DNA from: Rhodanobacter sp. DHG33
Lineage (GTDB): Bacteria > Pseudomonadota > Gammaproteobacteria > Xanthomonadales > Rhodanobacteraceae
Assembly: GCF_014843005.1 (NCBI RefSeq)
Contig: NZ_JACYXM010000005.1
Location: 186,001-250,000, forward strand
Reading direction: 5' to 3'
Length of the DNA stretch: 64,000 nt
Under the pieces are notes generated by a model that did not search any database, was not told the DNA's origin, and saw nothing but the letters and a program-made list of their open reading frames with translations. A program made the position numbers and the translations under genes. This document shows, in pieces, positions 1 through 64,000 of this stretch. How positions within the stretch are numbered: the first letter of the stretch is position 1; every line of letters starts with the position of its first letter.

Positions 1-722
1 GCTTCCGCGACGTGCCCGTCGCCGACAAGCAGAAGCTGGTCGGCCAGGTGTTCACTTCGGTCGCGCGCAACTACGACCTGATGAACGACCTGATGTCGTT
101 CGGCGTCCACCGTCTGTGGAAGCGCCATTTCGTGGCGATCAGCGGCGTACGCAAGGGCGACCGCGTGCTGGATCTCGCCGGCGGCACCGGCGACATCGCT
201 GCGCTGCTCAAGCCCGTGGTGGGCGAACAGGGCGAAGTCGTCGTCGGCGACATCAATGCCGCCATGCTCGGCGTGGGCCGCAACCGCATGACCGACCGCG
301 GCCTCGTCACCGGCCTGCGCTGGGCCCAGCTCAATGCCGAATGCCTGCCCTTCCCCGACAACAGCTTCGACGCCGTGACCATGGCCTTCGGCCTGCGCAA
401 CGTCACCGACAAGGACAAGGCGCTGGCCGATATCTGTCGCGTGCTCAAGCCCGGCGGCCGCGCGCTGGTGCTGGAATTCTCGCGCGTGCAGAGCGAGCTG
501 TTCAGCAAGCTCTACGACTTCCACTCCTTCAAGGTACTGCCCAAGCTAGGCCAGCTGTTCGCCGGCGACGCCGACAGCTACCAGTACCTCGCCGAATCCA
601 TCCGCAAGCATCCCGACCAGCAGACGCTGAAGGGCATGATGGAACGCGCCGGCTTCGGCCGCGTGGAAGTGCGCAACCTGTCGAACGGCATCGTGGCGAT
701 CCACCGGGCATACAAGTTTTGA
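1..722 (+). CDS. ubiE: Ubiquinone/menaquinone biosynthesis C-methyltransferase UbiE (5' end outside window)
   Basis: SAM-dependent C-methyltransferase of ubiquinone (and menaquinone) biosynthesis, acting on the benzoquinol ring in the cytoplasm or at the inner membrane. The in-frame codons before the first GTG (position 12) read FRDVP, matching the conserved N-terminus of UbiE, so the true start lies upstream and the gene is cut by the window edge. Visible are [15 protein letters not shown], the SAM-binding DLAGGTGD motif, the LPFPDNSFD and FGLRNV motifs and the family C-terminus ending YKF. These are near-diagnostic for UbiE/COQ5. The membrane-protein gene downstream follows after 22 bases and may be co-transcribed. 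Confidence 0.96.
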
Positions 723-744
723 TGCTCCGCTGACCGGCACACCG

Positions 745-1416
745 ATGCAGCAACCACCGGACCGCCTCCGCACCTTCGCCGCCGTGGCCGCGCTGCTGGG
801 CTGGATCACGCTGGCGCTGCAGCTGCTGTTGACGATCCAGATGAGCATCGGCAGCGGCCGGGGTATCTGGCACGGCGTCTGGATCTATCTGGATTACTTC
901 ACCATCCTCACCAACGTGCTGGCGGCCCTGGTGTTGACGGCGGCAGCGCACCGATCACGCGGCGCGCTCGGCTGCTATCTCGTGCGAACGGGTGTGCAGA
1001 CCGCGACCGCCATGAGCATCATCATCGTGGCGCTGGTCTACAACCTGATGCTGCGCCAGCTGTGGCAGCCGCACGGCTGGCGGGCCGTGGCCGACAACAT
1101 GCTGCACGTGGCGATGCCGGCGCTGTTCCTGCTGCACTGGTGGCTGTCGGTGCCGAAGCAGACGCTGCGTTGGCCGCAGGCATTCGCCTGGCAGGCGTAT
1201 CCGGCTGCGTATTTCATCTATGTGTTGCTGCGTGGCGCGATGGACGGCCGATATCCGTATCCGTTTCTCGACGTCGCCGCGCTGGGCTACCTGCGGGTAC
1301 TGATCGATGCCTGCGCCGTGCTGCTGGCCTTCGTCGCGGTCGCATGGGTGCTGATCGCGCTGGGGCACTGGCAGGCAAGGCGGTCCACGCAGGTTCGTGC
1401 CTCGCGGCCAAGGTGA
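745..1416 (+). CDS. Pr6Pr family integral membrane protein
   Basis: 223-residue polytopic inner-membrane protein with about six hydrophobic helices. It matches the Pr6Pr (FAR-17a/AIG1-like) family of unknown function. Family-type signatures are YFTILTN in the second helix region, a histidine before a WWL motif in the fourth helix, and YPYPFLDV..LGY near the C-terminus. The ATG at 745 follows ubiE by 22 bases, so an operon is plausible, but no link to quinone synthesis is known. The 3' end of the gene forms one arm of a 12-bp inverted repeat that includes the region of the stop codon. Family assignment is fairly confident; function is unknown. Confidence 0.8.
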   Translation: MQQPPDRLRTFAAVAALLGWITLALQLLLTIQMSIGSGRGIWHGVWIYLDYFTILTNVLAALVLTAAAHRSRGALGCYLVRTGVQTATAMSIIIVALVYNLMLRQLWQPHGWRAVADNMLHVAMPALFLLHWWLSVPKQTLRWPQAFAWQAYPAAYFIYVLLRGAMDGRYPYPFLDVAALGYLRVLIDACAVLLAFVAVAWVLIALGHWQARRSTQVRASRPR

Positions 1417-1431
1417 CACTGGCCGCGAGGC
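1399..1431. terminator. 12-bp perfect inverted repeat spanning the stop codon of the Pr6Pr gene
   Basis: Arm gcctcgcggcca (1399-1410) is the exact reverse complement of tggccgcgaggc (1420-1431), with a 9-base loop containing the TGA stop at 1414-1416. There is no U-tract, so it is a terminator-like hairpin rather than a classical intrinsic terminator. It sits between convergent genes (the next gene ends at 1456 on the minus strand). Confidence 0.55.
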
Positions 1432-1455
1432 TGCTCAGAGCCCGCTCAAAGGCTT

Positions 1456-2148
1456 TCAGCCCGCCGTACGCAGATCCTGCAGCCACGTGCCCGCCTGACG
1501 CGCTTCGTCCTCATGCTCGGGATCGCGCCACGATTCCACCAGCGCCGCGGCGTACCACTCGCGCATCGCGGGCAGGTCGAGCAGGCGCTGTGCATAGGCC
1601 ATCGCCGCCGCGCCAAGCTGCAGACCGTAGCTCTGGATGCGGAAGGCCACCGGCGCGAAGAACGCATCGACCGTGCTGAAGTCCGTGCCGGCGAGGAAGG
1701 GGCCGCCGAAACGCGCCAGGCCTTCGTTCCACAACTCGTCGATGCGAGACAGGTCCCTGCGCAGCGCGTCGCTCGGCGCATCGACGCGCACGCGCACGCC
1801 GCAGTTCATCGTGCAGGCACCGCGCAACGCGGTGAAGCCGGAATGCATTTCGGCGGCGGCACAACGCGCCCATGCGCGCGCCTTCGGGTCGGATGGCCAG
1901 ATGCCGGCGTGCCGCTCGGCGAGGTATTCCGCAATCGCCAGCGAATCCCACACCACCGTATCGCCATCGAGCAGGCAGGGCACCTTGCCGGTAGGCGAGA
2001 AGCTGCGGAACGTCGTCCAGTTCGCGCCGACGCCGCCGTCGAAGGGCACCAGCTTTTCCGTGAACGCGATGCCGCGCTCGCGCAGCAGCACCCACGGCCG
2101 CAGCGACCACGAGGAGTAATTCTTGTTGGCGATGTAGAGCTCGTACAC
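1456..2148 (-). CDS. Glutathione S-transferase family protein
   Basis: 230-residue cytosolic GST-fold protein with an N-terminal thioredoxin-like domain (about residues 1-80) and an all-helical C-terminal domain. The start NKNYSSWSLRPWVLLRERGI is typical of the bacterial GST group that carries serine in the SSWSLRP active-site region, and GKVPCLLDGDTVVWDSLAI holds the cis-proline and glutathione-binding ESxAI-like segment. The start codon is GTG (2146-2148), chosen because AGGGAG lies six bases upstream on the minus strand. Last gene of a presumed EamA-phzF-GST operon, 54 bases after the PhzF gene. Substrate unknown. Confidence 0.88.
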   Translation of the reverse strand: MYELYIANKNYSSWSLRPWVLLRERGIAFTEKLVPFDGGVGANWTTFRSFSPTGKVPCLLDGDTVVWDSLAIAEYLAERHAGIWPSDPKARAWARCAAAEMHSGFTALRGACTMNCGVRVRVDAPSDALRRDLSRIDELWNEGLARFGGPFLAGTDFSTVDAFFAPVAFRIQSYGLQLGAAAMAYAQRLLDLPAMREWYAAALVESWRDPEHEDEARQAGTWLQDLRTAG

Positions 2149-2202
2149 GTTGCACTCCCTGGGTGATGGTCTGGACGATGCAGGCGCCGCCGGCGGGCAT
2201 GG

Positions 2203-3039
2203 CTACATCAGCCGCGCCCGGCCGGCGACGCGGATGGAACTGCCCGGCTCCGCTGGAATCCCGGCACTGAGGCGCGAAGGACACCCCATGTCCACGCCCT
2301 GCAGCACTTCGATCTCGCCGCCGTGCGGCCAGCCCAGGTCACGCAGGTAGCCGGCGAAGGCTGCGGTCGCGGCACCGGTGGCCGGGTCTTCGTAGACCCC
2401 GCCGGAGGCGAAGGGATTGCGGGTGTGGAAACGCCGCGGCGTCTCCGCATGGGCGAGCAGGATGGTGACCAGCCCGGCGCGCCGCATCAGGGCGCGGCCG
2501 GCGTCCATTTCGTAGACCATGGCCGCCAGCGCTTCGCGGCTGCGCAAGGCCAGCGACAGATGGTCCGCACCGCCGTGGATCAGTGCGGGCGGCAGGCGCG
2601 GGTCGAGCTCCGCGCGGCCGTAGCCGAACAGCGCCAGCGCCTCGTCCACTAGCGCCGGCGGTGCAAGTGCGCTGCGTGTTGGCGGCGACTGCAGCGCCGC
2701 GCTCAGCATGTCGCCCGCGCTGTGTCCTTCGACGGTGATCTTCGCCTCGTTGAGGGTCAACGCGAATACGCCGTCGCCGTGCGCCAGCGCCAATGCCGCG
2801 CCCAGCGCGATCGTGGCGTGGCCGCAGAACGGCACCTCGGATTCGGGCGAGAAATAACGCACCCGCCAACCGTCGCCCTGACGCGCAGCGAAGGCGGTTT
2901 CCGAGAAGCCGACTTCGGCGGCGATCCGCTGCATCGCTGCCGCATCGGGCAACGCATCGGCGATCAGCACGCCGGCCGGATTGCCGCCGGCATCGCCATC
3001 GGCAAAGGCCGCGATGCGCAGAACTTCGACGCCGCTCAT
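2203..3039 (-). CDS. PhzF family isomerase
   Basis: 278-residue PhzF/diaminopimelate-epimerase-fold protein. Visible are the GNPAGV motif near residue 20, the catalytic-type glutamate in VGFSETAF (Glu47), the FCGHAT motif that begins the second structural half, and EDPATGAA near the C-terminus. The family holds phenazine-pathway isomerases and many homologues of unknown substrate. No other phenazine genes are near, so this is not evidence for phenazine production. Its ATG overlaps the stop codon of the upstream EamA gene (ATGA), indicating translational coupling and a shared role, perhaps in metabolism of an amino-acid-like compound. Confidence 0.88.
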   Translation of the reverse strand: MSGVEVLRIAAFADGDAGGNPAGVLIADALPDAAAMQRIAAEVGFSETAFAARQGDGWRVRYFSPESEVPFCGHATIALGAALALAHGDGVFALTLNEAKITVEGHSAGDMLSAALQSPPTRSALAPPALVDEALALFGYGRAELDPRLPPALIHGGADHLSLALRSREALAAMVYEMDAGRALMRRAGLVTILLAHAETPRRFHTRNPFASGGVYEDPATGAATAAFAGYLRDLGWPHGGEIEVLQGVDMGCPSRLSAGIPAEPGSSIRVAGRARLM

Positions 3040-3947
3040 GTCGGCTCCGACACTGCCACCGGCGCAGGCAGCACCTTGCGCCGCGCGTTCGCCAGCACCA
3101 CGCCGCCGATCACGATGGCGCCACCCACCAGCACCATCGCACCCGGCACTTCACCGAGCCATACCCAGCCGATCACGATGGCGATGGGCGGCGAGAGGTA
3201 GATGAAGCTGGACACGCGCGAGGCGCTGGCACGATGCACCGCGATGTTCCATGCCAGGTAGCCGATGAAGCTCGGTGCGATGCCCAGCCACAGCAGCGCG
3301 GCGATATGCGACCACGGCGCCGCCGCCAGCGCCTGCGGCAAACCGCCCGCGAACGGCACGCAGCCCAGCGTGCCGGCGAAGAAGGTGAAGGCGGTGACCG
3401 CCAGCGTGCTGGAGCGCGCAAACATCGACTTCTGCCCCACGAAGAAGATCGCCGAAGCCAGCACGCATACCAGCACCAGCAGTGCCTTCGGGTCGGCTTC
3501 TACCCTCTGGCCGCTGGCCAGCACCACCAACACGGTGCCGACCAGCGCGATGGCGAGGCCGATCCAGGTGCGCAGGCTCAGGCGCTCGCGCAGCCACAGC
3601 GCCGACACCGCCGCGGTCGCCGCAGGTACCAGGCAGATGATGATGGAGGCGGTGCCGCTGGCGATGCGCGTTTCCGCCCAGTTGAGGCAAACGTGGTAGG
3701 TCGTGAGCCCGATCAGGCCGAGCACGAACAGCAGCGGCCAGTCGCGCTTCGCCGGCAGGGGCACGCGCTTCACCGCCAGCAGCGCGGCGAAGCACAGCGA
3801 GCCGATGGCGAGTCGTGAGAATGCGACTTCGCCCGGCGTGAACGATGCCAGCGCGTAGGCGATCGCCGCATACGCCGACGACCACGTGATCAGGGCGATC
3901 GCGATGCAGATCAATGCGCGTGCGTCGAGGCGCTCGGTGGCGCTCAT
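3036..3947 (-). CDS. EamA/DMT-family transporter
   Basis: 303-residue inner-membrane protein with ten predicted helices arranged as two EamA repeats, typical of drug/metabolite exporters for amino acids and related compounds. The reading frame stays open far upstream, but the ATG at 3945-3947 begins MSATERLD just before the first helix and matches the family length of about 300 residues. The gene heads a minus-strand operon (EamA, PhzF, GST) and is divergent from an Lrp/AsnC regulator with a short intergenic region. That arrangement is common for amino-acid exporters controlled by the adjacent Lrp-type protein. The substrate is not identifiable from sequence. Confidence 0.88.
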   Translation of the reverse strand: MSATERLDARALICIAIALITWSSAYAAIAYALASFTPGEVAFSRLAIGSLCFAALLAVKRVPLPAKRDWPLLFVLGLIGLTTYHVCLNWAETRIASGTASIIICLVPAATAAVSALWLRERLSLRTWIGLAIALVGTVLVVLASGQRVEADPKALLVLVCVLASAIFFVGQKSMFARSSTLAVTAFTFFAGTLGCVPFAGGLPQALAAAPWSHIAALLWLGIAPSFIGYLAWNIAVHRASASRVSSFIYLSPPIAIVIGWVWLGEVPGAMVLVGGAIVIGGVVLANARRKVLPAPVAVSEPT

Positions 3948-4070
3948 GGGTGGCGTTCCTGCAGTGGGGAGTGCGCATCCTAGTCTTGCCTGCGATGTCG
4001 CGGAATAATGCATCGGCAGGCGATACCGATGTTTCGCCGTCGATCGAAATATAAATCGGAGGATGCCGCC

Positions 4071-4565
4071 TTGGAATCGAAACCCGAACTGGACAGCAAA
4101 GACTGGCAGTTGCTGGAAGCCCTGCAGCGCGACGCGCGGCTGGGCTACGCCGAACTCGGCCGCAAGGTGAAGCTCTCCGCGCCAGCCGTGGCCGAGCGCG
4201 TGAAACGGCTGGAGGATACCGGCGTGATCAGCGGCTACCGCGCCGTGGTGGAGCCGAAGCGGCTGGGCTACCGCATCGAGGCGATGGTGCGGCTGCGCTG
4301 CGACGGCGGCATCTGCGCGCGCATCGGCCTGATCGTCGCCGACATTCCCGAAGTGCTGGATTGCCGCCGCCTCGCCGGCGAGGATTCCGCCCTGCTGCGC
4401 GTGGTGGCGATGTCCATCAACCATCTCGAAAGCGTGCTCGACCGCCTGCTGAAGATCCACTCCAGCATCAGCACCACCACGCTGATCGTGCTGCAGGCAC
4501 CGCACGCGAATCGCGCGGTCACCCGCGCGATGTGGGACGCCGCGCGCAAGCTGCCGCTGGACTGA
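4071..4565 (+). CDS. Lrp/AsnC family transcriptional regulator
   Basis: DNA-binding regulator with an N-terminal winged helix-turn-helix (LDSKDWQLLEALQRDARLGY, then LSAPAVAERVKRLEDTGVI) and a C-terminal RAM/AsnC ligand-binding domain. Start choice: the frame is open from ATG 4008 and ATG 4029, but a strong Shine-Dalgarno CGGAGGA (4057-4063) precedes TTG 4071, giving 164 residues, the normal family length. The two upstream ATGs would add a basic 21-residue tail unusual for Lrp proteins. The gene is divergent from the EamA exporter and probably controls it; the AT-rich stretch around 4041-4055 is the likely operator. Family is confident, target is inferred from position. Confidence 0.88.
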   Translation: MESKPELDSKDWQLLEALQRDARLGYAELGRKVKLSAPAVAERVKRLEDTGVISGYRAVVEPKRLGYRIEAMVRLRCDGGICARIGLIVADIPEVLDCRRLAGEDSALLRVVAMSINHLESVLDRLLKIHSSISTTTLIVLQAPHANRAVTRAMWDAARKLPLD

Positions 4566-4624
4566 CGCGCACCGCGACCTGCCTCGCATGTACGCTCCCC
4601 TGATTACCCAATGAACCCAACGCC

Positions 4625-6331
4625 ATGACCGAGAAACTGCCACCTGCTCCGACCGCCGCCGCCGACGACGCACCCGCCGACCCTGCGCGCCGCCGACTGC
4701 TGGGCGGCATCGCGCTGGCCGGCGCCGCACTGGCCGTGGGCGGCTGCCAGAGCAGCGATCGCGGCGGCAGCACCGGCGCGACAAGTGCCGCGGGCAGCAG
4801 TGCGCTGGACGCCGCGCTGCGCGAGCACATCAAGCACGTGGTGGTGATCTACGCGGAGAACCGCAGCTTCAACAACCTGTTCGGCGGTTTCCCTGGCCTC
4901 GCGCAGCCGCTGTCCGCGCTGAAGCCCGAACAGTTCCAGCAGCTCGACCGCGACGGCAAGCCGCTGGCCACGCTGCCGCCGATCTGGCACGGCCTGGTGC
5001 CGCACAAGCAGACGCTGGACGGCCGCGATTACCAGATCGCCGAGGATGCCATCCGCGACATCGCCAACGCGCCGTTCGCGCTGCATACGCCCGAAGGCGA
5101 GCCGCTGCCGCACGCACTGGTCACGCGCGACCTGATCCACAGCTTCTACAACAACCAGCTGCAGATCAACGGCGGCAAGAACAATGGCTTCGTAGCCTGG
5201 GGCGACAGCGGCGCGCTGGTGATGGGCCATTACGCCACCGGCGCGGACAACTTCGCGCTGTGGCGGCTGGCGCAGCAATTCACGCTGTGCGACAACTTCT
5301 TCATGGGCGCCTTTGGCGGCTCCTTCCTCAACCACCAGTATCTCGTCGCCGCGCAGCCGCCGTTCTTCCCGGATGCGGACAAGACGCCGGCGCAGTTCCA
5401 GATCACGCAACTGGAAGGCGACGATCCCACGGGCACGTGTCCGAAGCTCGCCGACGACTCTCCCGCCAGCGCGATGCAGGGCCGGCCGAAGTTCGCTTCG
5501 CGCATGGCGCTCACGCCCGACTTCTGGGCGGTGAACACGATGGGGCCGCCGTATGCGCCGGCTTTCACCAAGGACCCGAAGAATCCGGCACTGGCCGATC
5601 CCGCCGATCCCAGCACGCTGCCGCCGCAGCTGCATGCCAGCATCGGCGACCGCCTCAGCGCGGCGAAGGTGGACTGGGCCTGGTACGGCGGCGGCTGGCA
5701 GCTGGCGCTGGACGGCAAGGGCGTGCGCGGCTCGCACGACAGTTTCCCCTACGGGCCGAATTTCCAGGAGCACCACCAGCCGCTCAACTATTTCCGCGCG
5801 TTCGCGCCCGGCACTCCTGCGCGCGCACAGCACCTGCGCGACGGCGGCACCGGCAGCGAGGCCGCCACCAATCACTTCATCGCCGACATCGCGAACGGCA
5901 CGCTGCCCGCGGTCGCGTTCTACAAGCCGCAGGGCGACCTCAACATGCATGCGGGCTATTCCGACATCGCCGCGGGCGACGCGCACATCGCCGCCGTCAT
6001 CGATGCGTTGCAGAAGAGCCCGCTGTGGTCGCAGACCCTGGTCGTCATCACCGTGGACGAGAACGGCGGCTGGTGGGACCACGTGGCGCCGCCCAAGGGC
6101 GACCGCTGGGGGCCGGGCACGCGCATCCCCGCGCTGGTGATCTCGCCTTACGCGAAGAAGGGCCACGTCGACCACACCATCTACGACACCGGCTCCATCC
6201 AGCGTTTCCTCAACCGCCGCTTCGGGCTGGAACCGCTGCCCGGCATCGCGATGCGCGACAAGGCGATGATGGCCGCCGGCGGTCCGGCGCCGGGCGACCT
6301 CACCGCGGCGCTCGATTTCGGCCGCGGCTGA
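4625..6331 (+). CDS. AcpA-like acid phosphatase / phospholipase C family phosphoesterase, exported
   Basis: 568-residue member of the phosphoesterase family (PF04185) that includes Francisella AcpA and bacterial phospholipases C; expected to hydrolyse phosphate esters outside the cytoplasm. The N-terminus carries a twin-arginine-like RRRLLGG, a hydrophobic stretch and a VGGC lipobox-like site (Cys41), suggesting Tat export and lipidation. Metal-ligand motifs are visible: YAENRSFNNLFG (Glu78, Asn79), GGSFLNHQY (Ser233, candidate nucleophile by analogy with AcpA) and VDENGGWWDH (Asp478-Glu479). Regulation by phosphate is plausible but no Pho box was recognised. The last codons lie in a 24-bp palindrome shared with the convergent gene. 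Confidence 0.87.
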   Translation: MTEKLPPAPTAAADDAPADPARRRLLGGIALAGAALAVGGCQSSDRGGSTGATSAAGSSALDAALREHIKHVVVIYAENRSFNNLFGGFPGLAQPLSALKPEQFQQLDRDGKPLATLPPIWHGLVPHKQTLDGRDYQIAEDAIRDIANAPFALHTPEGEPLPHALVTRDLIHSFYNNQLQINGGKNNGFVAWGDSGALVMGHYATGADNFALWRLAQQFTLCDNFFMGAFGGSFLNHQYLVAAQPPFFPDADKTPAQFQITQLEGDDPTGTCPKLADDSPASAMQGRPKFASRMALTPDFWAVNTMGPPYAPAFTKDPKNPALADPADPSTLPPQLHASIGDRLSAAKVDWAWYGGGWQLALDGKGVRGSHDSFPYGPNFQEHHQPLNYFRAFAPGTPARAQHLRDGGTGSEAATNHFIADIANGTLPAVAFYKPQGDLNMHAGYSDIAAGDAHIAAVIDALQKSPLWSQTLVVITVDENGGWWDHVAPPKGDRWGPGTRIPALVISPYAKKGHVDHTIYDTGSIQRFLNRRFGLEPLPGIAMRDKAMMAAGGPAPGDLTAALDFGRG

Positions 6332-6344
6332 GCTCAGCCGCGGC
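6321..6344. terminator. 24-bp perfect palindrome covering both stop codons of a convergent gene pair
   Basis: The half-site gccgcggctgag (6321-6332) is followed directly by its exact reverse complement (6333-6344). It contains the TGA of the plus-strand phosphatase (6329-6331) and the TGA of the minus-strand oxidoreductase (6334-6336), so each protein ends in Arg-Gly. As RNA either strand would fold into a GC-rich hairpin. Likely a compact bidirectional termination or mRNA 3'-end stabilising element; no U-tract follows. Confidence 0.6.
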
Positions 6345-7536
6345 GCATCCGCGCCATCAGGTCGCCCAGCCGGCGCACCGCCGCTTCGGAGGCGGCGCGA
6401 TCGGGCGTGAGGTCGGCGTTGTTGAAGTTGCCGGTGTCGCCGATCACCTGCACCAGCAGGCCGTCGCTGCGCGGCACCATGGTGAGGCCGTGCATGCCCA
6501 GGCCATAGGTGACTTCCGGCTGCGGGATCAGCCGCGCGGTCTGGCCGCGCACCGGCACGATCGAATCGTCGCCGAACAAGGCGCGGGCGCCGTAGCCGGT
6601 GGCGTTAATCAGAGTGGCCTCGGGCAGCTGCAGCAGGTCGCCCGGCGTGTGGAACTCGCGCACCTCGATGTGACCGCCGGCAGCGAGAAAATCGCTCATC
6701 AGCATGCGTGCGTAGGTGCTGATGTTGAACATCATCGTGGTCCAGCGATGCACGTAGGGTTGCGGGAACGGATGACTGCCCGCCGGCAGCGGCACCGAGT
6801 CCGGCCCGAGGTCGCTGATGCGGTCGGACAAGTCGCCATAGGTCGGCTCGTCGCTGGGCTCCGACGCACCGTGGCCTGGCGGCGTATCGGAAACGCTGTA
6901 GCCGTCGATCCACTCGATCGGCCGCCCGGGAAGCCCGAGCAAGGTCTGATACATGCCGAACGAAGTGCGCGCCATCGTCTCCCAGCGCGGCCCCAGGTCG
7001 GCCGCATGGGCGGCGTCGCAGATGCGCGAGTCGGGCGTCCATAGGCCGGTGGCACGCATCGAAAACACATCGGGCGGCAACTGCTTGGCGTAGATGCGCA
7101 CCGAGAGTCCCGCACGCTGGGCCAGCAGCGCCGAGGTGAGGCCGAGCGCACCGCAGCCGATCACACCCAGCTCGCGCACGCCGGTGGCCTGTGCCATCTG
7201 CAGAGCCAGGGTGCTGGAGCCCCACGACAGCGACCAGCCGCTGCCGCCATGACCGTAGTTGTGCACCAGGGTCTTATCGCCCAGCCGTTCGGTTTCGATG
7301 CGCGGCCCTGCGGCACGGAACGGGCGCGTGCAGACATAGATGCCGGTGATGCGATCCACCTCGGCGCGCACCGGGGCGAGCTCCAGCGCATCGGGTCGAA
7401 GACACACCGCAGGGCCTTGTCCACCGGCTGCAGTAACGGCACGCCGCGTCCCGGCCGGCATGCAACCGGCCAACGCGGCACCCGAGGCCGCCGCCAGCGT
7501 CATTCCGGCATTGCGCAAGAACTGGCGTCGCTGCAT
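6334..7536 (-). CDS. FAD-dependent oxidoreductase, D-amino-acid-oxidase-like, exported
   Basis: 400-residue flavoprotein. The ATG at 7534-7536 is preceded by GAGGAAA and begins MQRRQFLRNAG, a twin-arginine signal followed by an AGC lipobox-like site, so a folded FAD enzyme is probably exported by Tat and possibly lipid-anchored. A Rossmann motif VIGCGALGLTSA, the segment GGSGWSLSWG and a C-terminal DAO-type fold with HGLTMVPRSDG support the D-amino-acid oxidase superfamily. An upstream in-frame Met would add 32 residues before the signal and is less likely. The substrate is unknown. It converges with the AcpA-like gene, with only two bases between stop codons. Confidence 0.82.
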   Translation of the reverse strand: MQRRQFLRNAGMTLAAASGAALAGCMPAGTRRAVTAAGGQGPAVCLRPDALELAPVRAEVDRITGIYVCTRPFRAAGPRIETERLGDKTLVHNYGHGGSGWSLSWGSSTLALQMAQATGVRELGVIGCGALGLTSALLAQRAGLSVRIYAKQLPPDVFSMRATGLWTPDSRICDAAHAADLGPRWETMARTSFGMYQTLLGLPGRPIEWIDGYSVSDTPPGHGASEPSDEPTYGDLSDRISDLGPDSVPLPAGSHPFPQPYVHRWTTMMFNISTYARMLMSDFLAAGGHIEVREFHTPGDLLQLPEATLINATGYGARALFGDDSIVPVRGQTARLIPQPEVTYGLGMHGLTMVPRSDGLLVQVIGDTGNFNNADLTPDRAASEAAVRRLGDLMARMRRG

Positions 7537-7701
7537 GGCCGTTTCCTCGTCGTGGTTGGCTGGCCAGTCTGCGCGAAAGCATTGACGCTGCCTACCTCGG
7601 AAAATGGCAATGCGGCGGCATAGGCAGGGCATGACGATGACCGTGCGATGGCACGATGGCCTACCATGGCCGCGACATCATCCCCGACACGAAATACCGC
7701 C

Positions 7702-8655
7702 ATGCGCGAGCTGTACCCCGAGATCGAACCCTTCCGCACACGCCGCTTCGCCGTGGATGCGCGCCACACGCTGCATGTGGAGGAATGCGGAACGCCCGGC
7801 GCATTGCCGGTGGTGTTCCTGCATGGCGGCCCCGGTGCGGGCATCGCGCCTTACCATCGCCGCTTCTTCGATCCGAAGCGCTGGCACGTGGTGCTGTTCG
7901 ACCAGCGCGGTGCGGGGCAGTCCACGCCGTTCGCGGATCTCACCGACAACACCACGGCGCACCTCGTCGCCGACATCGAGGCACTCCGCGAGGAGCTGGG
8001 CATCGAACGCTGGGTGGTGTTCGGCGGATCGTGGGGCTCAACGCTGGCGCTGGCCTATGCCGAAGCGCATCCCGAACGCGTGCTTGGGCTGGTGCTGCGT
8101 GGCATTTTCCTCGCGCGCGACGAGGAGTTGCGCTGGTTCAACGAGGCGGACGGCGGCGCGCGCTTCATCTTCCCCGAACGCTGGGCGCGCTTCCGCGATT
8201 TCATTCCGGCCGCCGAACGCGACAACATGATCGAGGCGTACTGGAAGCGCCTCGACAGCGACGACGAGGCGCTGCGTCTCGCCGCCGCACAAGCATGGAG
8301 CGATTACGAAGGCGGCAGCACCACCTTGCTGCACGATCCCGACGCGCCCGGCGATTTTTCCGAGCCGCACAAGGCGATGAGCGTCGCGCGACTCGAAGCG
8401 CACTACTTCCGCCACGGCATGTTCCTGGAACCTGACCAGCTGCTGCGCGACGTGGCGAAGATCCGGCGCATTCCGGCCACCATCGTGCATGGGCGCTACG
8501 ACATCATCTGCCCGGTGAAGACCGCACTGGATCTGCATGCGGCGTGGCCGGAGGCGCAGCTGCGCATCGTGCTGGCGGGGCATAGCGCCGCCGATGCGGC
8601 CATCGTCGATGCGCTGGTGGAGGCTACCGACAGGTTGGCGGACCGCTACGGTTGA
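7702..8655 (+). CDS. pip: Prolyl aminopeptidase
   Basis: 317-residue alpha/beta hydrolase that releases N-terminal proline from peptides in the cytoplasm (peptidase family S33). The ATG at 7702 gives MRELYPEIEPF, the conserved family start; an upstream frame extension is ignored. Diagnostic motifs are FLHGGPGAG (oxyanion region), LFDQRGAGQSTPF, the nucleophile elbow GGSWGSTLALAYA, GRYDIICP (catalytic Asp region) and a C-terminal GHSA (catalytic His). The length is normal for the group. It appears monocistronic, with the convergent DUF2894 gene ending 75 bases beyond. Confidence 0.93.
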   Translation: MRELYPEIEPFRTRRFAVDARHTLHVEECGTPGALPVVFLHGGPGAGIAPYHRRFFDPKRWHVVLFDQRGAGQSTPFADLTDNTTAHLVADIEALREELGIERWVVFGGSWGSTLALAYAEAHPERVLGLVLRGIFLARDEELRWFNEADGGARFIFPERWARFRDFIPAAERDNMIEAYWKRLDSDDEALRLAAAQAWSDYEGGSTTLLHDPDAPGDFSEPHKAMSVARLEAHYFRHGMFLEPDQLLRDVAKIRRIPATIVHGRYDIICPVKTALDLHAAWPEAQLRIVLAGHSAADAAIVDALVEATDRLADRYG

Positions 8656-8730
8656 TCGTCTCTGGCCCATTGCGCTGGCGAGAGGCAAGGGCGTCGAAGT
8701 TTGTTCGATATCCCTGATTGCCGGGTCGGC

Positions 8731-9402
8731 TCAAGGCTCCGTATCGGTCGCCTGTTTCTTTCGGCGTGAACCACTGGTGCGCGTGGGTTTGCGCGCGACG
8801 TGAGCATTGGCGTCGTTGCTGGCAGATGATCGGCTGCCCAGGTGCTCCATCCACGTCAGCACGTCGGCATAGGCGATGAAGTGCTGCAGGTATTCGGATG
8901 AGACATCGCGCATCAGCTCCATGGCGCGATAGGTCAGCACACGGGAGTGCAGCGGGCCGGCATCGTCGGGCAAGGAATCCAGGCATTGGCGCAGCAGGCT
9001 GTCGATGCGGATGCGGCTCCACAATTGCTGGAACTCGTCCAGCACCGGCATCGGCGCGGCGATGGCGACGAAAGCCTCCTTGCTGGGCGGCGCGGCAGGC
9101 ACGGTCTGCGGCGCGCCATCCCATCGCGGTGCGTCGGCGAATTGGGTCAACAACTGCTTCAGCGGACTTTCGCCGGTGCGGTGCGAAGGCTTGGCCTCGG
9201 GTGGATTGGCGAGCAAGCCAGCGTAGGTTTCGGCGAGCTCATGCAAGCGCGCATCCAATCGATGCCGCAAGGCGCCGTCGTGATGCGCGGCGCGTTGCGC
9301 CATCGCGGTCATCAACGCGAAGCGCAGCGGGTCGATGCGGTCGGCGCCCTGCTCGCGCCACGCGGCCAGCCGCGCATGGACGTCGGGCAGCTCAGTGGGC
9401 AT
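8731..9402 (-). CDS. DUF2894 domain-containing protein (last gene of motor-like operon)
   Basis: 223-residue soluble, largely helical protein of unknown function, recognised as DUF2894. No signal peptide or membrane helix is seen. The N-terminal half is rich in Arg, Ala and Leu, and the C-terminus is a basic tail (RKPTRTSGSRRKK) that could bind nucleic acid or membrane. The ATG at 9400-9402 lies inside the end of the OmpA-family gene (11-base overlap), so it is translationally coupled as the fourth gene of the DUF3348-DUF802-OmpA-DUF2894 operon. The constant partnership suggests it works with the membrane motor-like pair, but its role is not known. Confidence 0.82.
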   Translation of the reverse strand: MPTELPDVHARLAAWREQGADRIDPLRFALMTAMAQRAAHHDGALRHRLDARLHELAETYAGLLANPPEAKPSHRTGESPLKQLLTQFADAPRWDGAPQTVPAAPPSKEAFVAIAAPMPVLDEFQQLWSRIRIDSLLRQCLDSLPDDAGPLHSRVLTYRAMELMRDVSSEYLQHFIAYADVLTWMEHLGSRSSASNDANAHVARKPTRTSGSRRKKQATDTEP

Positions 9403-10033
9403 CGGTCTTGCTGCGCGGGATCGGCGCGATTTCCACGCGGCGGTTCTTCGCGCGGCCGGCGGCGTCATCGTTGGAGCTGACCGGCTGCTCGGCGCCGAAC
9501 GCGGCGGCGAACAGTGACGACGACGGCACACCGTCGGCAATCAGCGCACGGGTCACGGTGAGCGCGCGCGCGGCGGACAGCTCCAGGTTGTCGGCGAAGC
9601 GGGCATTCGTCGCGCGCACCGGCTGGTTGTCGGTGAAGCCGCTGACCATCAGGATCTCGTCGCGCGCCGACAGATAGTCGCGCAACGGGCCGGCGAGGCT
9701 TTGCAGCAGTTCGCGACCTTCCGGTTGCAACTGATCGGAATTGAGCGCGAACAGCACATTGCCGCTGATGCCGATACGGCCATCGACCAGCGTCACGCGC
9801 CCGGCTGCCAGCGGTGCAGCCAGCGCCTGCTCCAGCGTCTTGAGGCGGGCGGCCTCGGCCTGGCGCTGCTTCACCTCCTGATCCAGGCGATGGTGCAGCA
9901 GCAGCTGGATGCCGATGACGCTGGCCAGGATCAGCACGAAGGCGCCCAGCAACACCGACATCAGGTCGCCGAATGCGGCCCAGGTGGTGGCGCCGGACTC
10001 GGCGCCGGGCTCGAATTCGATCTCGTCGCTCAT
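9392..10033 (-). CDS. OmpA-family, MotB/ZorB-like membrane protein
   Basis: 213-residue protein with one N-terminal membrane helix (about residues 24-45) and a periplasmic OmpA/MotB peptidoglycan-binding domain (about 85-205; signatures SGFTDNQPV, NLELSAARA, KNRRVEI). An acidic residue, Asp23, sits at the start of the helix in FGDLMSVLLGAF, the position of the proton-binding Asp of MotB and ZorB. Start ATG 10031-10033 overlaps the stop of the DUF802 gene (ATGA). With the upstream protein it forms a predicted proton-channel/stator pair of the MotAB, ExbBD, TolQR and ZorAB type. Family is confident; energised function is inferred. Confidence 0.88.
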   Translation of the reverse strand: MSDEIEFEPGAESGATTWAAFGDLMSVLLGAFVLILASVIGIQLLLHHRLDQEVKQRQAEAARLKTLEQALAAPLAAGRVTLVDGRIGISGNVLFALNSDQLQPEGRELLQSLAGPLRDYLSARDEILMVSGFTDNQPVRATNARFADNLELSAARALTVTRALIADGVPSSSLFAAAFGAEQPVSSNDDAAGRAKNRRVEIAPIPRSKTDAH

Positions 10034-12438
10034 GCGCTTGCGGGCTCGACGTCGCTGCGCGTGCCGGCGAGTTGCTGCAGCTCGCCGATGATCTGCTTCT
10101 GCGACAGCATGCTCAGCTCGATCACCTCGCGCGCCTGCGCCACGTAATAGGCCAGTTGCTCGTCGCTGCGCGCCAGCGACTTGTCCAGCGCCGACTCGAT
10201 GCCCTGCAGGCGCTCGTTCAACGCTTCGGTGGATTGCCCGAACAGCTGCACCGCACCGCCGAAGGCCTCGCCCAGGCTGGCCACTTCCACCGCGCTGCCG
10301 GTGACATGGGCCGCGGCTTCGTCCAGCCTGCCGGCTTCGCTTTCGACCTGCGCAGTGAAGCGGTTGCCGACGCGCTCCAGCAGGTCGGCCGAGGTGGCGA
10401 CCAACGCGTCGATGGCGCCACGCTGCTCGTTGGAAGCGTGGTTGACCGCATCGAGCAGGGTCTGCAGGGTTTCCAGCAGCCGGCCGCGTTCCTCCAACAT
10501 GGCGGTGTCGCGCACCATGCTGTCGGACAGTTTCTGCCGCAGCTCGGCCACCACTTCGGCCGCAGCGCGCGGCGCCTCGGAGGCGGTGGCGACCAGCCGC
10601 GAAATTTCGGCCAGAGTGTCGCGTGCCTGCGCCTGCGCCTGCTCGCTCATGGCCTGTGCGGTCTTTTCCAGCGTGGCGCAAACCTGTTGCTGGTGTGCAG
10701 CCACCCGTTCGTTGCCCTGCTCCCAGCGCTGGCCGAACTCGTCGGTCAGTGCGGCGAAGGCATCGCGCCATTGCGCCAGTCGCTCGGCATCGCGTGCCTG
10801 CAGCGCGGCCTGCAGTTCGCCGTGCGAGTGCTGCAGGGCTTCGATCATCGCATCGCTGCGCTGCGCGAATGCCGAGGCGGCCTCGCTCAGCGTCAGTGCG
10901 TTGCCGGCGATGCCGTCCAGCGCACCGTCAGTCGCTGCCTGCAGGCGCGCGGAGACCTCGCCGGTGGTATGCGCCAACGCATCGCAGATCTGTTGCTGCT
11001 GTTGCGCCACCTGTGCACCGTTGCGCTGCCAGTTTTCATCCAATGTGGCGAGCATGCCCGCCAGCGCCTGCGACCACTGCGCCAGCCGCTGTTCGTCGCG
11101 CGCGGCCAGGGCGGATTGCAGTTCGCCATGCGACTGCTGCAAGGTGTCGACCAGCGTGCGCGCATGCTGGTCGAAGCTGGCCGAAGCGGCGGCCAGTGCC
11201 TGCTCGTTGCGCTTGGCGAGGGCGTCGTGCGCTTCGTGCTGGCGGCCCAGCGCACCATTCCATGCCTCGGCGATGCGGGCACTGTTGTCTTCCAGCCGTA
11301 CGGCCACGCCGTCGACCAATGCCGCCGAACGCTGCTCGAAGGTGTCGGCGAACTGCTGCAGCACATGCTGCAGGCCATCGGTCAGTGCCGCGTTGCCGCG
11401 CTGCTGCTCGGCGACGGCAGCGCTCCAGCTGTCGCGGGCGGCGCTGGCCGCGCCCTGCACGGCGTTGTCGAGTCCGTCGAGCTGTCGCCGCACGGCTTGT
11501 TCGATGGCCGCATGAAGGTGATCCGACTTCTCCGCCAGGCCCGCCATGGTCGTATCCACCACGGGCTGCAACGCGGCACCGACGGCATTGGCCTGCTGGG
11601 CGATGCCATCGTGCAGCGCCTGCTGCAACATGGAAGCCAGCTGCGTGTAGGCGGCCTCGGTGCGCTGCTGGAACGCTTCCTGGCCGGTCTGCAGGCGTTC
11701 GCCAGCGGCCTGTTGCTGGCGTTCCAGTGTCTCGGCCAATGCCTGCAGGCGCTCCACCAAGACCGGCATCAGCGCGTTCTGCTCCTGCAGCAAGCGGAAG
11801 GTTTCGCGGCGCTGACTCGACGGCGAATGATGGCCCAGCTGTGCGGCGATGCCGGCATCGAGCAGCTGCACCGCCTGCGTACGCTCGCGTCGCACCAGCG
11901 CCGACAGCAGGCCCAGCGCCGCCGAGGTCGCCACGCCGGCGATCGACGTACCGAAGGCGAAGCCCAGGCCCTTGACCGGCGCGGCCAGCGAACTGCGGAT
12001 GGCGTCGAGATCGGTGGCGCTTTCCAGCGCCAGGCCGGTGCCGCGCAGGGTGGCCATCATGCCCAGCAGGGTGCCGAGCATGCCCAGCAGCACCAGCAGG
12101 CCCACCAGGTAGGACGTCAATGCGGGCGCGGGCAAGCCCACGCGTTCGCCTTCGACGCGCAGTCGCACGCTGTTGCGCAGGCCGGACTGCAGTTGCGACA
12201 GCCAGCTGCCGAGGTTGTCGGCGGCTTCGCCGATGGACGGCAGCGCCCGCACCAGCGTGGCGGTGGCCTGACGGTAGCGCAGCAGCTCGAACGCGCCGGC
12301 GAGATAGCAGGCGGCGATCAGCGCGGCGACGGCGGCGGCCAGCGTGTGATTGCCGAGGTAGCCGATGCCGATCCAGCACACGGCCAGCAGGCCGGCAAGG
12401 AACACGACGGGGATCAGGAAGTTTCTGGACATGGTCAT
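10030..12438 (-). CDS. DUF802 protein, MotA/ExbB/ZorA-like with long coiled coil
   Basis: 802-residue protein recognised as DUF802. Two helices near residues 8-50 are followed by a pair of MotA/TolQ/ExbB-like helices: LVGLLVLLGMLGTLLGM (about 111-128) and GFAFGTSIAGVATSAALG (about 159-178). From about residue 205 onward it is a Gln/Ala/Glu-rich predicted coiled coil of nearly 600 residues, expected in the cytoplasm. This layout resembles ZorA of Zorya systems, which has a proton-channel head and a long intracellular tail. The tail contains a near-repeat of about 102 residues (SHGELQSALAARDEQRLAQW near 436 and SHGELQAALQARDAERLAQW near 538). The start overlaps the DUF3348 stop (ATGA). Confidence 0.87.
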   Translation of the reverse strand: MTMSRNFLIPVVFLAGLLAVCWIGIGYLGNHTLAAAVAALIAACYLAGAFELLRYRQATATLVRALPSIGEAADNLGSWLSQLQSGLRNSVRLRVEGERVGLPAPALTSYLVGLLVLLGMLGTLLGMMATLRGTGLALESATDLDAIRSSLAAPVKGLGFAFGTSIAGVATSAALGLLSALVRRERTQAVQLLDAGIAAQLGHHSPSSQRRETFRLLQEQNALMPVLVERLQALAETLERQQQAAGERLQTGQEAFQQRTEAAYTQLASMLQQALHDGIAQQANAVGAALQPVVDTTMAGLAEKSDHLHAAIEQAVRRQLDGLDNAVQGAASAARDSWSAAVAEQQRGNAALTDGLQHVLQQFADTFEQRSAALVDGVAVRLEDNSARIAEAWNGALGRQHEAHDALAKRNEQALAAASASFDQHARTLVDTLQQSHGELQSALAARDEQRLAQWSQALAGMLATLDENWQRNGAQVAQQQQQICDALAHTTGEVSARLQAATDGALDGIAGNALTLSEAASAFAQRSDAMIEALQHSHGELQAALQARDAERLAQWRDAFAALTDEFGQRWEQGNERVAAHQQQVCATLEKTAQAMSEQAQAQARDTLAEISRLVATASEAPRAAAEVVAELRQKLSDSMVRDTAMLEERGRLLETLQTLLDAVNHASNEQRGAIDALVATSADLLERVGNRFTAQVESEAGRLDEAAAHVTGSAVEVASLGEAFGGAVQLFGQSTEALNERLQGIESALDKSLARSDEQLAYYVAQAREVIELSMLSQKQIIGELQQLAGTRSDVEPASA

Positions 12439-13142
12439 TCGGTGCGCAGCGCTGCGAGCAGGCCGTCGATGGGGTGGAAACGGACCTCCAGCTCCGCCAG
12501 CAGCGCCATGCGCATGTCCTGGCGGAACCGTGCCAGCCAGAGGCCGGTTGCGGAGGCGTCGTCCGGCGCGTTGGCGCCGGTGGAATGGGGTGCGCCGGCT
12601 TCGTGCAGGCGCTGATAGTGATGGCCAAGCAGGCCGGGGACCCTGGCCAGCAGCATCTGCTCGCGCGGGCTGAGCACGGCTTCCATCACCGCATCCACCT
12701 CGGCCAGGCGCGCCTTGGCCGGCGACTGGCGGGCCAGCGCGTCGCGCAGGCGGCCGCGCAATTGGCCGGTGGCGCTTTGCATCGCACGCTGCACGGCCAT
12801 GCAGTGCTGGCGATACGGGTGGTACTCGTCGTCGATGGCGGAAGCATCCTTGCGTGCGGGCATGGCCGGCGCGATGTCGGCGTCGATGGCCTGCTGCAGC
12901 GCATGGCGCGCTCGCACGCACTCGGCATCGTGGGCATCCCCGGTATCCGCGCCATCCTCGGCGGCAGGAAGGCCGCCATCCAGCGCGCGCGACAGCACGA
13001 GGGCGCGGTTCCAGTCGAACCAGTCGGCCAGCCGCTCGGTCAGCACCGGCGGCGTGCGCGGCAGGTCGGCCTCGCTGAAGCGGGCCAGCAGGCGGATGAA
13101 CGCCGGGCCCAGCACGGGCGTCCGTGTGGAAGCTTTCGCCAT
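12435..13142 (-). CDS. DUF3348 family protein (first gene of motor-like operon)
   Basis: 235-residue soluble protein, recognised as DUF3348, with no signal peptide or membrane helix. The ATG at 13140-13142 (MAKASTRTPV) is preceded by AGGGAC; the open frame continues upstream through GC-rich non-coding sequence that was excluded. Conserved-looking stretches are LADWFDWNRALVLSRALD, YHPYRQHCMAVQRAM and LSPREQMLLARVPGLLG. It heads the four-gene operon with the DUF802, OmpA and DUF2894 genes and is transcribed away from the M1 peptidase. Biochemical role unknown; conserved co-occurrence suggests it is a cytosolic partner of the membrane complex. Confidence 0.83.
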   Translation of the reverse strand: MAKASTRTPVLGPAFIRLLARFSEADLPRTPPVLTERLADWFDWNRALVLSRALDGGLPAAEDGADTGDAHDAECVRARHALQQAIDADIAPAMPARKDASAIDDEYHPYRQHCMAVQRAMQSATGQLRGRLRDALARQSPAKARLAEVDAVMEAVLSPREQMLLARVPGLLGHHYQRLHEAGAPHSTGANAPDDASATGLWLARFRQDMRMALLAELEVRFHPIDGLLAALRTE

Positions 13143-13200
13143 GTCCCTGGTCAAAAAATGGAACATTTTACACGGCGGGGCGGATCGGCTGCCCCCTTCC

Positions 13201-13233
13201 CGTTCCGCCGGGGCGTATCGACCCGGCGGAACG
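13201..13233. promoter_or_regulatory. 12-bp inverted repeat in a divergent promoter region
   Basis: cgttccgccggg (13201-13212) and its exact complement cccggcggaacg (13222-13233) flank a 9-base spacer. The element lies between DUF3348 (minus) and the M1 peptidase (plus), so it cannot be a normal downstream terminator of either. It may be an operator or a 5'-UTR hairpin of the peptidase mRNA. Confidence 0.4.
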
Positions 13234-13290
13234 GCCGGCAGCACGGCGGTGGCATACTTCGCGCTTCCGTTTCCCCGCCGGAGCCGCTGT

Positions 13291-15156
13291 ATGCGCCTGC
13301 TTCCCGTCCTTGCCCTCGGTGCGTTCGCGCTGCCGCTGGCCGCCCTCGCCAACGATCCGCACTCCTACGCCCAGCCCGACCAGGTGGTGGTGACTCATCT
13401 CGATCTCGACCTGAAGATCGACTTCCCGCACAAACAGCTCGACGGCGTGGCCACGCTCAAGCTGGACTGGAAGAACCCGCAGGCTCCCGCGCTGATACTG
13501 GACACACGGGCGCTGACTATCGCTTCGGTGGACGCCGTCGATGCCGGCGGCAAGACACAGGCGCTGAAGTACGCGCTGGCGCCGTCGGACAAGGAACTGG
13601 GCAGCAAGCTCACCATCGAGGCGCCGCAGCATCCGGCGCAGGTGCGCATCACCTACGTCACCTCGCCCGACGCCTCCGGCCTGCAATGGCTGCCGCCCGC
13701 GCAGACGGCGGACAAGAGGCTGCCCTTCATGTTCTCGCAGTCCGAGTCCATCCACGCGCGCTCCTGGGTGCCGCTGCAGGATTCGCCGGCGATCCGCTTC
13801 ACCTACGACGCCCACGTCACCGCACCGAAGGACGTGCGCGTGGTGATGAGCGCGCTGAACGACGCGAAGCACCCGCTCGACGGCGATTTCAGCTTCGACC
13901 AGCCGCACGCGATCCCCTCCTACCTGCTCGCCATCGCCGCCGGCGACATCGCGGTGAAGGAAACCGGGCCGCGTTCGGCGGTATACGCCGAGCCTTCCGT
14001 GGTGGACAAGGCCGCGCGCGAGTTCGCCGACACCGAGAAGATGATCCAGACCGCCGAGTCGCTGTACGGCCCCTACCGCTGGGGCCGCTACGACCTGCTG
14101 GTGCTGCCGCCGTCCTTCCCCTTCGGCGGCATGGAAAATCCCAACATGACCTTCGTGACGCCGACCATCATCGTGGGCGACAAGAGCCTGGTCAGCGTGA
14201 TCTCGCACGAGCTGGCGCACTCGTGGTCGGGCAACCTGGTGACCAATGCCTCGTGGCGCGACGGCTGGCTCAACGAAGGCTTCACCACCTACGTGCAGGG
14301 CCGCATCACCGAGGCGCTGTACGGCAAGCGCCAGGCCGACGAGGAGACCCTGCTGGCCATCCGCGCGCTGCAGAAGGGCATAAACGACATGCCCGCCAAC
14401 TCGCAGAAGCTGGCGCCCGAACCGCGCGGCGTGGGTGCCGACGACGCGCTCTCCGACGTGGCCTACGACAAGGGCTCCTGGTTCCTGCGCACGCTGGAGC
14501 AGAAGTTCGGCCGCAAGGATTTCGATACCTGGCTCAAGAGCTACTTCGACCATTTCGCTTGGCACAGCATCACCACCGAGCAGATGCTGGCGTACCTCAA
14601 GCCGAACCTGATCGAGAAATACCCCGACAAGATGCGCTGGGACGAAGTGCAGGACTGGGTGTACGGCACCGGCATCCCCAAGGATGCGCCTATCCCCGAC
14701 TCGCCGCAGTTCGACGCCATCGACAAGCAGCGCAGCGCCTTCCTCGCCGGCACCCTGCCCGCCGCCAGGCTCGACGCCAAGGGCTGGAACACGCAGGAGT
14801 GGATGTATTTCCTCGACCGCCTGCCCGATACGCCCACGCTGGCCCAGGTGCAGCAGATCGACGCCGCATGGCACCTCACCGGCACGCACAACGCGGAGAT
14901 CGGCATGCGCTGGTACGTGCATGCCATCGCAGCCGGCGACAAGGCCGCATGGCCCGCTGCCGCCGAGCACATGACGCGCATCGGCCGGCTCTACCTCACC
15001 CTGCCGGTGTACCGCGCCTTCGCGAATACGCCGGAAGGGCTGGCCTACGCCGAACAGGTCTACGCCAAGGCGAAGGACGGCTATCACCCGATGACGCAGC
15101 AGGCCGTCGAGCGGCTGTTCGCGAAGGCGAAGCAAAAGCAGGCCGCTGCGAAGTAA
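13291..15156 (+). CDS. Secreted M1 family metallopeptidase (leukotriene-A4-hydrolase-like aminopeptidase)
   Basis: 621-residue zinc aminopeptidase. The ATG at 13291 starts a clear Sec signal (MRLLPVLALGAFALPLAALA), so the enzyme is periplasmic or secreted; the frame is open far upstream but without coding character. Catalytic features are the FGGMENPNM exopeptidase motif and HELAH (306-310) with the third zinc ligand Glu329 in NEGFTTY, spaced as in M1 enzymes. The C-terminal part is an all-helical LTA4H-type domain. It probably trims peptides outside the cytoplasm. A downstream hairpin separates it from the alpha/beta hydrolase gene 57 bases away, which may be co-transcribed. Confidence 0.93.
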   Translation: MRLLPVLALGAFALPLAALANDPHSYAQPDQVVVTHLDLDLKIDFPHKQLDGVATLKLDWKNPQAPALILDTRALTIASVDAVDAGGKTQALKYALAPSDKELGSKLTIEAPQHPAQVRITYVTSPDASGLQWLPPAQTADKRLPFMFSQSESIHARSWVPLQDSPAIRFTYDAHVTAPKDVRVVMSALNDAKHPLDGDFSFDQPHAIPSYLLAIAAGDIAVKETGPRSAVYAEPSVVDKAAREFADTEKMIQTAESLYGPYRWGRYDLLVLPPSFPFGGMENPNMTFVTPTIIVGDKSLVSVISHELAHSWSGNLVTNASWRDGWLNEGFTTYVQGRITEALYGKRQADEETLLAIRALQKGINDMPANSQKLAPEPRGVGADDALSDVAYDKGSWFLRTLEQKFGRKDFDTWLKSYFDHFAWHSITTEQMLAYLKPNLIEKYPDKMRWDEVQDWVYGTGIPKDAPIPDSPQFDAIDKQRSAFLAGTLPAARLDAKGWNTQEWMYFLDRLPDTPTLAQVQQIDAAWHLTGTHNAEIGMRWYVHAIAAGDKAAWPAAAEHMTRIGRLYLTLPVYRAFANTPEGLAYAEQVYAKAKDGYHPMTQQAVERLFAKAKQKQAAAK

Positions 15157-15161
15157 GGCCC

Positions 15162-15189
15162 TTCCCTCCCCTGCACTCCGGGGAGGGAA
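15162..15189 (+). terminator. Intercistronic hairpin after M1 peptidase
   Basis: ttccctcccc (15162-15171) pairs with ggggagggaa (15180-15189) over an 8-base loop. No U-run follows, so partial termination or 3'-end protection is more likely than complete termination. Confidence 0.5.
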
Positions 15190-15213
15190 TTCAAACCCTG
15201 CAGGATTCGACCC

Positions 15214-16200
15214 ATGTCCAAGATCGTCAACTCCACCCGGCCGCTCTGGCAGCGCATGCTCATCCGCCGCCTCAAGTTCCTCGCCATCGTGGCGGTGGTG
15301 CTCGGCGTGCTGCTGGGCGGCAGCTACCTGTTCGCGCCGCAATGGCTGCTCAGCGCCAACTACGCCCGCGAAGCGATGGCCGCCAAGCTGGACAAGAAGT
15401 CGGTGCAGGCCGGCGACACGCGCTGGTCGTACTACGAAGGCGGCAACGGCCCCACCATCGTGCTGCTGCATGGCTTCGCCGACAGCAAGACCGTGTGGCT
15501 GGACGTGGCCAAGCAGCTCACGCCGCATTTCCACCTCGTCATCCCCGACCTGCCCGGCTGGGGCGAGTCCTCGCGCGACATGGATGCGAGCTACAACATC
15601 GACAACCAGGCCGATCGCCTGCAGGCCTTCGTGCAGACGCTCGACCTCGGCCACTTCATGCTCGTGGGCCACTCGATGGGCGGCGCCGTCGCCGGCGTCT
15701 ACGCCGCCGAGCATCCCGAGCACGTGAGCGCGCTGGCGCTGCTGGATAGCTTCGGGTTGAAGTTCAACGAAAACGCCTTCGCGCGCGAATCGCTGGCTGG
15801 CAAGGATCCGTTCGCGTTCTCGGACCGCGACGGCTTCTGGCGCGCCACCGATCTCGTGTTCGCCAAGCGGCCCGAGGTCCCTGGCCGCTTCGTCGACGTG
15901 TTCGTGGCGAACAATGTGAAGGACCATGCCTTCATGGCCAAGGTATTCGACGAATTGCGCGAGCCCTCGCAGTACCTCGCCGTGCAGAACCGCCTCGACA
16001 AACTCACCATGCCGGTGCTGGGCCTGTGGTGCAACGGCGACAAGGTGATCGACATCTCCGCGATGGACAGCCTGCGCAACGGGCTCGTCCACGCCCCGGG
16101 CATCAGCGCCAGCACGCTGATCGGTTGCGGCCACATGCCGCAGATGGAGAAGCCCGAGGAAACCGCGCAGATCATCACCGCGTTCGGGCTGTCGCATTGA
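15214..16200 (+). CDS. Membrane-anchored alpha/beta hydrolase (lipase/esterase-like)
   Basis: 328-residue alpha/beta hydrolase with an N-terminal membrane helix or uncleaved signal (residues about 20-42, FLAIVAVVLGVLLGGSYLF). Catalytic features are the oxyanion HGFADS region after VLLHG, the nucleophile elbow GHSMGGAVAG, an Asp in GDKVID and a terminal GCGHMPQMEKPEE histidine. Comparable proteins in Xanthomonadales and pseudomonads are annotated as lipases or triacylglycerol lipase-like enzymes, but the substrate cannot be read from sequence. A gcagga ribosome-binding site lies upstream. It ends 46 bases before a very strong bidirectional terminator. Confidence 0.86.
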   Translation: MSKIVNSTRPLWQRMLIRRLKFLAIVAVVLGVLLGGSYLFAPQWLLSANYAREAMAAKLDKKSVQAGDTRWSYYEGGNGPTIVLLHGFADSKTVWLDVAKQLTPHFHLVIPDLPGWGESSRDMDASYNIDNQADRLQAFVQTLDLGHFMLVGHSMGGAVAGVYAAEHPEHVSALALLDSFGLKFNENAFARESLAGKDPFAFSDRDGFWRATDLVFAKRPEVPGRFVDVFVANNVKDHAFMAKVFDELREPSQYLAVQNRLDKLTMPVLGLWCNGDKVIDISAMDSLRNGLVHAPGISASTLIGCGHMPQMEKPEETAQIITAFGLSH

Positions 16201-16246
16201 GCGGTGCCATGCAGGCGCGGACTCCGCGCGCGATTGCCCGATGCTG

Positions 16247-16284
16247 AAACAGAAAGGGAGCCGCAAGCGGCTCCCTTTCTGTTT
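16247..16284. terminator. Bidirectional intrinsic terminator, 18-bp stem
   Basis: aaacagaaagggagccgc (16247-16264) is perfectly complementary to 16267-16284, leaving a two-base AA loop. The outer arms give short U-rich ends on both strands. It separates the convergent hydrolase gene and the minus-strand gene ending at 16325. Confidence 0.88.
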
Positions 16285-16324
16285 ACGGATGCCCCGAACC
16301 GGCTCGCTTACGCGGCCAGTGGCA

Positions 16325-17110
16325 TCACTTGTCGACGCCGAAGTCGAACATCTCGCCGCTGTAGAGGCCGTATTCGCCCGGCTTCAGATCTTTGGTCGGC
16401 GTCAGCTTCCACTGGTTGCCGTTGCCGATCGCCACCGCGTCGTAGTCGATCTGGTTGTCCTTGTCCGGCGCGCCCAAATTCTTCATGCCGCCCCAGAAGC
16501 GGGAGTTGCCCAGCTTCATCGAACGATCCTGGTCACCGTTGTCCACTTCGAGCGATACGATGTAGATGCGGCCCTTCGGCTGCTCGGTCGAATTGACGAT
16601 GAACGAGGGCCGCGTATCGTGCGTACGCACGCCGGCCGCAACACCCGGATAGTTGTAGTGCATCAGCACCGTGACGAAAGCATTCGTCGTGCTCATGGTC
16701 CCCGCTACACCGCGCAGGTGCACGTTGCCGCCGTCCTTCGTGACCAGCGTGACATCCGCGGGATTGCCCGGGATGACGGCCGGACCAGCGCCCGCACCCG
16801 CGGGAGCGCCGCCGCCTTCGGCACGCTTGAGCATTTCCGAGATCACGTCCTGCGAAACGCCGGCGCTCTTCAGTTTCACGAGGTCATCGACCTCCACCTT
16901 GAAATCGACTGCAGGCGCACCGTCGATCTTTGCCTTGATCACCTCCGAGCCGAAGCCCAGCTTGGCCAGCTTCACGACGTCCGCATTGGTCATCGCGGCA
17001 GTGCCCGCGGCCTGCGCGAAAGCCGTGGCGGGAGTAAGCAACTGGATCGACACTGCCCCCAGCGCGAGCATCAGCCCGGCAACGGCAATCCTGGCGTAAC
17101 GTGACTTCAT
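16325..17110 (-). CDS. Exported protein of unknown function with NADV-type helical motifs
   Basis: 261 residues with a Sec signal peptide ending near AFAQAAG. The mature N-terminus holds two similar short helical units, MTNADVVKLAKLGFGSEVI and VDDLVKLKSAGVSQDVI, a pattern seen in many exported bacterial proteins of unknown function. An Ala/Gly/Pro linker follows, then a mostly beta C-terminal domain (about 120-261) ending in GEYGLYSGEMFDFG. Start: AAGGAGGA (17117-17124) lies six bases before ATG 17108-17110; the alternative ATG at 17114-17116 would abut the ribosome-binding site. It appears monocistronic. Function not recognised; probably envelope-associated. Confidence 0.8.
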   Translation of the reverse strand: MKSRYARIAVAGLMLALGAVSIQLLTPATAFAQAAGTAAMTNADVVKLAKLGFGSEVIKAKIDGAPAVDFKVEVDDLVKLKSAGVSQDVISEMLKRAEGGGAPAGAGAGPAVIPGNPADVTLVTKDGGNVHLRGVAGTMSTTNAFVTVLMHYNYPGVAAGVRTHDTRPSFIVNSTEQPKGRIYIVSLEVDNGDQDRSMKLGNSRFWGGMKNLGAPDKDNQIDYDAVAIGNGNQWKLTPTKDLKPGEYGLYSGEMFDFGVDK

Positions 17111-17393
17111 TGGCATTCCTCCTTGGTTGCAATGGCACGATCGATTTAATCGCCCCTTGAGTCACGGAAGTATATGGGCGCGTGCATCTTCTCCATCCTC
17201 GTATCGGCCTCGCCTCGCACGCACCGAATTACGCCCACGAGATAATCAGAAAAGCCCTACACGCGACTCGGATCAATTCCGGCCGCGCAATCTTCAAGCG
17301 CTCTTAAGCGCGTCCGGTGAGGACGTCGATCCCATGCGGGGCGATGCGTCCGTGACGTGCGGAACACGGCACTGCATCGATCAAGCGGATCTT

Positions 17394-17981
17394 CTACAGC
17401 ACGCCTGGAATCAACGCCTTCGTGCGCCGCATATAGTCGACGTAGGTGGCGCCGAATTGTTCGCGCATCCAGCTTTCCTCGTGCCGCAGCTTGTAGGCGA
17501 ATGCGGCGAAGATCAGCGCCAACGCAACCAGGCCACGCCATTCGCCTATCACCAGCGCACTGCCCAGCACGCCCGACAACATGCCGGTGTAGATCGGATG
17601 GCGCACCCAGCGGTAAGGCCCCGCAGTCACCAATTCGTGATCCTGCTTGAGCTGCACCGTAGCGCTCCAGTTGCGCCCCAATGCCACGCGCGCCCAGCAG
17701 GCGAACCCCAGGCCCAGCAGCAGCACGGCGAGCCCGACACACGGCCACGCGATGGTATGCGGAAGGAAACGTTGCGCCAGCCACGGCCAGAACCGTCCCA
17801 GCCTCGGACCGAACAACAACAGATAGGCAACCATCAGCGGCACGCGATAAGCCAGGAACGACGCCCAGCCATCCACCCGGGCCGCCGTCTTGTTGCCGAA
17901 CGCGCTGACGAACCAGTACAGCAGCCAGGCGACCCAGATGACGGCCACGGCAAGGTTGGCGTAATTCTCGAAGGACGACAT
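17394..17981 (-). CDS. Isoprenylcysteine carboxyl methyltransferase-like (ICMT/NnrU-type) membrane protein
   Basis: 195-residue polytopic membrane protein, about five helices. The C-terminal motif GPYRWVRHPIYTG followed by LRHEESWMREQFG.TYVDY is the signature of the isoprenylcysteine methyltransferase / phospholipid methyltransferase superfamily that uses SAM. In bacteria the substrate is usually unknown. The start at 17979-17981 (MSSFENYANLAV) places the first helix normally; an upstream ATG at 18014 would add 11 residues, and neither has a strong ribosome-binding site. The flanking 283 bases towards the previous gene hold no recognisable gene. Confidence 0.83.
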   Translation of the reverse strand: MSSFENYANLAVAVIWVAWLLYWFVSAFGNKTAARVDGWASFLAYRVPLMVAYLLLFGPRLGRFWPWLAQRFLPHTIAWPCVGLAVLLLGLGFACWARVALGRNWSATVQLKQDHELVTAGPYRWVRHPIYTGMLSGVLGSALVIGEWRGLVALALIFAAFAYKLRHEESWMREQFGATYVDYMRRTKALIPGVL

Positions 17982-18117
17982 GACGGCAGCCTGCGGAGAA
18001 GATTGGCGCAGCATGCGCCGCTGCCGTGCAGGGATCGAGTGACGGTTGTCAGCTCATCGGTATGAGCTCGACCCGATGCCTCGAATGCTCATGCACGTCT
18101 TGATGGCTCGATCTCCA

Positions 18118-18852
18118 TCAGCCTCCGGGCTTGAATGAGACGAGCTCCTCGGCATCGCGCTCTGAAAGCACATCGTTGGAGTTGTAATACTCCTCCACCG
18201 ATTTCACGAAGCGCTTGTCGGTAGGGACATACCAGAATGCCTTGTAAAGGCGGCCGCTGATCGCTCGAGGATCAATACGGTTCGCCTGCGACACTGCGGC
18301 CACACCTTCCGCGGTAGCCACCGTCCTGGTTCCACCGACCACTGCCCGCGCCATCACTGCAGTCCATTGGCCCTCGGCCTCGATTTTCAGGGCTTTGAAT
18401 GTGCCAGCGGGCACTTGAACGTCTTCCCAGCCCGTTACCGTATAGGTTTCATGGACGGTTTCGCTGGAGTGCGCCTTATTGCTCGGCGGGTTGGTTTCGG
18501 CATAGTCAATTTCCCATTTCTTGCCCACCTTCAATGGAAAATTCAGCGGCTGATTCACAACCGTCTGCTTGCCGTCGACATCGCGGGAGCGGCTCCAATC
18601 CAGTCCGAAGGAGTGTTCGGAAGGAGGTTGCGTCGAGCCCTGCTGTGTCGTGCTGACCAGGACTCGGTCACCCTCGACTTGCTCAAGGGTGGACACCATG
18701 ACCTTGTTATCCCAACCCCTGGTGCCTTTCTGCACCGTGCGGGAATAAACCCAAGTATCCCCAGATTTCAACTGGGGGGCCTCTACTGTCTGCGCATAAA
18801 TCGAACTGCATGAGAGGACAAGAACCACCGACAGCAAAAAGCGCCTGGACAT
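18118..18852 (-). CDS. Exported protein of unknown function, atypically AT-rich
   Basis: 244 residues with a signal peptide (SRRFLLSVVLVLSCSSIYAQ), preceded by AGGGGAAG before the ATG at 18850-18852. The mature part contains a GDTWVYSRTV strand near the N-terminus and YTVTGWEDVQVPAGTFKALKIEAEG, a segment often seen in exported beta-rich proteins that act as lipoprotein-like or DUF3108-like domains. Base composition is clearly less GC-rich than the neighbours, and the wobble positions contain many A/T, which suggests relatively recent acquisition or weak codon selection. No function is recognised. Confidence 0.77.
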   Translation of the reverse strand: MSRRFLLSVVLVLSCSSIYAQTVEAPQLKSGDTWVYSRTVQKGTRGWDNKVMVSTLEQVEGDRVLVSTTQQGSTQPPSEHSFGLDWSRSRDVDGKQTVVNQPLNFPLKVGKKWEIDYAETNPPSNKAHSSETVHETYTVTGWEDVQVPAGTFKALKIEAEGQWTAVMARAVVGGTRTVATAEGVAAVSQANRIDPRAISGRLYKAFWYVPTDKRFVKSVEEYYNSNDVLSERDAEELVSFKPGG

Positions 18853-19008
18853 TAATCTTCCCCTGAAAATTGAGCGTCCTCGAAAGTCTACGCGAGGCGG
18901 GAAATCTGTAAAGACGACTCGCCAGTGGCAAATCCCGGAAGCAGTCGGACCCAAATGCGCAAATCGAATTTATTTACGCAAGGCTCCATTTTCAGCGGGA
19001 TTACGCTT

Positions 19009-19779
19009 TCAGTCCGCCACGTCGGCAATCAGCCTGTCCAGCTCCGCCTTCAGCGTGGCGCCGTTGACGCGCAGCCAGTCGCGCTGTTCGCGCCACTCCG
19101 GCATCAGTTGCTCCACTTGCGCCCAGAAACGCGGCGCGTGGCTGCGCACCCTGAGGTGGCAGAGTTCGTGCACCAGCACGTAGCGCAGCGCGGCGGGCGG
19201 CGCGAGCGCCAGCGCGAGATCGAGGTTGATGCGGTCGCGCGTGTCGAGGCTGCCCCACAGGCTTTTCATCGGCCGCACTTTCAACGCGGTGGGGGCGAGG
19301 CCCAACTGCGGCACGTAGAACGCCAGCCAACGCGACACGTCGCGGCGTATCAGCGTTTCCAGATGCGAGGCCAGCAGGCCGCGCGCCACCAGCAGCGCGC
19401 GGGTATGCGGACGCGGGATGACCAGGGTGATGCCGCCGGCCGACGCTTCCACCTTCGGGTAGACGCCTTCGCCCCAGTCCAGCGCGACTTCTTCGCCGCG
19501 CAGCGAGAACGTGGTGGCGTGCCCCACGCGCAACGGCGGCAGAGGCTTCACGATGAGGTTCAGTTCGTCGAGCTTCTGCTCCAGCCAATCGGCGTGATGG
19601 CGCAGGAAGGCACTGACGCGGGAAGGGTGGGTGCCGTCGGGATACGTGACGCGCGCGCCCTTGGGCGTGACGGTGAGGCGCAAGCGCCGCGCACGCGGAT
19701 GGGCGGCCTTGAGCACGCGGATGGTATTGCCGCTTGCGGTCGCCAGTTCCAGCCAGTCGCCTTCGAGATGCTGCGCCAT
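19009..19779 (-). CDS. YgjP-like (DUF45) zinc metallopeptidase
   Basis: 256-residue SprT/YgjP-like protein with the zinc motif VHELCHLRVRSHAPRFW (HExxH plus a downstream His), characteristic of the M48-like YgjP/DUF45 family. The upstream part contains ARRLRLTVTPKGARVTYPDG and a helical AFLRHHADWLEQKL region, both typical. The ATG at 19777-19779 begins MAQHLEGDW, preceded by a gcagga-like site; the longer frame reads poorly. Cytoplasmic. The exact physiological role of the family is unclear. It shares direction with rdgC but is 129 bases downstream of it. Confidence 0.87.
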   Translation of the reverse strand: MAQHLEGDWLELATASGNTIRVLKAAHPRARRLRLTVTPKGARVTYPDGTHPSRVSAFLRHHADWLEQKLDELNLIVKPLPPLRVGHATTFSLRGEEVALDWGEGVYPKVEASAGGITLVIPRPHTRALLVARGLLASHLETLIRRDVSRWLAFYVPQLGLAPTALKVRPMKSLWGSLDTRDRINLDLALALAPPAALRYVLVHELCHLRVRSHAPRFWAQVEQLMPEWREQRDWLRVNGATLKAELDRLIADVAD

Positions 19780-19908
19780 AATCCTGCTGCCTGCCCGACC
19801 GGGCGCGGCCCATCTGGCCAGCCCGGACGAACAGTATGCGGCGAGGACTACGCCCCGACGCAAGGGCCTTGAGTCACGGGCCTCGGAAACCCTTGTTTGG
19901 CGCCAATC

Positions 19909-20826
19909 TCATGCGTCTGCGGGACGCGGCAGGCCGAACCATTCCTCCAATTTGGCCAGCAAACGCTCCAGTTCCAGCGTGAGCAGGGCGAAACCGGCGT
20001 CGGCTTCGGCGGCCGCATCTTCATGGCTGTCGCCAAGCTCTTCCGTCACCACGTCGAGGAATTTCAGCTTGCGCACGATCAGGTCCTCGCCCAGCACGAA
20101 GCTCATGCGGTCGTCGAACACCAGGCCGAGCTGGAACACCTGCTTGCCGTTGCGCAGGTGCTCCTTCACCTCTTCCGCGTCGAGATCCTGACGGCGGCAC
20201 TTGGCGATGGCGCCGGTGGCGGTGGCCGGGTCGCGCAGTTCCACCTCGTCGCCCAGCGCGAGGCCGGCGGGCAGCGTGCCGTTGGCGAGCCAGTCGGTCA
20301 TCAGCACGCGCGGACCTTCTTCCGGCGCCAGCGGTACGGCGGGGAAGCTGCCCAGCGCTTCGCGGATCTGGCTGAGCGCGTTCTCGGCGCTCTTGCGGCT
20401 GGAGGTGTCCAGCACCAGCCAGCCGTGCTGCGTGTCCACATAGGCGGAGAGCCGCGAGCTGCGCACGAAGGCGCGCGGCAGCAGTTCGGTGAGCAGGTCT
20501 TCCTTCAGGCGCTTGCGCTCGCGTCCGCCCACCTTGCGGCCTTCCTCGTCGGCGATCTTGCGCACCTTGCGCTGCAGCTCGTCGTTGACCACGGCGGCGG
20601 GCAGCAGCTTGTCCTCGCCGCCCACGGTGAGCCACGTGCAGTGCTTCATCGCATGGGTGAGCGGCGCTTCGTCGCCGCGGCCGACCGGCGGCACGAAACC
20701 CTTGGTGAACATCTCCAGCGGGCCGCAGGGACGCAGGCGATGCTCGCCCAGCGCGTCATCGAGGCGCTTCAGGTCGTCGGCAACGGCGGGGGAAAAGCGG
20801 AACAGAGTGAGATTGCGGAAGAACAT
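19909..20826 (-). CDS. rdgC: Recombination-associated protein RdgC
   Basis: 305-residue RdgC. Begins MFFRNLTLFR and contains FVPPVGRG, LLPAAVVNDEL, ERKRLKEDLLTELLPRAF, MTDWLANGTLPAGL and FDDRMSFVLGEDLIVRKLKFLD, all hallmarks of the family. RdgC forms a ring-shaped dimer on double-stranded DNA and restrains RecA activity. The length is normal (about 300). It lies downstream of the aminotransferase gene on the same strand, separated by 66 bases that include an 11-bp hairpin, so it likely has its own or a partly read-through transcript. Confidence 0.97.
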   Translation of the reverse strand: MFFRNLTLFRFSPAVADDLKRLDDALGEHRLRPCGPLEMFTKGFVPPVGRGDEAPLTHAMKHCTWLTVGGEDKLLPAAVVNDELQRKVRKIADEEGRKVGGRERKRLKEDLLTELLPRAFVRSSRLSAYVDTQHGWLVLDTSSRKSAENALSQIREALGSFPAVPLAPEEGPRVLMTDWLANGTLPAGLALGDEVELRDPATATGAIAKCRRQDLDAEEVKEHLRNGKQVFQLGLVFDDRMSFVLGEDLIVRKLKFLDVVTEELGDSHEDAAAEADAGFALLTLELERLLAKLEEWFGLPRPADA

Positions 20827-20844
20827 TGGGTATCCATGCAGATG

Positions 20845-20870
20845 CGAAGGCCGCCACAGGGCGGCCTTCG
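20845..20870 (-). terminator. Hairpin between aminotransferase gene and rdgC
   Basis: cgaaggccgcc (20845-20855) pairs with ggcggccttcg (20860-20870) over an ACAG loop. There is no U-tract on the minus strand, so it may attenuate rather than fully stop transcription into rdgC. Confidence 0.5.
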
Positions 20871-20892
20871 CGGGAACGACGAGGCGACGGGA

Positions 20893-22095
20893 TCAGGCGC
20901 AGACGGCGGCGACGGCCCGTGTCACGTAGTCGATATTGCCGGTGTTGAGCGCCGCCACGCAAATGCGGCCGCTGGAGAGCGCATAGACCGCGAACTCCTC
21001 GCGCAGGCGATCCACCTGCGCCTTGCTCAGGCCCGAGTAGGAGAACATGCCGGCCTGCTTGTTGATGAAGCCGAAGTCCGGCGCGCCAAGCGCGGCGAGC
21101 TTGTCCACGAAGGCCGCGCGCATGGTGTGGATGCGGCCGCGCATTTCGCCCAGCTCCTGCTCCCACAGCGCGCGCAGCTCGACACTTTCCAGCACGCCGG
21201 CCACCAGCTTGCCGCCGTGCGTGGCAGGGCTGGAATAGTTGGCGCGGATGGTGGTCTTGATGTTCGACAGCAGGCGCGCGGCCTCGTTGCGGTCGGCGCC
21301 GACGAAGCTCAGCGCGCCCACGCGCTCGCCGTACAGCGAGAACGACTTGGAGTACGAGTTCGCCACCACGAAGGCGGGGATGCCCGAATCCGCCAGCAGG
21401 CGCACCGCGAGGGCGTCGGCGGCGGAGTTCTTGTCGAAGCCCTGGTAGGCCATGTCCACGAAGGGCAGCAGGCCGCGGTCCTTCATCAGCGCCACCACCT
21501 GCGCCCACTGCGCGGCGTCCAGGTCCACGCCGGTGGGGTTGTGGCAGCAGGCGTGCAGCAGCACCACGGTGCCGGGTTCCAGCTTGGCCAAGTCTTCCAG
21601 CATGCCGGCGAAATCGAGGCCGTGGGTGGCGTCGTCGTAATAGCGGTAATCGATCAGCTGGAAGCCGGCGGTGCGGAACACCACATGGTGGTTGCCCCAG
21701 CTGGGGTTGCTGATCGCCAGCTTCGCGTTCGCGCCCAGCACCTTCTTGAGCAGGTCCGCGCCCACGCGCAGCGCGCCGCTGCCGCCGATGGTCTGCGCGG
21801 TGGCCACGCGGCCCGCCTCGAGGATCGGCGCGCCTTCGCCGAACAGCAGCTTCTGCGTCGCGCGGTTGTATGCGGGCAGGCCGTCGATGGGCAGGTAGCT
21901 GCGCGGCTGGTCGTCGCGCGCCAGCGCCTGTTCCACCTGGCGCACCGCGCCCAGCACCGGCACCTTGCCCTGCTCGTCCACGTAGATGCCCACGCCCAGG
22001 TTCACCTTCTCCTTGCGCGGATCGGCGAGGTAGGTTTCGGTGAGGCCGAGGATCGGGTCGCCCGGCGCCATTTCAACGGAAGCAAAGATGGACAC
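20893..22095 (-). CDS. tyrB: Aromatic-amino-acid / aspartate aminotransferase (class I, PLP)
   Basis: 400-residue fold-type I aminotransferase of the AspC/TyrB group. Begins MSIFASVEMAPGDPILGLTE; PLP-lysine Lys250 in ANSYSKSFSLYGERVG; other ligands are Asn186-Pro-Thr-Gly, Asp214 and Tyr217 of MAYQGF; the start of the large domain shows NLGVGIYVD. It transfers amino groups between aspartate or aromatic amino acids and 2-oxoglutarate. The choice between AspC- and TyrB-type specificity cannot be settled by eye; orthologues in Xanthomonadales are usually called aromatic amino acid aminotransferase. A perfect 16-bp palindrome lies 44 bases upstream. Confidence 0.9.
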   Translation of the reverse strand: MSIFASVEMAPGDPILGLTETYLADPRKEKVNLGVGIYVDEQGKVPVLGAVRQVEQALARDDQPRSYLPIDGLPAYNRATQKLLFGEGAPILEAGRVATAQTIGGSGALRVGADLLKKVLGANAKLAISNPSWGNHHVVFRTAGFQLIDYRYYDDATHGLDFAGMLEDLAKLEPGTVVLLHACCHNPTGVDLDAAQWAQVVALMKDRGLLPFVDMAYQGFDKNSAADALAVRLLADSGIPAFVVANSYSKSFSLYGERVGALSFVGADRNEAARLLSNIKTTIRANYSSPATHGGKLVAGVLESVELRALWEQELGEMRGRIHTMRAAFVDKLAALGAPDFGFINKQAGMFSYSGLSKAQVDRLREEFAVYALSSGRICVAALNTGNIDYVTRAVAAVCA

Positions 22096-22138
22096 GTGAT
22101 TTCTCGCTGCTGCTCTGAATGGGGATGTTCAAATGGAA

Positions 22139-22154
22139 GTATGGACGTCCATAC
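22139..22154. promoter_or_regulatory. Perfect 16-bp palindrome upstream of aminotransferase gene
   Basis: gtatggacgtccatac is its own reverse complement and lies between the aminotransferase start (22095) and the ttcA stop (22174). Because both genes run on the minus strand, it sits in the aminotransferase promoter region. Size and symmetry suit an operator for a dimeric repressor (for example TetR-type); the factor is unknown. Confidence 0.6.
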
Positions 22155-22173
22155 GGACGAACGCCCAATGATG

Positions 22174-23001
22174 TCAGATTTCGCCGCCGTCCGCGCCAAT
22201 CCCCTCGAAATCGAACAGCTTGCGGTCGGCCAGCTGCGAAGGGGCCACGTTGCCCAGCGCGCGGAACATGGTCTCGCTGCGGCCGGGATGTTCGCGCTCC
22301 CACTCGTCCAGCATGCGCCGCACCTGCTTGCGCTGCAGGTTCTCCTGCGAGCCGCACAGGTTGCAGGGGATGATGGGGAATTCCCTCAGGGCGGCGTATT
22401 CGGCGATCTCGCTCTCGCGGCAATAGGCCAGCGGGCGGATCACCACGTGGTGGCCGTCGTCCGAGCGCAGCTTGGGCGGCATCGCCTTCAGGCTGGCCTG
22501 GTGGAACAGATTGAGAAAGAAGGTGGCTAGGATGTCGTCGCGGTGATGACCCAGCGCGATCTTGGTGATGCCGTTCGCCGCCGCCCACGTGTACAGCGAG
22601 CCGCGCCGCAGGCGCGAGCACAGGCTGCACATGGTCTTGCCCGCCGGGATCACCCGGGTGACCGTGCTGTAGGTGTCCTGCTCGATGATGTGGAACGGCA
22701 CGCCGCGCGAACGCAGGTACTCCGGCAGCACGTGCTCGGGAAAGCCCGGCTGCTTCTGGTCCAGGTTCACCGCGATCAGCTCGAAGCGCACCGGTGCCTT
22801 GGCCTGCAGCTGCAGCAGCATGTCCAGCAAAGTGTAGGAATCCTTGCCGCCGGACAGGCACACCATCACCTTGTCGCCGTCCTCGATCATGCGGAAATCC
22901 GTGATCGCCTTGCCGGTGAGGTGGCGCAGCCGCGTGGCGAGGCGTTCGGCCTCGGCGGCTGGCGTGGCGGCGGATTCGGGCAGCGCGGACATGGCGGACA
23001 T
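22174..23001 (-). CDS. ttcA: tRNA 2-thiocytidine(32) synthetase TtcA
   Basis: 275-residue PP-loop ATPase that inserts sulfur at C2 of cytidine 32 in tRNA, using a [4Fe-4S] cluster. The ATP-binding loop SGGKDS is at residues 50-55. Cluster-binding CSLC (Cys125, Cys128) and a second CNLC motif (Cys213, Cys216) are both present, as in the TtcA subgroup. Further family signatures are GHHRDD and RPLAYCRE. No strong ribosome-binding site is evident before the ATG at 22999-23001. Divergent from the YdcH-like gene. Confidence 0.96.
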
Positions 23002-23091
23002 CGTTACGGCGGAACGCCCATTGTACCCGCCTGCCCGACCCGCTTCCGGCGGCGCTACACTAGGCCATCATCCGCACCGCCGCGCACCGCC

Positions 23092-23292
23092 ATGCAGGAT
23101 CACGCCGGAACCGCCCAGCTGCTCGCCGAACTGCGACTGGAACATCGCGACCTCGACACAGCGATCAATCAGCTGGCCACCGCCATCGGCCGCGACGAGC
23201 TGCAGCTCACGCGCCTCAAGAAGCGCAAATTGCTGCTGAAAGACCATATCGCACGGCTGGAAAGCAAGCTGATCCCCGACCTCGACGCATGA
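23092..23292 (+). CDS. YdcH/DUF465 family small protein
   Basis: 66-residue small helical protein matching YdcH (DUF465): EHRDLDTAINQLA followed by LQLTRLKKRKLLLKDHIARLES, the conserved LKKxKLxLKDxI core. Predicted as a helical hairpin. The ATG at 23092 was chosen because it gives the family start; the frame is open upstream without coding support. Its TGA overlaps the ATG of the acetyltransferase gene (ATGA), so the two are translationally coupled. Function of the family is unknown. Confidence 0.87.
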   Translation: MQDHAGTAQLLAELRLEHRDLDTAINQLATAIGRDELQLTRLKKRKLLLKDHIARLESKLIPDLDA

Positions 23293-23891
23293 CGCCCTTC
23301 GCCGGACCCATCCTGCTGCGCGACGACCACGTTGCGCTGGAACCCCTCACCCTGGCCCACGTCTCCGCGCTGGAGGCGGCCGCCGCCGACGGCGAACTGT
23401 GGAACCTGTGGTTCACCAGCGCGCCCGCCCCCGGCAAGACCCACGCATACGTGGAGAAGGCGCTCGCCGGCCAGCGCGACGGCAACATGCTGCCGTTCGC
23501 GGTGCGCGAACTGGGCAGCGGCGAGATCGTGGGCACCACGCGCTACTACGACATCGCGCCGGAGCTGCCGCGGGTGGCCATCGGCTACACGTGGTACGCC
23601 AAACGCTGGCAGAAGAGCCACCTCAACACCGCCTGCAAGCGCCTGCTGCTCGCGCATGCCTTCGACACGCTGCGCTGCGTCGCCGTGGTGCTGCACACCG
23701 ACCACCGCAACCTCGACTCGCAACGTGCCATCGAACGTCTAGGCGCCCACCGCGACGGCGTGCTGCGCAACGACAAGCGCCGCCCCGACGGCAGCCTGCG
23801 CGACACCGTGTGCTATTCCATCGTCGACCGCGAGTGGCCCGACATCGACCGGTGGCTGGAATTGAGGCTGGCGCGCCTGAGCCAAGGCTGA
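23289..23891 (+). CDS. GNAT family N-acetyltransferase (RimJ/RimL type)
   Basis: 200-residue acetyl-CoA-dependent acetyltransferase. The order of elements is that of RimJ/RimL-like GNATs: an N-terminal LRDDHVALEPL strand, GEIVGTTRYYDI, VAIGYTWYAKRWQKSHLNTACKRLLL (the acetyl-CoA binding beta4-alpha3 region), then HTDHRNLDSQRAIERLGAHRDGVLR. The substrate could be a protein N-terminus, an amine or an antibiotic-like compound. Translationally coupled to the YdcH-like gene by a 4-base overlap. A 218-base stretch without a recognisable gene follows. Confidence 0.9.
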   Translation: MTPFAGPILLRDDHVALEPLTLAHVSALEAAAADGELWNLWFTSAPAPGKTHAYVEKALAGQRDGNMLPFAVRELGSGEIVGTTRYYDIAPELPRVAIGYTWYAKRWQKSHLNTACKRLLLAHAFDTLRCVAVVLHTDHRNLDSQRAIERLGAHRDGVLRNDKRRPDGSLRDTVCYSIVDREWPDIDRWLELRLARLSQG

Positions 23892-24109
23892 GAACCCCTG
23901 CCTCGTCCCCAGAGACGGCGCAGCATGGCCACACCGTCTATCGCATAGGCGTCACCCCCAAGCCCCCGACACGGCTTGCCTGCAGTTCCGGCGCATCGAG
24001 CCACGCCAATTCTTTAGGCCGGCAGGGAAAGTTGGTCTGGCGCCAGCGAAACGACTGGAACCGTCATGCCGCTTGCAGCAAGCCCAGGCATGCGGCAAGC
24101 AAACCGCCA

Positions 24110-25021
24110 TCAATTCACCAACGGCTCGGCGATCGGCTTCTGCACGCTGAGCGCCGTACCCGCCGCCGCCACGATGATGGCGCCGATCGCCATCCACTGC
24201 AGCGCACTGAGATGCTCGCCAAGCAGGGCCACGCCGGCCAGTGCCGCGGCGGCCGGTTCCAGGCTCAGCAAGGTGCCGAAACTGCGCGTCGGCAGGCGCG
24301 TCAGCGCCACCATCTCCAGCGAATACGGCAGCGCGGAACTGAGTACGGCCACGCCCAGCGCAAACGGCAGCAGGGCCGGATTGAACAGCGCACTGCCGGC
24401 ATGCGCCACGCCCACCGGAATCGCCAGCAAGGCGCCGATCGAGGTACCCCAGGTCACCGCATCGCCGCCATGCGCGGCACCCGCGCGCTGGCCCAGCACG
24501 ATGTAGCACGCCCAGCCCACGCCCGCGGCCAGCGCATACAGCACGCCGACCGGATCGAGCGCATGCGCCTGCCCGCGCAAGGGCAGCAGTAGGAGCAGGC
24601 CGACCACGACCAGGGCGATCCAGATGAAATCGCGCAGTCTGCGCGAGCCGAACAGGGCCAGCGCCAGCGGCCCGGTGAATTCCAGCGCCACCGCAATGCC
24701 GAGCGGGATCGTGCGCAACGACAGGTAGAACACCAGGTTCATTGCGCCGATCGACAGGCCGTAGCCCCACAACGCGCGCAAGTCGCGGCCCCGCTGCCAC
24801 GAACGCCACGGCCGCCGCACCAGCAGCAGGATCATCGCCCCCAGGCCCAGCCGGCAGGCGGTGGCTCCCTGCGCGCCGATCGCGGGAAACAGCTGCTTGG
24901 CCAACGCGGCGCCCAGCTGGTACGACCCCATGCTGATCAGCAGCATGCTGACCGCCAGGAACACGGAAGCGGGGGAAGTACGCGCGGACACGGATGGAAA
25001 CCGGAAGGGACGGCTCGCCAT
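24110..25021 (-). CDS. EamA family exporter, RhtA-like (threonine/homoserine export)
   Basis: 303-residue inner-membrane protein with about ten helices in two EamA repeats. The segment LRTIPLGIAVALEFTGPLALALF is characteristic of RhtA, the threonine/homoserine exporter of E. coli, and is the basis for the more specific call. Helix-rich repeats continue to LGEHLSALQWMAIGAIIVAAAG. The ATG at 25019-25021 (MASRPFRF) gives the usual length; a longer frame begins 16 codons upstream. Monocistronic on the minus strand, downstream of the XgtA-like gene but separated by 123 bases. Confidence 0.85.
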   Translation of the reverse strand: MASRPFRFPSVSARTSPASVFLAVSMLLISMGSYQLGAALAKQLFPAIGAQGATACRLGLGAMILLLVRRPWRSWQRGRDLRALWGYGLSIGAMNLVFYLSLRTIPLGIAVALEFTGPLALALFGSRRLRDFIWIALVVVGLLLLLPLRGQAHALDPVGVLYALAAGVGWACYIVLGQRAGAAHGGDAVTWGTSIGALLAIPVGVAHAGSALFNPALLPFALGVAVLSSALPYSLEMVALTRLPTRSFGTLLSLEPAAAALAGVALLGEHLSALQWMAIGAIIVAAAGTALSVQKPIAEPLVN

Positions 25022-25144
25022 GATGCCTGCGCCCACAGGCGATGCCCACTCCCAGCGTTGCGGCCTCACGCCGCTATGCCGTATCCGTGCCGCATTCCGC
25101 AGAGGATGGAAACACTCCCCGGGCGTATTGCGGAAATTCGGACC

Positions 25145-26761
25145 TCAGACCATGCGTGCGAAAAGGCTGCCGTTGGCGGGCAGGCGCAGGTTCCCGCCAT
25201 CGAGCGAACCGGATTCCAGGCCATGACCTTGCAGCGGCTGCAACGTCCCCGGCAGCGACAACGCGCATTCCACCGTTTCGGCGGAAAGATTGAAGGCGAC
25301 CAGCACGCTCGCTCCATCCAGCTCGCGCACGAAGGCGAGCACCGGCTCTGGCGTGTCGAGGAAACGGATGCCGCCGAGGCGCAGCGCCGGCTGGTCGCGG
25401 CGCCAGCGCATGAAGCGGCGGTAGCCGTTGAGCGCGGAGGCGGGATCGACCTGCTGGCTCGCCACGTTCAACGCGCCATGCTCGGGCGGCACCGGCAACC
25501 AGGGTGCGGCGCTGGTGAAACCGGCGTGCTCGCCGTCGCTCCATGGCATCGGCGTGCGGCAGCCGTCGCGGCCCTTGAACTCCGGCCAGAAGGTGATGCC
25601 GTAGGGATCGCGCAATGCCTCGTAGGGCAGCTCGGCCTCGGTGAGCCCGAGCTCCTCGCCTTGATAGACGCACACCGAGCCGCGCAGCGAACAGACCATC
25701 GCGGTGAGCTGGTTTGCCATCGCGGCGGACGCGTGCCCGTTGCCCCAGCGGCTGAGCACGCGCTCCACGTCGTGGTTGGAGATCGCCCAGCACGGCCAGC
25801 CTTCGGTCATCTTCGCTTCCAGCGCGCGCACCGTGTCACGGATGTACGCGGCGCTGAAATCGTCGGTGAGCAGCTCGAAGCTGTAGCCCATGTGCAGGCG
25901 ATGGTCGCGGGTGTACTCGGCCATCGTCGCCAGCGAATCCTCCGAGGAGATCTCGCCCAGCGTGGCGATGCCGGGGTAGCGGTCCATCAATGCGCGCAGA
26001 TCCTGCAGGAACGCGAGGTTCTCCGGCTGCGTGTTGTTGTAGTAGTGGTACTGGAACGCGTAAGGGTTGTCCGCACTGAAGCCGCGGCCGGTACGCATCG
26101 CCTTCGGCTTCGCCGGGTTGTCGCGCAGCTGCGCGTCGTGGAAGCAGAAGTTGATGGAGTCGAGGCGGAAGCCGTCCACGCCGCGGTCCAGCCAGAAGCG
26201 CAGGTTGTCCAGCACCGCGGCGCGCACGTCCGCGTGGTGGAAGTTGAGGTCGGGCTGGCTGGCGAGAAAATTGTGCAGGTAGTACTGGCCGCGCCGCGGC
26301 TCCCACTGCCACGCGCTGCCGCCGAAGATCGACAGCCAGTTGTTCGGCGGCGTGCCGTCCTCGTTCGCGTCGGCCCACACGTACCAGTCGGCCTTCGCGT
26401 TGTCGCGGCTCTGCCGGCTCTCCTTGAACCATGCATGCTCGTCCGAGGTGTGGCTGAGCACCTGGTCGATCATCACTTTCAGGCCATGCGCGTGCGCCTT
26501 GGCCAGCAACGCGTCGAAATCCGCGAGCGTGCCGAACAGCGGATCGACGTTGCAGGGATCGGCGATGTCGTAGCCGAAGTCCGCCATCGGCGATTTGAAG
26601 AACGGCGCGATCCAGATCGCATCCACCCCAAGGCCGGCCACGTAATCGAGCCGCTCGATGATGCCGGGCAGGTCGCCCACGCCGTCGCCGTTGGTGTCGA
26701 GGAAGCTACGCGGGTAGATCTGGTAGATGACGGCGCCGCGCCACCAGGGTGTATCGCTCAT
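25145..26761 (-). CDS. Alpha-glucosidase, GH13 (XgtA-like)
   Basis: 538-residue cytoplasmic GH13 alpha-glucosidase (no signal peptide) that hydrolyses maltose and short alpha-glucosides. Begins MSDTPWWRGAVIYQIYPRSF. Catalytic residues sit at Asp201 (GFRLDSIN, nucleophile), Glu270 (TLGEISSED, acid/base) and Asp331 (ISNHDVER). From memory of the literature, these positions and the 538-residue length coincide with XgtA of Xanthomonas campestris, an alpha-anomer-selective transglucosylating enzyme. It is divergent from the TonB receptor across a 433-base region holding two copies of a palindromic motif. Its job would be the final intracellular step of maltodextrin use. Confidence 0.93.
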   Translation of the reverse strand: MSDTPWWRGAVIYQIYPRSFLDTNGDGVGDLPGIIERLDYVAGLGVDAIWIAPFFKSPMADFGYDIADPCNVDPLFGTLADFDALLAKAHAHGLKVMIDQVLSHTSDEHAWFKESRQSRDNAKADWYVWADANEDGTPPNNWLSIFGGSAWQWEPRRGQYYLHNFLASQPDLNFHHADVRAAVLDNLRFWLDRGVDGFRLDSINFCFHDAQLRDNPAKPKAMRTGRGFSADNPYAFQYHYYNNTQPENLAFLQDLRALMDRYPGIATLGEISSEDSLATMAEYTRDHRLHMGYSFELLTDDFSAAYIRDTVRALEAKMTEGWPCWAISNHDVERVLSRWGNGHASAAMANQLTAMVCSLRGSVCVYQGEELGLTEAELPYEALRDPYGITFWPEFKGRDGCRTPMPWSDGEHAGFTSAAPWLPVPPEHGALNVASQQVDPASALNGYRRFMRWRRDQPALRLGGIRFLDTPEPVLAFVRELDGASVLVAFNLSAETVECALSLPGTLQPLQGHGLESGSLDGGNLRLPANGSLFARMV

Positions 26762-26853
26762 TGAAACAAATCCCCAGTCGAATAAGACCGGCAGACAAAT
26801 CCCTGCCGCCGGAAAGTGCGCAGCAGCTTAGCCCCAGCCTCATGACGACCTGC

Positions 26854-26875
26854 ATGAATGTGCATACGTATTCAT
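26854..26875. promoter_or_regulatory. Candidate LacI-type operator copy 1
   Basis: tgcatacgtattcat (26861-26875), extended left by atgaat (26854-26859) so that ATGAAT and ATTCAT flank the core. The centre ATACGTAT is palindromic. The reverse complement recurs exactly at 27030-27044. It lies in the XgtA/TonB-receptor divergent region and is a plausible site for the LacI-family regulator encoded at 41943-42980. Confidence 0.55.
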
Positions 26876-27029
26876 TCGTGCTGCGGGTGCGTCATGCGCA
26901 GTCGTTGCGGTGGATCGCGCGATATCGCACGGCTCGCTCCGCATCGATCCACGGCAAGGCTTGGCCGCTTCGCCAGCGCCTCGCCGCCGCGCTTTGCTGC
27001 AAAGCAAAAGTCGGCATTTGCAGGGCCGG

Positions 27030-27044
27030 ATGAATACGTATGCA
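27030..27044. promoter_or_regulatory. Candidate LacI-type operator copy 2
   Basis: atgaatacgtatgca is the exact reverse complement of 26861-26875, 154 bases away. One copy lies nearer each of the divergent genes, as expected for sites controlling both promoters or forming a loop. The rest of the 433-base region (26762-27194) shows no gene. Confidence 0.55.
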
Positions 27045-27194
27045 GGAAATGCATTGCCGAGAAAACACCGCCATAACATGCAGTCACGCGAAAGGGGCGC
27101 ACTGGCACACGCCGGTTTTCAACGGTGACGGAATCGCCGCACGGTTCGCGCGACAACGAAACCACCAAAATTTTCTTCGTGGGGAGACGAAAAC

Positions 27195-30140
27195 ATGTTG
27201 ATGAAGCACAAGCTGCTGGCCATGGCGATCGCGACGGCCTGCATTGGCACCTGCACGGTGGCCAGCGCAGCGACCGCGGCCGCCAGCGCCGCGCAACCGC
27301 AGGACACGCAGACGAGCTCGCAGAGCACCACCGGCACCGATTCCACGTCCACCGACAACACCAAGAAGGACAAGGAAAAGGCCAAGCAGATGCAGGCCGT
27401 GCAGGTGAACGGCTTCGTCAGCAGTATCGAGAACTCCACCGCGCTGAAGAAGAACGCCGACACCATCGTCGAAGCCGTGTCCGCCGAACAGGTCGGCAAG
27501 CTGCCCGGCGCCTCCATCGCCGACGCGCTGGGCCGCCTGCCGGGCATCTCGGCGCAGAATGTGGACGGCCGCCCGCAGGTGCTGAACATCCACGGCCTCG
27601 GCCCCGATTTCTCCACCGTGCTGGTCAACGGCGGCCAGCAGGTCAGCACCAACAACAACCGTGACGTGGCGCTCGACCAGTACCCGTCGAGCTGGTTCGA
27701 CAACGTGGTGGTGCACCTCTCGCCCGAGGCCGACCTGGTCGGCCAGGGCATGGCCGGCACCACCGACATGCATACCATCCGTCCGCTGGACAAGAGCGGC
27801 CCCGAGGCGGCGGTGAACGCCAAGTACATCTGGAACAGCATGTCCCAGCTGGCCCCGGACGAGGGCACGGGCGTGAGCAACAAGGGCTACAACGTCAACG
27901 GCGTGTGGGTGGACCAGTTCGCCGATCACACCTTCGGCGTGACCCTGGGCGTGGACCTCGAGAACAACCCCACGCAGATCGAGCACCAGGCGCCGTGGGG
28001 CTACCTGGCCGACAGCAACGGCGACCAGGTGATCGGCGGTTCGAAGAACTACGGCATCACCGACTCGATGAAGCGCAACGGCCTGCTGGCCACCTTCGAG
28101 TGGCAGCCGAACGAGCACTACACCAGCACGCTCGACCTCACCTACGACAACTTCAAGGAAACCCAGGTAGCCAAGGGCATGGAGCTGCCGTTCCTGTGGG
28201 GCAACGGCGCGATCCAGCCCGGCCCGACCTTGAATCCCACCAACGTGGTCAACGGCTTCGTGCAGGGCGGCGTCTACAGCAACATCGACCCGGTGATCCG
28301 CAACGACTTCAACAGCACCACAGCGCGCGTCTACAACTTCAACTGGGACAACAAGTTCACGATCAACGAGGACTGGTCGATCGACGCCAACGCGAACTAT
28401 TCGCGCGCCACCCGCCAGGACGTGAACCTGGAAAGCTATTCGGGCACCGGCTACTACGATGCGGCGGCTGGCACGCGTGGCCAGCCCGGCTACTTCGGCT
28501 TCGCCGAGCTGCCCGACGGCATGCTCTACGCCGTTCCCTCGCTGAACTACACCCAGGGCGTGGTGCTGACCGACCCGGAGGCCTGGGGCGCGGGCAACAA
28601 CGTGGTGCAGGCGGGCTTCATCAACGCACCGCACACCGTCGACTGGCTGGCCAACTTCCGCATTGCCGTCGAACGCGACTTCAACAGCGGCATCTTCTCC
28701 AGCATGAAGTTCGGCCTGTCCGACACCACCCGCAACAAGACCTACAACATCACCCAGGACTTCCTGACCCTGGGCGGCGGCACCCTGAGCAGCGGCACCG
28801 CGGTCATGACGGCACCGTTCAGCGGCAGCAACTGCAGCCCGCTGGCGTGGATGGGCATGGGTTCGCAGGAGTGCTACAACCCGTTCAGCCTGATCGACAA
28901 CGGCACCCTGGTCGAAGTCCCCACCTTCATGTCGTCGCTGCCGCTGCCGCCGAACTGGCGCGTGCATGAGCGCGACTTCAACCCCTACCTGCAGTTCAAC
29001 CTCGACACCAACCTGGGCGCCGTCGCCCTGCGCGGCAACTTCGGCATCCAGGTGGACCACACCAACCAGACCTCGGATGGTGCGCGCGTGGCGCCCGGCA
29101 GCTCGCTCACCGGCGGCCAGACCCAGCTGATCCCGGTGACCGGCGGCACCAGCTATACCCGCTGGCTGCCCAGCGCCAACCTGATCTTCGGCTTCACCGA
29201 CAACGACGACCTGCGCGTCAGCGCCGCCCGCACCATGGCCCAGCCGCGCATGGACCAGATGAACGCCAGCCTCGCGATCAGCGGCAGCATCGCGAATCTG
29301 TCGAGCACCAACCCGAGCCAGTCGTACTTCAGCTCGACCACCGGCAACGCCCGGTTGCTGCCCACCATGGCGGACAACTACAACATCAGCTACGAGCACT
29401 ACTTCTCCGGTCCGATCACCGGCGGCTACCAGTGCAACGACGCCGACCAGAAGAACTCGGACCTGTGCCGCAACGGCGGTGGCGGCGGCTACGTCGCCGT
29501 GTCGGCCTACTTCCTCAGCCTGCACGACTACATCAACCCGAGCGAAGGCTCGCTGTACGATTTCAGCGCGTTCATCCCGAGCTACCTGAGCCCGGCCCAG
29601 CAGGCCCAGCTCGGCACGCCGTACGGCACCGCCACCATGCCGACCAACGACGGCCATGGCTTCATACGCGGTGAAGAAGCCACCTTGAACCTGCCGTTCA
29701 ACCTGCTCACGCCGGTGCTCAACGGCTTCGGTACCATCCTGACCGGCACCCACAACGACAGCTCGCTGGTGTACGGCGGCAATCCCACGCCGATCACCGT
29801 GCCGGGTCTGTCGAAGTGGGTGGCTCACGGCACGCTGTACTACCAGCATGGCGGCTTCGAAGCTCGTGTCAGCGACGACTACACCTCCAGCTTCCTGGGC
29901 GAAGTGTCGGGCATCAGTGCCTCGCGCATCGAGCAGACGCTGAAGGGCGGCAGCAGCTACGACGCGCAGGTGAGCTACACCTTCGAAAGCGGCACCTTCA
30001 AGAACCTGACCTTGATCGCGACGGGCACCAACCTGTCGAACAAGATCTTCTCCACCTACCAGAACAACGATCCGCGCCAGGTGCTGATCTGGGAGCGCTA
30101 CGGCCGCACCTACTCGCTGGGCGCCTCGTACAAGTTCTGA
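27195..30140 (+). CDS. TonB-dependent receptor, MalA-like (maltodextrin uptake)
   Basis: 981-residue outer-membrane receptor. Signal peptide (about 1-26, ending VASA), then a Ser/Thr-rich linker, a TonB-box-like MQAVQVNG (about residue 69), a plug domain with LGRLPGISAQNVDGRPQV and a large beta-barrel ending in the aromatic LGASYKF. No N-terminal STN signalling domain, so it is a transporter without an anti-sigma relay. Its type resembles Caulobacter MalA and Xanthomonas maltodextrin receptors, and the setting among alpha-glucan hydrolases supports that substrate. The ATG at 27195 is preceded by GGGGAG; ATG 27201 is an alternative. A strong terminator follows. Confidence 0.92.
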   Translation: MLMKHKLLAMAIATACIGTCTVASAATAAASAAQPQDTQTSSQSTTGTDSTSTDNTKKDKEKAKQMQAVQVNGFVSSIENSTALKKNADTIVEAVSAEQVGKLPGASIADALGRLPGISAQNVDGRPQVLNIHGLGPDFSTVLVNGGQQVSTNNNRDVALDQYPSSWFDNVVVHLSPEADLVGQGMAGTTDMHTIRPLDKSGPEAAVNAKYIWNSMSQLAPDEGTGVSNKGYNVNGVWVDQFADHTFGVTLGVDLENNPTQIEHQAPWGYLADSNGDQVIGGSKNYGITDSMKRNGLLATFEWQPNEHYTSTLDLTYDNFKETQVAKGMELPFLWGNGAIQPGPTLNPTNVVNGFVQGGVYSNIDPVIRNDFNSTTARVYNFNWDNKFTINEDWSIDANANYSRATRQDVNLESYSGTGYYDAAAGTRGQPGYFGFAELPDGMLYAVPSLNYTQGVVLTDPEAWGAGNNVVQAGFINAPHTVDWLANFRIAVERDFNSGIFSSMKFGLSDTTRNKTYNITQDFLTLGGGTLSSGTAVMTAPFSGSNCSPLAWMGMGSQECYNPFSLIDNGTLVEVPTFMSSLPLPPNWRVHERDFNPYLQFNLDTNLGAVALRGNFGIQVDHTNQTSDGARVAPGSSLTGGQTQLIPVTGGTSYTRWLPSANLIFGFTDNDDLRVSAARTMAQPRMDQMNASLAISGSIANLSSTNPSQSYFSSTTGNARLLPTMADNYNISYEHYFSGPITGGYQCNDADQKNSDLCRNGGGGGYVAVSAYFLSLHDYINPSEGSLYDFSAFIPSYLSPAQQAQLGTPYGTATMPTNDGHGFIRGEEATLNLPFNLLTPVLNGFGTILTGTHNDSSLVYGGNPTPITVPGLSKWVAHGTLYYQHGGFEARVSDDYTSSFLGEVSGISASRIEQTLKGGSSYDAQVSYTFESGTFKNLTLIATGTNLSNKIFSTYQNNDPRQVLIWERYGRTYSLGASYKF

Positions 30141-30166
30141 TTTCCGGCGATTGCCGATCCCCGACC

Positions 30167-30206
30167 GCCCCGCCGCGTACCATCCCGTCCGGCGGGGCAT
30201 TTTTTT
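30167..30206 (+). terminator. Intrinsic terminator after TonB receptor
   Basis: gccccgccg (30167-30175) pairs with cggcggggc (30190-30198), followed by a run of seven T (30200-30206). It separates the receptor transcript from the downstream hydrolase genes. Confidence 0.9.
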
Positions 30207-30305
30207 GGTGGCGGCCATCTTTGGCAGTCACGCTTCGGGCCATCGCTGGGGCGATGTCGAAAATCGCTCCCGGCGATCTTTCCGAGAAAAACCGACGGAG
30301 GCTCC

Positions 30306-31862
30306 ATGAAACTCCACCTTCGCCTTGCGCTGCTGCTGTCCGCGGCGCTGCTGTTGCCCGCATCGCCCGCAGCGGCCGCTGTACCTGCTGCTGCGACAAC
30401 GGCACAGGCGCCCTCCGACACGTACTACGAAATCTTCGTGCGCAGCTGGTACGACACCAACGGCGACGGCGTGGGCGACCTCAACGGCGTCACCGCCAAG
30501 CTCGATTACCTGAAGTCGCTGGGCGTGGACGGCATCTGGCTGATGCCGATCAACCCCTCGCCCAGCTACCACGGCTACGACATCACCGACTACGAGGCGA
30601 TCAATCCGCAGTACGGCAGCATGGCCGACTTCGAGCGGCTGGTGCAGGAAGCGCACAAGCGCGGCATCAAGGTGGTGATGGACCTCGTCATCAACCACAC
30701 CAGCGACCAGTCGCCGTGGTTCAAGGCCGCGCAGGATCCGCACAGCCCGTACCGCCACTGGTACGAATGGGCCACGCCCGCCACCGACCTCAAGCAGATC
30801 AGCGCCACCGGCGATGCGCTTTGGCACGCGCTGCCCGACGGCGACCGCTACCTGGGCGTGTTCGTCGCCTCGATGCCCGACCTCAACTACGACAACCCCG
30901 CCGTGCGCGCCGAAATGGTGAAGGTGGGACGCTTCTGGCTGGACAAGGGCGTGGACGGCTTCCGTCTCGACGCCGCGCAGCACATCTACGATGACAGCGA
31001 GACCGACATGGACAGCCCGGTCGCGCTGAAGAAAAACCTCGCGTGGTGGCACGAATTCCACCAGGGCATAGCCGCGTCGAATCCGCATGCGTGGCTGGTC
31101 GGCGAAGTGGCGCGGCACAACGAGGACGAGCTGCCGCCGTGGATGGCTTCGCTGGATGCGGTGTTCAACTTCCCGCTCGCCACGCGCCTGGTCGACAGCG
31201 CGAAGCAGGAGCGCGACCGCGACATCGGCGCCACGCTGGAACGCATGTACGGCGCCTTCCTCGCCGATGCACACGGCCGCTTCGACGATGCGCCGTTCCT
31301 GTCCAACCACGACCAGGAACGCGTGATGAGCCAGCTCGACGGCAACCCCGAGCACATGCGCACCGCCGCCGCGATGCTGCTCACCCTGCCCGGCCATCCC
31401 TTCGTCTATTACGGCGAGGAGCTGGGTATGCGCGGCGAAAAGCCCGACGAGCACCTGCGCGAGCCGATGCGCTGGTACCGCAGCGGCAAGGGCACGGGCG
31501 AAACGACGTGGGAAGGCTGGAGCGCGGGCGACGGCAACGCCGTCACCGTGGAGGCCGAGCAGGCCGATCCCCATTCGCTGCTCAACTGGTATCGCATGCT
31601 GATCCAATGGCGCCGCGACGTCCCCGCCTTGCGCACGGGCGTGCTGCACAACTGGCGCGATGCCGGCGAGCATGTCGCCGCGTGGGAACTGGACGACGCT
31701 CAGGGCGACGTGCTGGTGCTGCACAACCTGTCCGGCACGGCGCAAACCGTGGCCCTTCCGGCACAACGTTTTCACACCTTGCTCAAGCACACTCTCCCCG
31801 GCACCGCCGTCGCCGACGGCCGCCTGCGACTGCCTGCCTACGGCAGCGCGATCCTGCATTGA
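30306..31862 (+). CDS. Secreted alpha-amylase family glycoside hydrolase (GH13)
   Basis: 518-residue GH13 enzyme with a Sec signal (MKLHLRLALLLSAALLLPAS, cleavage near AAA at 22-30), so periplasmic or secreted. The barrel shows DLVINHTSDQSPWFK, nucleophile Asp222 in GVDGFRLDAAQ, acid/base Glu267 in WLVGEVAR and Asp336 in SNHDQERV. Family members act as alpha-amylases, alpha-glucosidases or cyclodextrinases; exact specificity is not evident. The C-terminal part (about 440-518) is the usual beta-sandwich. The start has GGAGG upstream in ccgacggaggctcc. It is 16 bases upstream of the GH31 gene, so co-transcribed. Confidence 0.92.
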   Translation: MKLHLRLALLLSAALLLPASPAAAAVPAAATTAQAPSDTYYEIFVRSWYDTNGDGVGDLNGVTAKLDYLKSLGVDGIWLMPINPSPSYHGYDITDYEAINPQYGSMADFERLVQEAHKRGIKVVMDLVINHTSDQSPWFKAAQDPHSPYRHWYEWATPATDLKQISATGDALWHALPDGDRYLGVFVASMPDLNYDNPAVRAEMVKVGRFWLDKGVDGFRLDAAQHIYDDSETDMDSPVALKKNLAWWHEFHQGIAASNPHAWLVGEVARHNEDELPPWMASLDAVFNFPLATRLVDSAKQERDRDIGATLERMYGAFLADAHGRFDDAPFLSNHDQERVMSQLDGNPEHMRTAAAMLLTLPGHPFVYYGEELGMRGEKPDEHLREPMRWYRSGKGTGETTWEGWSAGDGNAVTVEAEQADPHSLLNWYRMLIQWRRDVPALRTGVLHNWRDAGEHVAAWELDDAQGDVLVLHNLSGTAQTVALPAQRFHTLLKHTLPGTAVADGRLRLPAYGSAILH

Positions 31863-31878
31863 TTCTCGAAGGAACCGC

Positions 31879-34245
31879 ATGATGACGACATTGAAACGGC
31901 ACACGCTTGCACTCACCGTGCTGCTGGGCCTGGGCCTCGTTCCTGCCGCGTTCGCCGCACCCGACGCCGCCGTCGCGCAGGTGCAGAGCGTCGGCAGCGA
32001 CAGCCTGAAGCTCGCCATGGGCGACGGCAGCGTCACGCTGCAGTTGGCCGCGCCCGGCGTACTGCATGTGCACTACCTGCCGAAGAGTGGCGCCACGCCC
32101 GCCAGCCTGGTGATGGATCCGCAACCGGTCAGCGCGACGGCATTCCAGCCGAAGGTGCAGCAGAACGGCGACACGGTGACCCTGCGTTCCGACCGCCTCG
32201 TCGCCACCTGGCACCGTGCCAGCGGCAAGCTCGACGTGAGCGACGCCAAGGGCCATCCGCTGCTGCAACAGGCCGACCTCGCCGCGCTCGCGCAAGGCCG
32301 CATCGTGCTCGACCATGCTGCCGGCGACGCGCTGTACGGCATCGGCGGCTACGACGCCTTCGAGAAAGACACCAGCGCCGGCATGCTGCGCGACGGCAAG
32401 CAGGTAGCTAAGGCCGGCGAACAGGGTCATCCCGGCGCACCCTTCGTGTGGAGCACCGCGGGCTACGGTGTGCTGGTGGATTGCGACGGCGCGGACTTCG
32501 ACCTCGCGCATGGCCGCATCGCGATCGACAAGACCGCGCGTCCCGACGCCGACTACTACATCCTCGCCGGCTCGCCCGCCGAACTGTTCGGCGAGCTCGC
32601 CGACCTCAGCGGCCACGCGGAGCTGTTCCCGAAGTGGGCCAACGGTTTCATCAACAGCCAGTGGGGCATCGACGAAAAGGAATTCCGCGACATCGTCGCC
32701 ACCTATCGCGCCAAGCACATCCCGCTCGACGCCTTCACCTTCGACTTCGACTGGAAGAACTGGGGCAAGGACTGGGGCGAGTTCAGCTGGAACCCGGTGA
32801 AATTTCCGGACGGCCCCACCGGCAAGCTGAAGGCCGACATGGACGCGCTGGGCGTGCACATGACCGGCATCATGAAGCCGCGCGTGCACGTGGACACCGT
32901 GGAAGGCCGCTATGCCACCGCGCACGACCTGTGGCTGCCCGGCGAGAAAGCCAGCCCCGACTACTTCTCGAACCTGCCGGTGAAGGACATCGACTTCGAC
33001 AAGCCGGAAGCGCGCGCGTGGTGGTTCAACGACTACCTCAAGCACAGCTTCGACACCGGCATCGTGGGTTTCTGGAACGACGAAGCCGACACCACGCCTA
33101 GCAGCACGCAGTTCCTCAACATGCAGCGCGCCACCTACGAGGGCCAACGCGCGTACTCGAAGCTGCGCGCATGGTCGATCAACCGCGACTTCTGGCTGGG
33201 CGCGCAGCGCTACGCCTACGGTCTGTGGTCGGGCGACATCTCCACTGGTTTCGCCAGCATGGCCGGCCAGCGCGAACGCATGCTCAGCGCCATCGACACG
33301 GGCGTGACGCAGTGGGGCATGGACGGCGGCGGCTTCCACGGTCATCCCTCGGACGAGAACTACGCGCGCTGGATCGAGTTCGGCGCCTTCGTGCCGATTT
33401 TCCGCGTGCATGGCGACGACAACGAGAAGCGTCAGCCGTGGCGCTACGGCCCGGTGGCCGAAGCCGCGGCCGCCAAGGCGATACGCCTGCGCTACAGCCT
33501 GCTGCCCTACATCTACGCCTACCAGCGCCGCGCAACCATGCACGGCGTGGGCCTGGTGCAGCCGCTCAACTTCGTCTGGCCGGACGACGCGAAGCTGCGC
33601 AATGACGTAGATGCGTGGCTGTTCGGCGACTGGCTGCTGGTATCGCCGGTGGTCGCCCAGGGCCAGACCAGCAAGCAGATCTACCTGCCGGCCGGCACGT
33701 GGACGGACTGGTTCAGCGGCAAGACCTACCAGGGCGGCCAGACCATCACCGTGGCGACGGACGCGAAGACCTGGGACGACATCCCGCTGTTCGTCCGCGA
33801 AGGCGCCATCATCCCCACCCAGCCGGTGATGGACTGGACCGGCGAACACGCGGTGAAGACGATGGACGTCGACGTGTTCCCCGCCGCGCAGGCCACGCAC
33901 TTCGACTATTACGACGACGACGGCGAAACCTACGCCTACACGAACGGCGCGTATTTCAAGCAGCGCCTCGCCACGCAGCGCACGGGCGGCACGGTGAGTT
34001 TCAGCACCGCCGCGGCCGAAGGCAGTTACCGCCCCGCGCTGAGCAGCTATCTCGTGCGCGTGCACGGCGTTGCCGCCACCGCGGTGAGCGGCTCGCTGCA
34101 GCACTACGCCACGGCCGCCGCGCTCGAAGCCGCCAGCGGCGAAGGCTGGAGCACCGGCAGCGACCGCTATGGCGCATTCACCCTGCTCAAGCTCGACGCC
34201 GGCGCAGCGCGCACCGTGAAGCTGCAAGCCGCCGCCGCGCATTGA
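31879..34245 (+). CDS. Secreted glycoside hydrolase family 31 alpha-glucosidase
   Basis: 788-residue GH31 enzyme with signal peptide (cleavage near AFAAPD). The N-terminal beta domain is followed by the barrel with the nucleophile Asp401 in GFWNDEAD and the acid/base Asp453 in WSGDISTG, then PIFRVHGDDNEK and the distal SPVV...YLPAGTW..WFSGKTY beta segment, all typical of GH31. It would release glucose (or xylose, in some members) from alpha-glucan fragments in the periplasm. ATG 31879 follows GAAGGA. The gene sits in a run of alpha-glucan hydrolases (GH13, GH31, GH13) and is followed by an 11-bp hairpin. Confidence 0.93.
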   Translation: MMTTLKRHTLALTVLLGLGLVPAAFAAPDAAVAQVQSVGSDSLKLAMGDGSVTLQLAAPGVLHVHYLPKSGATPASLVMDPQPVSATAFQPKVQQNGDTVTLRSDRLVATWHRASGKLDVSDAKGHPLLQQADLAALAQGRIVLDHAAGDALYGIGGYDAFEKDTSAGMLRDGKQVAKAGEQGHPGAPFVWSTAGYGVLVDCDGADFDLAHGRIAIDKTARPDADYYILAGSPAELFGELADLSGHAELFPKWANGFINSQWGIDEKEFRDIVATYRAKHIPLDAFTFDFDWKNWGKDWGEFSWNPVKFPDGPTGKLKADMDALGVHMTGIMKPRVHVDTVEGRYATAHDLWLPGEKASPDYFSNLPVKDIDFDKPEARAWWFNDYLKHSFDTGIVGFWNDEADTTPSSTQFLNMQRATYEGQRAYSKLRAWSINRDFWLGAQRYAYGLWSGDISTGFASMAGQRERMLSAIDTGVTQWGMDGGGFHGHPSDENYARWIEFGAFVPIFRVHGDDNEKRQPWRYGPVAEAAAAKAIRLRYSLLPYIYAYQRRATMHGVGLVQPLNFVWPDDAKLRNDVDAWLFGDWLLVSPVVAQGQTSKQIYLPAGTWTDWFSGKTYQGGQTITVATDAKTWDDIPLFVREGAIIPTQPVMDWTGEHAVKTMDVDVFPAAQATHFDYYDDDGETYAYTNGAYFKQRLATQRTGGTVSFSTAAAEGSYRPALSSYLVRVHGVAATAVSGSLQHYATAAALEAASGEGWSTGSDRYGAFTLLKLDAGAARTVKLQAAAAH

Positions 34246-36426
<2,181 letters not shown>

Positions 36427-36432
36427 AACCTG

Positions 36433-36463
36433 CGCTCCTTCCGCCTGCGCGGCGGAAGGAGCG
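36433..36463 (+). terminator. 13-bp hairpin after secreted GH13 gene
   Basis: cgctccttccgcc (36433-36445) pairs with ggcggaaggagcg (36451-36463) over a TGCGC loop. It lies six bases after the stop; no U-tract, so a probable weak terminator or 3'-end stabiliser. Confidence 0.6.
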
Positions 36464-36668
36464 TCGCTTGTGTCGAAGCGCGGGGCCTCTCCGGCCCCGC
36501 ATGCGCGTAGACTGGCCGCAGGCTGTGCGCGTCGCGATGGCAGAATCTGCCGAACGGCGGGAGGGAGAATGAGATGGCAACAGCAACAGCGGGCGGATCC
36601 GCACTCCACCACAACCCTTCGGTTCGGCAACGTGTCGCCGGCGCCCCACAGTTGACGGATATTTCGGC

Positions 36669-38840
36669 ATGAGCATTTTCAGCAGCATGATGATGGCCCT
36701 GACCGCCGGCGCGCACGGCCCGATGTGGCACGACAGCCTGCAATGGCGCAACCAGAACGCCAGCATCGAGATGCAGGCCGGCGGCGGCTTCCTGCTGCAC
36801 GCGGCGCACGCCCAGCGGATGATCCCCGCGCCGCCCTATGCGGTGCAGACGGCCAGCCCGCTGTTCGACGGCCTGTACGCCATGGCGCAGGACGACCTGC
36901 GGCAGGATTCCGTCAACGCGATCCGCGACGGCGCCTACGACCACAACCAGCCGATTCCCTGCGACTGCTTCGCCACCGGCGAGAAGTGGCCCTATGTATG
37001 GACGCGCGACCTCTCCTTCTCGGTGGACCTCGGGCTGTGGCGCTACGACGCCGCGCGCTCGCGCAACGGCCTGCTGTTCAAGCTCTCCGACGGTCGGGCG
37101 CCCGACGCGCCGAAAGGCCCGTTCGTGATGCAGGACACCGGTTCGGGCGGCAGCTGGCCGGTGAGCACCGATCGCGTGGCCTGGTTCCTCGCCGCGCGCC
37201 ACCTGCTCGACGACAGCGCGTTCGCCAGCGACACCTGGAAGGCGCTGGCCAACACGCTCGAGCAGGACCGCCAGTACGTGTTCGACGCGAACATGGGCCT
37301 GTACCGCGGCGAGACCTCCTTCCTCGACTGGCGCGAGCAGACCTACCCCGCGTGGACGCAGAACGACGTGGTGCCCATCGCGCAGTCGTTCGCGCTGTCC
37401 ACCAACGTGCTGCACTACCAGGCGCTGCAGCTCGCCGCGCGCCTCGCGGGCGAGCGCCACGACGCGCGCGCCGCCGACTACCAGGCGCAGGCCGATGCGC
37501 TGAAGGCCGCGATCAACGCGCACTTCTGGCGCGACGACCGCGGCATGTACATGAGCTACATCGGCGGCGACGGCGCCCCTTACGACACCTACGACCTGCT
37601 CGGCATCGCGCTGGCCATCGACAGCGGCGTAGCCGAAGGCGACCGCGCACGCCAGGCGCTGGCGAACTACCCCGTGTGGCCGGCGGGCAGCCCGGTGATC
37701 TGGCCCGAGCGCGCCGACCAGCCGATCTACCACAACCGCGCGATCTGGCCGTTCGTAAGCGCCTACGCGCTGCGCGCCGCGCGCAAGCTCGACGACCCCG
37801 CACACATCGCGTTCGAGATCACCTCGATGATGCGCGGCGCCGCGCTGGCCGGCTCCAACATGGAGAACTACGAGCTGACTACCGAAGCCCCGCACGTGGA
37901 CGACGGCAAGTTCAGCGGACCGGTGGTGGATTCGCCGCGCCAGCTCTGGTCGGTGGCCGCCTACCTCGCCCTGGTGGGCGAAGGCGTGTTCGGCCTCGAC
38001 AACGACGGCCATATCGAACCCAAGCTCCCCGTCTCGCTGGTGCCGATGCTGTTCGGCAAGAGGGATTCGATCAGCCTGCAACTGCCCGGCAAGCGCATCA
38101 CCCTGCAGCTTCCGAAAAAACTGGAAGGCAACCTGCTGGTGGCCGACGGCAGCACGCAACGCGGCGACGAGAGCGTGGTGCAGCTGAAGGCGATCAAGGT
38201 TCCCGAACTGGGCCTGCACAGCACGGTGCCGCCGTTCGCGCCGACGGCACCGGCCGCTCCGGAAGTGGCGCGCGACGGCGCGAACTGGCAGGTGCACAGC
38301 ACCGCACCCGGCGTGCTCTACCTCAACGGCCAGCGCGTGGGCGCCATCGAAGGCACGCTCGCGGTGCCCGCTACGAATGCCTTGCAATGCTTCAGCCTGA
38401 CCCAGACCGGCGCGGGCGGCCTCGAATCCCTGCAGAGCCCGTCGCGTTGCGAAGGCCCGTTCGCGAATGTGGACGGCGCATGGCCGCGTGCATGGACCGC
38501 GCCTTCCGCCGGCAACTACCAGGTCGCGTTGAACTACCGCAACGACCACGGCCCGATCACCACCGGCGTCACCGCCGCGGTGAAGATGCTGGCGATACGT
38601 TGCGAGGGCAGCGCCGAGCAGCGGGTGCCGCTGGTGATGCCGCACAGCGTGGGCGAGGAACTGTCCACCACCGCGCAATTCAGCGCAGCCGCCGGCGCGC
38701 ATTGCAGCTTCGCGCTCGACGACGGCTTCAACATGAGCTACCTCGCGCACAACGCGCACTACACCGGCGGCGTGGGCGGCAGCGACGGCCCGTTGAACCA
38801 TGCCGATGTCGGCGCGTTGCGCATCGTGCCATTGCCCTAA
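36669..38840 (+). CDS. Six-hairpin glycosidase-like protein of unknown specificity
   Basis: 723 residues. The middle part (about 85-450) looks like an (alpha/alpha)6-barrel glycosidase: VWTRDLSFSVDLGLW, FLDWREQTYPAW, PIAQSFALSTNVLHY, YDTYDLLGIALA and HNRAIWPFVSAYALRAA. The C-terminal 250 residues are beta-rich and may bind carbohydrate. The annotated start MSIFSSMMMALTAG is only weakly signal-like and has no strong ribosome-binding site, so location is unsure; an unrecognised upstream start cannot be excluded. Position at the end of the alpha-glucan cluster suggests debranching or exo-hydrolysis of glucans. Function is inferred, not recognised. Confidence 0.75.
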   Translation: MSIFSSMMMALTAGAHGPMWHDSLQWRNQNASIEMQAGGGFLLHAAHAQRMIPAPPYAVQTASPLFDGLYAMAQDDLRQDSVNAIRDGAYDHNQPIPCDCFATGEKWPYVWTRDLSFSVDLGLWRYDAARSRNGLLFKLSDGRAPDAPKGPFVMQDTGSGGSWPVSTDRVAWFLAARHLLDDSAFASDTWKALANTLEQDRQYVFDANMGLYRGETSFLDWREQTYPAWTQNDVVPIAQSFALSTNVLHYQALQLAARLAGERHDARAADYQAQADALKAAINAHFWRDDRGMYMSYIGGDGAPYDTYDLLGIALAIDSGVAEGDRARQALANYPVWPAGSPVIWPERADQPIYHNRAIWPFVSAYALRAARKLDDPAHIAFEITSMMRGAALAGSNMENYELTTEAPHVDDGKFSGPVVDSPRQLWSVAAYLALVGEGVFGLDNDGHIEPKLPVSLVPMLFGKRDSISLQLPGKRITLQLPKKLEGNLLVADGSTQRGDESVVQLKAIKVPELGLHSTVPPFAPTAPAAPEVARDGANWQVHSTAPGVLYLNGQRVGAIEGTLAVPATNALQCFSLTQTGAGGLESLQSPSRCEGPFANVDGAWPRAWTAPSAGNYQVALNYRNDHGPITTGVTAAVKMLAIRCEGSAEQRVPLVMPHSVGEELSTTAQFSAAAGAHCSFALDDGFNMSYLAHNAHYTGGVGGSDGPLNHADVGALRIVPLP

Positions 38841-38956
38841 AACGTTGCAGTGTGGCTTCTTCGTGCCGGGCACCAGGCCCGGCCGTCGAAAAGCGTCTCG
38901 CTGGAATGACCCCCGTTTCCAGATACGGCGCGGCAAGGTTTCCGGGGCGCGATGCT

Positions 38957-41848
38957 TCAGGCCGACGACGGATTCCGCACATTGACGAAATAGTGCTCGA
39001 CGTCCGCTGCCGGCAGCGCCATGCCGAAACTGCGCCCTTGCAGTTCGTCGCACCCCATGCCGGCGAGGAAGATGGCCTGGCCCGGGGTTTCCACACCCTC
39101 GGCCGAAACCAGCATGCCTAGTTGGTGGCCCAACTCGATGATGGTTTGCACGATGGCGCCGTCGCCGGCATCGTCGGGCAGGTCTCGCACGAAGCTCTGG
39201 TCGATCTTCAGCTTGTCGATCGGGAATTGCTTCAGATAGGCGAGGCTGGAATAGCCGGTACCGAAATCGTCCAGCGCCAGGCGCACGCCCAGCGACTTCA
39301 GGCCGGCCAGCGTCAGGCGGATGCGCGCCACGTTTTCCATCAGCGCGCTTTCGGTCATCTCGATTTCCAGCATCGACCCCGGCACGCCGTGGCGCTTCAG
39401 CGCCGTGGCCACCTGCTCGACCAGATGCGGATGCTGTATCTGCTGGGCCGAAACGTTCACCGCAAGGGTAAACCGGCGGTGGCCGCGGTCGATCCACTCG
39501 CGCAGCTGACGCGCAGCCTGCGCGAACACCCAGCCGCCGATCTCCGGCATCAGGCCCAGCGCTTCGGCCACCGGAATGAAGCGACCCGGCATCACCTGGC
39601 CCTGATCGCCGCAATTCCAGCGCAGCAACGCCTCGAAACCGGTGAGTGCGTGGTCGAGCGCGCGGTATTGCGGCTGGTAATAGAGCACCAGTTCGTCGCG
39701 GCGCAGCGCATCGCGCAGGTGGCCGCCGAACAGCACGCGCTCGTCCAGCTCATGCTTCTGCGCGACGCTGAACTCGCCGATGCGGTCACGGCCCTCGCGC
39801 TTGGCCTGCATCATCGCCGCCTCGGCGCCGCGCAGCAGCGCGGCAGGGGTATCGCCATGCACGGGCGAGTGGCTGATGCCGGCGCTCGCGGTGAGCAGCA
39901 GGCGGTAATCACGTTCTTCGATGGGCCGCGCCACTTCGGCGCGCAGGCGCTCGGCGAGCGCGAGCGCCGCCTCCCGATCCAGGCCTTCCGCCGCCACCGC
40001 GAACTTGTCGCCGGCGATGCAGGCAAGCGGCCATTGCATGTCCAGCGCCGCACGCAGGCGGTCGGCCACGTGCCGCAGCACGTCGTCGCCGATCACGTGG
40101 CCCACCGACTCGTTGACCACCTGGAAACGGTCGAGGCCGAGCAATACCACCCAGACTTCGCTCCACGGATTGCGCAGCATCCCTGCGATGGCCTCTTCCA
40201 GCAGCGCGCGGCGCGGCAGGCCAGAAATCGGATCGTGGCTGGCCGCGTGGATCAGTTTCTCCTCGGCCTGATGACGACCGGTGATATCGCGTGCCACGGC
40301 GTAGAGCAGACCATCGGACGCGGCGAACGCGGTCCACTCCAGCCGGTGCTCGCTGCCGTCCCTGGCGATGCAGTGGTTGACGAACTCGCGCGTCTGCCCC
40401 GGCGCGATGGCCGCCGGGATCGCTTCCGCCGAGGCGTCGCCCGACGCCGGCAGCAAAAATTGCCGGTAGCTGTGCGCCTTCAGCTCGTCGGCGCCGTAGC
40501 CGGTGAGGCGCTGCAGGAAGGGGTTGAACTGCACGATGCGTTCCTCGCGCGGATCGAGGATGCAGAAGATCTCCTGCGACATCTCGAAGAAGCGATTGCG
40601 CTTGTGCAAGCGCTCGAGCAGGCGCGCACTTTCGATGGCGATGCCGGTGAGCGGCAGCAGGCGGTCGATGCTGTCCAGCTCGTCCGGGCGCGGCACACGC
40701 GGCTCGCGGTAATACACCGCGAACGTGCCCAGCACCTTGCCCCGGCTGTCGAACACGGGCGTCGACCAGCACGCGCGCAGGCCGTGCGCCATGGCTACCG
40801 ACCGACCCCGCGTCCAGTACGGATGCGTGGCAATGTCTTCCACCACCACGCGCTTGCCGCGCCACGCCGCCGTGCCGCAGGAGCCGCATTCATCGGCGAT
40901 TTCCAGCCCGCGGACGGCCTGGTTGTAGGTCTGCGGCAAACTGGGCGCGGCACCGTGCAGTAAGTATCGGCCGGTGTCGTCGAGTAGCAGCAGAGAGCAC
41001 AGCGACCCCGGATTCAGCGCCTCGTGCAGGCGGGCGATGTTGCCGAGGTTTTCCGCCAGAGGGCATGGCGCGGCGATGCCGAGCAGGATCTCGTGCTGCC
41101 CGGCGGCCATGCGTTCGTCGCGCCTGCGCTCGGTGATGTCCTGGCAGACTCCCAGCATGCACACGGCGTGGCCGTCGGCATCCGCCTCCACCACGCCGCG
41201 GCTGTACAGCACGCGCTCTTCCCCGTCGGGCCGCTGGATGCGCTCCTCGAACTCGAATGCGCTGCAGTAGCGCAGCGCCCGCTGGATGGCGTCGGACACC
41301 CGTTCGCGGTCGTCCGCATGCACCCGCGCCAGATAGGCCTCGAACGTGGCCGTGTGCTGCGCCGGGTCCACGCCGTAGATGCGGTACAGCTCCTCCGACC
41401 ATTCGACACGGTCGGTGGCGATCTCCCAGATCCAGTTGCCCACTTGCGCCAGCTCCTGGGCCTGATCCATCAGCCTCCGCTGCGCCTGCAGACGCAACTC
41501 TTCGCGCTTGCGATCGTCGATGTCCCGGAACAGCAGCGTGAGACCGTCGTGGGCCGGATACGCCCAGCCCACGAACCAGCGCCCGGGCTTTGCGAACCAT
41601 CCCTCGACGGCGCGGGCCTGCTGTTCGGCCATGGCCTGTTCGCAGGTCGCGCGGAACGACTGCAGGGTTTCGTCCGCAAATTCCGTCCAGACCTGCTTGC
41701 CGAGCAGGTCTTCGCTACGGCCGCCGAAAAGGGCCGCGGCCGCGGCATTGACGTAGGTGCAGCGCCCGTCCGTGTCGAGCGCCAGGTACGCCTCGGGAAC
41801 GCGCTCGAAGGCACGGCGTGATGCCGCCTCGTACGGATCGCTCCCCAT
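38957..41848 (-). CDS. PAS/GAF/GGDEF/EAL protein, probable c-di-GMP phosphodiesterase
   Basis: 963-residue cytoplasmic sensor-effector without membrane helices. Domain order is PAS (about 10-115), PAS with PAC (135-245), GAF (255-410), PAS (418-530), GGDEF-like (535-695) and EAL (705-955). The GGDEF motif is degenerate (AGDKF at 612-616), so cyclase activity is unlikely. The EAL motif is intact (Glu739-Ala-Leu in GFEALLRW) with EMTESALMEN, DDFGTGYSSL and KIDQSFVRDL, so c-di-GMP hydrolysis is likely. It is separated from the LacI-family gene by 94 bases on the same strand. Ligand or stimulus unknown. Confidence 0.92.
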   Translation of the reverse strand: MGSDPYEAASRRAFERVPEAYLALDTDGRCTYVNAAAAALFGGRSEDLLGKQVWTEFADETLQSFRATCEQAMAEQQARAVEGWFAKPGRWFVGWAYPAHDGLTLLFRDIDDRKREELRLQAQRRLMDQAQELAQVGNWIWEIATDRVEWSEELYRIYGVDPAQHTATFEAYLARVHADDRERVSDAIQRALRYCSAFEFEERIQRPDGEERVLYSRGVVEADADGHAVCMLGVCQDITERRRDERMAAGQHEILLGIAAPCPLAENLGNIARLHEALNPGSLCSLLLLDDTGRYLLHGAAPSLPQTYNQAVRGLEIADECGSCGTAAWRGKRVVVEDIATHPYWTRGRSVAMAHGLRACWSTPVFDSRGKVLGTFAVYYREPRVPRPDELDSIDRLLPLTGIAIESARLLERLHKRNRFFEMSQEIFCILDPREERIVQFNPFLQRLTGYGADELKAHSYRQFLLPASGDASAEAIPAAIAPGQTREFVNHCIARDGSEHRLEWTAFAASDGLLYAVARDITGRHQAEEKLIHAASHDPISGLPRRALLEEAIAGMLRNPWSEVWVVLLGLDRFQVVNESVGHVIGDDVLRHVADRLRAALDMQWPLACIAGDKFAVAAEGLDREAALALAERLRAEVARPIEERDYRLLLTASAGISHSPVHGDTPAALLRGAEAAMMQAKREGRDRIGEFSVAQKHELDERVLFGGHLRDALRRDELVLYYQPQYRALDHALTGFEALLRWNCGDQGQVMPGRFIPVAEALGLMPEIGGWVFAQAARQLREWIDRGHRRFTLAVNVSAQQIQHPHLVEQVATALKRHGVPGSMLEIEMTESALMENVARIRLTLAGLKSLGVRLALDDFGTGYSSLAYLKQFPIDKLKIDQSFVRDLPDDAGDGAIVQTIIELGHQLGMLVSAEGVETPGQAIFLAGMGCDELQGRSFGMALPAADVEHYFVNVRNPSSA

Positions 41849-41942
41849 GGATCACCGCCCCCCTTGCGCAGCGTTCCTCAGGCAGCTTATGCCTTCGCCC
41901 GCCTCCCCACAATGTGAGAGCGAGCACATTTTCTTCGCAAGA

Positions 41943-42980
41943 TCATGCGCCAGCTCCGGGCCACAGGCTGGATCGCCGCACCTTCAGCTGCGCCGGCAAC
42001 ATGGCGCTTTCGGCGCCTTCGCCGTGGATCAGCCGCAGCAGCTGCTCCACCAGCACTTCGCCGGCCTTGCCGGTGTCCTGCCGCACAGTGGTCAGCGCGG
42101 GGTTGACGAAGCTGGCCATGGGAATGTCGTCGAAGCCGACCAGCGCCACATCGCCCGGTACGCTCAGGCCGCGCTCGGCCAGGGCGCGCAGGGCGCCGAT
42201 CGCGATCAGGTCGCTGGCGCCGAACACCGCGTCGAATTTCTCGCCGCGTTCGAGCAGCAGCTCGGCCGCTTCGTAGCCGGCACGCTCGGTGGTCTCGGCG
42301 TCGGCCTGCAGGGATTCTTCCACCGGCAGCCCGGCCTCGTGCAGCGCCGCCGCATAACCGCGGTAGCGCTCGTGAAACTCGGGATAGTGCGGCGTGGCGT
42401 CGCCAAGGAAGGCGATGCGCCGGCAGCCCTGCTCGATCAGGTGGGCGGTGGCAAACCGGCCGCCGGCGAAATTGTCGCAACCGATCGACACCCCGGGCTG
42501 CCCGGGCAGCACCGCACCCCAGCGCACGAAGCGCGTGCCCTGCGCCACCAGCTTCTCCAGCTTGTCGCGGTGCGACTGGTAGTCGCCGTAGCCGAGCAGG
42601 ATCAGGCCGTCGGCCTTCTGGCTGCCGGCGAAGTCGGCGTGCCAGTCGCGCGAGAACTGCTGGAACGAGATCAGCAGATCGTAGCCGCGCTGCGCGCTGG
42701 CGCGGGTGATCGAACCCAGCATCGAGAGGAAGAACGGGTTGATGTGCGAATCGTCGGCGGTGGGATCCTCGAACAGCAGCAGCGCCAGCGTGCCGGTGTG
42801 CTGGCGGCGCAGGTTGGAGGCGTTCTTGTCCACCTTGTAGTTGAGCCGGTCGGCCGCGGACTGGATGCGCCGCCGCGTCTCTTCGCTCACCAGCGGACTG
42901 CCGCGCAGCGCCCGCGACACCGTGGACTGCGAGACCCCGGCGAGGTGGGCGATGTCGAACGATGTGGCCTTTCCCTTCAT
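41943..42980 (-). CDS. LacI-family transcriptional regulator (probable alpha-glucan locus repressor)
   Basis: 345 residues. N-terminal LacI helix-turn-helix (SFDIAHLAGVSQSTVSRALRG, residues about 7-27) with the hinge helix region NLRRQHTGTLALLL, then a periplasmic-binding-like effector domain (GFDDIPMASFVNPALTTVRQ near the C-terminus). It responds to a sugar, most likely a maltodextrin-type ligand given the locus. The ATG at 42978-42980 begins MKGKATSF. Two copies of a palindromic motif in the XgtA/TonB-receptor region are candidate binding sites. Regulation of the locus is inferred from position; family is certain. Confidence 0.92.
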   Translation of the reverse strand: MKGKATSFDIAHLAGVSQSTVSRALRGSPLVSEETRRRIQSAADRLNYKVDKNASNLRRQHTGTLALLLFEDPTADDSHINPFFLSMLGSITRASAQRGYDLLISFQQFSRDWHADFAGSQKADGLILLGYGDYQSHRDKLEKLVAQGTRFVRWGAVLPGQPGVSIGCDNFAGGRFATAHLIEQGCRRIAFLGDATPHYPEFHERYRGYAAALHEAGLPVEESLQADAETTERAGYEAAELLLERGEKFDAVFGASDLIAIGALRALAERGLSVPGDVALVGFDDIPMASFVNPALTTVRQDTGKAGEVLVEQLLRLIHGEGAESAMLPAQLKVRRSSLWPGAGA

Positions 42981-43264
42981 CCGCGGGACCCGGTGATGCG
43001 TGGCATGGCCGCATCGTAACAGGGGCGAGATTTTGCGATCGCCGAGGCGCGCGGCGCGGTCACGTCCCCGGGCAAGCCGCCAGCAACGCCGCGTGCAGCG
43101 CCTCCACGTAGATGCGGCTGGCACGGAGCTGCGTGCCGGCGCGCTGGCGCGGCGGACAGTCCCAGTTGGAAGCGCGCGCAACTCGGCGACGCGGTCCAGT
43201 CGATCTGCGGCGCATCCACCCGCTGCACGCGCCGACCGAGCCGCACTTCGAAGCGATGGCCCGA

Positions 43265-43840
43265 CTATCGGTGACCGCCGGCACACGCCTTGTGCCGGAA
43301 GCACCCCACGAGGTGATCGTTGATCATCCCCGTCGCCTGCATCAGCGAATAGCAGATGGTGGTGCCGACGAAGCGGAAGCCGCGCTTCTTCAGCGCCTTG
43401 CTCATGCGGTCGGAGAGCGGCGTGCTGGCGGGCACCTCGCTCTTGTCCTTCCAGCGGTTGAGCCACGGCTTGCCGTCCACGAACGACCAGAGGTAGGCAT
43501 CGAGGCTGCCGAATTCGTCGATGACCTTCTGCGCGGCGATCGCGTTGTCGCGCGCCGCCGTCACCTTGAGGCGGTTGCGGATGATGCCCGGGTCGAGCAA
43601 CAGTTTCTCCAGCTCGCGATCCTTCATCGCCGCCACGCGGGCGATGTCGAAACCGTGGAAGGCCTTGCGGTAGTTGTCGCGCTTGGCCAGCACGGTGCGC
43701 CACGACAGGCCCGCCTGCGCGCCTTCCAGGCAGAGGAACTCGAACAGCAGGTTGTCGTCGTGCAGCGGCACGCCCCATTCGGTGTCGTGGTAGGCGCACA
43801 TCAGCGCGTCGTCGGCAGAAGCCCAGTGGCAACGTTGCAT
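43265..43840 (-). CDS. tag: DNA-3-methyladenine glycosylase I
   Basis: 191-residue DNA repair enzyme that excises 3-methyladenine. Signature elements are CHWA near the start, YHDTEWGVPLHDDNLLFEFL, EGAQAGLSWRTVLAKRDNYRKAF, the RNRLKVTAARDNA segment and FRFVGTTICYSLMQATGMINDH near the end, all typical of Tag. Two zinc-binding positions near the termini (Cys and His of CHWA, and CysFRHKAC at the end) are visible. The ATG at 43838-43840 gives the family start MQRCHWA. It runs on the minus strand and is divergent from the EamA gene. Confidence 0.96.
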   Translation of the reverse strand: MQRCHWASADDALMCAYHDTEWGVPLHDDNLLFEFLCLEGAQAGLSWRTVLAKRDNYRKAFHGFDIARVAAMKDRELEKLLLDPGIIRNRLKVTAARDNAIAAQKVIDEFGSLDAYLWSFVDGKPWLNRWKDKSEVPASTPLSDRMSKALKKRGFRFVGTTICYSLMQATGMINDHLVGCFRHKACAGGHR

Positions 43841-43940
43841 GCGGTGGTTCCGGCGGAGCGCGCTCGGCGCGAAGCGCACAGTGAACGCCGGCCGGCCTCC
43901 GGAGGCAATACACTCGCGCCTCCTCCACGCGATATCGCCC

Positions 43941-44822
43941 ATGCCCGATCAACCTGCCTCGCAGCGCGGCGCCATGCTGGCGCTGCTCGCCACCATCCTG
44001 CTGTGGGCCTACAGCTGGGTAGTGATGAAGCAGGTCCTGGCGTTTGCGGGACCGTTCGACTTCGCGGCGATGCGCTACCTGCTTGGCGCGACCGTGCTGT
44101 TCGCGGCGCTGGCGCTGACGCGCCAGCCGCTGAAGCCGCCGCCCTTGCTCGCCACCGTTCTGATCGGCCTGTGCCAGACCGCGGCGTTCCAGGGCCTGGA
44201 GCAATGGGCGCTGGTCAGCGGCGGCGCGGGCCACGTGGCGCTGCTGGCCTACACCATGCCGTTCTGGGCGGTGCTGCTGGCGTGGCTGATCCTGCACGAG
44301 CGGCCCACGGGACGGCACTGGCTGGGCGTGTCGCTCGCCGCGCTGGGCCTCGTCTGCATCATCGAGCCGTGGCGCGGACTGGGCAATGCGGCGAGCACGA
44401 CACTGGCCATCGCCGGCGGCGCGGCATGGGCGGCAGGCACCGTGCTGAGCAAGCGTCTGTTCCGGCTGCACGCGGTGTCCGCGCTCAATCTCACCGCGTG
44501 GCAGATGCTGGCCGGTGGCGTGGCGCTGGGCATCGTGGCGCTGGCGGTGCCGCAGCGTAGCATCACGTGGAGCGGCGCCTTCGTCGCCGGTTTGGCGTAC
44601 AGCGTGCTGATGGCGTCCAGCCTGGCATGGTGGCTATGGTCGATCGTGCTGCGCCGCTTGCCCACCACGCTGGCCAGCGTGGGCAGCCTCGGCGTGCCCA
44701 TCGTGGGCGTGCTGCTGGCGTGGGCGATCCTGCACGAGGAGCCCAGGCCGATGGAATGGCTGGGCATCGCCTTCGTGCTGCTGGGGCTGTGCGCGGTGAG
44801 CGGCGTGAGACTGCGGCGCTGA
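43941..44822 (+). CDS. EamA/DMT-family transporter
   Basis: 293-residue inner-membrane protein with about ten helices in two EamA repeats (for example AMLALLATILLWAYSW, LLAYTMPFWAVLLAW and the second repeat with LGVPIVGVLLAW). A probable exporter of metabolites; substrate unknown. The ATG at 43941 follows the tag promoter region and gives the family length. Third EamA-type gene in the window; the three are not near-identical, so they are not recent duplicates. Confidence 0.88.
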   Translation: MPDQPASQRGAMLALLATILLWAYSWVVMKQVLAFAGPFDFAAMRYLLGATVLFAALALTRQPLKPPPLLATVLIGLCQTAAFQGLEQWALVSGGAGHVALLAYTMPFWAVLLAWLILHERPTGRHWLGVSLAALGLVCIIEPWRGLGNAASTTLAIAGGAAWAAGTVLSKRLFRLHAVSALNLTAWQMLAGGVALGIVALAVPQRSITWSGAFVAGLAYSVLMASSLAWWLWSIVLRRLPTTLASVGSLGVPIVGVLLAWAILHEEPRPMEWLGIAFVLLGLCAVSGVRLRR

Positions 44823-44910
44823 GCGCATCGCAAATTCGCGCGGCCGCATTCAGCGCGACACCGAAGCCGCGGCGGTATCATGCGGGCTGCCGTTCCCCGC
44901 GGATTTGCCG

Positions 44911-46026
44911 ATGTTTTCGCTGCTTCAATTGTGGTCACACCTGGTCGATTGGCTGAGCGCCCATGCGGTGACGCCTGCGCTCGACCTGCTGCATCTCGGC
45001 AAGCTCTCCGGCGATCCGCGCGACATCGCCGCATCGCTGCTGATCGCCGCGCTGCAGATCTGCATCATCGGCTTCCTCTTCCGGCCGCTGGAAACCTTCT
45101 TCCCTGCGGAGAAGTGGACCGACCGCAAGCTCACCCTGGTGGACCGCAACTACACGGTGATGATGCTGGTGGGCATCTTTCCGCTGTTCACGTACCTGAT
45201 CCTGATGCCCTTCAGCAACCTGCTTGGCGGTGCCGACGCGGGCACTTCCAGCACCGGCTCGCCGCTGGCGCTGACCACCCTGGTGCCGTGGTTCAACGGC
45301 CATCCCTACGTGCTGTTCGGCGTGTACTACCTGGTATACGACTTCGTGTACTACTGGATGCACCGCACCCAGCACGCGCTGCCGTGGTGGTGGGCGCTGC
45401 ACAGCATGCACCACAGCACGCGGCAGATGAGCTGCTGGACGAACGACCGCGGCAACCTGATCGACGGCTTCATCCAGTCGATGATCCTCGCCGTGGTGGG
45501 CCTCGCGATGGGCGTGGATCCCGACGAATTCGCGTGGCTGATGCTGCTGGGCGAGCTGGTGCAGAACCTGTCGCACACCAACACGCGCCTCGGCTTCGGG
45601 CGCCTGTTCGAGCGCCTGCTGGTCGATCCGAAATTCCACCGCCTGCACCACATGCTGGTCGATCCCGAGCGCCCCGGGCTGCACAACTGCAACTTCGGCC
45701 AGGTGTTCTCGATCTGGGACGTGCTGTTCGGCACCGCGCTGTACGGCGAGCCGCCGCGCCCCACCGGCGTGGGCGACCCCGTGGTGGACGCGGACAACAA
45801 TCACGGCCTGCTCGGCCTGCACTGGGCTTCGACGAAGCGCTTCCTGTGCACGGTATTCCGGCGGGAGGGCTGGAAGCCGGGCGAGGTGGCGTTCGATCCG
45901 GTCACCCTGCGCCCGGTCCCGGTCGACCAGCTCGACCTGCACGCGCTGGCGCACCACCTGCCCGGGGCTCACCCCACGGCGCAGGCCGAGCCGGCAATGC
46001 CCGTCGAGGAATCCGCCGCGGCCTGA
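44911..46026 (+). CDS. Sterol desaturase / fatty acid hydroxylase family membrane protein
   Basis: 371-residue polytopic membrane oxygenase-like protein. The di-iron histidine boxes of the family are visible: YYWMHRTQH, WALHSMHHS and a third cluster FHRLHHMLVDPE. Each is near a membrane segment, as in alkylglycerol mono-oxygenase and sterol C5-desaturase relatives. The bacterial substrate may be a lipid or hopanoid-like molecule; not resolvable by eye. ATG 44911 is chosen over a TTG two codons upstream. It lies 88 bases downstream of the EamA gene. Confidence 0.87.
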   Translation: MFSLLQLWSHLVDWLSAHAVTPALDLLHLGKLSGDPRDIAASLLIAALQICIIGFLFRPLETFFPAEKWTDRKLTLVDRNYTVMMLVGIFPLFTYLILMPFSNLLGGADAGTSSTGSPLALTTLVPWFNGHPYVLFGVYYLVYDFVYYWMHRTQHALPWWWALHSMHHSTRQMSCWTNDRGNLIDGFIQSMILAVVGLAMGVDPDEFAWLMLLGELVQNLSHTNTRLGFGRLFERLLVDPKFHRLHHMLVDPERPGLHNCNFGQVFSIWDVLFGTALYGEPPRPTGVGDPVVDADNNHGLLGLHWASTKRFLCTVFRREGWKPGEVAFDPVTLRPVPVDQLDLHALAHHLPGAHPTAQAEPAMPVEESAAA

Positions 46027-46033
46027 GCCTGCG

Positions 46034-46981
46034 TCACCACGGCAATGCGTCGAGGTCGACGTTGCCGCCGGTGAGCACCAGGCCCACGCGCATGCCGGCG
46101 AAACGTCGGGGCTGCTTGAGCATCGCTGCCAGCACGGTGGCGCTGGACACCTCCACCACCTGTTTCAGTTCGCTCCACAGCAGGCGCATCGCGGCGACGG
46201 TTTCCGCGTCGCTCACCGTGATGACTTCCACGCGGTGCGCGCGCAAGGCTTCGAAATTCGGCTGGCCCATCAAGGCGCGCAGGCCGTCGCACACCGTGTC
46301 CGGCGACAGGCTTTCGATGCGCGCGCCCGCTGCCAGCGAGCGGGCCGCATCGTCGGCACCAGCGGGTTCCGCAGCGAACAGCGCAAGCCCCGGCTTCAGC
46401 GCATGCGCGGCGATGGCCACGCCGGCGGCCAGGCCGCCACCGCCGACCGGCGTGATGAGTGCATCGAGCTGCGGCGCCTGGCCCAGCAATTCCAGCGCAA
46501 GGGTTCCCTGCCCCGCCATCACCCGCGCATCGGCATAAGGATGCACCAGCGCGGCGCCAGTCTGCGCCTGCACCTGATCGCACATCGCTTCGCGTGCGGC
46601 CTGCGTGGGCGCGCAGCGATGCAGCGTGCCGCCGGCGCGCGCGATGGCTTCCAGCTTGGCCTGCACGGCACCCTCGGGCACTACCACGTGCGCCTGGATA
46701 CCGCGCGTGGCAGCGGCCAGCGCCAGCGCGTTGCCGTGATTGCCGGAGGAATGCGTGACCACGCCGCGCGCTGCCTCCTCGTCCGACAGCGACCAGACCG
46801 CATTGCACGCGCCGCGGAACTTGAACGCGCCGCCGCGCTGCAGGTTCTCGCACTTGAAGTGCAGCTCGGCGCCGACCAGCGCATCCAGTACCGCGCTGCG
46901 CAGCACCGGCGTCACCACCGCATGCGGCGCGATGCGCGCGGCGGCGTCGCGGATGGCGCCGATGTCGGGCAGCGCGTTCAT
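46034..46981 (-). CDS. Threonine/serine dehydratase or serine racemase-like PLP enzyme
   Basis: 315-residue fold-type II PLP enzyme. The PLP-lysine is in GGAFKFRGACNA, with the SSGNHGNALA phosphate/pyridine loop and the Gly-rich PVGGGGLAAG that binds the cofactor phosphate. It lacks the C-terminal ACT-like regulatory domain of biosynthetic IlvA, so it is more like a catabolic threonine/serine dehydratase or serine racemase. The ATG overlaps the stop of the aldose epimerase gene (ATGA), so the two are coupled. The pairing with a sugar epimerase has no obvious metabolic logic. Confidence 0.88.
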   Translation of the reverse strand: MNALPDIGAIRDAAARIAPHAVVTPVLRSAVLDALVGAELHFKCENLQRGGAFKFRGACNAVWSLSDEEAARGVVTHSSGNHGNALALAAATRGIQAHVVVPEGAVQAKLEAIARAGGTLHRCAPTQAAREAMCDQVQAQTGAALVHPYADARVMAGQGTLALELLGQAPQLDALITPVGGGGLAAGVAIAAHALKPGLALFAAEPAGADDAARSLAAGARIESLSPDTVCDGLRALMGQPNFEALRAHRVEVITVSDAETVAAMRLLWSELKQVVEVSSATVLAAMLKQPRRFAGMRVGLVLTGGNVDLDALPW

Positions 46982-47976
46982 GCCTTCACGATCTCCACGC
47001 CGCAGCGGTAGCGGCGTTCCGCACCCGGCAGCAGGCGGATCGCATCCGCGCATTCGGGCCGGTTGAACGCGTTCGCCATGCACTCCATCGGCTCCAGCGC
47101 AATGGCGCGGCGCACATCGCGGCTGATCGTGTCGGAAGTGAAGGCATGCATCAGGCCATGCTCCTGCCACACCACCAGCGCACGGCCGCTGGCCGGATCG
47201 CGCAGGTGGGTGCGGATGCGGCCATCGGCATCCGGCTGCAATTCGTTGTAGCTCTGGTCGAGGATCTGCCCGCCGATCGCGCGCGGCTCACGGAAATCCA
47301 TCGCGGGGGCATCGTCCAGCGCCACATACGCCGCCGCGCCGGGCAGCGCGATCAGGTCGGCGCCGGTGCGGATCAACCCTTCACCGGGAATCTGCAGCTC
47401 CCAGCCGTCCACCAGTGCATCGGCCAGACGGAAATACGGGTGCCAGCCGAAGAAGCACGGCGCCGCGCTGTCGCCCACGTTGCGCATCGCGACTTCCAGC
47501 GTCAGGCCGGCTGCGTCCAGCGTGAACGTCACTGCCAGGTCGATCGAGTGCGGATAGCCCGGCTGCGGACGGATCGCAGGCGTGGCCAGCGTCACGTGCG
47601 CCTGCCGTTCGTCCGCGGCAAGCGCGGCGAGATCGAAGGTGGTGCCGCGCACGAAACCATGGCGGCTGGCGCGCGCGTCGCCCACCACGCCGGGCTGCAG
47701 GTCCTGCGGCTGGCCGTCGAAGGTGTAACGCGCATCGGCGATGCGACCGCCGAACGGCACCATGATCGCGAAGCGCGAACCGGAGCGTGCGACGATTTCC
47801 GCATCGTCGCGGTAGCCGTCGGCGTAATCGAACCACGTGCCGCCCTCGCTCGCCTCGAAGTTCAGCAGCGCCGCACCGAGCCGCGCGATGCGCACGCGGC
47901 GCCCACCCACGGCATCTTCCAGTTGCACTACGGGCTGCTTGCCCAGCATGGCTTCGGTGGCAAGAAAGCGCGTCAT
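46978..47976 (-). CDS. Aldose 1-epimerase family protein
   Basis: 332-residue galactose-mutarotase-fold protein. Features include SRFAIMVPFGGRIADARY, the histidine in SRHGFVRG, CFFGWHPYFRLA (catalytic-type His), and a distal ALEPMECMANAFN. These match the aldose epimerase superfamily, which interconverts anomers of hexoses; some members act on hexose-6-phosphates. The ATG at 47974-47976 was chosen because upstream Mets would precede the first beta strand. Coupled to the PLP dehydratase gene. Divergent from pepN. In this genome it may help anomer handling by the anomer-selective glucosidase, but this is speculation. Confidence 0.87.
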   Translation of the reverse strand: MTRFLATEAMLGKQPVVQLEDAVGGRRVRIARLGAALLNFEASEGGTWFDYADGYRDDAEIVARSGSRFAIMVPFGGRIADARYTFDGQPQDLQPGVVGDARASRHGFVRGTTFDLAALAADERQAHVTLATPAIRPQPGYPHSIDLAVTFTLDAAGLTLEVAMRNVGDSAAPCFFGWHPYFRLADALVDGWELQIPGEGLIRTGADLIALPGAAAYVALDDAPAMDFREPRAIGGQILDQSYNELQPDADGRIRTHLRDPASGRALVVWQEHGLMHAFTSDTISRDVRRAIALEPMECMANAFNRPECADAIRLLPGAERRYRCGVEIVKA

Positions 47977-48052
47977 CGGCGAACTCCGGTTGAAGGCGGG
48001 GGAAAGACCCCGCATGTTAGCCTGATCCATTCCTTCGCCTGATTGTCCCCGC

Positions 48053-50698
48053 ATGAACGCCCGACCCGACGCCCCCAGCCTGCCGATCCGCCTCGCCGAC
48101 TACCGGCCGCCGGCCTGGCGGGTGGAACGGGCGGAACTGGAATTCGAGCTGGACATCGCCGCGACCGAAGTGAGCGCGAAGCTGCTGCTGCGCCGCGATC
48201 CCGCCCAGGACGAACCGCTGCGACTCGACGGCGAGAACCTCGAACTGCTCGCCATCGCGCTGGACGGCCAGCCGCTGCCGGCCGATGCGTGGCGCCTGTT
48301 CGACGGCGGCCTGGAAGTGGACGGCGCGCGCGACGGCAGCGTGCTGGAAACATGCGTGCGCGTGCATCCCGCCGCGAACACCGCGCTGGAAGGCCTGTAC
48401 CTTTCCGGTCCGCGCGAGACCGGCTTCCTGCTCACTCAATGCGAGGCGCAGGGGTTCCGCCACATCACGTTCTTCCCGGACCGCCCCGACGTGCAGTCCA
48501 TCTATACCGTGACGCTGCGCGCCGACCGCGCGCGTTTCCCGGTGCTGCTGGCCGGCGGCGATCCCGATGGTGCGGGCGAGCTGCCCGATGGTCGCCACTG
48601 GGCGCGCTTCGCCGATCCGCATCCCAAGCCCGCCTATCTTTTCGCCCTGGTCGCCGGCCGGCTGGAAAAGATCGAACGCGACTACCGCACCGCCGACGGC
48701 CGCGACGTGCAGCTGAAGATCTGGGCCGAGGCCGACGCCATCGCCAGTTGCCACTACGCGATGGATGCACTGGAACGCTCGATGCGCTGGGACGAGCAGA
48801 CCTACGGGCGCAACTACGACCTCGACGTGTTCCACGTCGTCGCCACCCACGACTTCAACATGGGCGCGATGGAGAACAAGGGCCTCAACATCTTCAACAC
48901 GAAGTGCCTGCTGGCCGATCCCGACTCCAGCACCGACGACGAATACCGCCGCGTGGAAGCGGTGGTCGCGCACGAGTATTTCCACAACTGGAGCGGCAAC
49001 CGCGTCACCTGCCGCGACTGGTTCCAGCTGAGCCTCAAGGAAGGCTTCACCGTTTACCGCGAGCAGTGCTTCTCCGCCGACATGAACTCGGCGCCGCTGA
49101 AGCGCATCGAGGACGTGGCCCTGCTGCGTCGCGCGCAGTTTCCCGAGGACGCGGGCCCGCTGGCGCACCCGGTGCGCCCCGCCGAGTACCGCGAGATCAA
49201 CAATTTCTACACCGCCACTGTGTACGAGAAAGGTGCCGAGCTGGTGCGCATGCTGGCAGGCAAGCTGGGTGCGGAAGGTTTCCGCCGCGGCAGCGACCTG
49301 TACTTCAGCCGCAACGACGGACGCGCCGCCACCATCGAGGATTTCCTCGCCGCGCTCGGCGAAGCGAACGGCATCGACCTCACGCCCTATCTCGCGTGGT
49401 ACGGCCAGGCCGGTACGCCGCGGTTGCGGGCGCATGGCGAATACGATGCCGCACGCCGCGAATACGCGCTCACGCTGTCGCAGCGCACTCCGACCAGCCA
49501 GCAGCAACCGCACAAGCAGCCCGTGCCGATACCGGTGAAGCTGGCGCTGTTCGGCAAAGACGGCCGGATGCTTCCCTTGCATCTGGACGGCCAGACGGCC
49601 GACCGCGAGATCGTGGTGGTGCTGACCGAGGCCGAGCAGCGCTTCGTGTTCCGCGACGTGGCCGAACGACCCGTACCCTCGCTGCTGCGCGGCTTCTCCG
49701 CACCGGCGATCCTGGAATGCGATTACGCGCCGACCGAACTCGCGCTGCTGCTGAGCCACGATCCCGACGGCTTCAACCGCTGGGAGGCCGGCCAGCAGCT
49801 CGCCGTGCGCGCCATCGACGCCTTGCGCGACGGCACCGCCGCCGATGCCGTGGATGCCTGGTGCGACGCGCTGGCCACCCTGTTCGGCGATGCGCGCGTC
49901 GACGATGCGCTGCTCGCCGGCCTGCTTACTCCGCCCGGCGAGATCGAGCTGGCGGAACGCGAGACGGCGGTCGATCCGACGCGCATCCATGCACTGCGCC
50001 AGCAATTGCAGCACCGCCTCGCCACGCGCATCGGCGGCGATGCGCTGGACGCGCGCTATCGCGCACTTGCCGCACGATCCACGGCCGACATCGACGCCGC
50101 CAGCCAGGCCGGGCGCAGCCTCAAGCAGCGCGTGCTGCAGCTGCTGGCCCTGCTCGATGCCGGCAAGGCCTGCGACCATGCGGTCGCGCAATACCGCGAT
50201 GCGCCCAGCATGACCGACCGCCTCGCCGCGCTCGCCGTGCTGGCGCGATACGACGCCGCGCGCAGCAGCGAGCCGCTGGCGCACTACCGCACGCGCTATG
50301 CGAACGATCCGCTGGCGCTCGACAAGTGGTTCGCGCTGCAGGCGCAATTGCCGGGCGAAGCTGCGCTGGCCCGCGTGCAGGCGCTGGAGGGCGACCCCGC
50401 CTTCACGCTGAAGAATCCGAACCGTGCCCGCGCCCTGCTGGGCACCTGGGCCAACGGCAACCCTACCGGCTTCCATCGCCCCGACGGTGCCGGCTACCGG
50501 CTGTATGCCGAACGCCTGCTGGCGCTGGATGCGCTGAACCCGCAGATCGCCGCCCGCCTCGCCACCGCGTTCAACGGTTGGCAGCGGCTGGAACCGCAGC
50601 GTCGCGAAGCGGCTCATGCCGCGCTGGCGTCCTTGATGGCCCACGACAAGATTTCGCGCAATCTCGCGGAGATCGCGGGCAACATGCTCAAGGGCTGA
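48053..50698 (+). CDS. pepN: Aminopeptidase N
   Basis: 881-residue cytoplasmic M1 aminopeptidase of the E. coli PepN type. The GAMEN exopeptidase motif (271-275) is followed by the zinc site HEYFH (307-311) and Glu330 in KEGFTVY, with correct spacing. An N-terminal beta domain (YLSGPRETGFLLTQCEAQGFRHI), a middle beta domain and an all-helical C-terminal bowl (DAGKACDHAV...) give the family length. It degrades peptides after proteasome-like proteases have cut proteins. The ATG at 48053 starts MNARPDAP and has no strong ribosome-binding site. Followed by a terminator. Confidence 0.97.
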   Translation: MNARPDAPSLPIRLADYRPPAWRVERAELEFELDIAATEVSAKLLLRRDPAQDEPLRLDGENLELLAIALDGQPLPADAWRLFDGGLEVDGARDGSVLETCVRVHPAANTALEGLYLSGPRETGFLLTQCEAQGFRHITFFPDRPDVQSIYTVTLRADRARFPVLLAGGDPDGAGELPDGRHWARFADPHPKPAYLFALVAGRLEKIERDYRTADGRDVQLKIWAEADAIASCHYAMDALERSMRWDEQTYGRNYDLDVFHVVATHDFNMGAMENKGLNIFNTKCLLADPDSSTDDEYRRVEAVVAHEYFHNWSGNRVTCRDWFQLSLKEGFTVYREQCFSADMNSAPLKRIEDVALLRRAQFPEDAGPLAHPVRPAEYREINNFYTATVYEKGAELVRMLAGKLGAEGFRRGSDLYFSRNDGRAATIEDFLAALGEANGIDLTPYLAWYGQAGTPRLRAHGEYDAARREYALTLSQRTPTSQQQPHKQPVPIPVKLALFGKDGRMLPLHLDGQTADREIVVVLTEAEQRFVFRDVAERPVPSLLRGFSAPAILECDYAPTELALLLSHDPDGFNRWEAGQQLAVRAIDALRDGTAADAVDAWCDALATLFGDARVDDALLAGLLTPPGEIELAERETAVDPTRIHALRQQLQHRLATRIGGDALDARYRALAARSTADIDAASQAGRSLKQRVLQLLALLDAGKACDHAVAQYRDAPSMTDRLAALAVLARYDAARSSEPLAHYRTRYANDPLALDKWFALQAQLPGEAALARVQALEGDPAFTLKNPNRARALLGTWANGNPTGFHRPDGAGYRLYAERLLALDALNPQIAARLATAFNGWQRLEPQRREAAHAALASLMAHDKISRNLAEIAGNMLKG

Positions 50699-50704
50699 AA
50701 CGCA

Positions 50705-50728
50705 AAGCGGCGGCCGTGGCCGCCGCTT
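50705..50728 (+). terminator. Hairpin terminator after pepN
   Basis: aagcggcggcc (50705-50715) pairs with ggccgccgctt (50718-50728) across GT, giving a short tight hairpin after the pepN stop. The 3' side continues catt rather than a long U-run. It may work in both directions because the small gene ends at 50765 on the minus strand. Confidence 0.65.
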
Positions 50729-50764
50729 CATTCCCGCCGGGCTTTGCGCCCGACCGGGACAGGT

Positions 50765-50950
50765 TCATACCGGCAGGCTGCTCAGCGCGGTGCGCAGCCG
50801 CACGATGCGCGACTCCAGACGCGGCAGCAACGCCACCCGCTCGCTCTCGGCGCGCTCCTCCAGGGTTTCCATCGCCATCTCTATGCGGCCGATCTCGATC
50901 AGCAGATCGTGATGCGGAAAGACCTTTTCGAAATCGATGTTGGCGCCCAT
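50765..50950 (-). CDS. Small hypothetical protein
   Basis: 61-residue helical protein starting MGANIDFEKVF, with an amphipathic helix (IEIGRIEMAMETLEERAESERVALLPRLESRIVRLRTAL). The ATG at 50948-50950 has GGGGAG ten bases upstream, a good ribosome-binding site. The sequence looks like a coiled-coil or helical-hairpin protein, not recognised. Codon use is consistent with expression. It points toward pepN and away from the small-RNA region. Confidence 0.6.
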   Translation of the reverse strand: MGANIDFEKVFPHHDLLIEIGRIEMAMETLEERAESERVALLPRLESRIVRLRTALSSLPV

Positions 50951-51134
50951 GGCAGCTCCCCGTTTCCTGTTGCCAAGAGCATGCATCGGTTGTGCCAAAG
51001 TGTGATTTTGGTCACGCAGCGCAATCCGGCCATCGCGCGAAACTGACGCACCACGTCAGCAGCTGTCATGCACCGGCAGAAAGTTGCGCCATAGTCACCG
51101 CATGTTCACCTTCTTGCGGCGATTATCGATCCAC

Positions 51135-51282
51135 GATCTGGCGGACGGGGTAGCCAGATATCCAAGTTTCCCAGTTTCTGGCGTCCGGCATTACGGTCAT
51201 CCTGGATTCCCCCTGTTCCTGAGACCGCCGGGCGCCAGATCTAAACAACGAAACCCCGCATTTTGCGGGGTTTCGTTTTTTC
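51135..51282 (+). ncRNA. Candidate structured small RNA (plus strand) ending in intrinsic terminator
   Basis: No convincing gene precedes the strong terminator at 51247-51282. Instead, gatctggcg (51135-51143) is the exact complement of cgccagatc (51233-51241), a closing stem over an 89-base interior with further GC-rich complementary pieces (ggcgg/ccgcc). The layout of a closed stem followed at once by a terminator is that of a small RNA. The 5' end and promoter are not defined. An unrelated 25-codon frame on the other strand overlaps it. Confidence 0.4.
51247..51282 (+). terminator. Strong intrinsic terminator
   Basis: aacgaaaccccgca (51247-51260) pairs perfectly with tgcggggtttcgtt (51264-51277) over TTT, followed by a T-run to 51281. 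The plus-strand direction has the U-tract. No annotated plus-strand gene ends here, so it marks an unannotated transcript. Confidence 0.92.
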
Positions 51283-51344
51283 CGTCGCAGAAAACGACGG
51301 AGGCGATTCGGGCATCGCGCCGGCAACGGCCCCGGGTTGAATGT

Positions 51345-51475
51345 CGACCAAAAAACGACGGCGCCCCGAAGGGCGCCGTCCTGCTCCCTTTCATGGCACG
51401 CGATCAGGCCCCTGTCCTCCCGATCCCGGCGCACGTATTCGCGCAGCCGCTGCCCATGAAAGTGCAGGACAGGTA
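51345..51475 (-). ncRNA. Candidate structured small RNA (minus strand)
   Basis: Reading the minus strand, gtcctgc(a)ctttcatgg (51470-51454) pairs with ccatgaaag(gga)gcaggac (51396-51378), closing a region of about 57 bases that itself folds (GATCGGG with CCTGATC around a loop holding GGA). A perfect 10-bp GC hairpin and U6 follow immediately at 51349-51380. There is no open reading frame with coding character. No match to 6S, SRP or tmRNA was recognised. The 5' end is approximate. Confidence 0.42.
51349..51380 (-). terminator. Intrinsic terminator reading leftward
   Basis: gacggcgccc (51357-51366) and gggcgccgtc (51371-51380) flank CGAA. On the minus strand the hairpin is followed by six U (plus-strand A-run just left of 51357). 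No minus-strand protein gene lies to the right before mnmG, so it should end the candidate small RNA. Confidence 0.85.
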
Positions 51476-51552
51476 AAGCAGTTTGCATGCCAAGTGCCTC
51501 TTGGTGTGCGCGGTATCATTGAAACCTACCCGGCTCCAACCAGAACGCACCC

Positions 51553-53427
<1,875 letters not shown>

Positions 53428-53508
53428 GCATTTCCCGCCTTCCGGCACACCCCACGCAACACGTGGCATGGCATCATCGAGGCATTCACCACCCGGGGAG
53501 TGCATGCG

Positions 53509-54291
53509 ATGGAAATCTGGATCGGACGCAACGGCGAACGCCATGGCCCGTACAAGGAAGAGGACGTGCGCGCGTGGCTGCGCAGCGGCCAGGTCAGCGG
53601 CAGCGATCTCGCGTGGCGCGAAGGCCTCGCCGACTGGCAGCCGCTGTCGGTGCTGTACCCCGATGCGACGCCTGCCACGACCCAAGCCACGGGCGGCTCT
53701 TATCCGCCGCCGCCTGCCGCAGCACCAGGTTTCCCCCAGACCACGGCCGCGTCGCTGGAAGACTACGCGGGTTTCTGGAAGCGCGTGGCGGCTTACATCC
53801 TCGACGCCATCATCCTGTGGATTCCGCAGATGCTGGTCGAATCGGTCACCGGCGCCAGCGCCGCGAAGAAGGTCATGAACGACGCGATCCAGAGTGCGGC
53901 CGGTGACATGCAGGCCATCCACGAGGCGCAGGTGCACTACTTCGTTGCCGCATGGCCGGCCATGCTGATCGGCCTCGTGATCGCCGTGCTGTACTTCGGT
54001 TTCTGCGAAAGCTCGGCCTGGCAGGGCACGGTGGGCAAGCTGGCCCTGGGTATCCGCGTCACCGACCTGGATGGCCGGCGAATCAGCCTCGGCCGCGCCA
54101 TCGGGCGCTATTTCGGCAAGCTGCTCAGCGCCATCATTCTCTGCATCGGCTTCATCATGGTGGCCTTCACCCAGCGCAAGCAGGGCCTGCACGACATCAT
54201 CTGCAACACCCTGGTGCTGAACGGCCGCGCCAGCGAGTTCAAGGATGCGACCACGAAGCCGACGGGCAACGGCGGTTCGTTCAACGCCTGA
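53509..54291 (+). CDS. RDD-family membrane protein with N-terminal GYF_2 domain
   Basis: 260 residues. Residues 1-50 form a GYF_2-type domain (WIGRNGERHGPYKEEDVRAWLRSGQV..WREGLADWQPL). A Pro/Ala linker leads to an RDD domain with three to four helices: FWKRVAAYILDAIIL (the R and D signature), ESSAWQGTVGKLALGIRVTDLDG and RYFGKLLSAIILCIGF. ATG 53509 lies nine bases after GGGGA; a GTG at 53500 overlaps that site and is less likely. Inner membrane; function unknown. A strong terminator follows. Confidence 0.9.
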   Translation: MEIWIGRNGERHGPYKEEDVRAWLRSGQVSGSDLAWREGLADWQPLSVLYPDATPATTQATGGSYPPPPAAAPGFPQTTAASLEDYAGFWKRVAAYILDAIILWIPQMLVESVTGASAAKKVMNDAIQSAAGDMQAIHEAQVHYFVAAWPAMLIGLVIAVLYFGFCESSAWQGTVGKLALGIRVTDLDGRRISLGRAIGRYFGKLLSAIILCIGFIMVAFTQRKQGLHDIICNTLVLNGRASEFKDATTKPTGNGGSFNA

Positions 54292-54309
54292 TCCGCCGTC
54301 TGGCGAACA

Positions 54310-54344
54310 CGGCGCCGGGGTCCGCCCCGGCGCCGCTTTCTTTT
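54310..54344 (+). terminator. Intrinsic terminator after RDD gene
   Basis: cggcgccgggg (54310-54320) pairs with ccccggcgccg (54325-54335) over TCCG, followed by ctttctttt. Confidence 0.85.
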
Positions 54345-54411
54345 CCGGGGCGATGTGGCCTGCTTGTTATCATCGTCGACTCGCTCCACCTGCAAGGACA
54401 CGCTCCATCCC

Positions 54412-56742
54412 ATGCTCAGCATCGAACAACGCATTGCCCAGGACATCGCCGCCAAGACCGAACAGGTGCGCGCGGCGGTCGATTTGCTCGACGGCGGCGC
54501 CACCGTGCCGTTCATCGCGCGCTACCGCAAGGAAGTCACCGGCGGTCTCGATGACACCCAACTCCGCCTGCTGGAAGAACGCCTGCACTACCTGCGCGAA
54601 CTGGAGGAGCGCCGCGCCGCGATCCTCGCCAGCGTCGAGGAACAGGGCAAACTCACCGATGCGTTGAAGAACGACATCCTCGCCGCCGACACCAAGGCGC
54701 GCCTGGAAGACCTCTACCTGCCCTACAAGCCGAAGCGCCGCACCAAGGCGCAGATCGCGCGCGAGGCGGGGCTGGAACCGCTGGCGCTAGGCCTGCGCGA
54801 AGATCCCACGCAAACACCCGAGACTTTCGCGGAAACCTTCGTCGATGCCGACAAGGGCGTGCCCGATGCGCGCGCTGCGCTCGACGGCGCCCGCGCGATC
54901 CTGATGGAGTCCATCGCCGAAGACGCGCACCTGGTGGGCGAACTGCGCGACTGGCTGTGGGACAAGGGCCAGATCCGCGCCAAGGTAGTGGAGGGCAAGG
55001 AAAACGAGGGTGCCAAGTTCCGCGACTACTTCGATCACATGGAAGCCGTCGGCAAGATTCCCTCGCACCGCTTGCTGGCGCTGATGCGCGCGCGCAACGA
55101 AGGCGTGATCGAGCTGGACCTGCTGCCCGCGGCAGAGGCCGAGCAGGGCCACGCCGAAGGCGAAGGCCGCGTGGCCGCGCATGCCGGCATTCATGACCGT
55201 GGCCGTCCGGCCGATACATGGCTGCGCGAGACCGTACGCCTGACCTGGCGCGTGAAGCTGCATTTGCACCTCACGCTGGACCTGTTCGGCCGCGTGCGTG
55301 AAGGCGCGGAAGACGAAGCGATCCGCGTGTTCGGCGACAACCTCAAGGACCTGATGCTGGCCGCGCCGGCCGGCGCCAAGACGGTGATGGGACTCGACCC
55401 CGGCATCCGCACCGGCTGCAAGGTGGCCGTGGTCGATGCCACCGGCAAGCTGCTGGCCACCGACACCATCTATCCGCACGAGCCGCGCCGGCAGTGGAAC
55501 GAGTCGCTGGCCGCGCTGGCGCGCCTGTGCCAGAAGCACAGCGTGGACCTCATCGCCATCGGCAACGGCACCGCCTCGCGCGAGACCGACAAGCTGGCCG
55601 GCGAACTCATCAAGGGCCTGGCCAGGACGCACGCCGAGCACAAGCTGTCGAAGGTCGTGGTGAGCGAGGCCGGCGCCTCGGTGTACTCCGCGTCGGAAAC
55701 CGCCGCGAAGGAATTCCCCGAGCTGGACGTGAGCCTGCGCGGTGCCGTCTCCATCGCACGCCGCCTGCAAGACCCGCTGGCCGAACTGGTGAAGATCGAA
55801 CCCAAGGCGATCGGCGTGGGCCAGTACCAGCACGACGTGAACCAGGTGAAGCTGGCGCGCGCGCTGGACGCCAGGGTCGAGGACTGCGTAAACGCGGTGG
55901 GCGTGGACGTGAACACCGCCTCCGCTGCGCTGCTGTCGCGCGTGGCCGGCCTTTCCGCCAGCGTGGCCGAGAACGTGGTGAAGCACCGCGACGCCAACGG
56001 CGCCTTCGCCAACCGCAAGGCGCTGCTCAAGGTGCCGCGCCTGGGCGACAAGGCGTTCGAGCAGTGCGCGGGCTTCCTGCGCGTGCCCAATGGCGACAAC
56101 CCGCTGGATGCCAGCGCGGTACACCCCGAAGCCTATCCGGTGGTGGAGCGCATCATCGCCCAGTGCGGCCGTGAGGTGCGCAACATCATCGGCGACACCG
56201 GCTTCCTGCGCGGCCTCAAGCCCGAGCAGTTCACCGACGAGAAGTTCGGCGTGCCCACGGTGCGCGACATCCTCAAGGAACTGGAAAAGCCCGGTCGCGA
56301 CCCGCGCCCCGAATTCGTCGCGCCCAGCTTCGCCGAGGGCGTGGAGGACGTGAAGGACCTGCGCCCGGGCATGATCCTCGAAGGCCGCGTCACCAACGTC
56401 GCCGCATTCGGCGCCTTCGTGGACATCGGCGTGCACCAGGACGGCCTCGTGCATGTCTCGGCGCTGTCGCACACCTTCGTGAAGGATCCGCGCGACGCGG
56501 TGAAGGCCGGCGACATCGTCAAGGTGAAGGTGATGGAGGTGGACATCCCGCGCCAGCGCATCGGCCTGTCGATGCGCCTCGACGACGAACCGGGCCAGGC
56601 GCGCGGCAAGCCGGCTGGCGGCGATGCCCGCCCCGGGCAGCGCGACGCCCGTGGTCCGCGTCCGGGCGCTGCGCCCAAGCAGGCGCCCGCCCCGGCCAAC
56701 AGCGCCTTCGCCGACGCGTTGACGCGCGCGATCAAGCGCTGA
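54412..56742 (+). CDS. tex: Tex family transcription accessory / RNA-binding protein
   Basis: 776-residue Tex protein. The N-terminal helical region ([58 protein letters not shown]) is followed by a YqgF-like fold ([17 protein letters not shown]), helix-hairpin-helix motifs and a C-terminal S1 domain ([34 protein letters not shown]). A low-complexity Gly/Arg/Pro/Ala tail ends the protein. Tex is a conserved nucleic-acid-binding factor linked to transcription and toxin-gene expression. ATG 54412 gives the family start. Confidence 0.97.
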
Positions 56743-56755
56743 AGCCGGTGCCCGG

Positions 56756-56790
56756 ACCGCATGCTGCGGCGATGCGCTGCAGCATGCGGT
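56756..56790 (+). terminator. 12-bp hairpin after tex
   Basis: accgcatgctgc (56756-56767) pairs with gcagcatgcggt (56779-56790) over an 11-base loop. There is no U-tract; weak terminator or 3'-end protection. Confidence 0.55.
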
Positions 56791-56862
56791 TCCGTATGGA
56801 ATGCCTTACCGTAACCGTAACGTCTAGCTAACAAGGCCATTCCGGCCGTGGGGAGTGTTTTC

Positions 56863-58881
56863 ATGCTTCGTACCCGTCACCTGGTCGGCGCCATCGCCAC
56901 CGCCCTGCTGTTCAGCACCGCCGCCAGCGCCACCGATTTCAGCAAGGTCATCGTGTTCGGCGACAGCCTGAGCGATGCCGGCAACATCTCGCTGGCGAGC
57001 AACCCGGCTATCCAACCGCCGCTGGAATTCACCACCAACCCGGGCCACGTGGCCGTGCAGGATCTCGCCGGTAGCCTGGGCTACACCCTGGGGCCGTCGC
57101 TCGCAGGCGGCACCGATTACGCCTGGGGCGGCGCCGGCGTGCTGACCAACTCGCCCGGCACGCCGTCCGCGGTGCCGACGATCACCGACCAGGTGGACGC
57201 CTATCTCGCTGCAGGCAGCGTCGACTCGCATGCCCTGTATTCGATGTGGGGCGGCGCGAACGATATCTTCTACGCCGCTACCTCGGCCGGCGCCGCAGCC
57301 ACGGCGCAGCAGCTGATCCAGCAGAACGTGGCCGCGCAGATCGCCCAGCTGCAGCTCGCCGGCTACACCGCCGCGCAGATCCAGGCGCTGACGCCCACCA
57401 TCACCCAGCAGGTGACCGCCGCGGTGACCCAGCAGGTGCAGGCCGCCGCCGGCGTCTCCACGCTGATGACCGCCGACCAGGCCCAGGCCTCGATCGTCGC
57501 GGCCGCCCAGCAGGAAGTGAAGCTGATCGGCGCACTGCAGTCCGCCGGCGTCAAGAACATCCTGGTGTTCAACCTGCCCAATATCGGCCTGACGCCCGAC
57601 GGCACCGGGCAAGGCGCTACGGCTGCCGGGCAGCTGACCGATCTCAGCGTGATCTTCAACGGCACGCTCAACACCGGTCTGGGTCAGATGGGCAAGGGCA
57701 TCATCCCGGTCAACACCTATGCATTGATCAACGAGGTGATCGCCAACCCGTCGCTCTACGGTTTCAGCAACGTCACCACGCCGGCCTGCGGTGCCGGCTC
57801 CAGTTCGGTGCAGTGCGGTCCGCAAGGCTCTGGCCTGCCTTACACCTACGCTGCAGGCGCTGACCAGAGCTATCTGTTCGCCGATGGCGTCCACCCCACC
57901 ACGGCGGCGCACGCCATGCTGGCCCAGGTGGTGCTGTCCGAACTCAACGCGCCTGGCCAGATTTCGCTGCTCGGCGAGACCGCATTGGCCAGCACCACCG
58001 CGCAGACCAGCGCGATCCGCAACGAAATGCTGGCCGACAGCAACGGCGGCGCCACCCGCGCCTTCGTCAACGTGAACTATGCGCACCAGAGCTACGACGC
58101 GCAGAGCAACTCGCCGAAGACCACCAGCAACGACGTCAACCTCACCCTGGGCGCCGACGCGCACATCAACGACAACCTCTCGGCCGGCATCGCGCTGGGC
58201 GTGGGCCAGAGCAACGCCAGCTTCGCTGGCGGCGGCGGCTACCAGCTGCAGGACATCAGCGGCCTGGGCTACCTCACCTACCACCAGGGCGGCGGCTACG
58301 TGGGCGGCTACCTGAACTTCGGCCAGTCCAACTTCAGCGACATCGACCGTCGCATCCAGATCGGCGCCGATTCGCGTGGCGAAACCGGCAAGGCCGACGG
58401 CTCGCACCTGGGCGGCGGCCTCACCGGCGGCTGGTGGTTCGATTTCGGCACCCTGCGCACCGGCCCGTACGCCAACCTCGAGTGGGCGACGATCAAGATC
58501 AACGGCTACAGCGAAGACGGCAGCGACAGCACCGCCATGTGGTTCGGCCGCCAGCAGCGCAATGCGCTGATCGGCACGCTGGGCTGGCGCGTGCAGGGCA
58601 ACTGGCAGGCCGGCAACACCGTGCTGACGCCCTACGCGGACATCGGCTGGAACAACGACAGCAAGGCGGATACGCGCGACATCACCGCCGGCCTCAACAC
58701 CATGAACGGCAGCTTCGCGCTCGCGGGCTTCACGCCCGACAAGAACTGGGGTTCCGTCGACCTGGGCCTATCCGCGCAGTTCAACCAGCGGCTCAGCGGC
58801 TGGGTCAGCTACAACGGCCACTTCAGCGACAACAGCCAGACGTACAACAGCGTCAACCTGGGCCTGAAGTACGCCTTCTGA
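56863..58881 (+). CDS. GDSL esterase autotransporter (EstA-like)
   Basis: 672-residue surface esterase with signal peptide (ATALLFSTAASA), an SGNH/GDSL passenger and a C-terminal autotransporter barrel. Catalytic features are Ser35 in FGDSLSDAG, the GGANDIF block (Asn133) and Asp341/His344 in ADGVHPTTAAHA. The barrel (about 390-672) has alternating strands ending NLGLKYAF. Residues about 142-215 are an unusual Ala/Gln-rich helical insert before the VFNLPNIGLTP block. ATG 56863 follows GGGGAG seven bases upstream. It likely hydrolyses lipids or acyl esters at the cell surface; such enzymes affect rhamnolipid, motility and biofilm in Pseudomonas. Confidence 0.93.
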   Translation: MLRTRHLVGAIATALLFSTAASATDFSKVIVFGDSLSDAGNISLASNPAIQPPLEFTTNPGHVAVQDLAGSLGYTLGPSLAGGTDYAWGGAGVLTNSPGTPSAVPTITDQVDAYLAAGSVDSHALYSMWGGANDIFYAATSAGAAATAQQLIQQNVAAQIAQLQLAGYTAAQIQALTPTITQQVTAAVTQQVQAAAGVSTLMTADQAQASIVAAAQQEVKLIGALQSAGVKNILVFNLPNIGLTPDGTGQGATAAGQLTDLSVIFNGTLNTGLGQMGKGIIPVNTYALINEVIANPSLYGFSNVTTPACGAGSSSVQCGPQGSGLPYTYAAGADQSYLFADGVHPTTAAHAMLAQVVLSELNAPGQISLLGETALASTTAQTSAIRNEMLADSNGGATRAFVNVNYAHQSYDAQSNSPKTTSNDVNLTLGADAHINDNLSAGIALGVGQSNASFAGGGGYQLQDISGLGYLTYHQGGGYVGGYLNFGQSNFSDIDRRIQIGADSRGETGKADGSHLGGGLTGGWWFDFGTLRTGPYANLEWATIKINGYSEDGSDSTAMWFGRQQRNALIGTLGWRVQGNWQAGNTVLTPYADIGWNNDSKADTRDITAGLNTMNGSFALAGFTPDKNWGSVDLGLSAQFNQRLSGWVSYNGHFSDNSQTYNSVNLGLKYAF

Positions 58882-58968
58882 TCGCTGCGGCCGGATCTTT
58901 CGGCCCGCTGGAAAGAACGGCCAGGGATGGCCGCCTTTTCCGACTCTGCCACCAGAGTCGGCTGCAAT

Positions 58969-59001
58969 AAAAAAGCCGTCCGCAATGCGGACGGCTTTTT
59001 C
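58969..59001. terminator. Bidirectional intrinsic terminator
   Basis: aaaaagccgtccgc and gcggacggcttttt form a perfect stem over AAT; U-runs occur on both strands. It separates the convergent esterase and YbaY-like genes. A smaller hairpin, cgactctg/cagagtcg (58941-58960), lies just before. Confidence 0.9.
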
Positions 59002-59025
59002 GTATGCCAGCCTTGTCGAGGCGGC

Positions 59026-59880
59026 TTACTTCTTCTTGTTGCCGCCGGCAAGGCTGAAGATGGACAGCGACTGCTGGCGCAGGCTGTTGGCGGCATCGGA
59101 GCTCAGATCGCCGGCCTTGTCGCCGTTCTGCTGCTCATGCAGCACCAGCATGCCGTTCTCGGTCCAGCTTGCGCGCTCGGTCGAGCTGGGCGCGGCATCC
59201 TTGTTGGCCTTCTCCTGCTGCACGGCCACCCACGGCGAACCGTTCTTGTAGGCGTAGTCGGTGCTGGTGAAGCCCTTGTCGCCACGATCCACCAGCTCGC
59301 GGATCACCTTGACCTCGCCGTCCTGGCGGAACACCTGCCAGCCGCGCGAAGCATTGTCTTCGAGCTTGGTGCCGGAGGAGACCTTCATGCCGCCGATGCG
59401 CGCGATCAGCGCGTTGAAGTCGGCCAGGTCCTTCTCGGCCGGTGTCTGCTCGGCCACCAGTTCGATCGAAGCCTGATCCTTGTTGCCCTGGGTGATCACC
59501 GGCGCCTGGATCGGCATGGCGTAATGACGCGCACCGTCCGTGAGGGTGACCTGCACGACGTACATGTCAGCCGACTTGATCTCGGCCGGCTTGAAATCCA
59601 GTTGGAACGAGTAAGGGAAGGTGGCACCCGAGGCCACGGTCTTGGTGGCCACCGGCGCCGAACCGGCCGCGGAGGGAGACACGTCGACCAGGTTGATCAC
59701 CAATTGCGCGTTGGGCGACGGCTGGGTGGTGCCGCGCACCGAGATCGTGCCGGTTACCGCGCTGGCCGTGACGGCAGCTGTCGAACTGGCGCCGGCGGCA
59801 CCTTCATCCGTCTGCGACGGCGTGGACGAGCCACAGCCAGCCAAGGCCAGTACGGCCATCGACAAAACCAACTTGCGCAT
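59026..59880 (-). CDS. YbaY-like lipoprotein
   Basis: 284-residue lipoprotein. Signal peptide with the lipobox LAGC (Cys16). Residues about 40-140 match the YbaY family (SAVTGTISVRGTTQPSPNAQLVINLVD), a beta-rich domain related to type III secretion pilotins. The C-terminal extension (about 145-284), with WQVFRQDGEVKV and LVLHEQQNGD, is not part of the usual short YbaY and was not recognised. The ATG at 59878-59880 follows an ACGAGG-like site. The envelope role is unknown. Confidence 0.85.
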   Translation of the reverse strand: MRKLVLSMAVLALAGCGSSTPSQTDEGAAGASSTAAVTASAVTGTISVRGTTQPSPNAQLVINLVDVSPSAAGSAPVATKTVASGATFPYSFQLDFKPAEIKSADMYVVQVTLTDGARHYAMPIQAPVITQGNKDQASIELVAEQTPAEKDLADFNALIARIGGMKVSSGTKLEDNASRGWQVFRQDGEVKVIRELVDRGDKGFTSTDYAYKNGSPWVAVQQEKANKDAAPSSTERASWTENGMLVLHEQQNGDKAGDLSSDAANSLRQQSLSIFSLAGGNKKK

Positions 59881-60258
59881 AGGTAAGCCTCGTTACTAGG
59901 GGGTTCAAACACGGAAACCGGCAGCGGCGGGGCCGTGGTTTCGTCGCGGGGGAAACTTTGAGGATAGCCCAAAAGTGCAACAGCAGGAAATTCAAGCGGC
60001 GGCGTCACAAAATTTGCGTGAACGCATGCGAAACAGCCGCCTTTTCAAGTCAACCGAAACTTCTTGGCGACGTTTACCCTGCCTTAAGCAAGATTTCATC
60101 CGTCCAGACCGGGAATTTGGCAGGCGTTGCACCGCAACAACCGGCGAAATTCCGTAAGAAAGCGACACGAAAGCAGCCAGTTCGATACTGCTACCGCGCC
60201 GCCATCTTGTGTTCCCGGCCCGCAGACGCGCGATTTTGCGACAACTCTAACAGCCCTG

Positions 60259-60269
60259 TTGACGGTCAA
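60259..60269. promoter_or_regulatory. Palindromic ttgac-g-gtcaa next to regulator start
   Basis: The 11-base palindrome ends five bases before the ATG of the XRE-type regulator, where a ribosome-binding site would be, and the gene has no Shine-Dalgarno. A plausible autoregulatory site, weakly supported. The rest of the 394-base gap (59881-60274) is AT-richer than its surroundings and holds no recognisable gene. Confidence 0.3.
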
Positions 60270-60274
60270 TCGCC

Positions 60275-60841
60275 ATGAGCACGCAAAAACTCCCCCACGA
60301 CCCGCTCCAGTCGACCTTTGCCGATCGCATCAAATTACTGATCCAGCGCGTGGGAAGCGCCACCGAAATCGCGCGAATGTGCGGTTTTTCCGAAGGCGTG
60401 GTGCGCAGTTGGCGCGATGGCCATACCGATCCGTCGCGAGCACGCTGCGTCACCCTGGCACGCACGCTGGGCATCTCGCTGGTCTGGCTGGTGGCTGGCG
60501 AGGGCGCCCTGCAGGTCGACCCGTCCACCGCGGGCAATGACGATTCGCAGTACAGCTCCGAAACCATCTCGCACCGGCCACGCCGCATTGGCCATGCCCA
60601 GGCGGGCAGCTTGGATGCTTCGGTGGATCCGAACCGGCTGAATACCGCCATGCAGATCCTGCAGTCGGAACTGGAGCTGGCGAACAGCCAGATGACGCTG
60701 GCCGAAAATACCGACATGCTCAGCCATCTCTACGAGATCCTGGGTTCCGACGGTGCCAGCGTCAACGCCACCGCCATGCTGAAGTTCAACCGCCAGCTGT
60801 CCGAGCGCATCCGCCGCGGCAAGACACACGAAGTCGCCTGA
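60275..60841 (+). CDS. XRE/Cro-CI-type helix-turn-helix transcriptional regulator
   Basis: 188-residue regulator. Residues about 15-75 form an XRE/CI-like domain (FADRIKLLIQRVGSATEIARMCGFSEGVVRSWRDGHTDPSR then LARTLGISLVWLVAGEG), resembling phage-repressor-type helix-turn-helix proteins. The C-terminal half (about 110-188) is helical, with QSELELANSQMTLAENTDMLSHLYEIL, and carries no peptidase (LexA/CI-like) motif. Targets unknown. It may regulate the convergent-side envelope genes or act as a housekeeping regulator. Transcript ends at a strong terminator. Confidence 0.88.
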   Translation: MSTQKLPHDPLQSTFADRIKLLIQRVGSATEIARMCGFSEGVVRSWRDGHTDPSRARCVTLARTLGISLVWLVAGEGALQVDPSTAGNDDSQYSSETISHRPRRIGHAQAGSLDASVDPNRLNTAMQILQSELELANSQMTLAENTDMLSHLYEILGSDGASVNATAMLKFNRQLSERIRRGKTHEVA

Positions 60842-60865
60842 ACCCGCTCGACCCACGATCCAGAC

Positions 60866-60898
60866 AAAACGCGGCGCTCCGAAAAGGCGCCGCGTTTT
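60866..60898. terminator. Intrinsic terminator after XRE regulator gene
   Basis: aaaacgcggcgc (60866-60877) and gcgccgcgtttt (60887-60898) form a perfect 12-bp stem. Both strands have terminal U-runs, so it probably also ends the glyS transcript. Confidence 0.88.
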
Positions 60899-60931
60899 GT
60901 TTGAGAAGCACAGCCATAGGTGACCGTCCGT

Positions 60932-60979
60932 TTGATTCCCTCGGTCCGGAATGACCGTGGGAATCAACCGTGGGAATCA
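60932..60979. repeat. Inverted repeat overlapping a 13-bp tandem repeat at glyS 3' end
   Basis: ttgattccctcggtc (60932-60946) is complementary to gaccgtgggaatcaa (60953-60967) with one mismatch. The segment accgtgggaatca is then repeated directly (60954-60966 and 60967-60979), the second copy overlapping the glyS stop. This is probably a duplicated hairpin arm, possibly REP-like. Confidence 0.6.
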
Positions 60980-63130
60980 CTCGCGCAGCAATGCAATATC
61001 GGCCACCGCGCCGAAGGCCGACTTGAGCCGTCCGAGCAGGGCGAGGCGATTGCGGCGCACCGCCGGGTTCTCGGCATTCACCAGCACCTGTTCGAAAAAG
61101 GCATCGACCGGCGCCTGCAACTGCGCGAGTCGCTTCAGCACACGGGTGTAATCGCCCTGCTGCAGCGGATCCGCGGTGTCCTTGCCGGCCGCGGCCAGCG
61201 CTTCGGCCAGCGCGCGTTCGGCATCGCTTTCGAAATGCGCTGCATCGACTTCATGGGCCAGTGCCTGCTCGCCACCTTCCTCGGCCTGCTTGCGCAGGAT
61301 GTTGGCCACGCGCTTGTTCGCGGCGGCAAGACTGGCCGCCTCCGGCAAGCGGGCAAACTCGACCACGGCATGCAGGCGGCGGCCGAAATCGGGCAGCGTC
61401 TCTGGTTGCACCGCGAGCACGGCCTCGTAGGCTTCGGCCGGGCAGCCCTGTTCTGCGTAATATCCGCGCAGGCGATCCAGCACGAAATCGACCAGCTCCG
61501 TCACCAGCGCGGCGCGGCGCTGGCCGACATCGATCGCGGGTACCTTGCCGTCCTTGCCGGGTTTCACGCCAGCCGCGAAAGCGGCTTCGGGCAGCAACTC
61601 GAGCGCCTCGGCAAACGTGGCGCGAAGATCGAGTTCGAGCCTGCCTTCGATCAAGGTACGCGCAAGGCCAAGCCCGGCGCGACGCAGCGCGAACGGATCC
61701 TTGTTGCCGCTGGGCTTCATGCCCACGGCGAAGATGCCGGCGAGGGTGTCCAGGCGTTCGGCCACCGCCAGTACCTGGCCCACCTTGTCCGCGGCGATGC
61801 CATCGCGCGCGAAACGCGGCTGGTAGTAGCTGTCCAGCGCCACCGCCACTTCGGCCGCCTCGCCGTCATGGGCGGCGTAATAACGGCCCATCACGCCCTG
61901 CAGTTCGGGAAACTCGCCAACCATGCGGGTGAGCAGATCGCACTTGGCCAGGCTCGCCGCGCGGGTAGCGGCACCGGCATCGACGCCGACTCGACCAGCG
62001 ATCACGCGAGCCAGCTCGGCCACGCGCACGCTCTTGTCCCACAGGCTGCCCAGCGCCTGCTGGTAGGTGACGTTCTTGAGCTGTTCCTGGTAGCTGGCCA
62101 GCGGCGTCTTCAGGTCTTCGTCCCAGAAGAACTTCGCGTCGGCGAAGCGCGGACGGATCACACGCTCGTAGCCCTTGCGGATCTCGGTAGGCTGCTTCGA
62201 CTCGATGTTGGCGAGGCCGATGAAATGTTCGGTGAGTTTGCCGTCGGTGTCGAACACCGGCACGAATTTCTGGTTGGTCTCCATCGTGGTGACCAGCGCT
62301 TCCTGCGGCACGGCGAGGAAGCCGCGCTCGAAGCCGCATGCGATCGCCACCGGCCACTCGGTGAGGTTGCTGATCTCGTCGAGCAAGGCCTCGTCGAGAC
62401 GCGGCACTCCACCGGTTTCCTTCGCCGCGCGCGCCACCTCGTCGCGCACGCGCTGGCGGCGCTCGGCCGGATCGGCCAACACCTTGGCGCTGCGCATCGC
62501 ATCGAGCCAGCCGTCCGCATCGGCCACGTGCACCGGCTGCGGATGCATGAAACGATGACCACGCGACTGGCGGCCACTCTTCAGGCCCAGCACCTCGCCA
62601 TCGACGATGTCCGCGCCGTGCAGCATCACCAGCCAGTGTGCGGGACGCACGAAGGCGTAATCGTGATCGGCCCAGCGCATCGGGCGCGGGATCGGCAGGC
62701 TCTTGAACGCTTCGTCCACGATCTCCGCCAACAACGCAGCCAGCGGCTGACCCGGCTTCACCGCTCGGAACACGAACCATGCGCCCTTGTCGGTCTCGAG
62801 CTTTTCCAGCTGCCCCACGGTCACGCCGCAGGACTGCGCGAAACCCGTGAGCGCCTTCGAAGGCTGGCCCTGCGCATCCAACGCGGCATTGACCGCCGGG
62901 CCGCGGCGTTCGACCGATTGTTCCGGCTGCATCGCGGCGACGCGCGGAACATGGACGGCCAGGCGACGCGGCGAGCAATACGCCTTCGCCTCGCCCAACG
63001 ACGCTTCGATACCGCGCTTGGCCAGCCCGTCGCAGATGCCGCGCGCGAACGCGGCGGACAATTCGTCCAGCGCCTTCGGCGGCAGTTCCTCGGTGCCCAG
63101 TTCGATCAGCAGCGACTTGGCAGCACTCAT
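60977..63130 (-). CDS. glyS: Glycine--tRNA ligase beta subunit
   Basis: 717-residue beta subunit of the alpha2beta2 bacterial GlyRS. Begins [24 protein letters not shown], the family start. Further signatures are FQ-less [25 protein letters not shown], the HD-like [27 protein letters not shown], and [13 protein letters not shown]-like segments toward the C-terminal anticodon-binding region. Its ATG overlaps the glyQ stop (ATGA), so the subunits are coupled. The 3' end overlaps a tandem repeat. Confidence 0.98.
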
Positions 63131-64000
63131 GCAGCCAGCTCCTTTGCATTCTTCTTCAGTCCCGGGAAGCCGAGTTTCTCGCGCTGCGCCACGTAGGTTT
63201 CGGCCACGCTACGCGCCAGGGTGCGCACGCGCAGGATGTAACGCTGGCGCTCGGTGACGCTGATCGCGCGGCGCGCATCGAGCAGGTTGAAGGTATGGCT
63301 GGCCTTCATCACCTGCTCGTAGGCCGGCAACGGCAGGTTGGCGGCGATCAGCTGGTTGGCGGTGGCCTCGCACACGTCGAACCAGCGGAACAGTTCCGGC
63401 ACGTTCGCATGCTCGAAGTTGTAGGTGCTCTGCTCCACCTCGTTCTGATGGAACACGTCGCCGTAGGTGACCTTGCCGTGCGGACCTTCGGTCCACACCA
63501 GGTCGTACACGTTGTCCACGTTCTGCAGGTACATCGCCAGGCGCTCGAGGCCGTAGGTGATCTCGCCGGTGACGGGGCGGCATTCCAGTCCGCCGGCCTG
63601 CTGGAAATAGGTGAACTGGGTGACTTCCATGCCGTTGAGCCAGACTTCCCAGCCCAGGCCCCAGGCACCCAACGTGGGCGATTCCCAGTTGTCCTCGACG
63701 AAACGCAGGTCGTGCACCAGCGGATCGAGGCCGAGCTCCTTCAGCGAACCGATGTACAGCTCGAGGATGTTCTCCGGGTTCGGCTTCATCACCACCTGGT
63801 ACTGGTAGTAGTGCTGCAGACGGTTCGGATTCTCGCCGTAACGGCCATCGGTGGGGCGGCGCGAAGGCTGCACGTAGGCTGCCGACCACGGCTCCGGACC
63901 AAGCGAACGCAGGAACGTGGCGGGGTGAAAGGTGCCGGCGCCGACTTCGGTGTCGAGTGGCTGCAGCAAGACGCAACCCTGCGCCGCCCAGTAGCGGTTG
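63127..64000 (-). CDS. glyQ: Glycine--tRNA ligase alpha subunit (5' end outside window)
   Basis: Alpha subunit that carries the catalytic aminoacylation core of the alpha2beta2 enzyme. Visible are [62 protein letters not shown] and [17 protein letters not shown], all near-invariant in GlyQ. The codons at the window end still read [10 protein letters not shown], the normal N-terminal part, so the start is beyond 64000 and the gene is partial. It lies upstream of and coupled to glyS. Confidence 0.97.

Follow-up and report, generated by a model that had tools for sequence, protein, structure and literature searches.

A Rhodanobacter operon matches type III Zorya in all four genes and encodes a ZorA tail with a conserved far end

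What kind of system is encoded where the two genes of a membrane motor lie between genes for soluble proteins of the families DUF3348 and DUF2894? The question is raised by an operon in a 64,000-nucleotide stretch of the Rhodanobacter sp. DHG33 genome (3.76 Mb, 43 contigs), the whole of which is referred to as the window. An earlier note on this DNA had described the operon as an uncharacterised motor whose flanking genes are not known Zorya effectors, and had offered defence and envelope maintenance among its possible functions.

Gene content and identity of the operon

The operon consists of four genes on the minus strand, at positions 13142–8731 (all operon features given below are on this strand). 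Adjacent genes overlap by 4, 4 and 11 bases, as the earlier note had it. The first gene (12435..13142) encodes a soluble DUF3348 protein of 235 aa without a hydrophobic segment (PADLOC PDLC00658, 2.6e-81; Pfam PF11828, 2.4e-74). It is followed by genes for (i) type III ZorA, 802 aa, with a membrane motor head and a long cytoplasmic tail (10030..12438; PDLC00650, E 0), (ii) type III ZorB, 213 aa, with one transmembrane helix and an OmpA peptidoglycan-binding domain (9392..10033; PDLC00651, 2.8e-108; Pfam OmpA, 5.5e-18), and (iii) a soluble DUF2894 protein of 223 aa (8731..9402; PDLC00652, 2.2e-59; Pfam PF11445, 6.5e-40).

The type III models of PADLOC-DB match all four proteins (ZorG3, ZorA3, ZorB3 and ZorF3, E 0 to 2.2e-59). 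What defines type III was found: a MotA/ExbB-like ZorA head with a long tail, a ZorB helix with a conserved Asp together with an OmpA domain, and a zorAB pair flanked by DUF3348 and DUF2894 genes. We conclude that the window operon is almost certainly a complete type III Zorya locus.

Type III is an already known kind of Zorya; the gene set has been named, modelled and phage-tested since 2021. In the literature searched, at least two papers mention both DUF3348 and DUF2894. As given in the available text of Payne 2021 (PMC8565338), 6,401 gene pairs lying between DUF3348 and DUF2894 (printed as zorBC) were named Zorya type III, and the locus of Stenotrophomonas nitritireducens DSM 12575, placed in E. 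coli BL21-AI, made at least one phage plate significantly less well and was protective at an MOI below 0.1. This plasmid expression in E. coli is the sole phage test of type III known to us (PMC8565338). Mariano 2025 (PMC11890865), in the portion available, mentions type III by name in the introduction and in figure 1, and presents solved ZorAB structures with 5:2 stoichiometry for types I and II. An uncharacterised motor without known partners is ruled out by the PADLOC matches and the 2021 report (PMC8565338): DUF3348 and DUF2894 proteins are the named partners of type III, and a close relative of the window locus protected E. coli.

That tested locus is in our own set of relatives (L119, identical accession). 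The window proteins are 76% (DUF3348), 85% (ZorA), 89% (ZorB) and 62% (DUF2894) identical to those of L119. All four genes, their order and their overlaps are shared with type III, and nothing sets the window apart; a 102-residue tandem duplication in the window ZorA tail is also present in the tested ZorA (798 aa). Phage protection by the window locus is proposed from that of its close relative.

The window operon resembles Zorya types I and II (ZorABCD and ZorABE) in the ZorA head, the long tail and a ZorB that has the Asp and an OmpA domain, but it carries DUF3348 and DUF2894 in place of ZorC, ZorD or ZorE. PADLOC finds none of these three in the four operon genes (E up to 10), nor does it in the ten flanking genes scanned (E up to 1e-5), and their reported absence thus holds for the operon. 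The names of the two partners are swapped between sources: the DUF3348 protein is ZorF in Payne 2021 (PMC8565338, available text) and ZorG3 in PADLOC-DB v2, while the DUF2894 protein is ZorG in the former and ZorF3 in the latter.

General libraries give the four proteins the Pfam names DUF3348, DUF802, OmpA and DUF2894. The best NCBIfam model for ZorB is called 'hypothetical protein', and NCBIfam has no match at E up to 1 for the DUF3348 or DUF2894 protein. General annotation leaves the parts as DUF or hypothetical proteins, and type III loci are therefore easily overlooked without a defence library.

A scan of named genomes gave 518 relatives, of which the best 80 were retained. These come from Xanthomonas, Stenotrophomonas, Pseudoxanthomonas, Lysobacter, Dyella, Rhodanobacter, Fulvimonas, Luteibacter, Paraburkholderia and Caballeronia, plus two oddly labelled genomes. 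The four genes stand on one strand and in the same order in 77 of these best 80 loci; in the remaining three, contig ends cut the operon. With the order kept to this extent, the arrangement is not a product of chance. The four genes were likewise found at all 28 loci of a wider set, the window among them (for L086, DUF2894 by reading alone). Both the ZorAB-type motor with a long tail (by PADLOC models and relatives' loci) and the constancy of its two partners in Xanthomonadales and Burkholderiales, as claimed earlier, are borne out.

One record (L131) is titled Bacillus subtilis SK7B5; its operon is Stenotrophomonas-like and groups inside Stenotrophomonas. The assembly is probably mislabelled or contaminated.

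The motor parts: ZorA head and ZorB

By a simple hydropathy plot, the first 185 residues of ZorA contain four hydrophobic segments; a 596-residue tail with four prolines follows. The conserved motor core (residues 101–185; 11884..12138) comprises the motif LGMLGTLLGMM and the next helix, and reaches 3.73–3.97 bits over residues 101–175. Likeness to MotA/ExbB around residues 110–185 is weak but present. Against 32 MotA/ExbB/TolQ proteins, hhalign aligns residues 75–137 at E 5.8e-5 with a probability of 66%, the PADLOC models ZorA2 and ZorA1 match residues 109–191 and 112–221, respectively, and NCBIfam ZorA_1 matches residues 111–222. The best-scoring ZorA1 model of PADLOC matches along the tail. 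A phmmer search of ZorA against the PDB returned no match at E up to 1.

ZorB carries Asp23, the presumed ion-relay residue (codon at 9965..9967), in the motif FGDLM within its single helix. Loss of this Asp among homologues had been named beforehand as a sign against the motor reading; no loss was seen. All 77 relatives from named genomes have the residue (73 FGDLM, 4 FADLM), as do all 28 proteins of the wider set including the window (27 FGDLM, 1 FSDLM) and, in a third comparison, all 17 sequences. A ZorB profile finds two PDB entries, 8vvn_B (E 3.2e-7, profile positions 10–202) and 8qyd_F (E 1.1e-6, positions 8–200), which are titled there as MotB-related and membrane protein, and which we take to be ZorB structures. 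Both matches span the helix and the OmpA domain.

Set against MotAB, ExbBD and TolQR, the window proteins share the third-helix motif LGxxGTxxGMM, the Asp in the B-subunit helix, and the MotB-like OmpA domain. They differ in the long ZorA tail and the dedicated soluble partners, and Pfam MotA_ExbB matches ZorA below its cut-off (E 0.116; 13.6 bits against 22.9). Likewise, among the 25 NCBIfam matches listed, none to a MotB model is above the cut-off of that model. On sequence grounds, stator ancestry of ZorA and ZorB is supported, while membership among the stators is not. The MotA/ExbB-like helices of the earlier note stand, by the hhalign result and the ZorA models; DUF802 as the MotA-like part does not, given that both DUF802 copies lie in the tail.

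The ZorA tail

The tail (residues 207–802; 10033..11820) contains two Pfam DUF802 copies, at residues 327–375 and about 378–430 (the second from genome coordinates). As a candidate motor domain DUF802 was rejected, because these positions make it a tail repeat. We found no mention of DUF802 in the literature searched.

Conservation over 81 ZorA proteins has two peaks. The first is the membrane core described above. The second is in the far tail, where residues 601–725 score 3.28–3.68 bits and a block at residues 751–775 (LDKSLARSDEQLAYYVAQAREVIEL; 10114..10188) scores 3.89 bits, equal to the motor core. The middle of the tail is variable and gap-rich.

Part of the variation consists of tandem duplication. 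In the window, residues ~411–460 recur at ~513–562 (10753..11208; 50% identity over 50 aa, offset 102). Under a test requiring at least 50% identity over 40 residues, 40 of 77 ZorA proteins longer than 600 aa, the window's included, contain tail repeats, with offsets of 40, 51, 55, 62, 87 or 102 residues or sums of these; none of 77 shuffled tails has a 40-aa repeat. The commonest length among the 77 is 698 aa (20 proteins), and the 698-aa ZorA of locus L125 is without 102 aa at the window's duplication region. Across loci L117–L196, lineages appear to lengthen the tail (window 10033–11820) by different tandem units, of 40, 51, 62, 87 and 102 residues.

The hydrophobic period of the tails is 3.66, near 11/3. 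With six repeat units, a coherence at this period as high as the observed one arises in 59 of 20,000 random sets, a figure to be read with the facts that the six include a 22-residue weak repeat below the 50% threshold and that 3.66 was derived from the same proteins. When the period is fitted (best fit 3.615), it does so in 57 of 5,000 random sets, and with the four strong units in 318 of 20,000. These results are only suggestive of a tendency for duplicated units to preserve helical register.

Since conservation peaks at the core and at the tail end, with a variable middle between them, we read the tail as a lever that can be adjusted in length and docks by a fixed end. The conserved end could instead serve pentamer closure rather than docking. 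We found no report of the lever and duplication pattern in the literature searched, which covered few subscription papers, and we do not claim that it is unpublished.

The soluble partners

Neither partner has a recognised relative of known structure: searched against the PDB, a profile built from 46 DUF3348 proteins reached a best E of 0.82, and one built from 53 DUF2894 proteins 0.039. A common origin of the two was considered and rejected (hhalign probability 1.5%, E 0.034). The DUF3348 protein has no match in phage records. No effector or nuclease family was found in either by PADLOC, Pfam, NCBIfam or PDB profile search, and the invariant columns of both alignments contain no nuclease or ATPase motif that we recognise.

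These results bear on two explanations of how the system acts. One partner might be a nuclease of unrecognised fold, so that a DNA-cutting module has been recruited to the motor as in types I and II, both of which work via DNA-damaging soluble proteins (PMC11890865, available portion). We consider this quite improbable, with no nuclease match in any of the four resources and no nuclease motif among the invariant residues. Alternatively, ZorAB could itself be the effector, with activation opening a route for ions and so arresting the infected cell, and the two soluble proteins only sensing or regulating. Payne 2021 (PMC8565338, available text) did propose the partners as regulators of ZorAB, and the lack of an effector family in both fits this; however, the available portion of Mariano 2025 (PMC11890865) describes types I and II, not type III, as acting without depolarisation and through DNA damage by the soluble part. 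ZorAB as the effector is unlikely in our judgement, less so than the nuclease.

Distribution, inheritance and neighbourhood

Of the 15 genomes of the genus, 8 carry the DUF3348 gene, all of them among the 12 good ones. In the family it occurs in 71 of 197 genomes, or 71 of the 166 good ones, spread over 14 of the 26 genera; a class sample has it in 9 of 377 genomes. Carriers have one copy each, and none of 14 control genomes has the gene. ZorB relatives are in 27 plasmid records, mostly of Caballeronia, Paraburkholderia and Burkholderia.

Within the genus, the window and five of the seven other carriers have the operon at one site, flanked by genes for an alpha/beta hydrolase and an M1 peptidase. 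The other two (L042 and L045) carry a diverged operon with other neighbours (49–52% identity to the window for DUF3348 and ZorA, 73% for ZorB, 35–36% for DUF2894). In four operon-less congeners, the hydrolase and M1 peptidase genes are 1.4–4.2 kb apart. The interval itself varies among congeners (L043, L044, L047, L077–L080), with GGDEF-like and epimerase-like genes, as judged from translations only. A local defence hotspot at this site was considered and rejected, these being the genes found there in operon-less congeners (again by translation). Elsewhere, 12 Xanthomonas loci share one site, and the 78 loci compared fall into at most 47 site groups, an upper figure from crude gene calls and 7-kb flanks.

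Identity of the operon to the window is 76.8% in a genome of another family (rpoB 80.6%) and 63–64% in the two diverged congeners (rpoB 94–95%). Across all 27 genomes, operon and rpoB identity correlate (Spearman 0.71), and inside the family the coefficient is 0.21 (20 genomes). A 79-row tree places the window together with four Rhodanobacter, one Fulvimonas and three Stenotrophomonas, among them the tested strain (SH-aLRT 99), and puts four other Rhodanobacter elsewhere; the tree is a quick search without bootstrap, and such splits alone are no proof of transfer. Taken together, tree splits, site data and rpoB data argue for horizontal transfer: the operon is at odds with the rpoB history and, by these comparisons, appears to have crossed families.

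Flanking genes were called for 27 of 30 loci chosen out of the 80, giving 128 of 144 genes. Between two and four of the 128 match PADLOC at 1e-10, a count given without a background rate; the commonest Pfam neighbour among the families listed (25 of 113) is a TonB receptor (7 of 128). None of ten window flanking genes matches at this threshold; one hydrolase has a weaker match (1.2e-6). The operon is outside defence islands; the survey for such islands that the earlier note had called for found none. At the nearest relative, a gene near the operon (L117:1780–2940) encodes an AAA_21/AbiEii-like ATPase and matches 20 PADLOC families, best HEC-01A (5.1e-46).

Could the operon be a housekeeping envelope motor, its defence effect in E. 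coli a by-product of expression? Single copies in each of the 71 carrier genomes, ordinary neighbours without a defence island, and the shared site of the 12 Xanthomonas loci are what such a motor would show. On the other side, the operon is missing from 4 of the 12 good genus genomes, where its flanking genes lie close together, two congeners carry a diverged version elsewhere, and operon identity follows rpoB identity only poorly within the family. We regard a housekeeping role as highly improbable. Of the functions offered beforehand, defence is supported, while envelope maintenance is disfavoured because of the patchy presence and signs of horizontal transfer.

Proposed mechanism and significance

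The reading we favour, with some confidence, is that the locus is a chromosomal anti-phage type III Zorya of a Rhodanobacter-like bacterium, in which a 5:2 motor sends a signal to its tail end and the partners block the phage. By analogy with the solved types I and II, ZorA and ZorB would form a 5:2 ion-driven inner-membrane motor, with the OmpA domain anchored to peptidoglycan and Asp23 of ZorB relaying ions. Phage DNA entry would perturb the envelope and cause ZorB to grip the wall, whereupon ion flow would rotate the ZorA pentamer together with the tail, whose length at 1.5 Å per residue comes to about 90 nm; this, too, is by analogy with types I and II. Those two types need the tail, peptidoglycan binding and ion flow (PMC11890865, available portion). 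Because the tail-end block is as conserved as the motor core, we place the signal at the far tail end, which may be the docking place of the DUF3348 and DUF2894 proteins. Once docked, these would execute the block, on incoming phage DNA or on the cell.

In support of this mechanism are the type III models, 62–89% identity to the tested locus, the invariant Asp, the two ZorA conservation peaks, and a patchy, transferred distribution. Against it are the lack of a defence island and of any nuclease or other effector family found in the partners. A tentative extension, possible but rather unlikely, is that type III may defend without a nuclease of its own: torque passing through a length-adjustable coiled-coil tail would let the invariant end block switch the two partners. 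If true, this would be motor-driven immunity unlike that of types I and II with their DNA-cutting modules. The locus is a clean case for how a motor and two soluble partners stop phage; handles on the effector step are offered by the conserved block in the far tail, by the series of duplications and by a distribution that is mobile yet outside defence islands.
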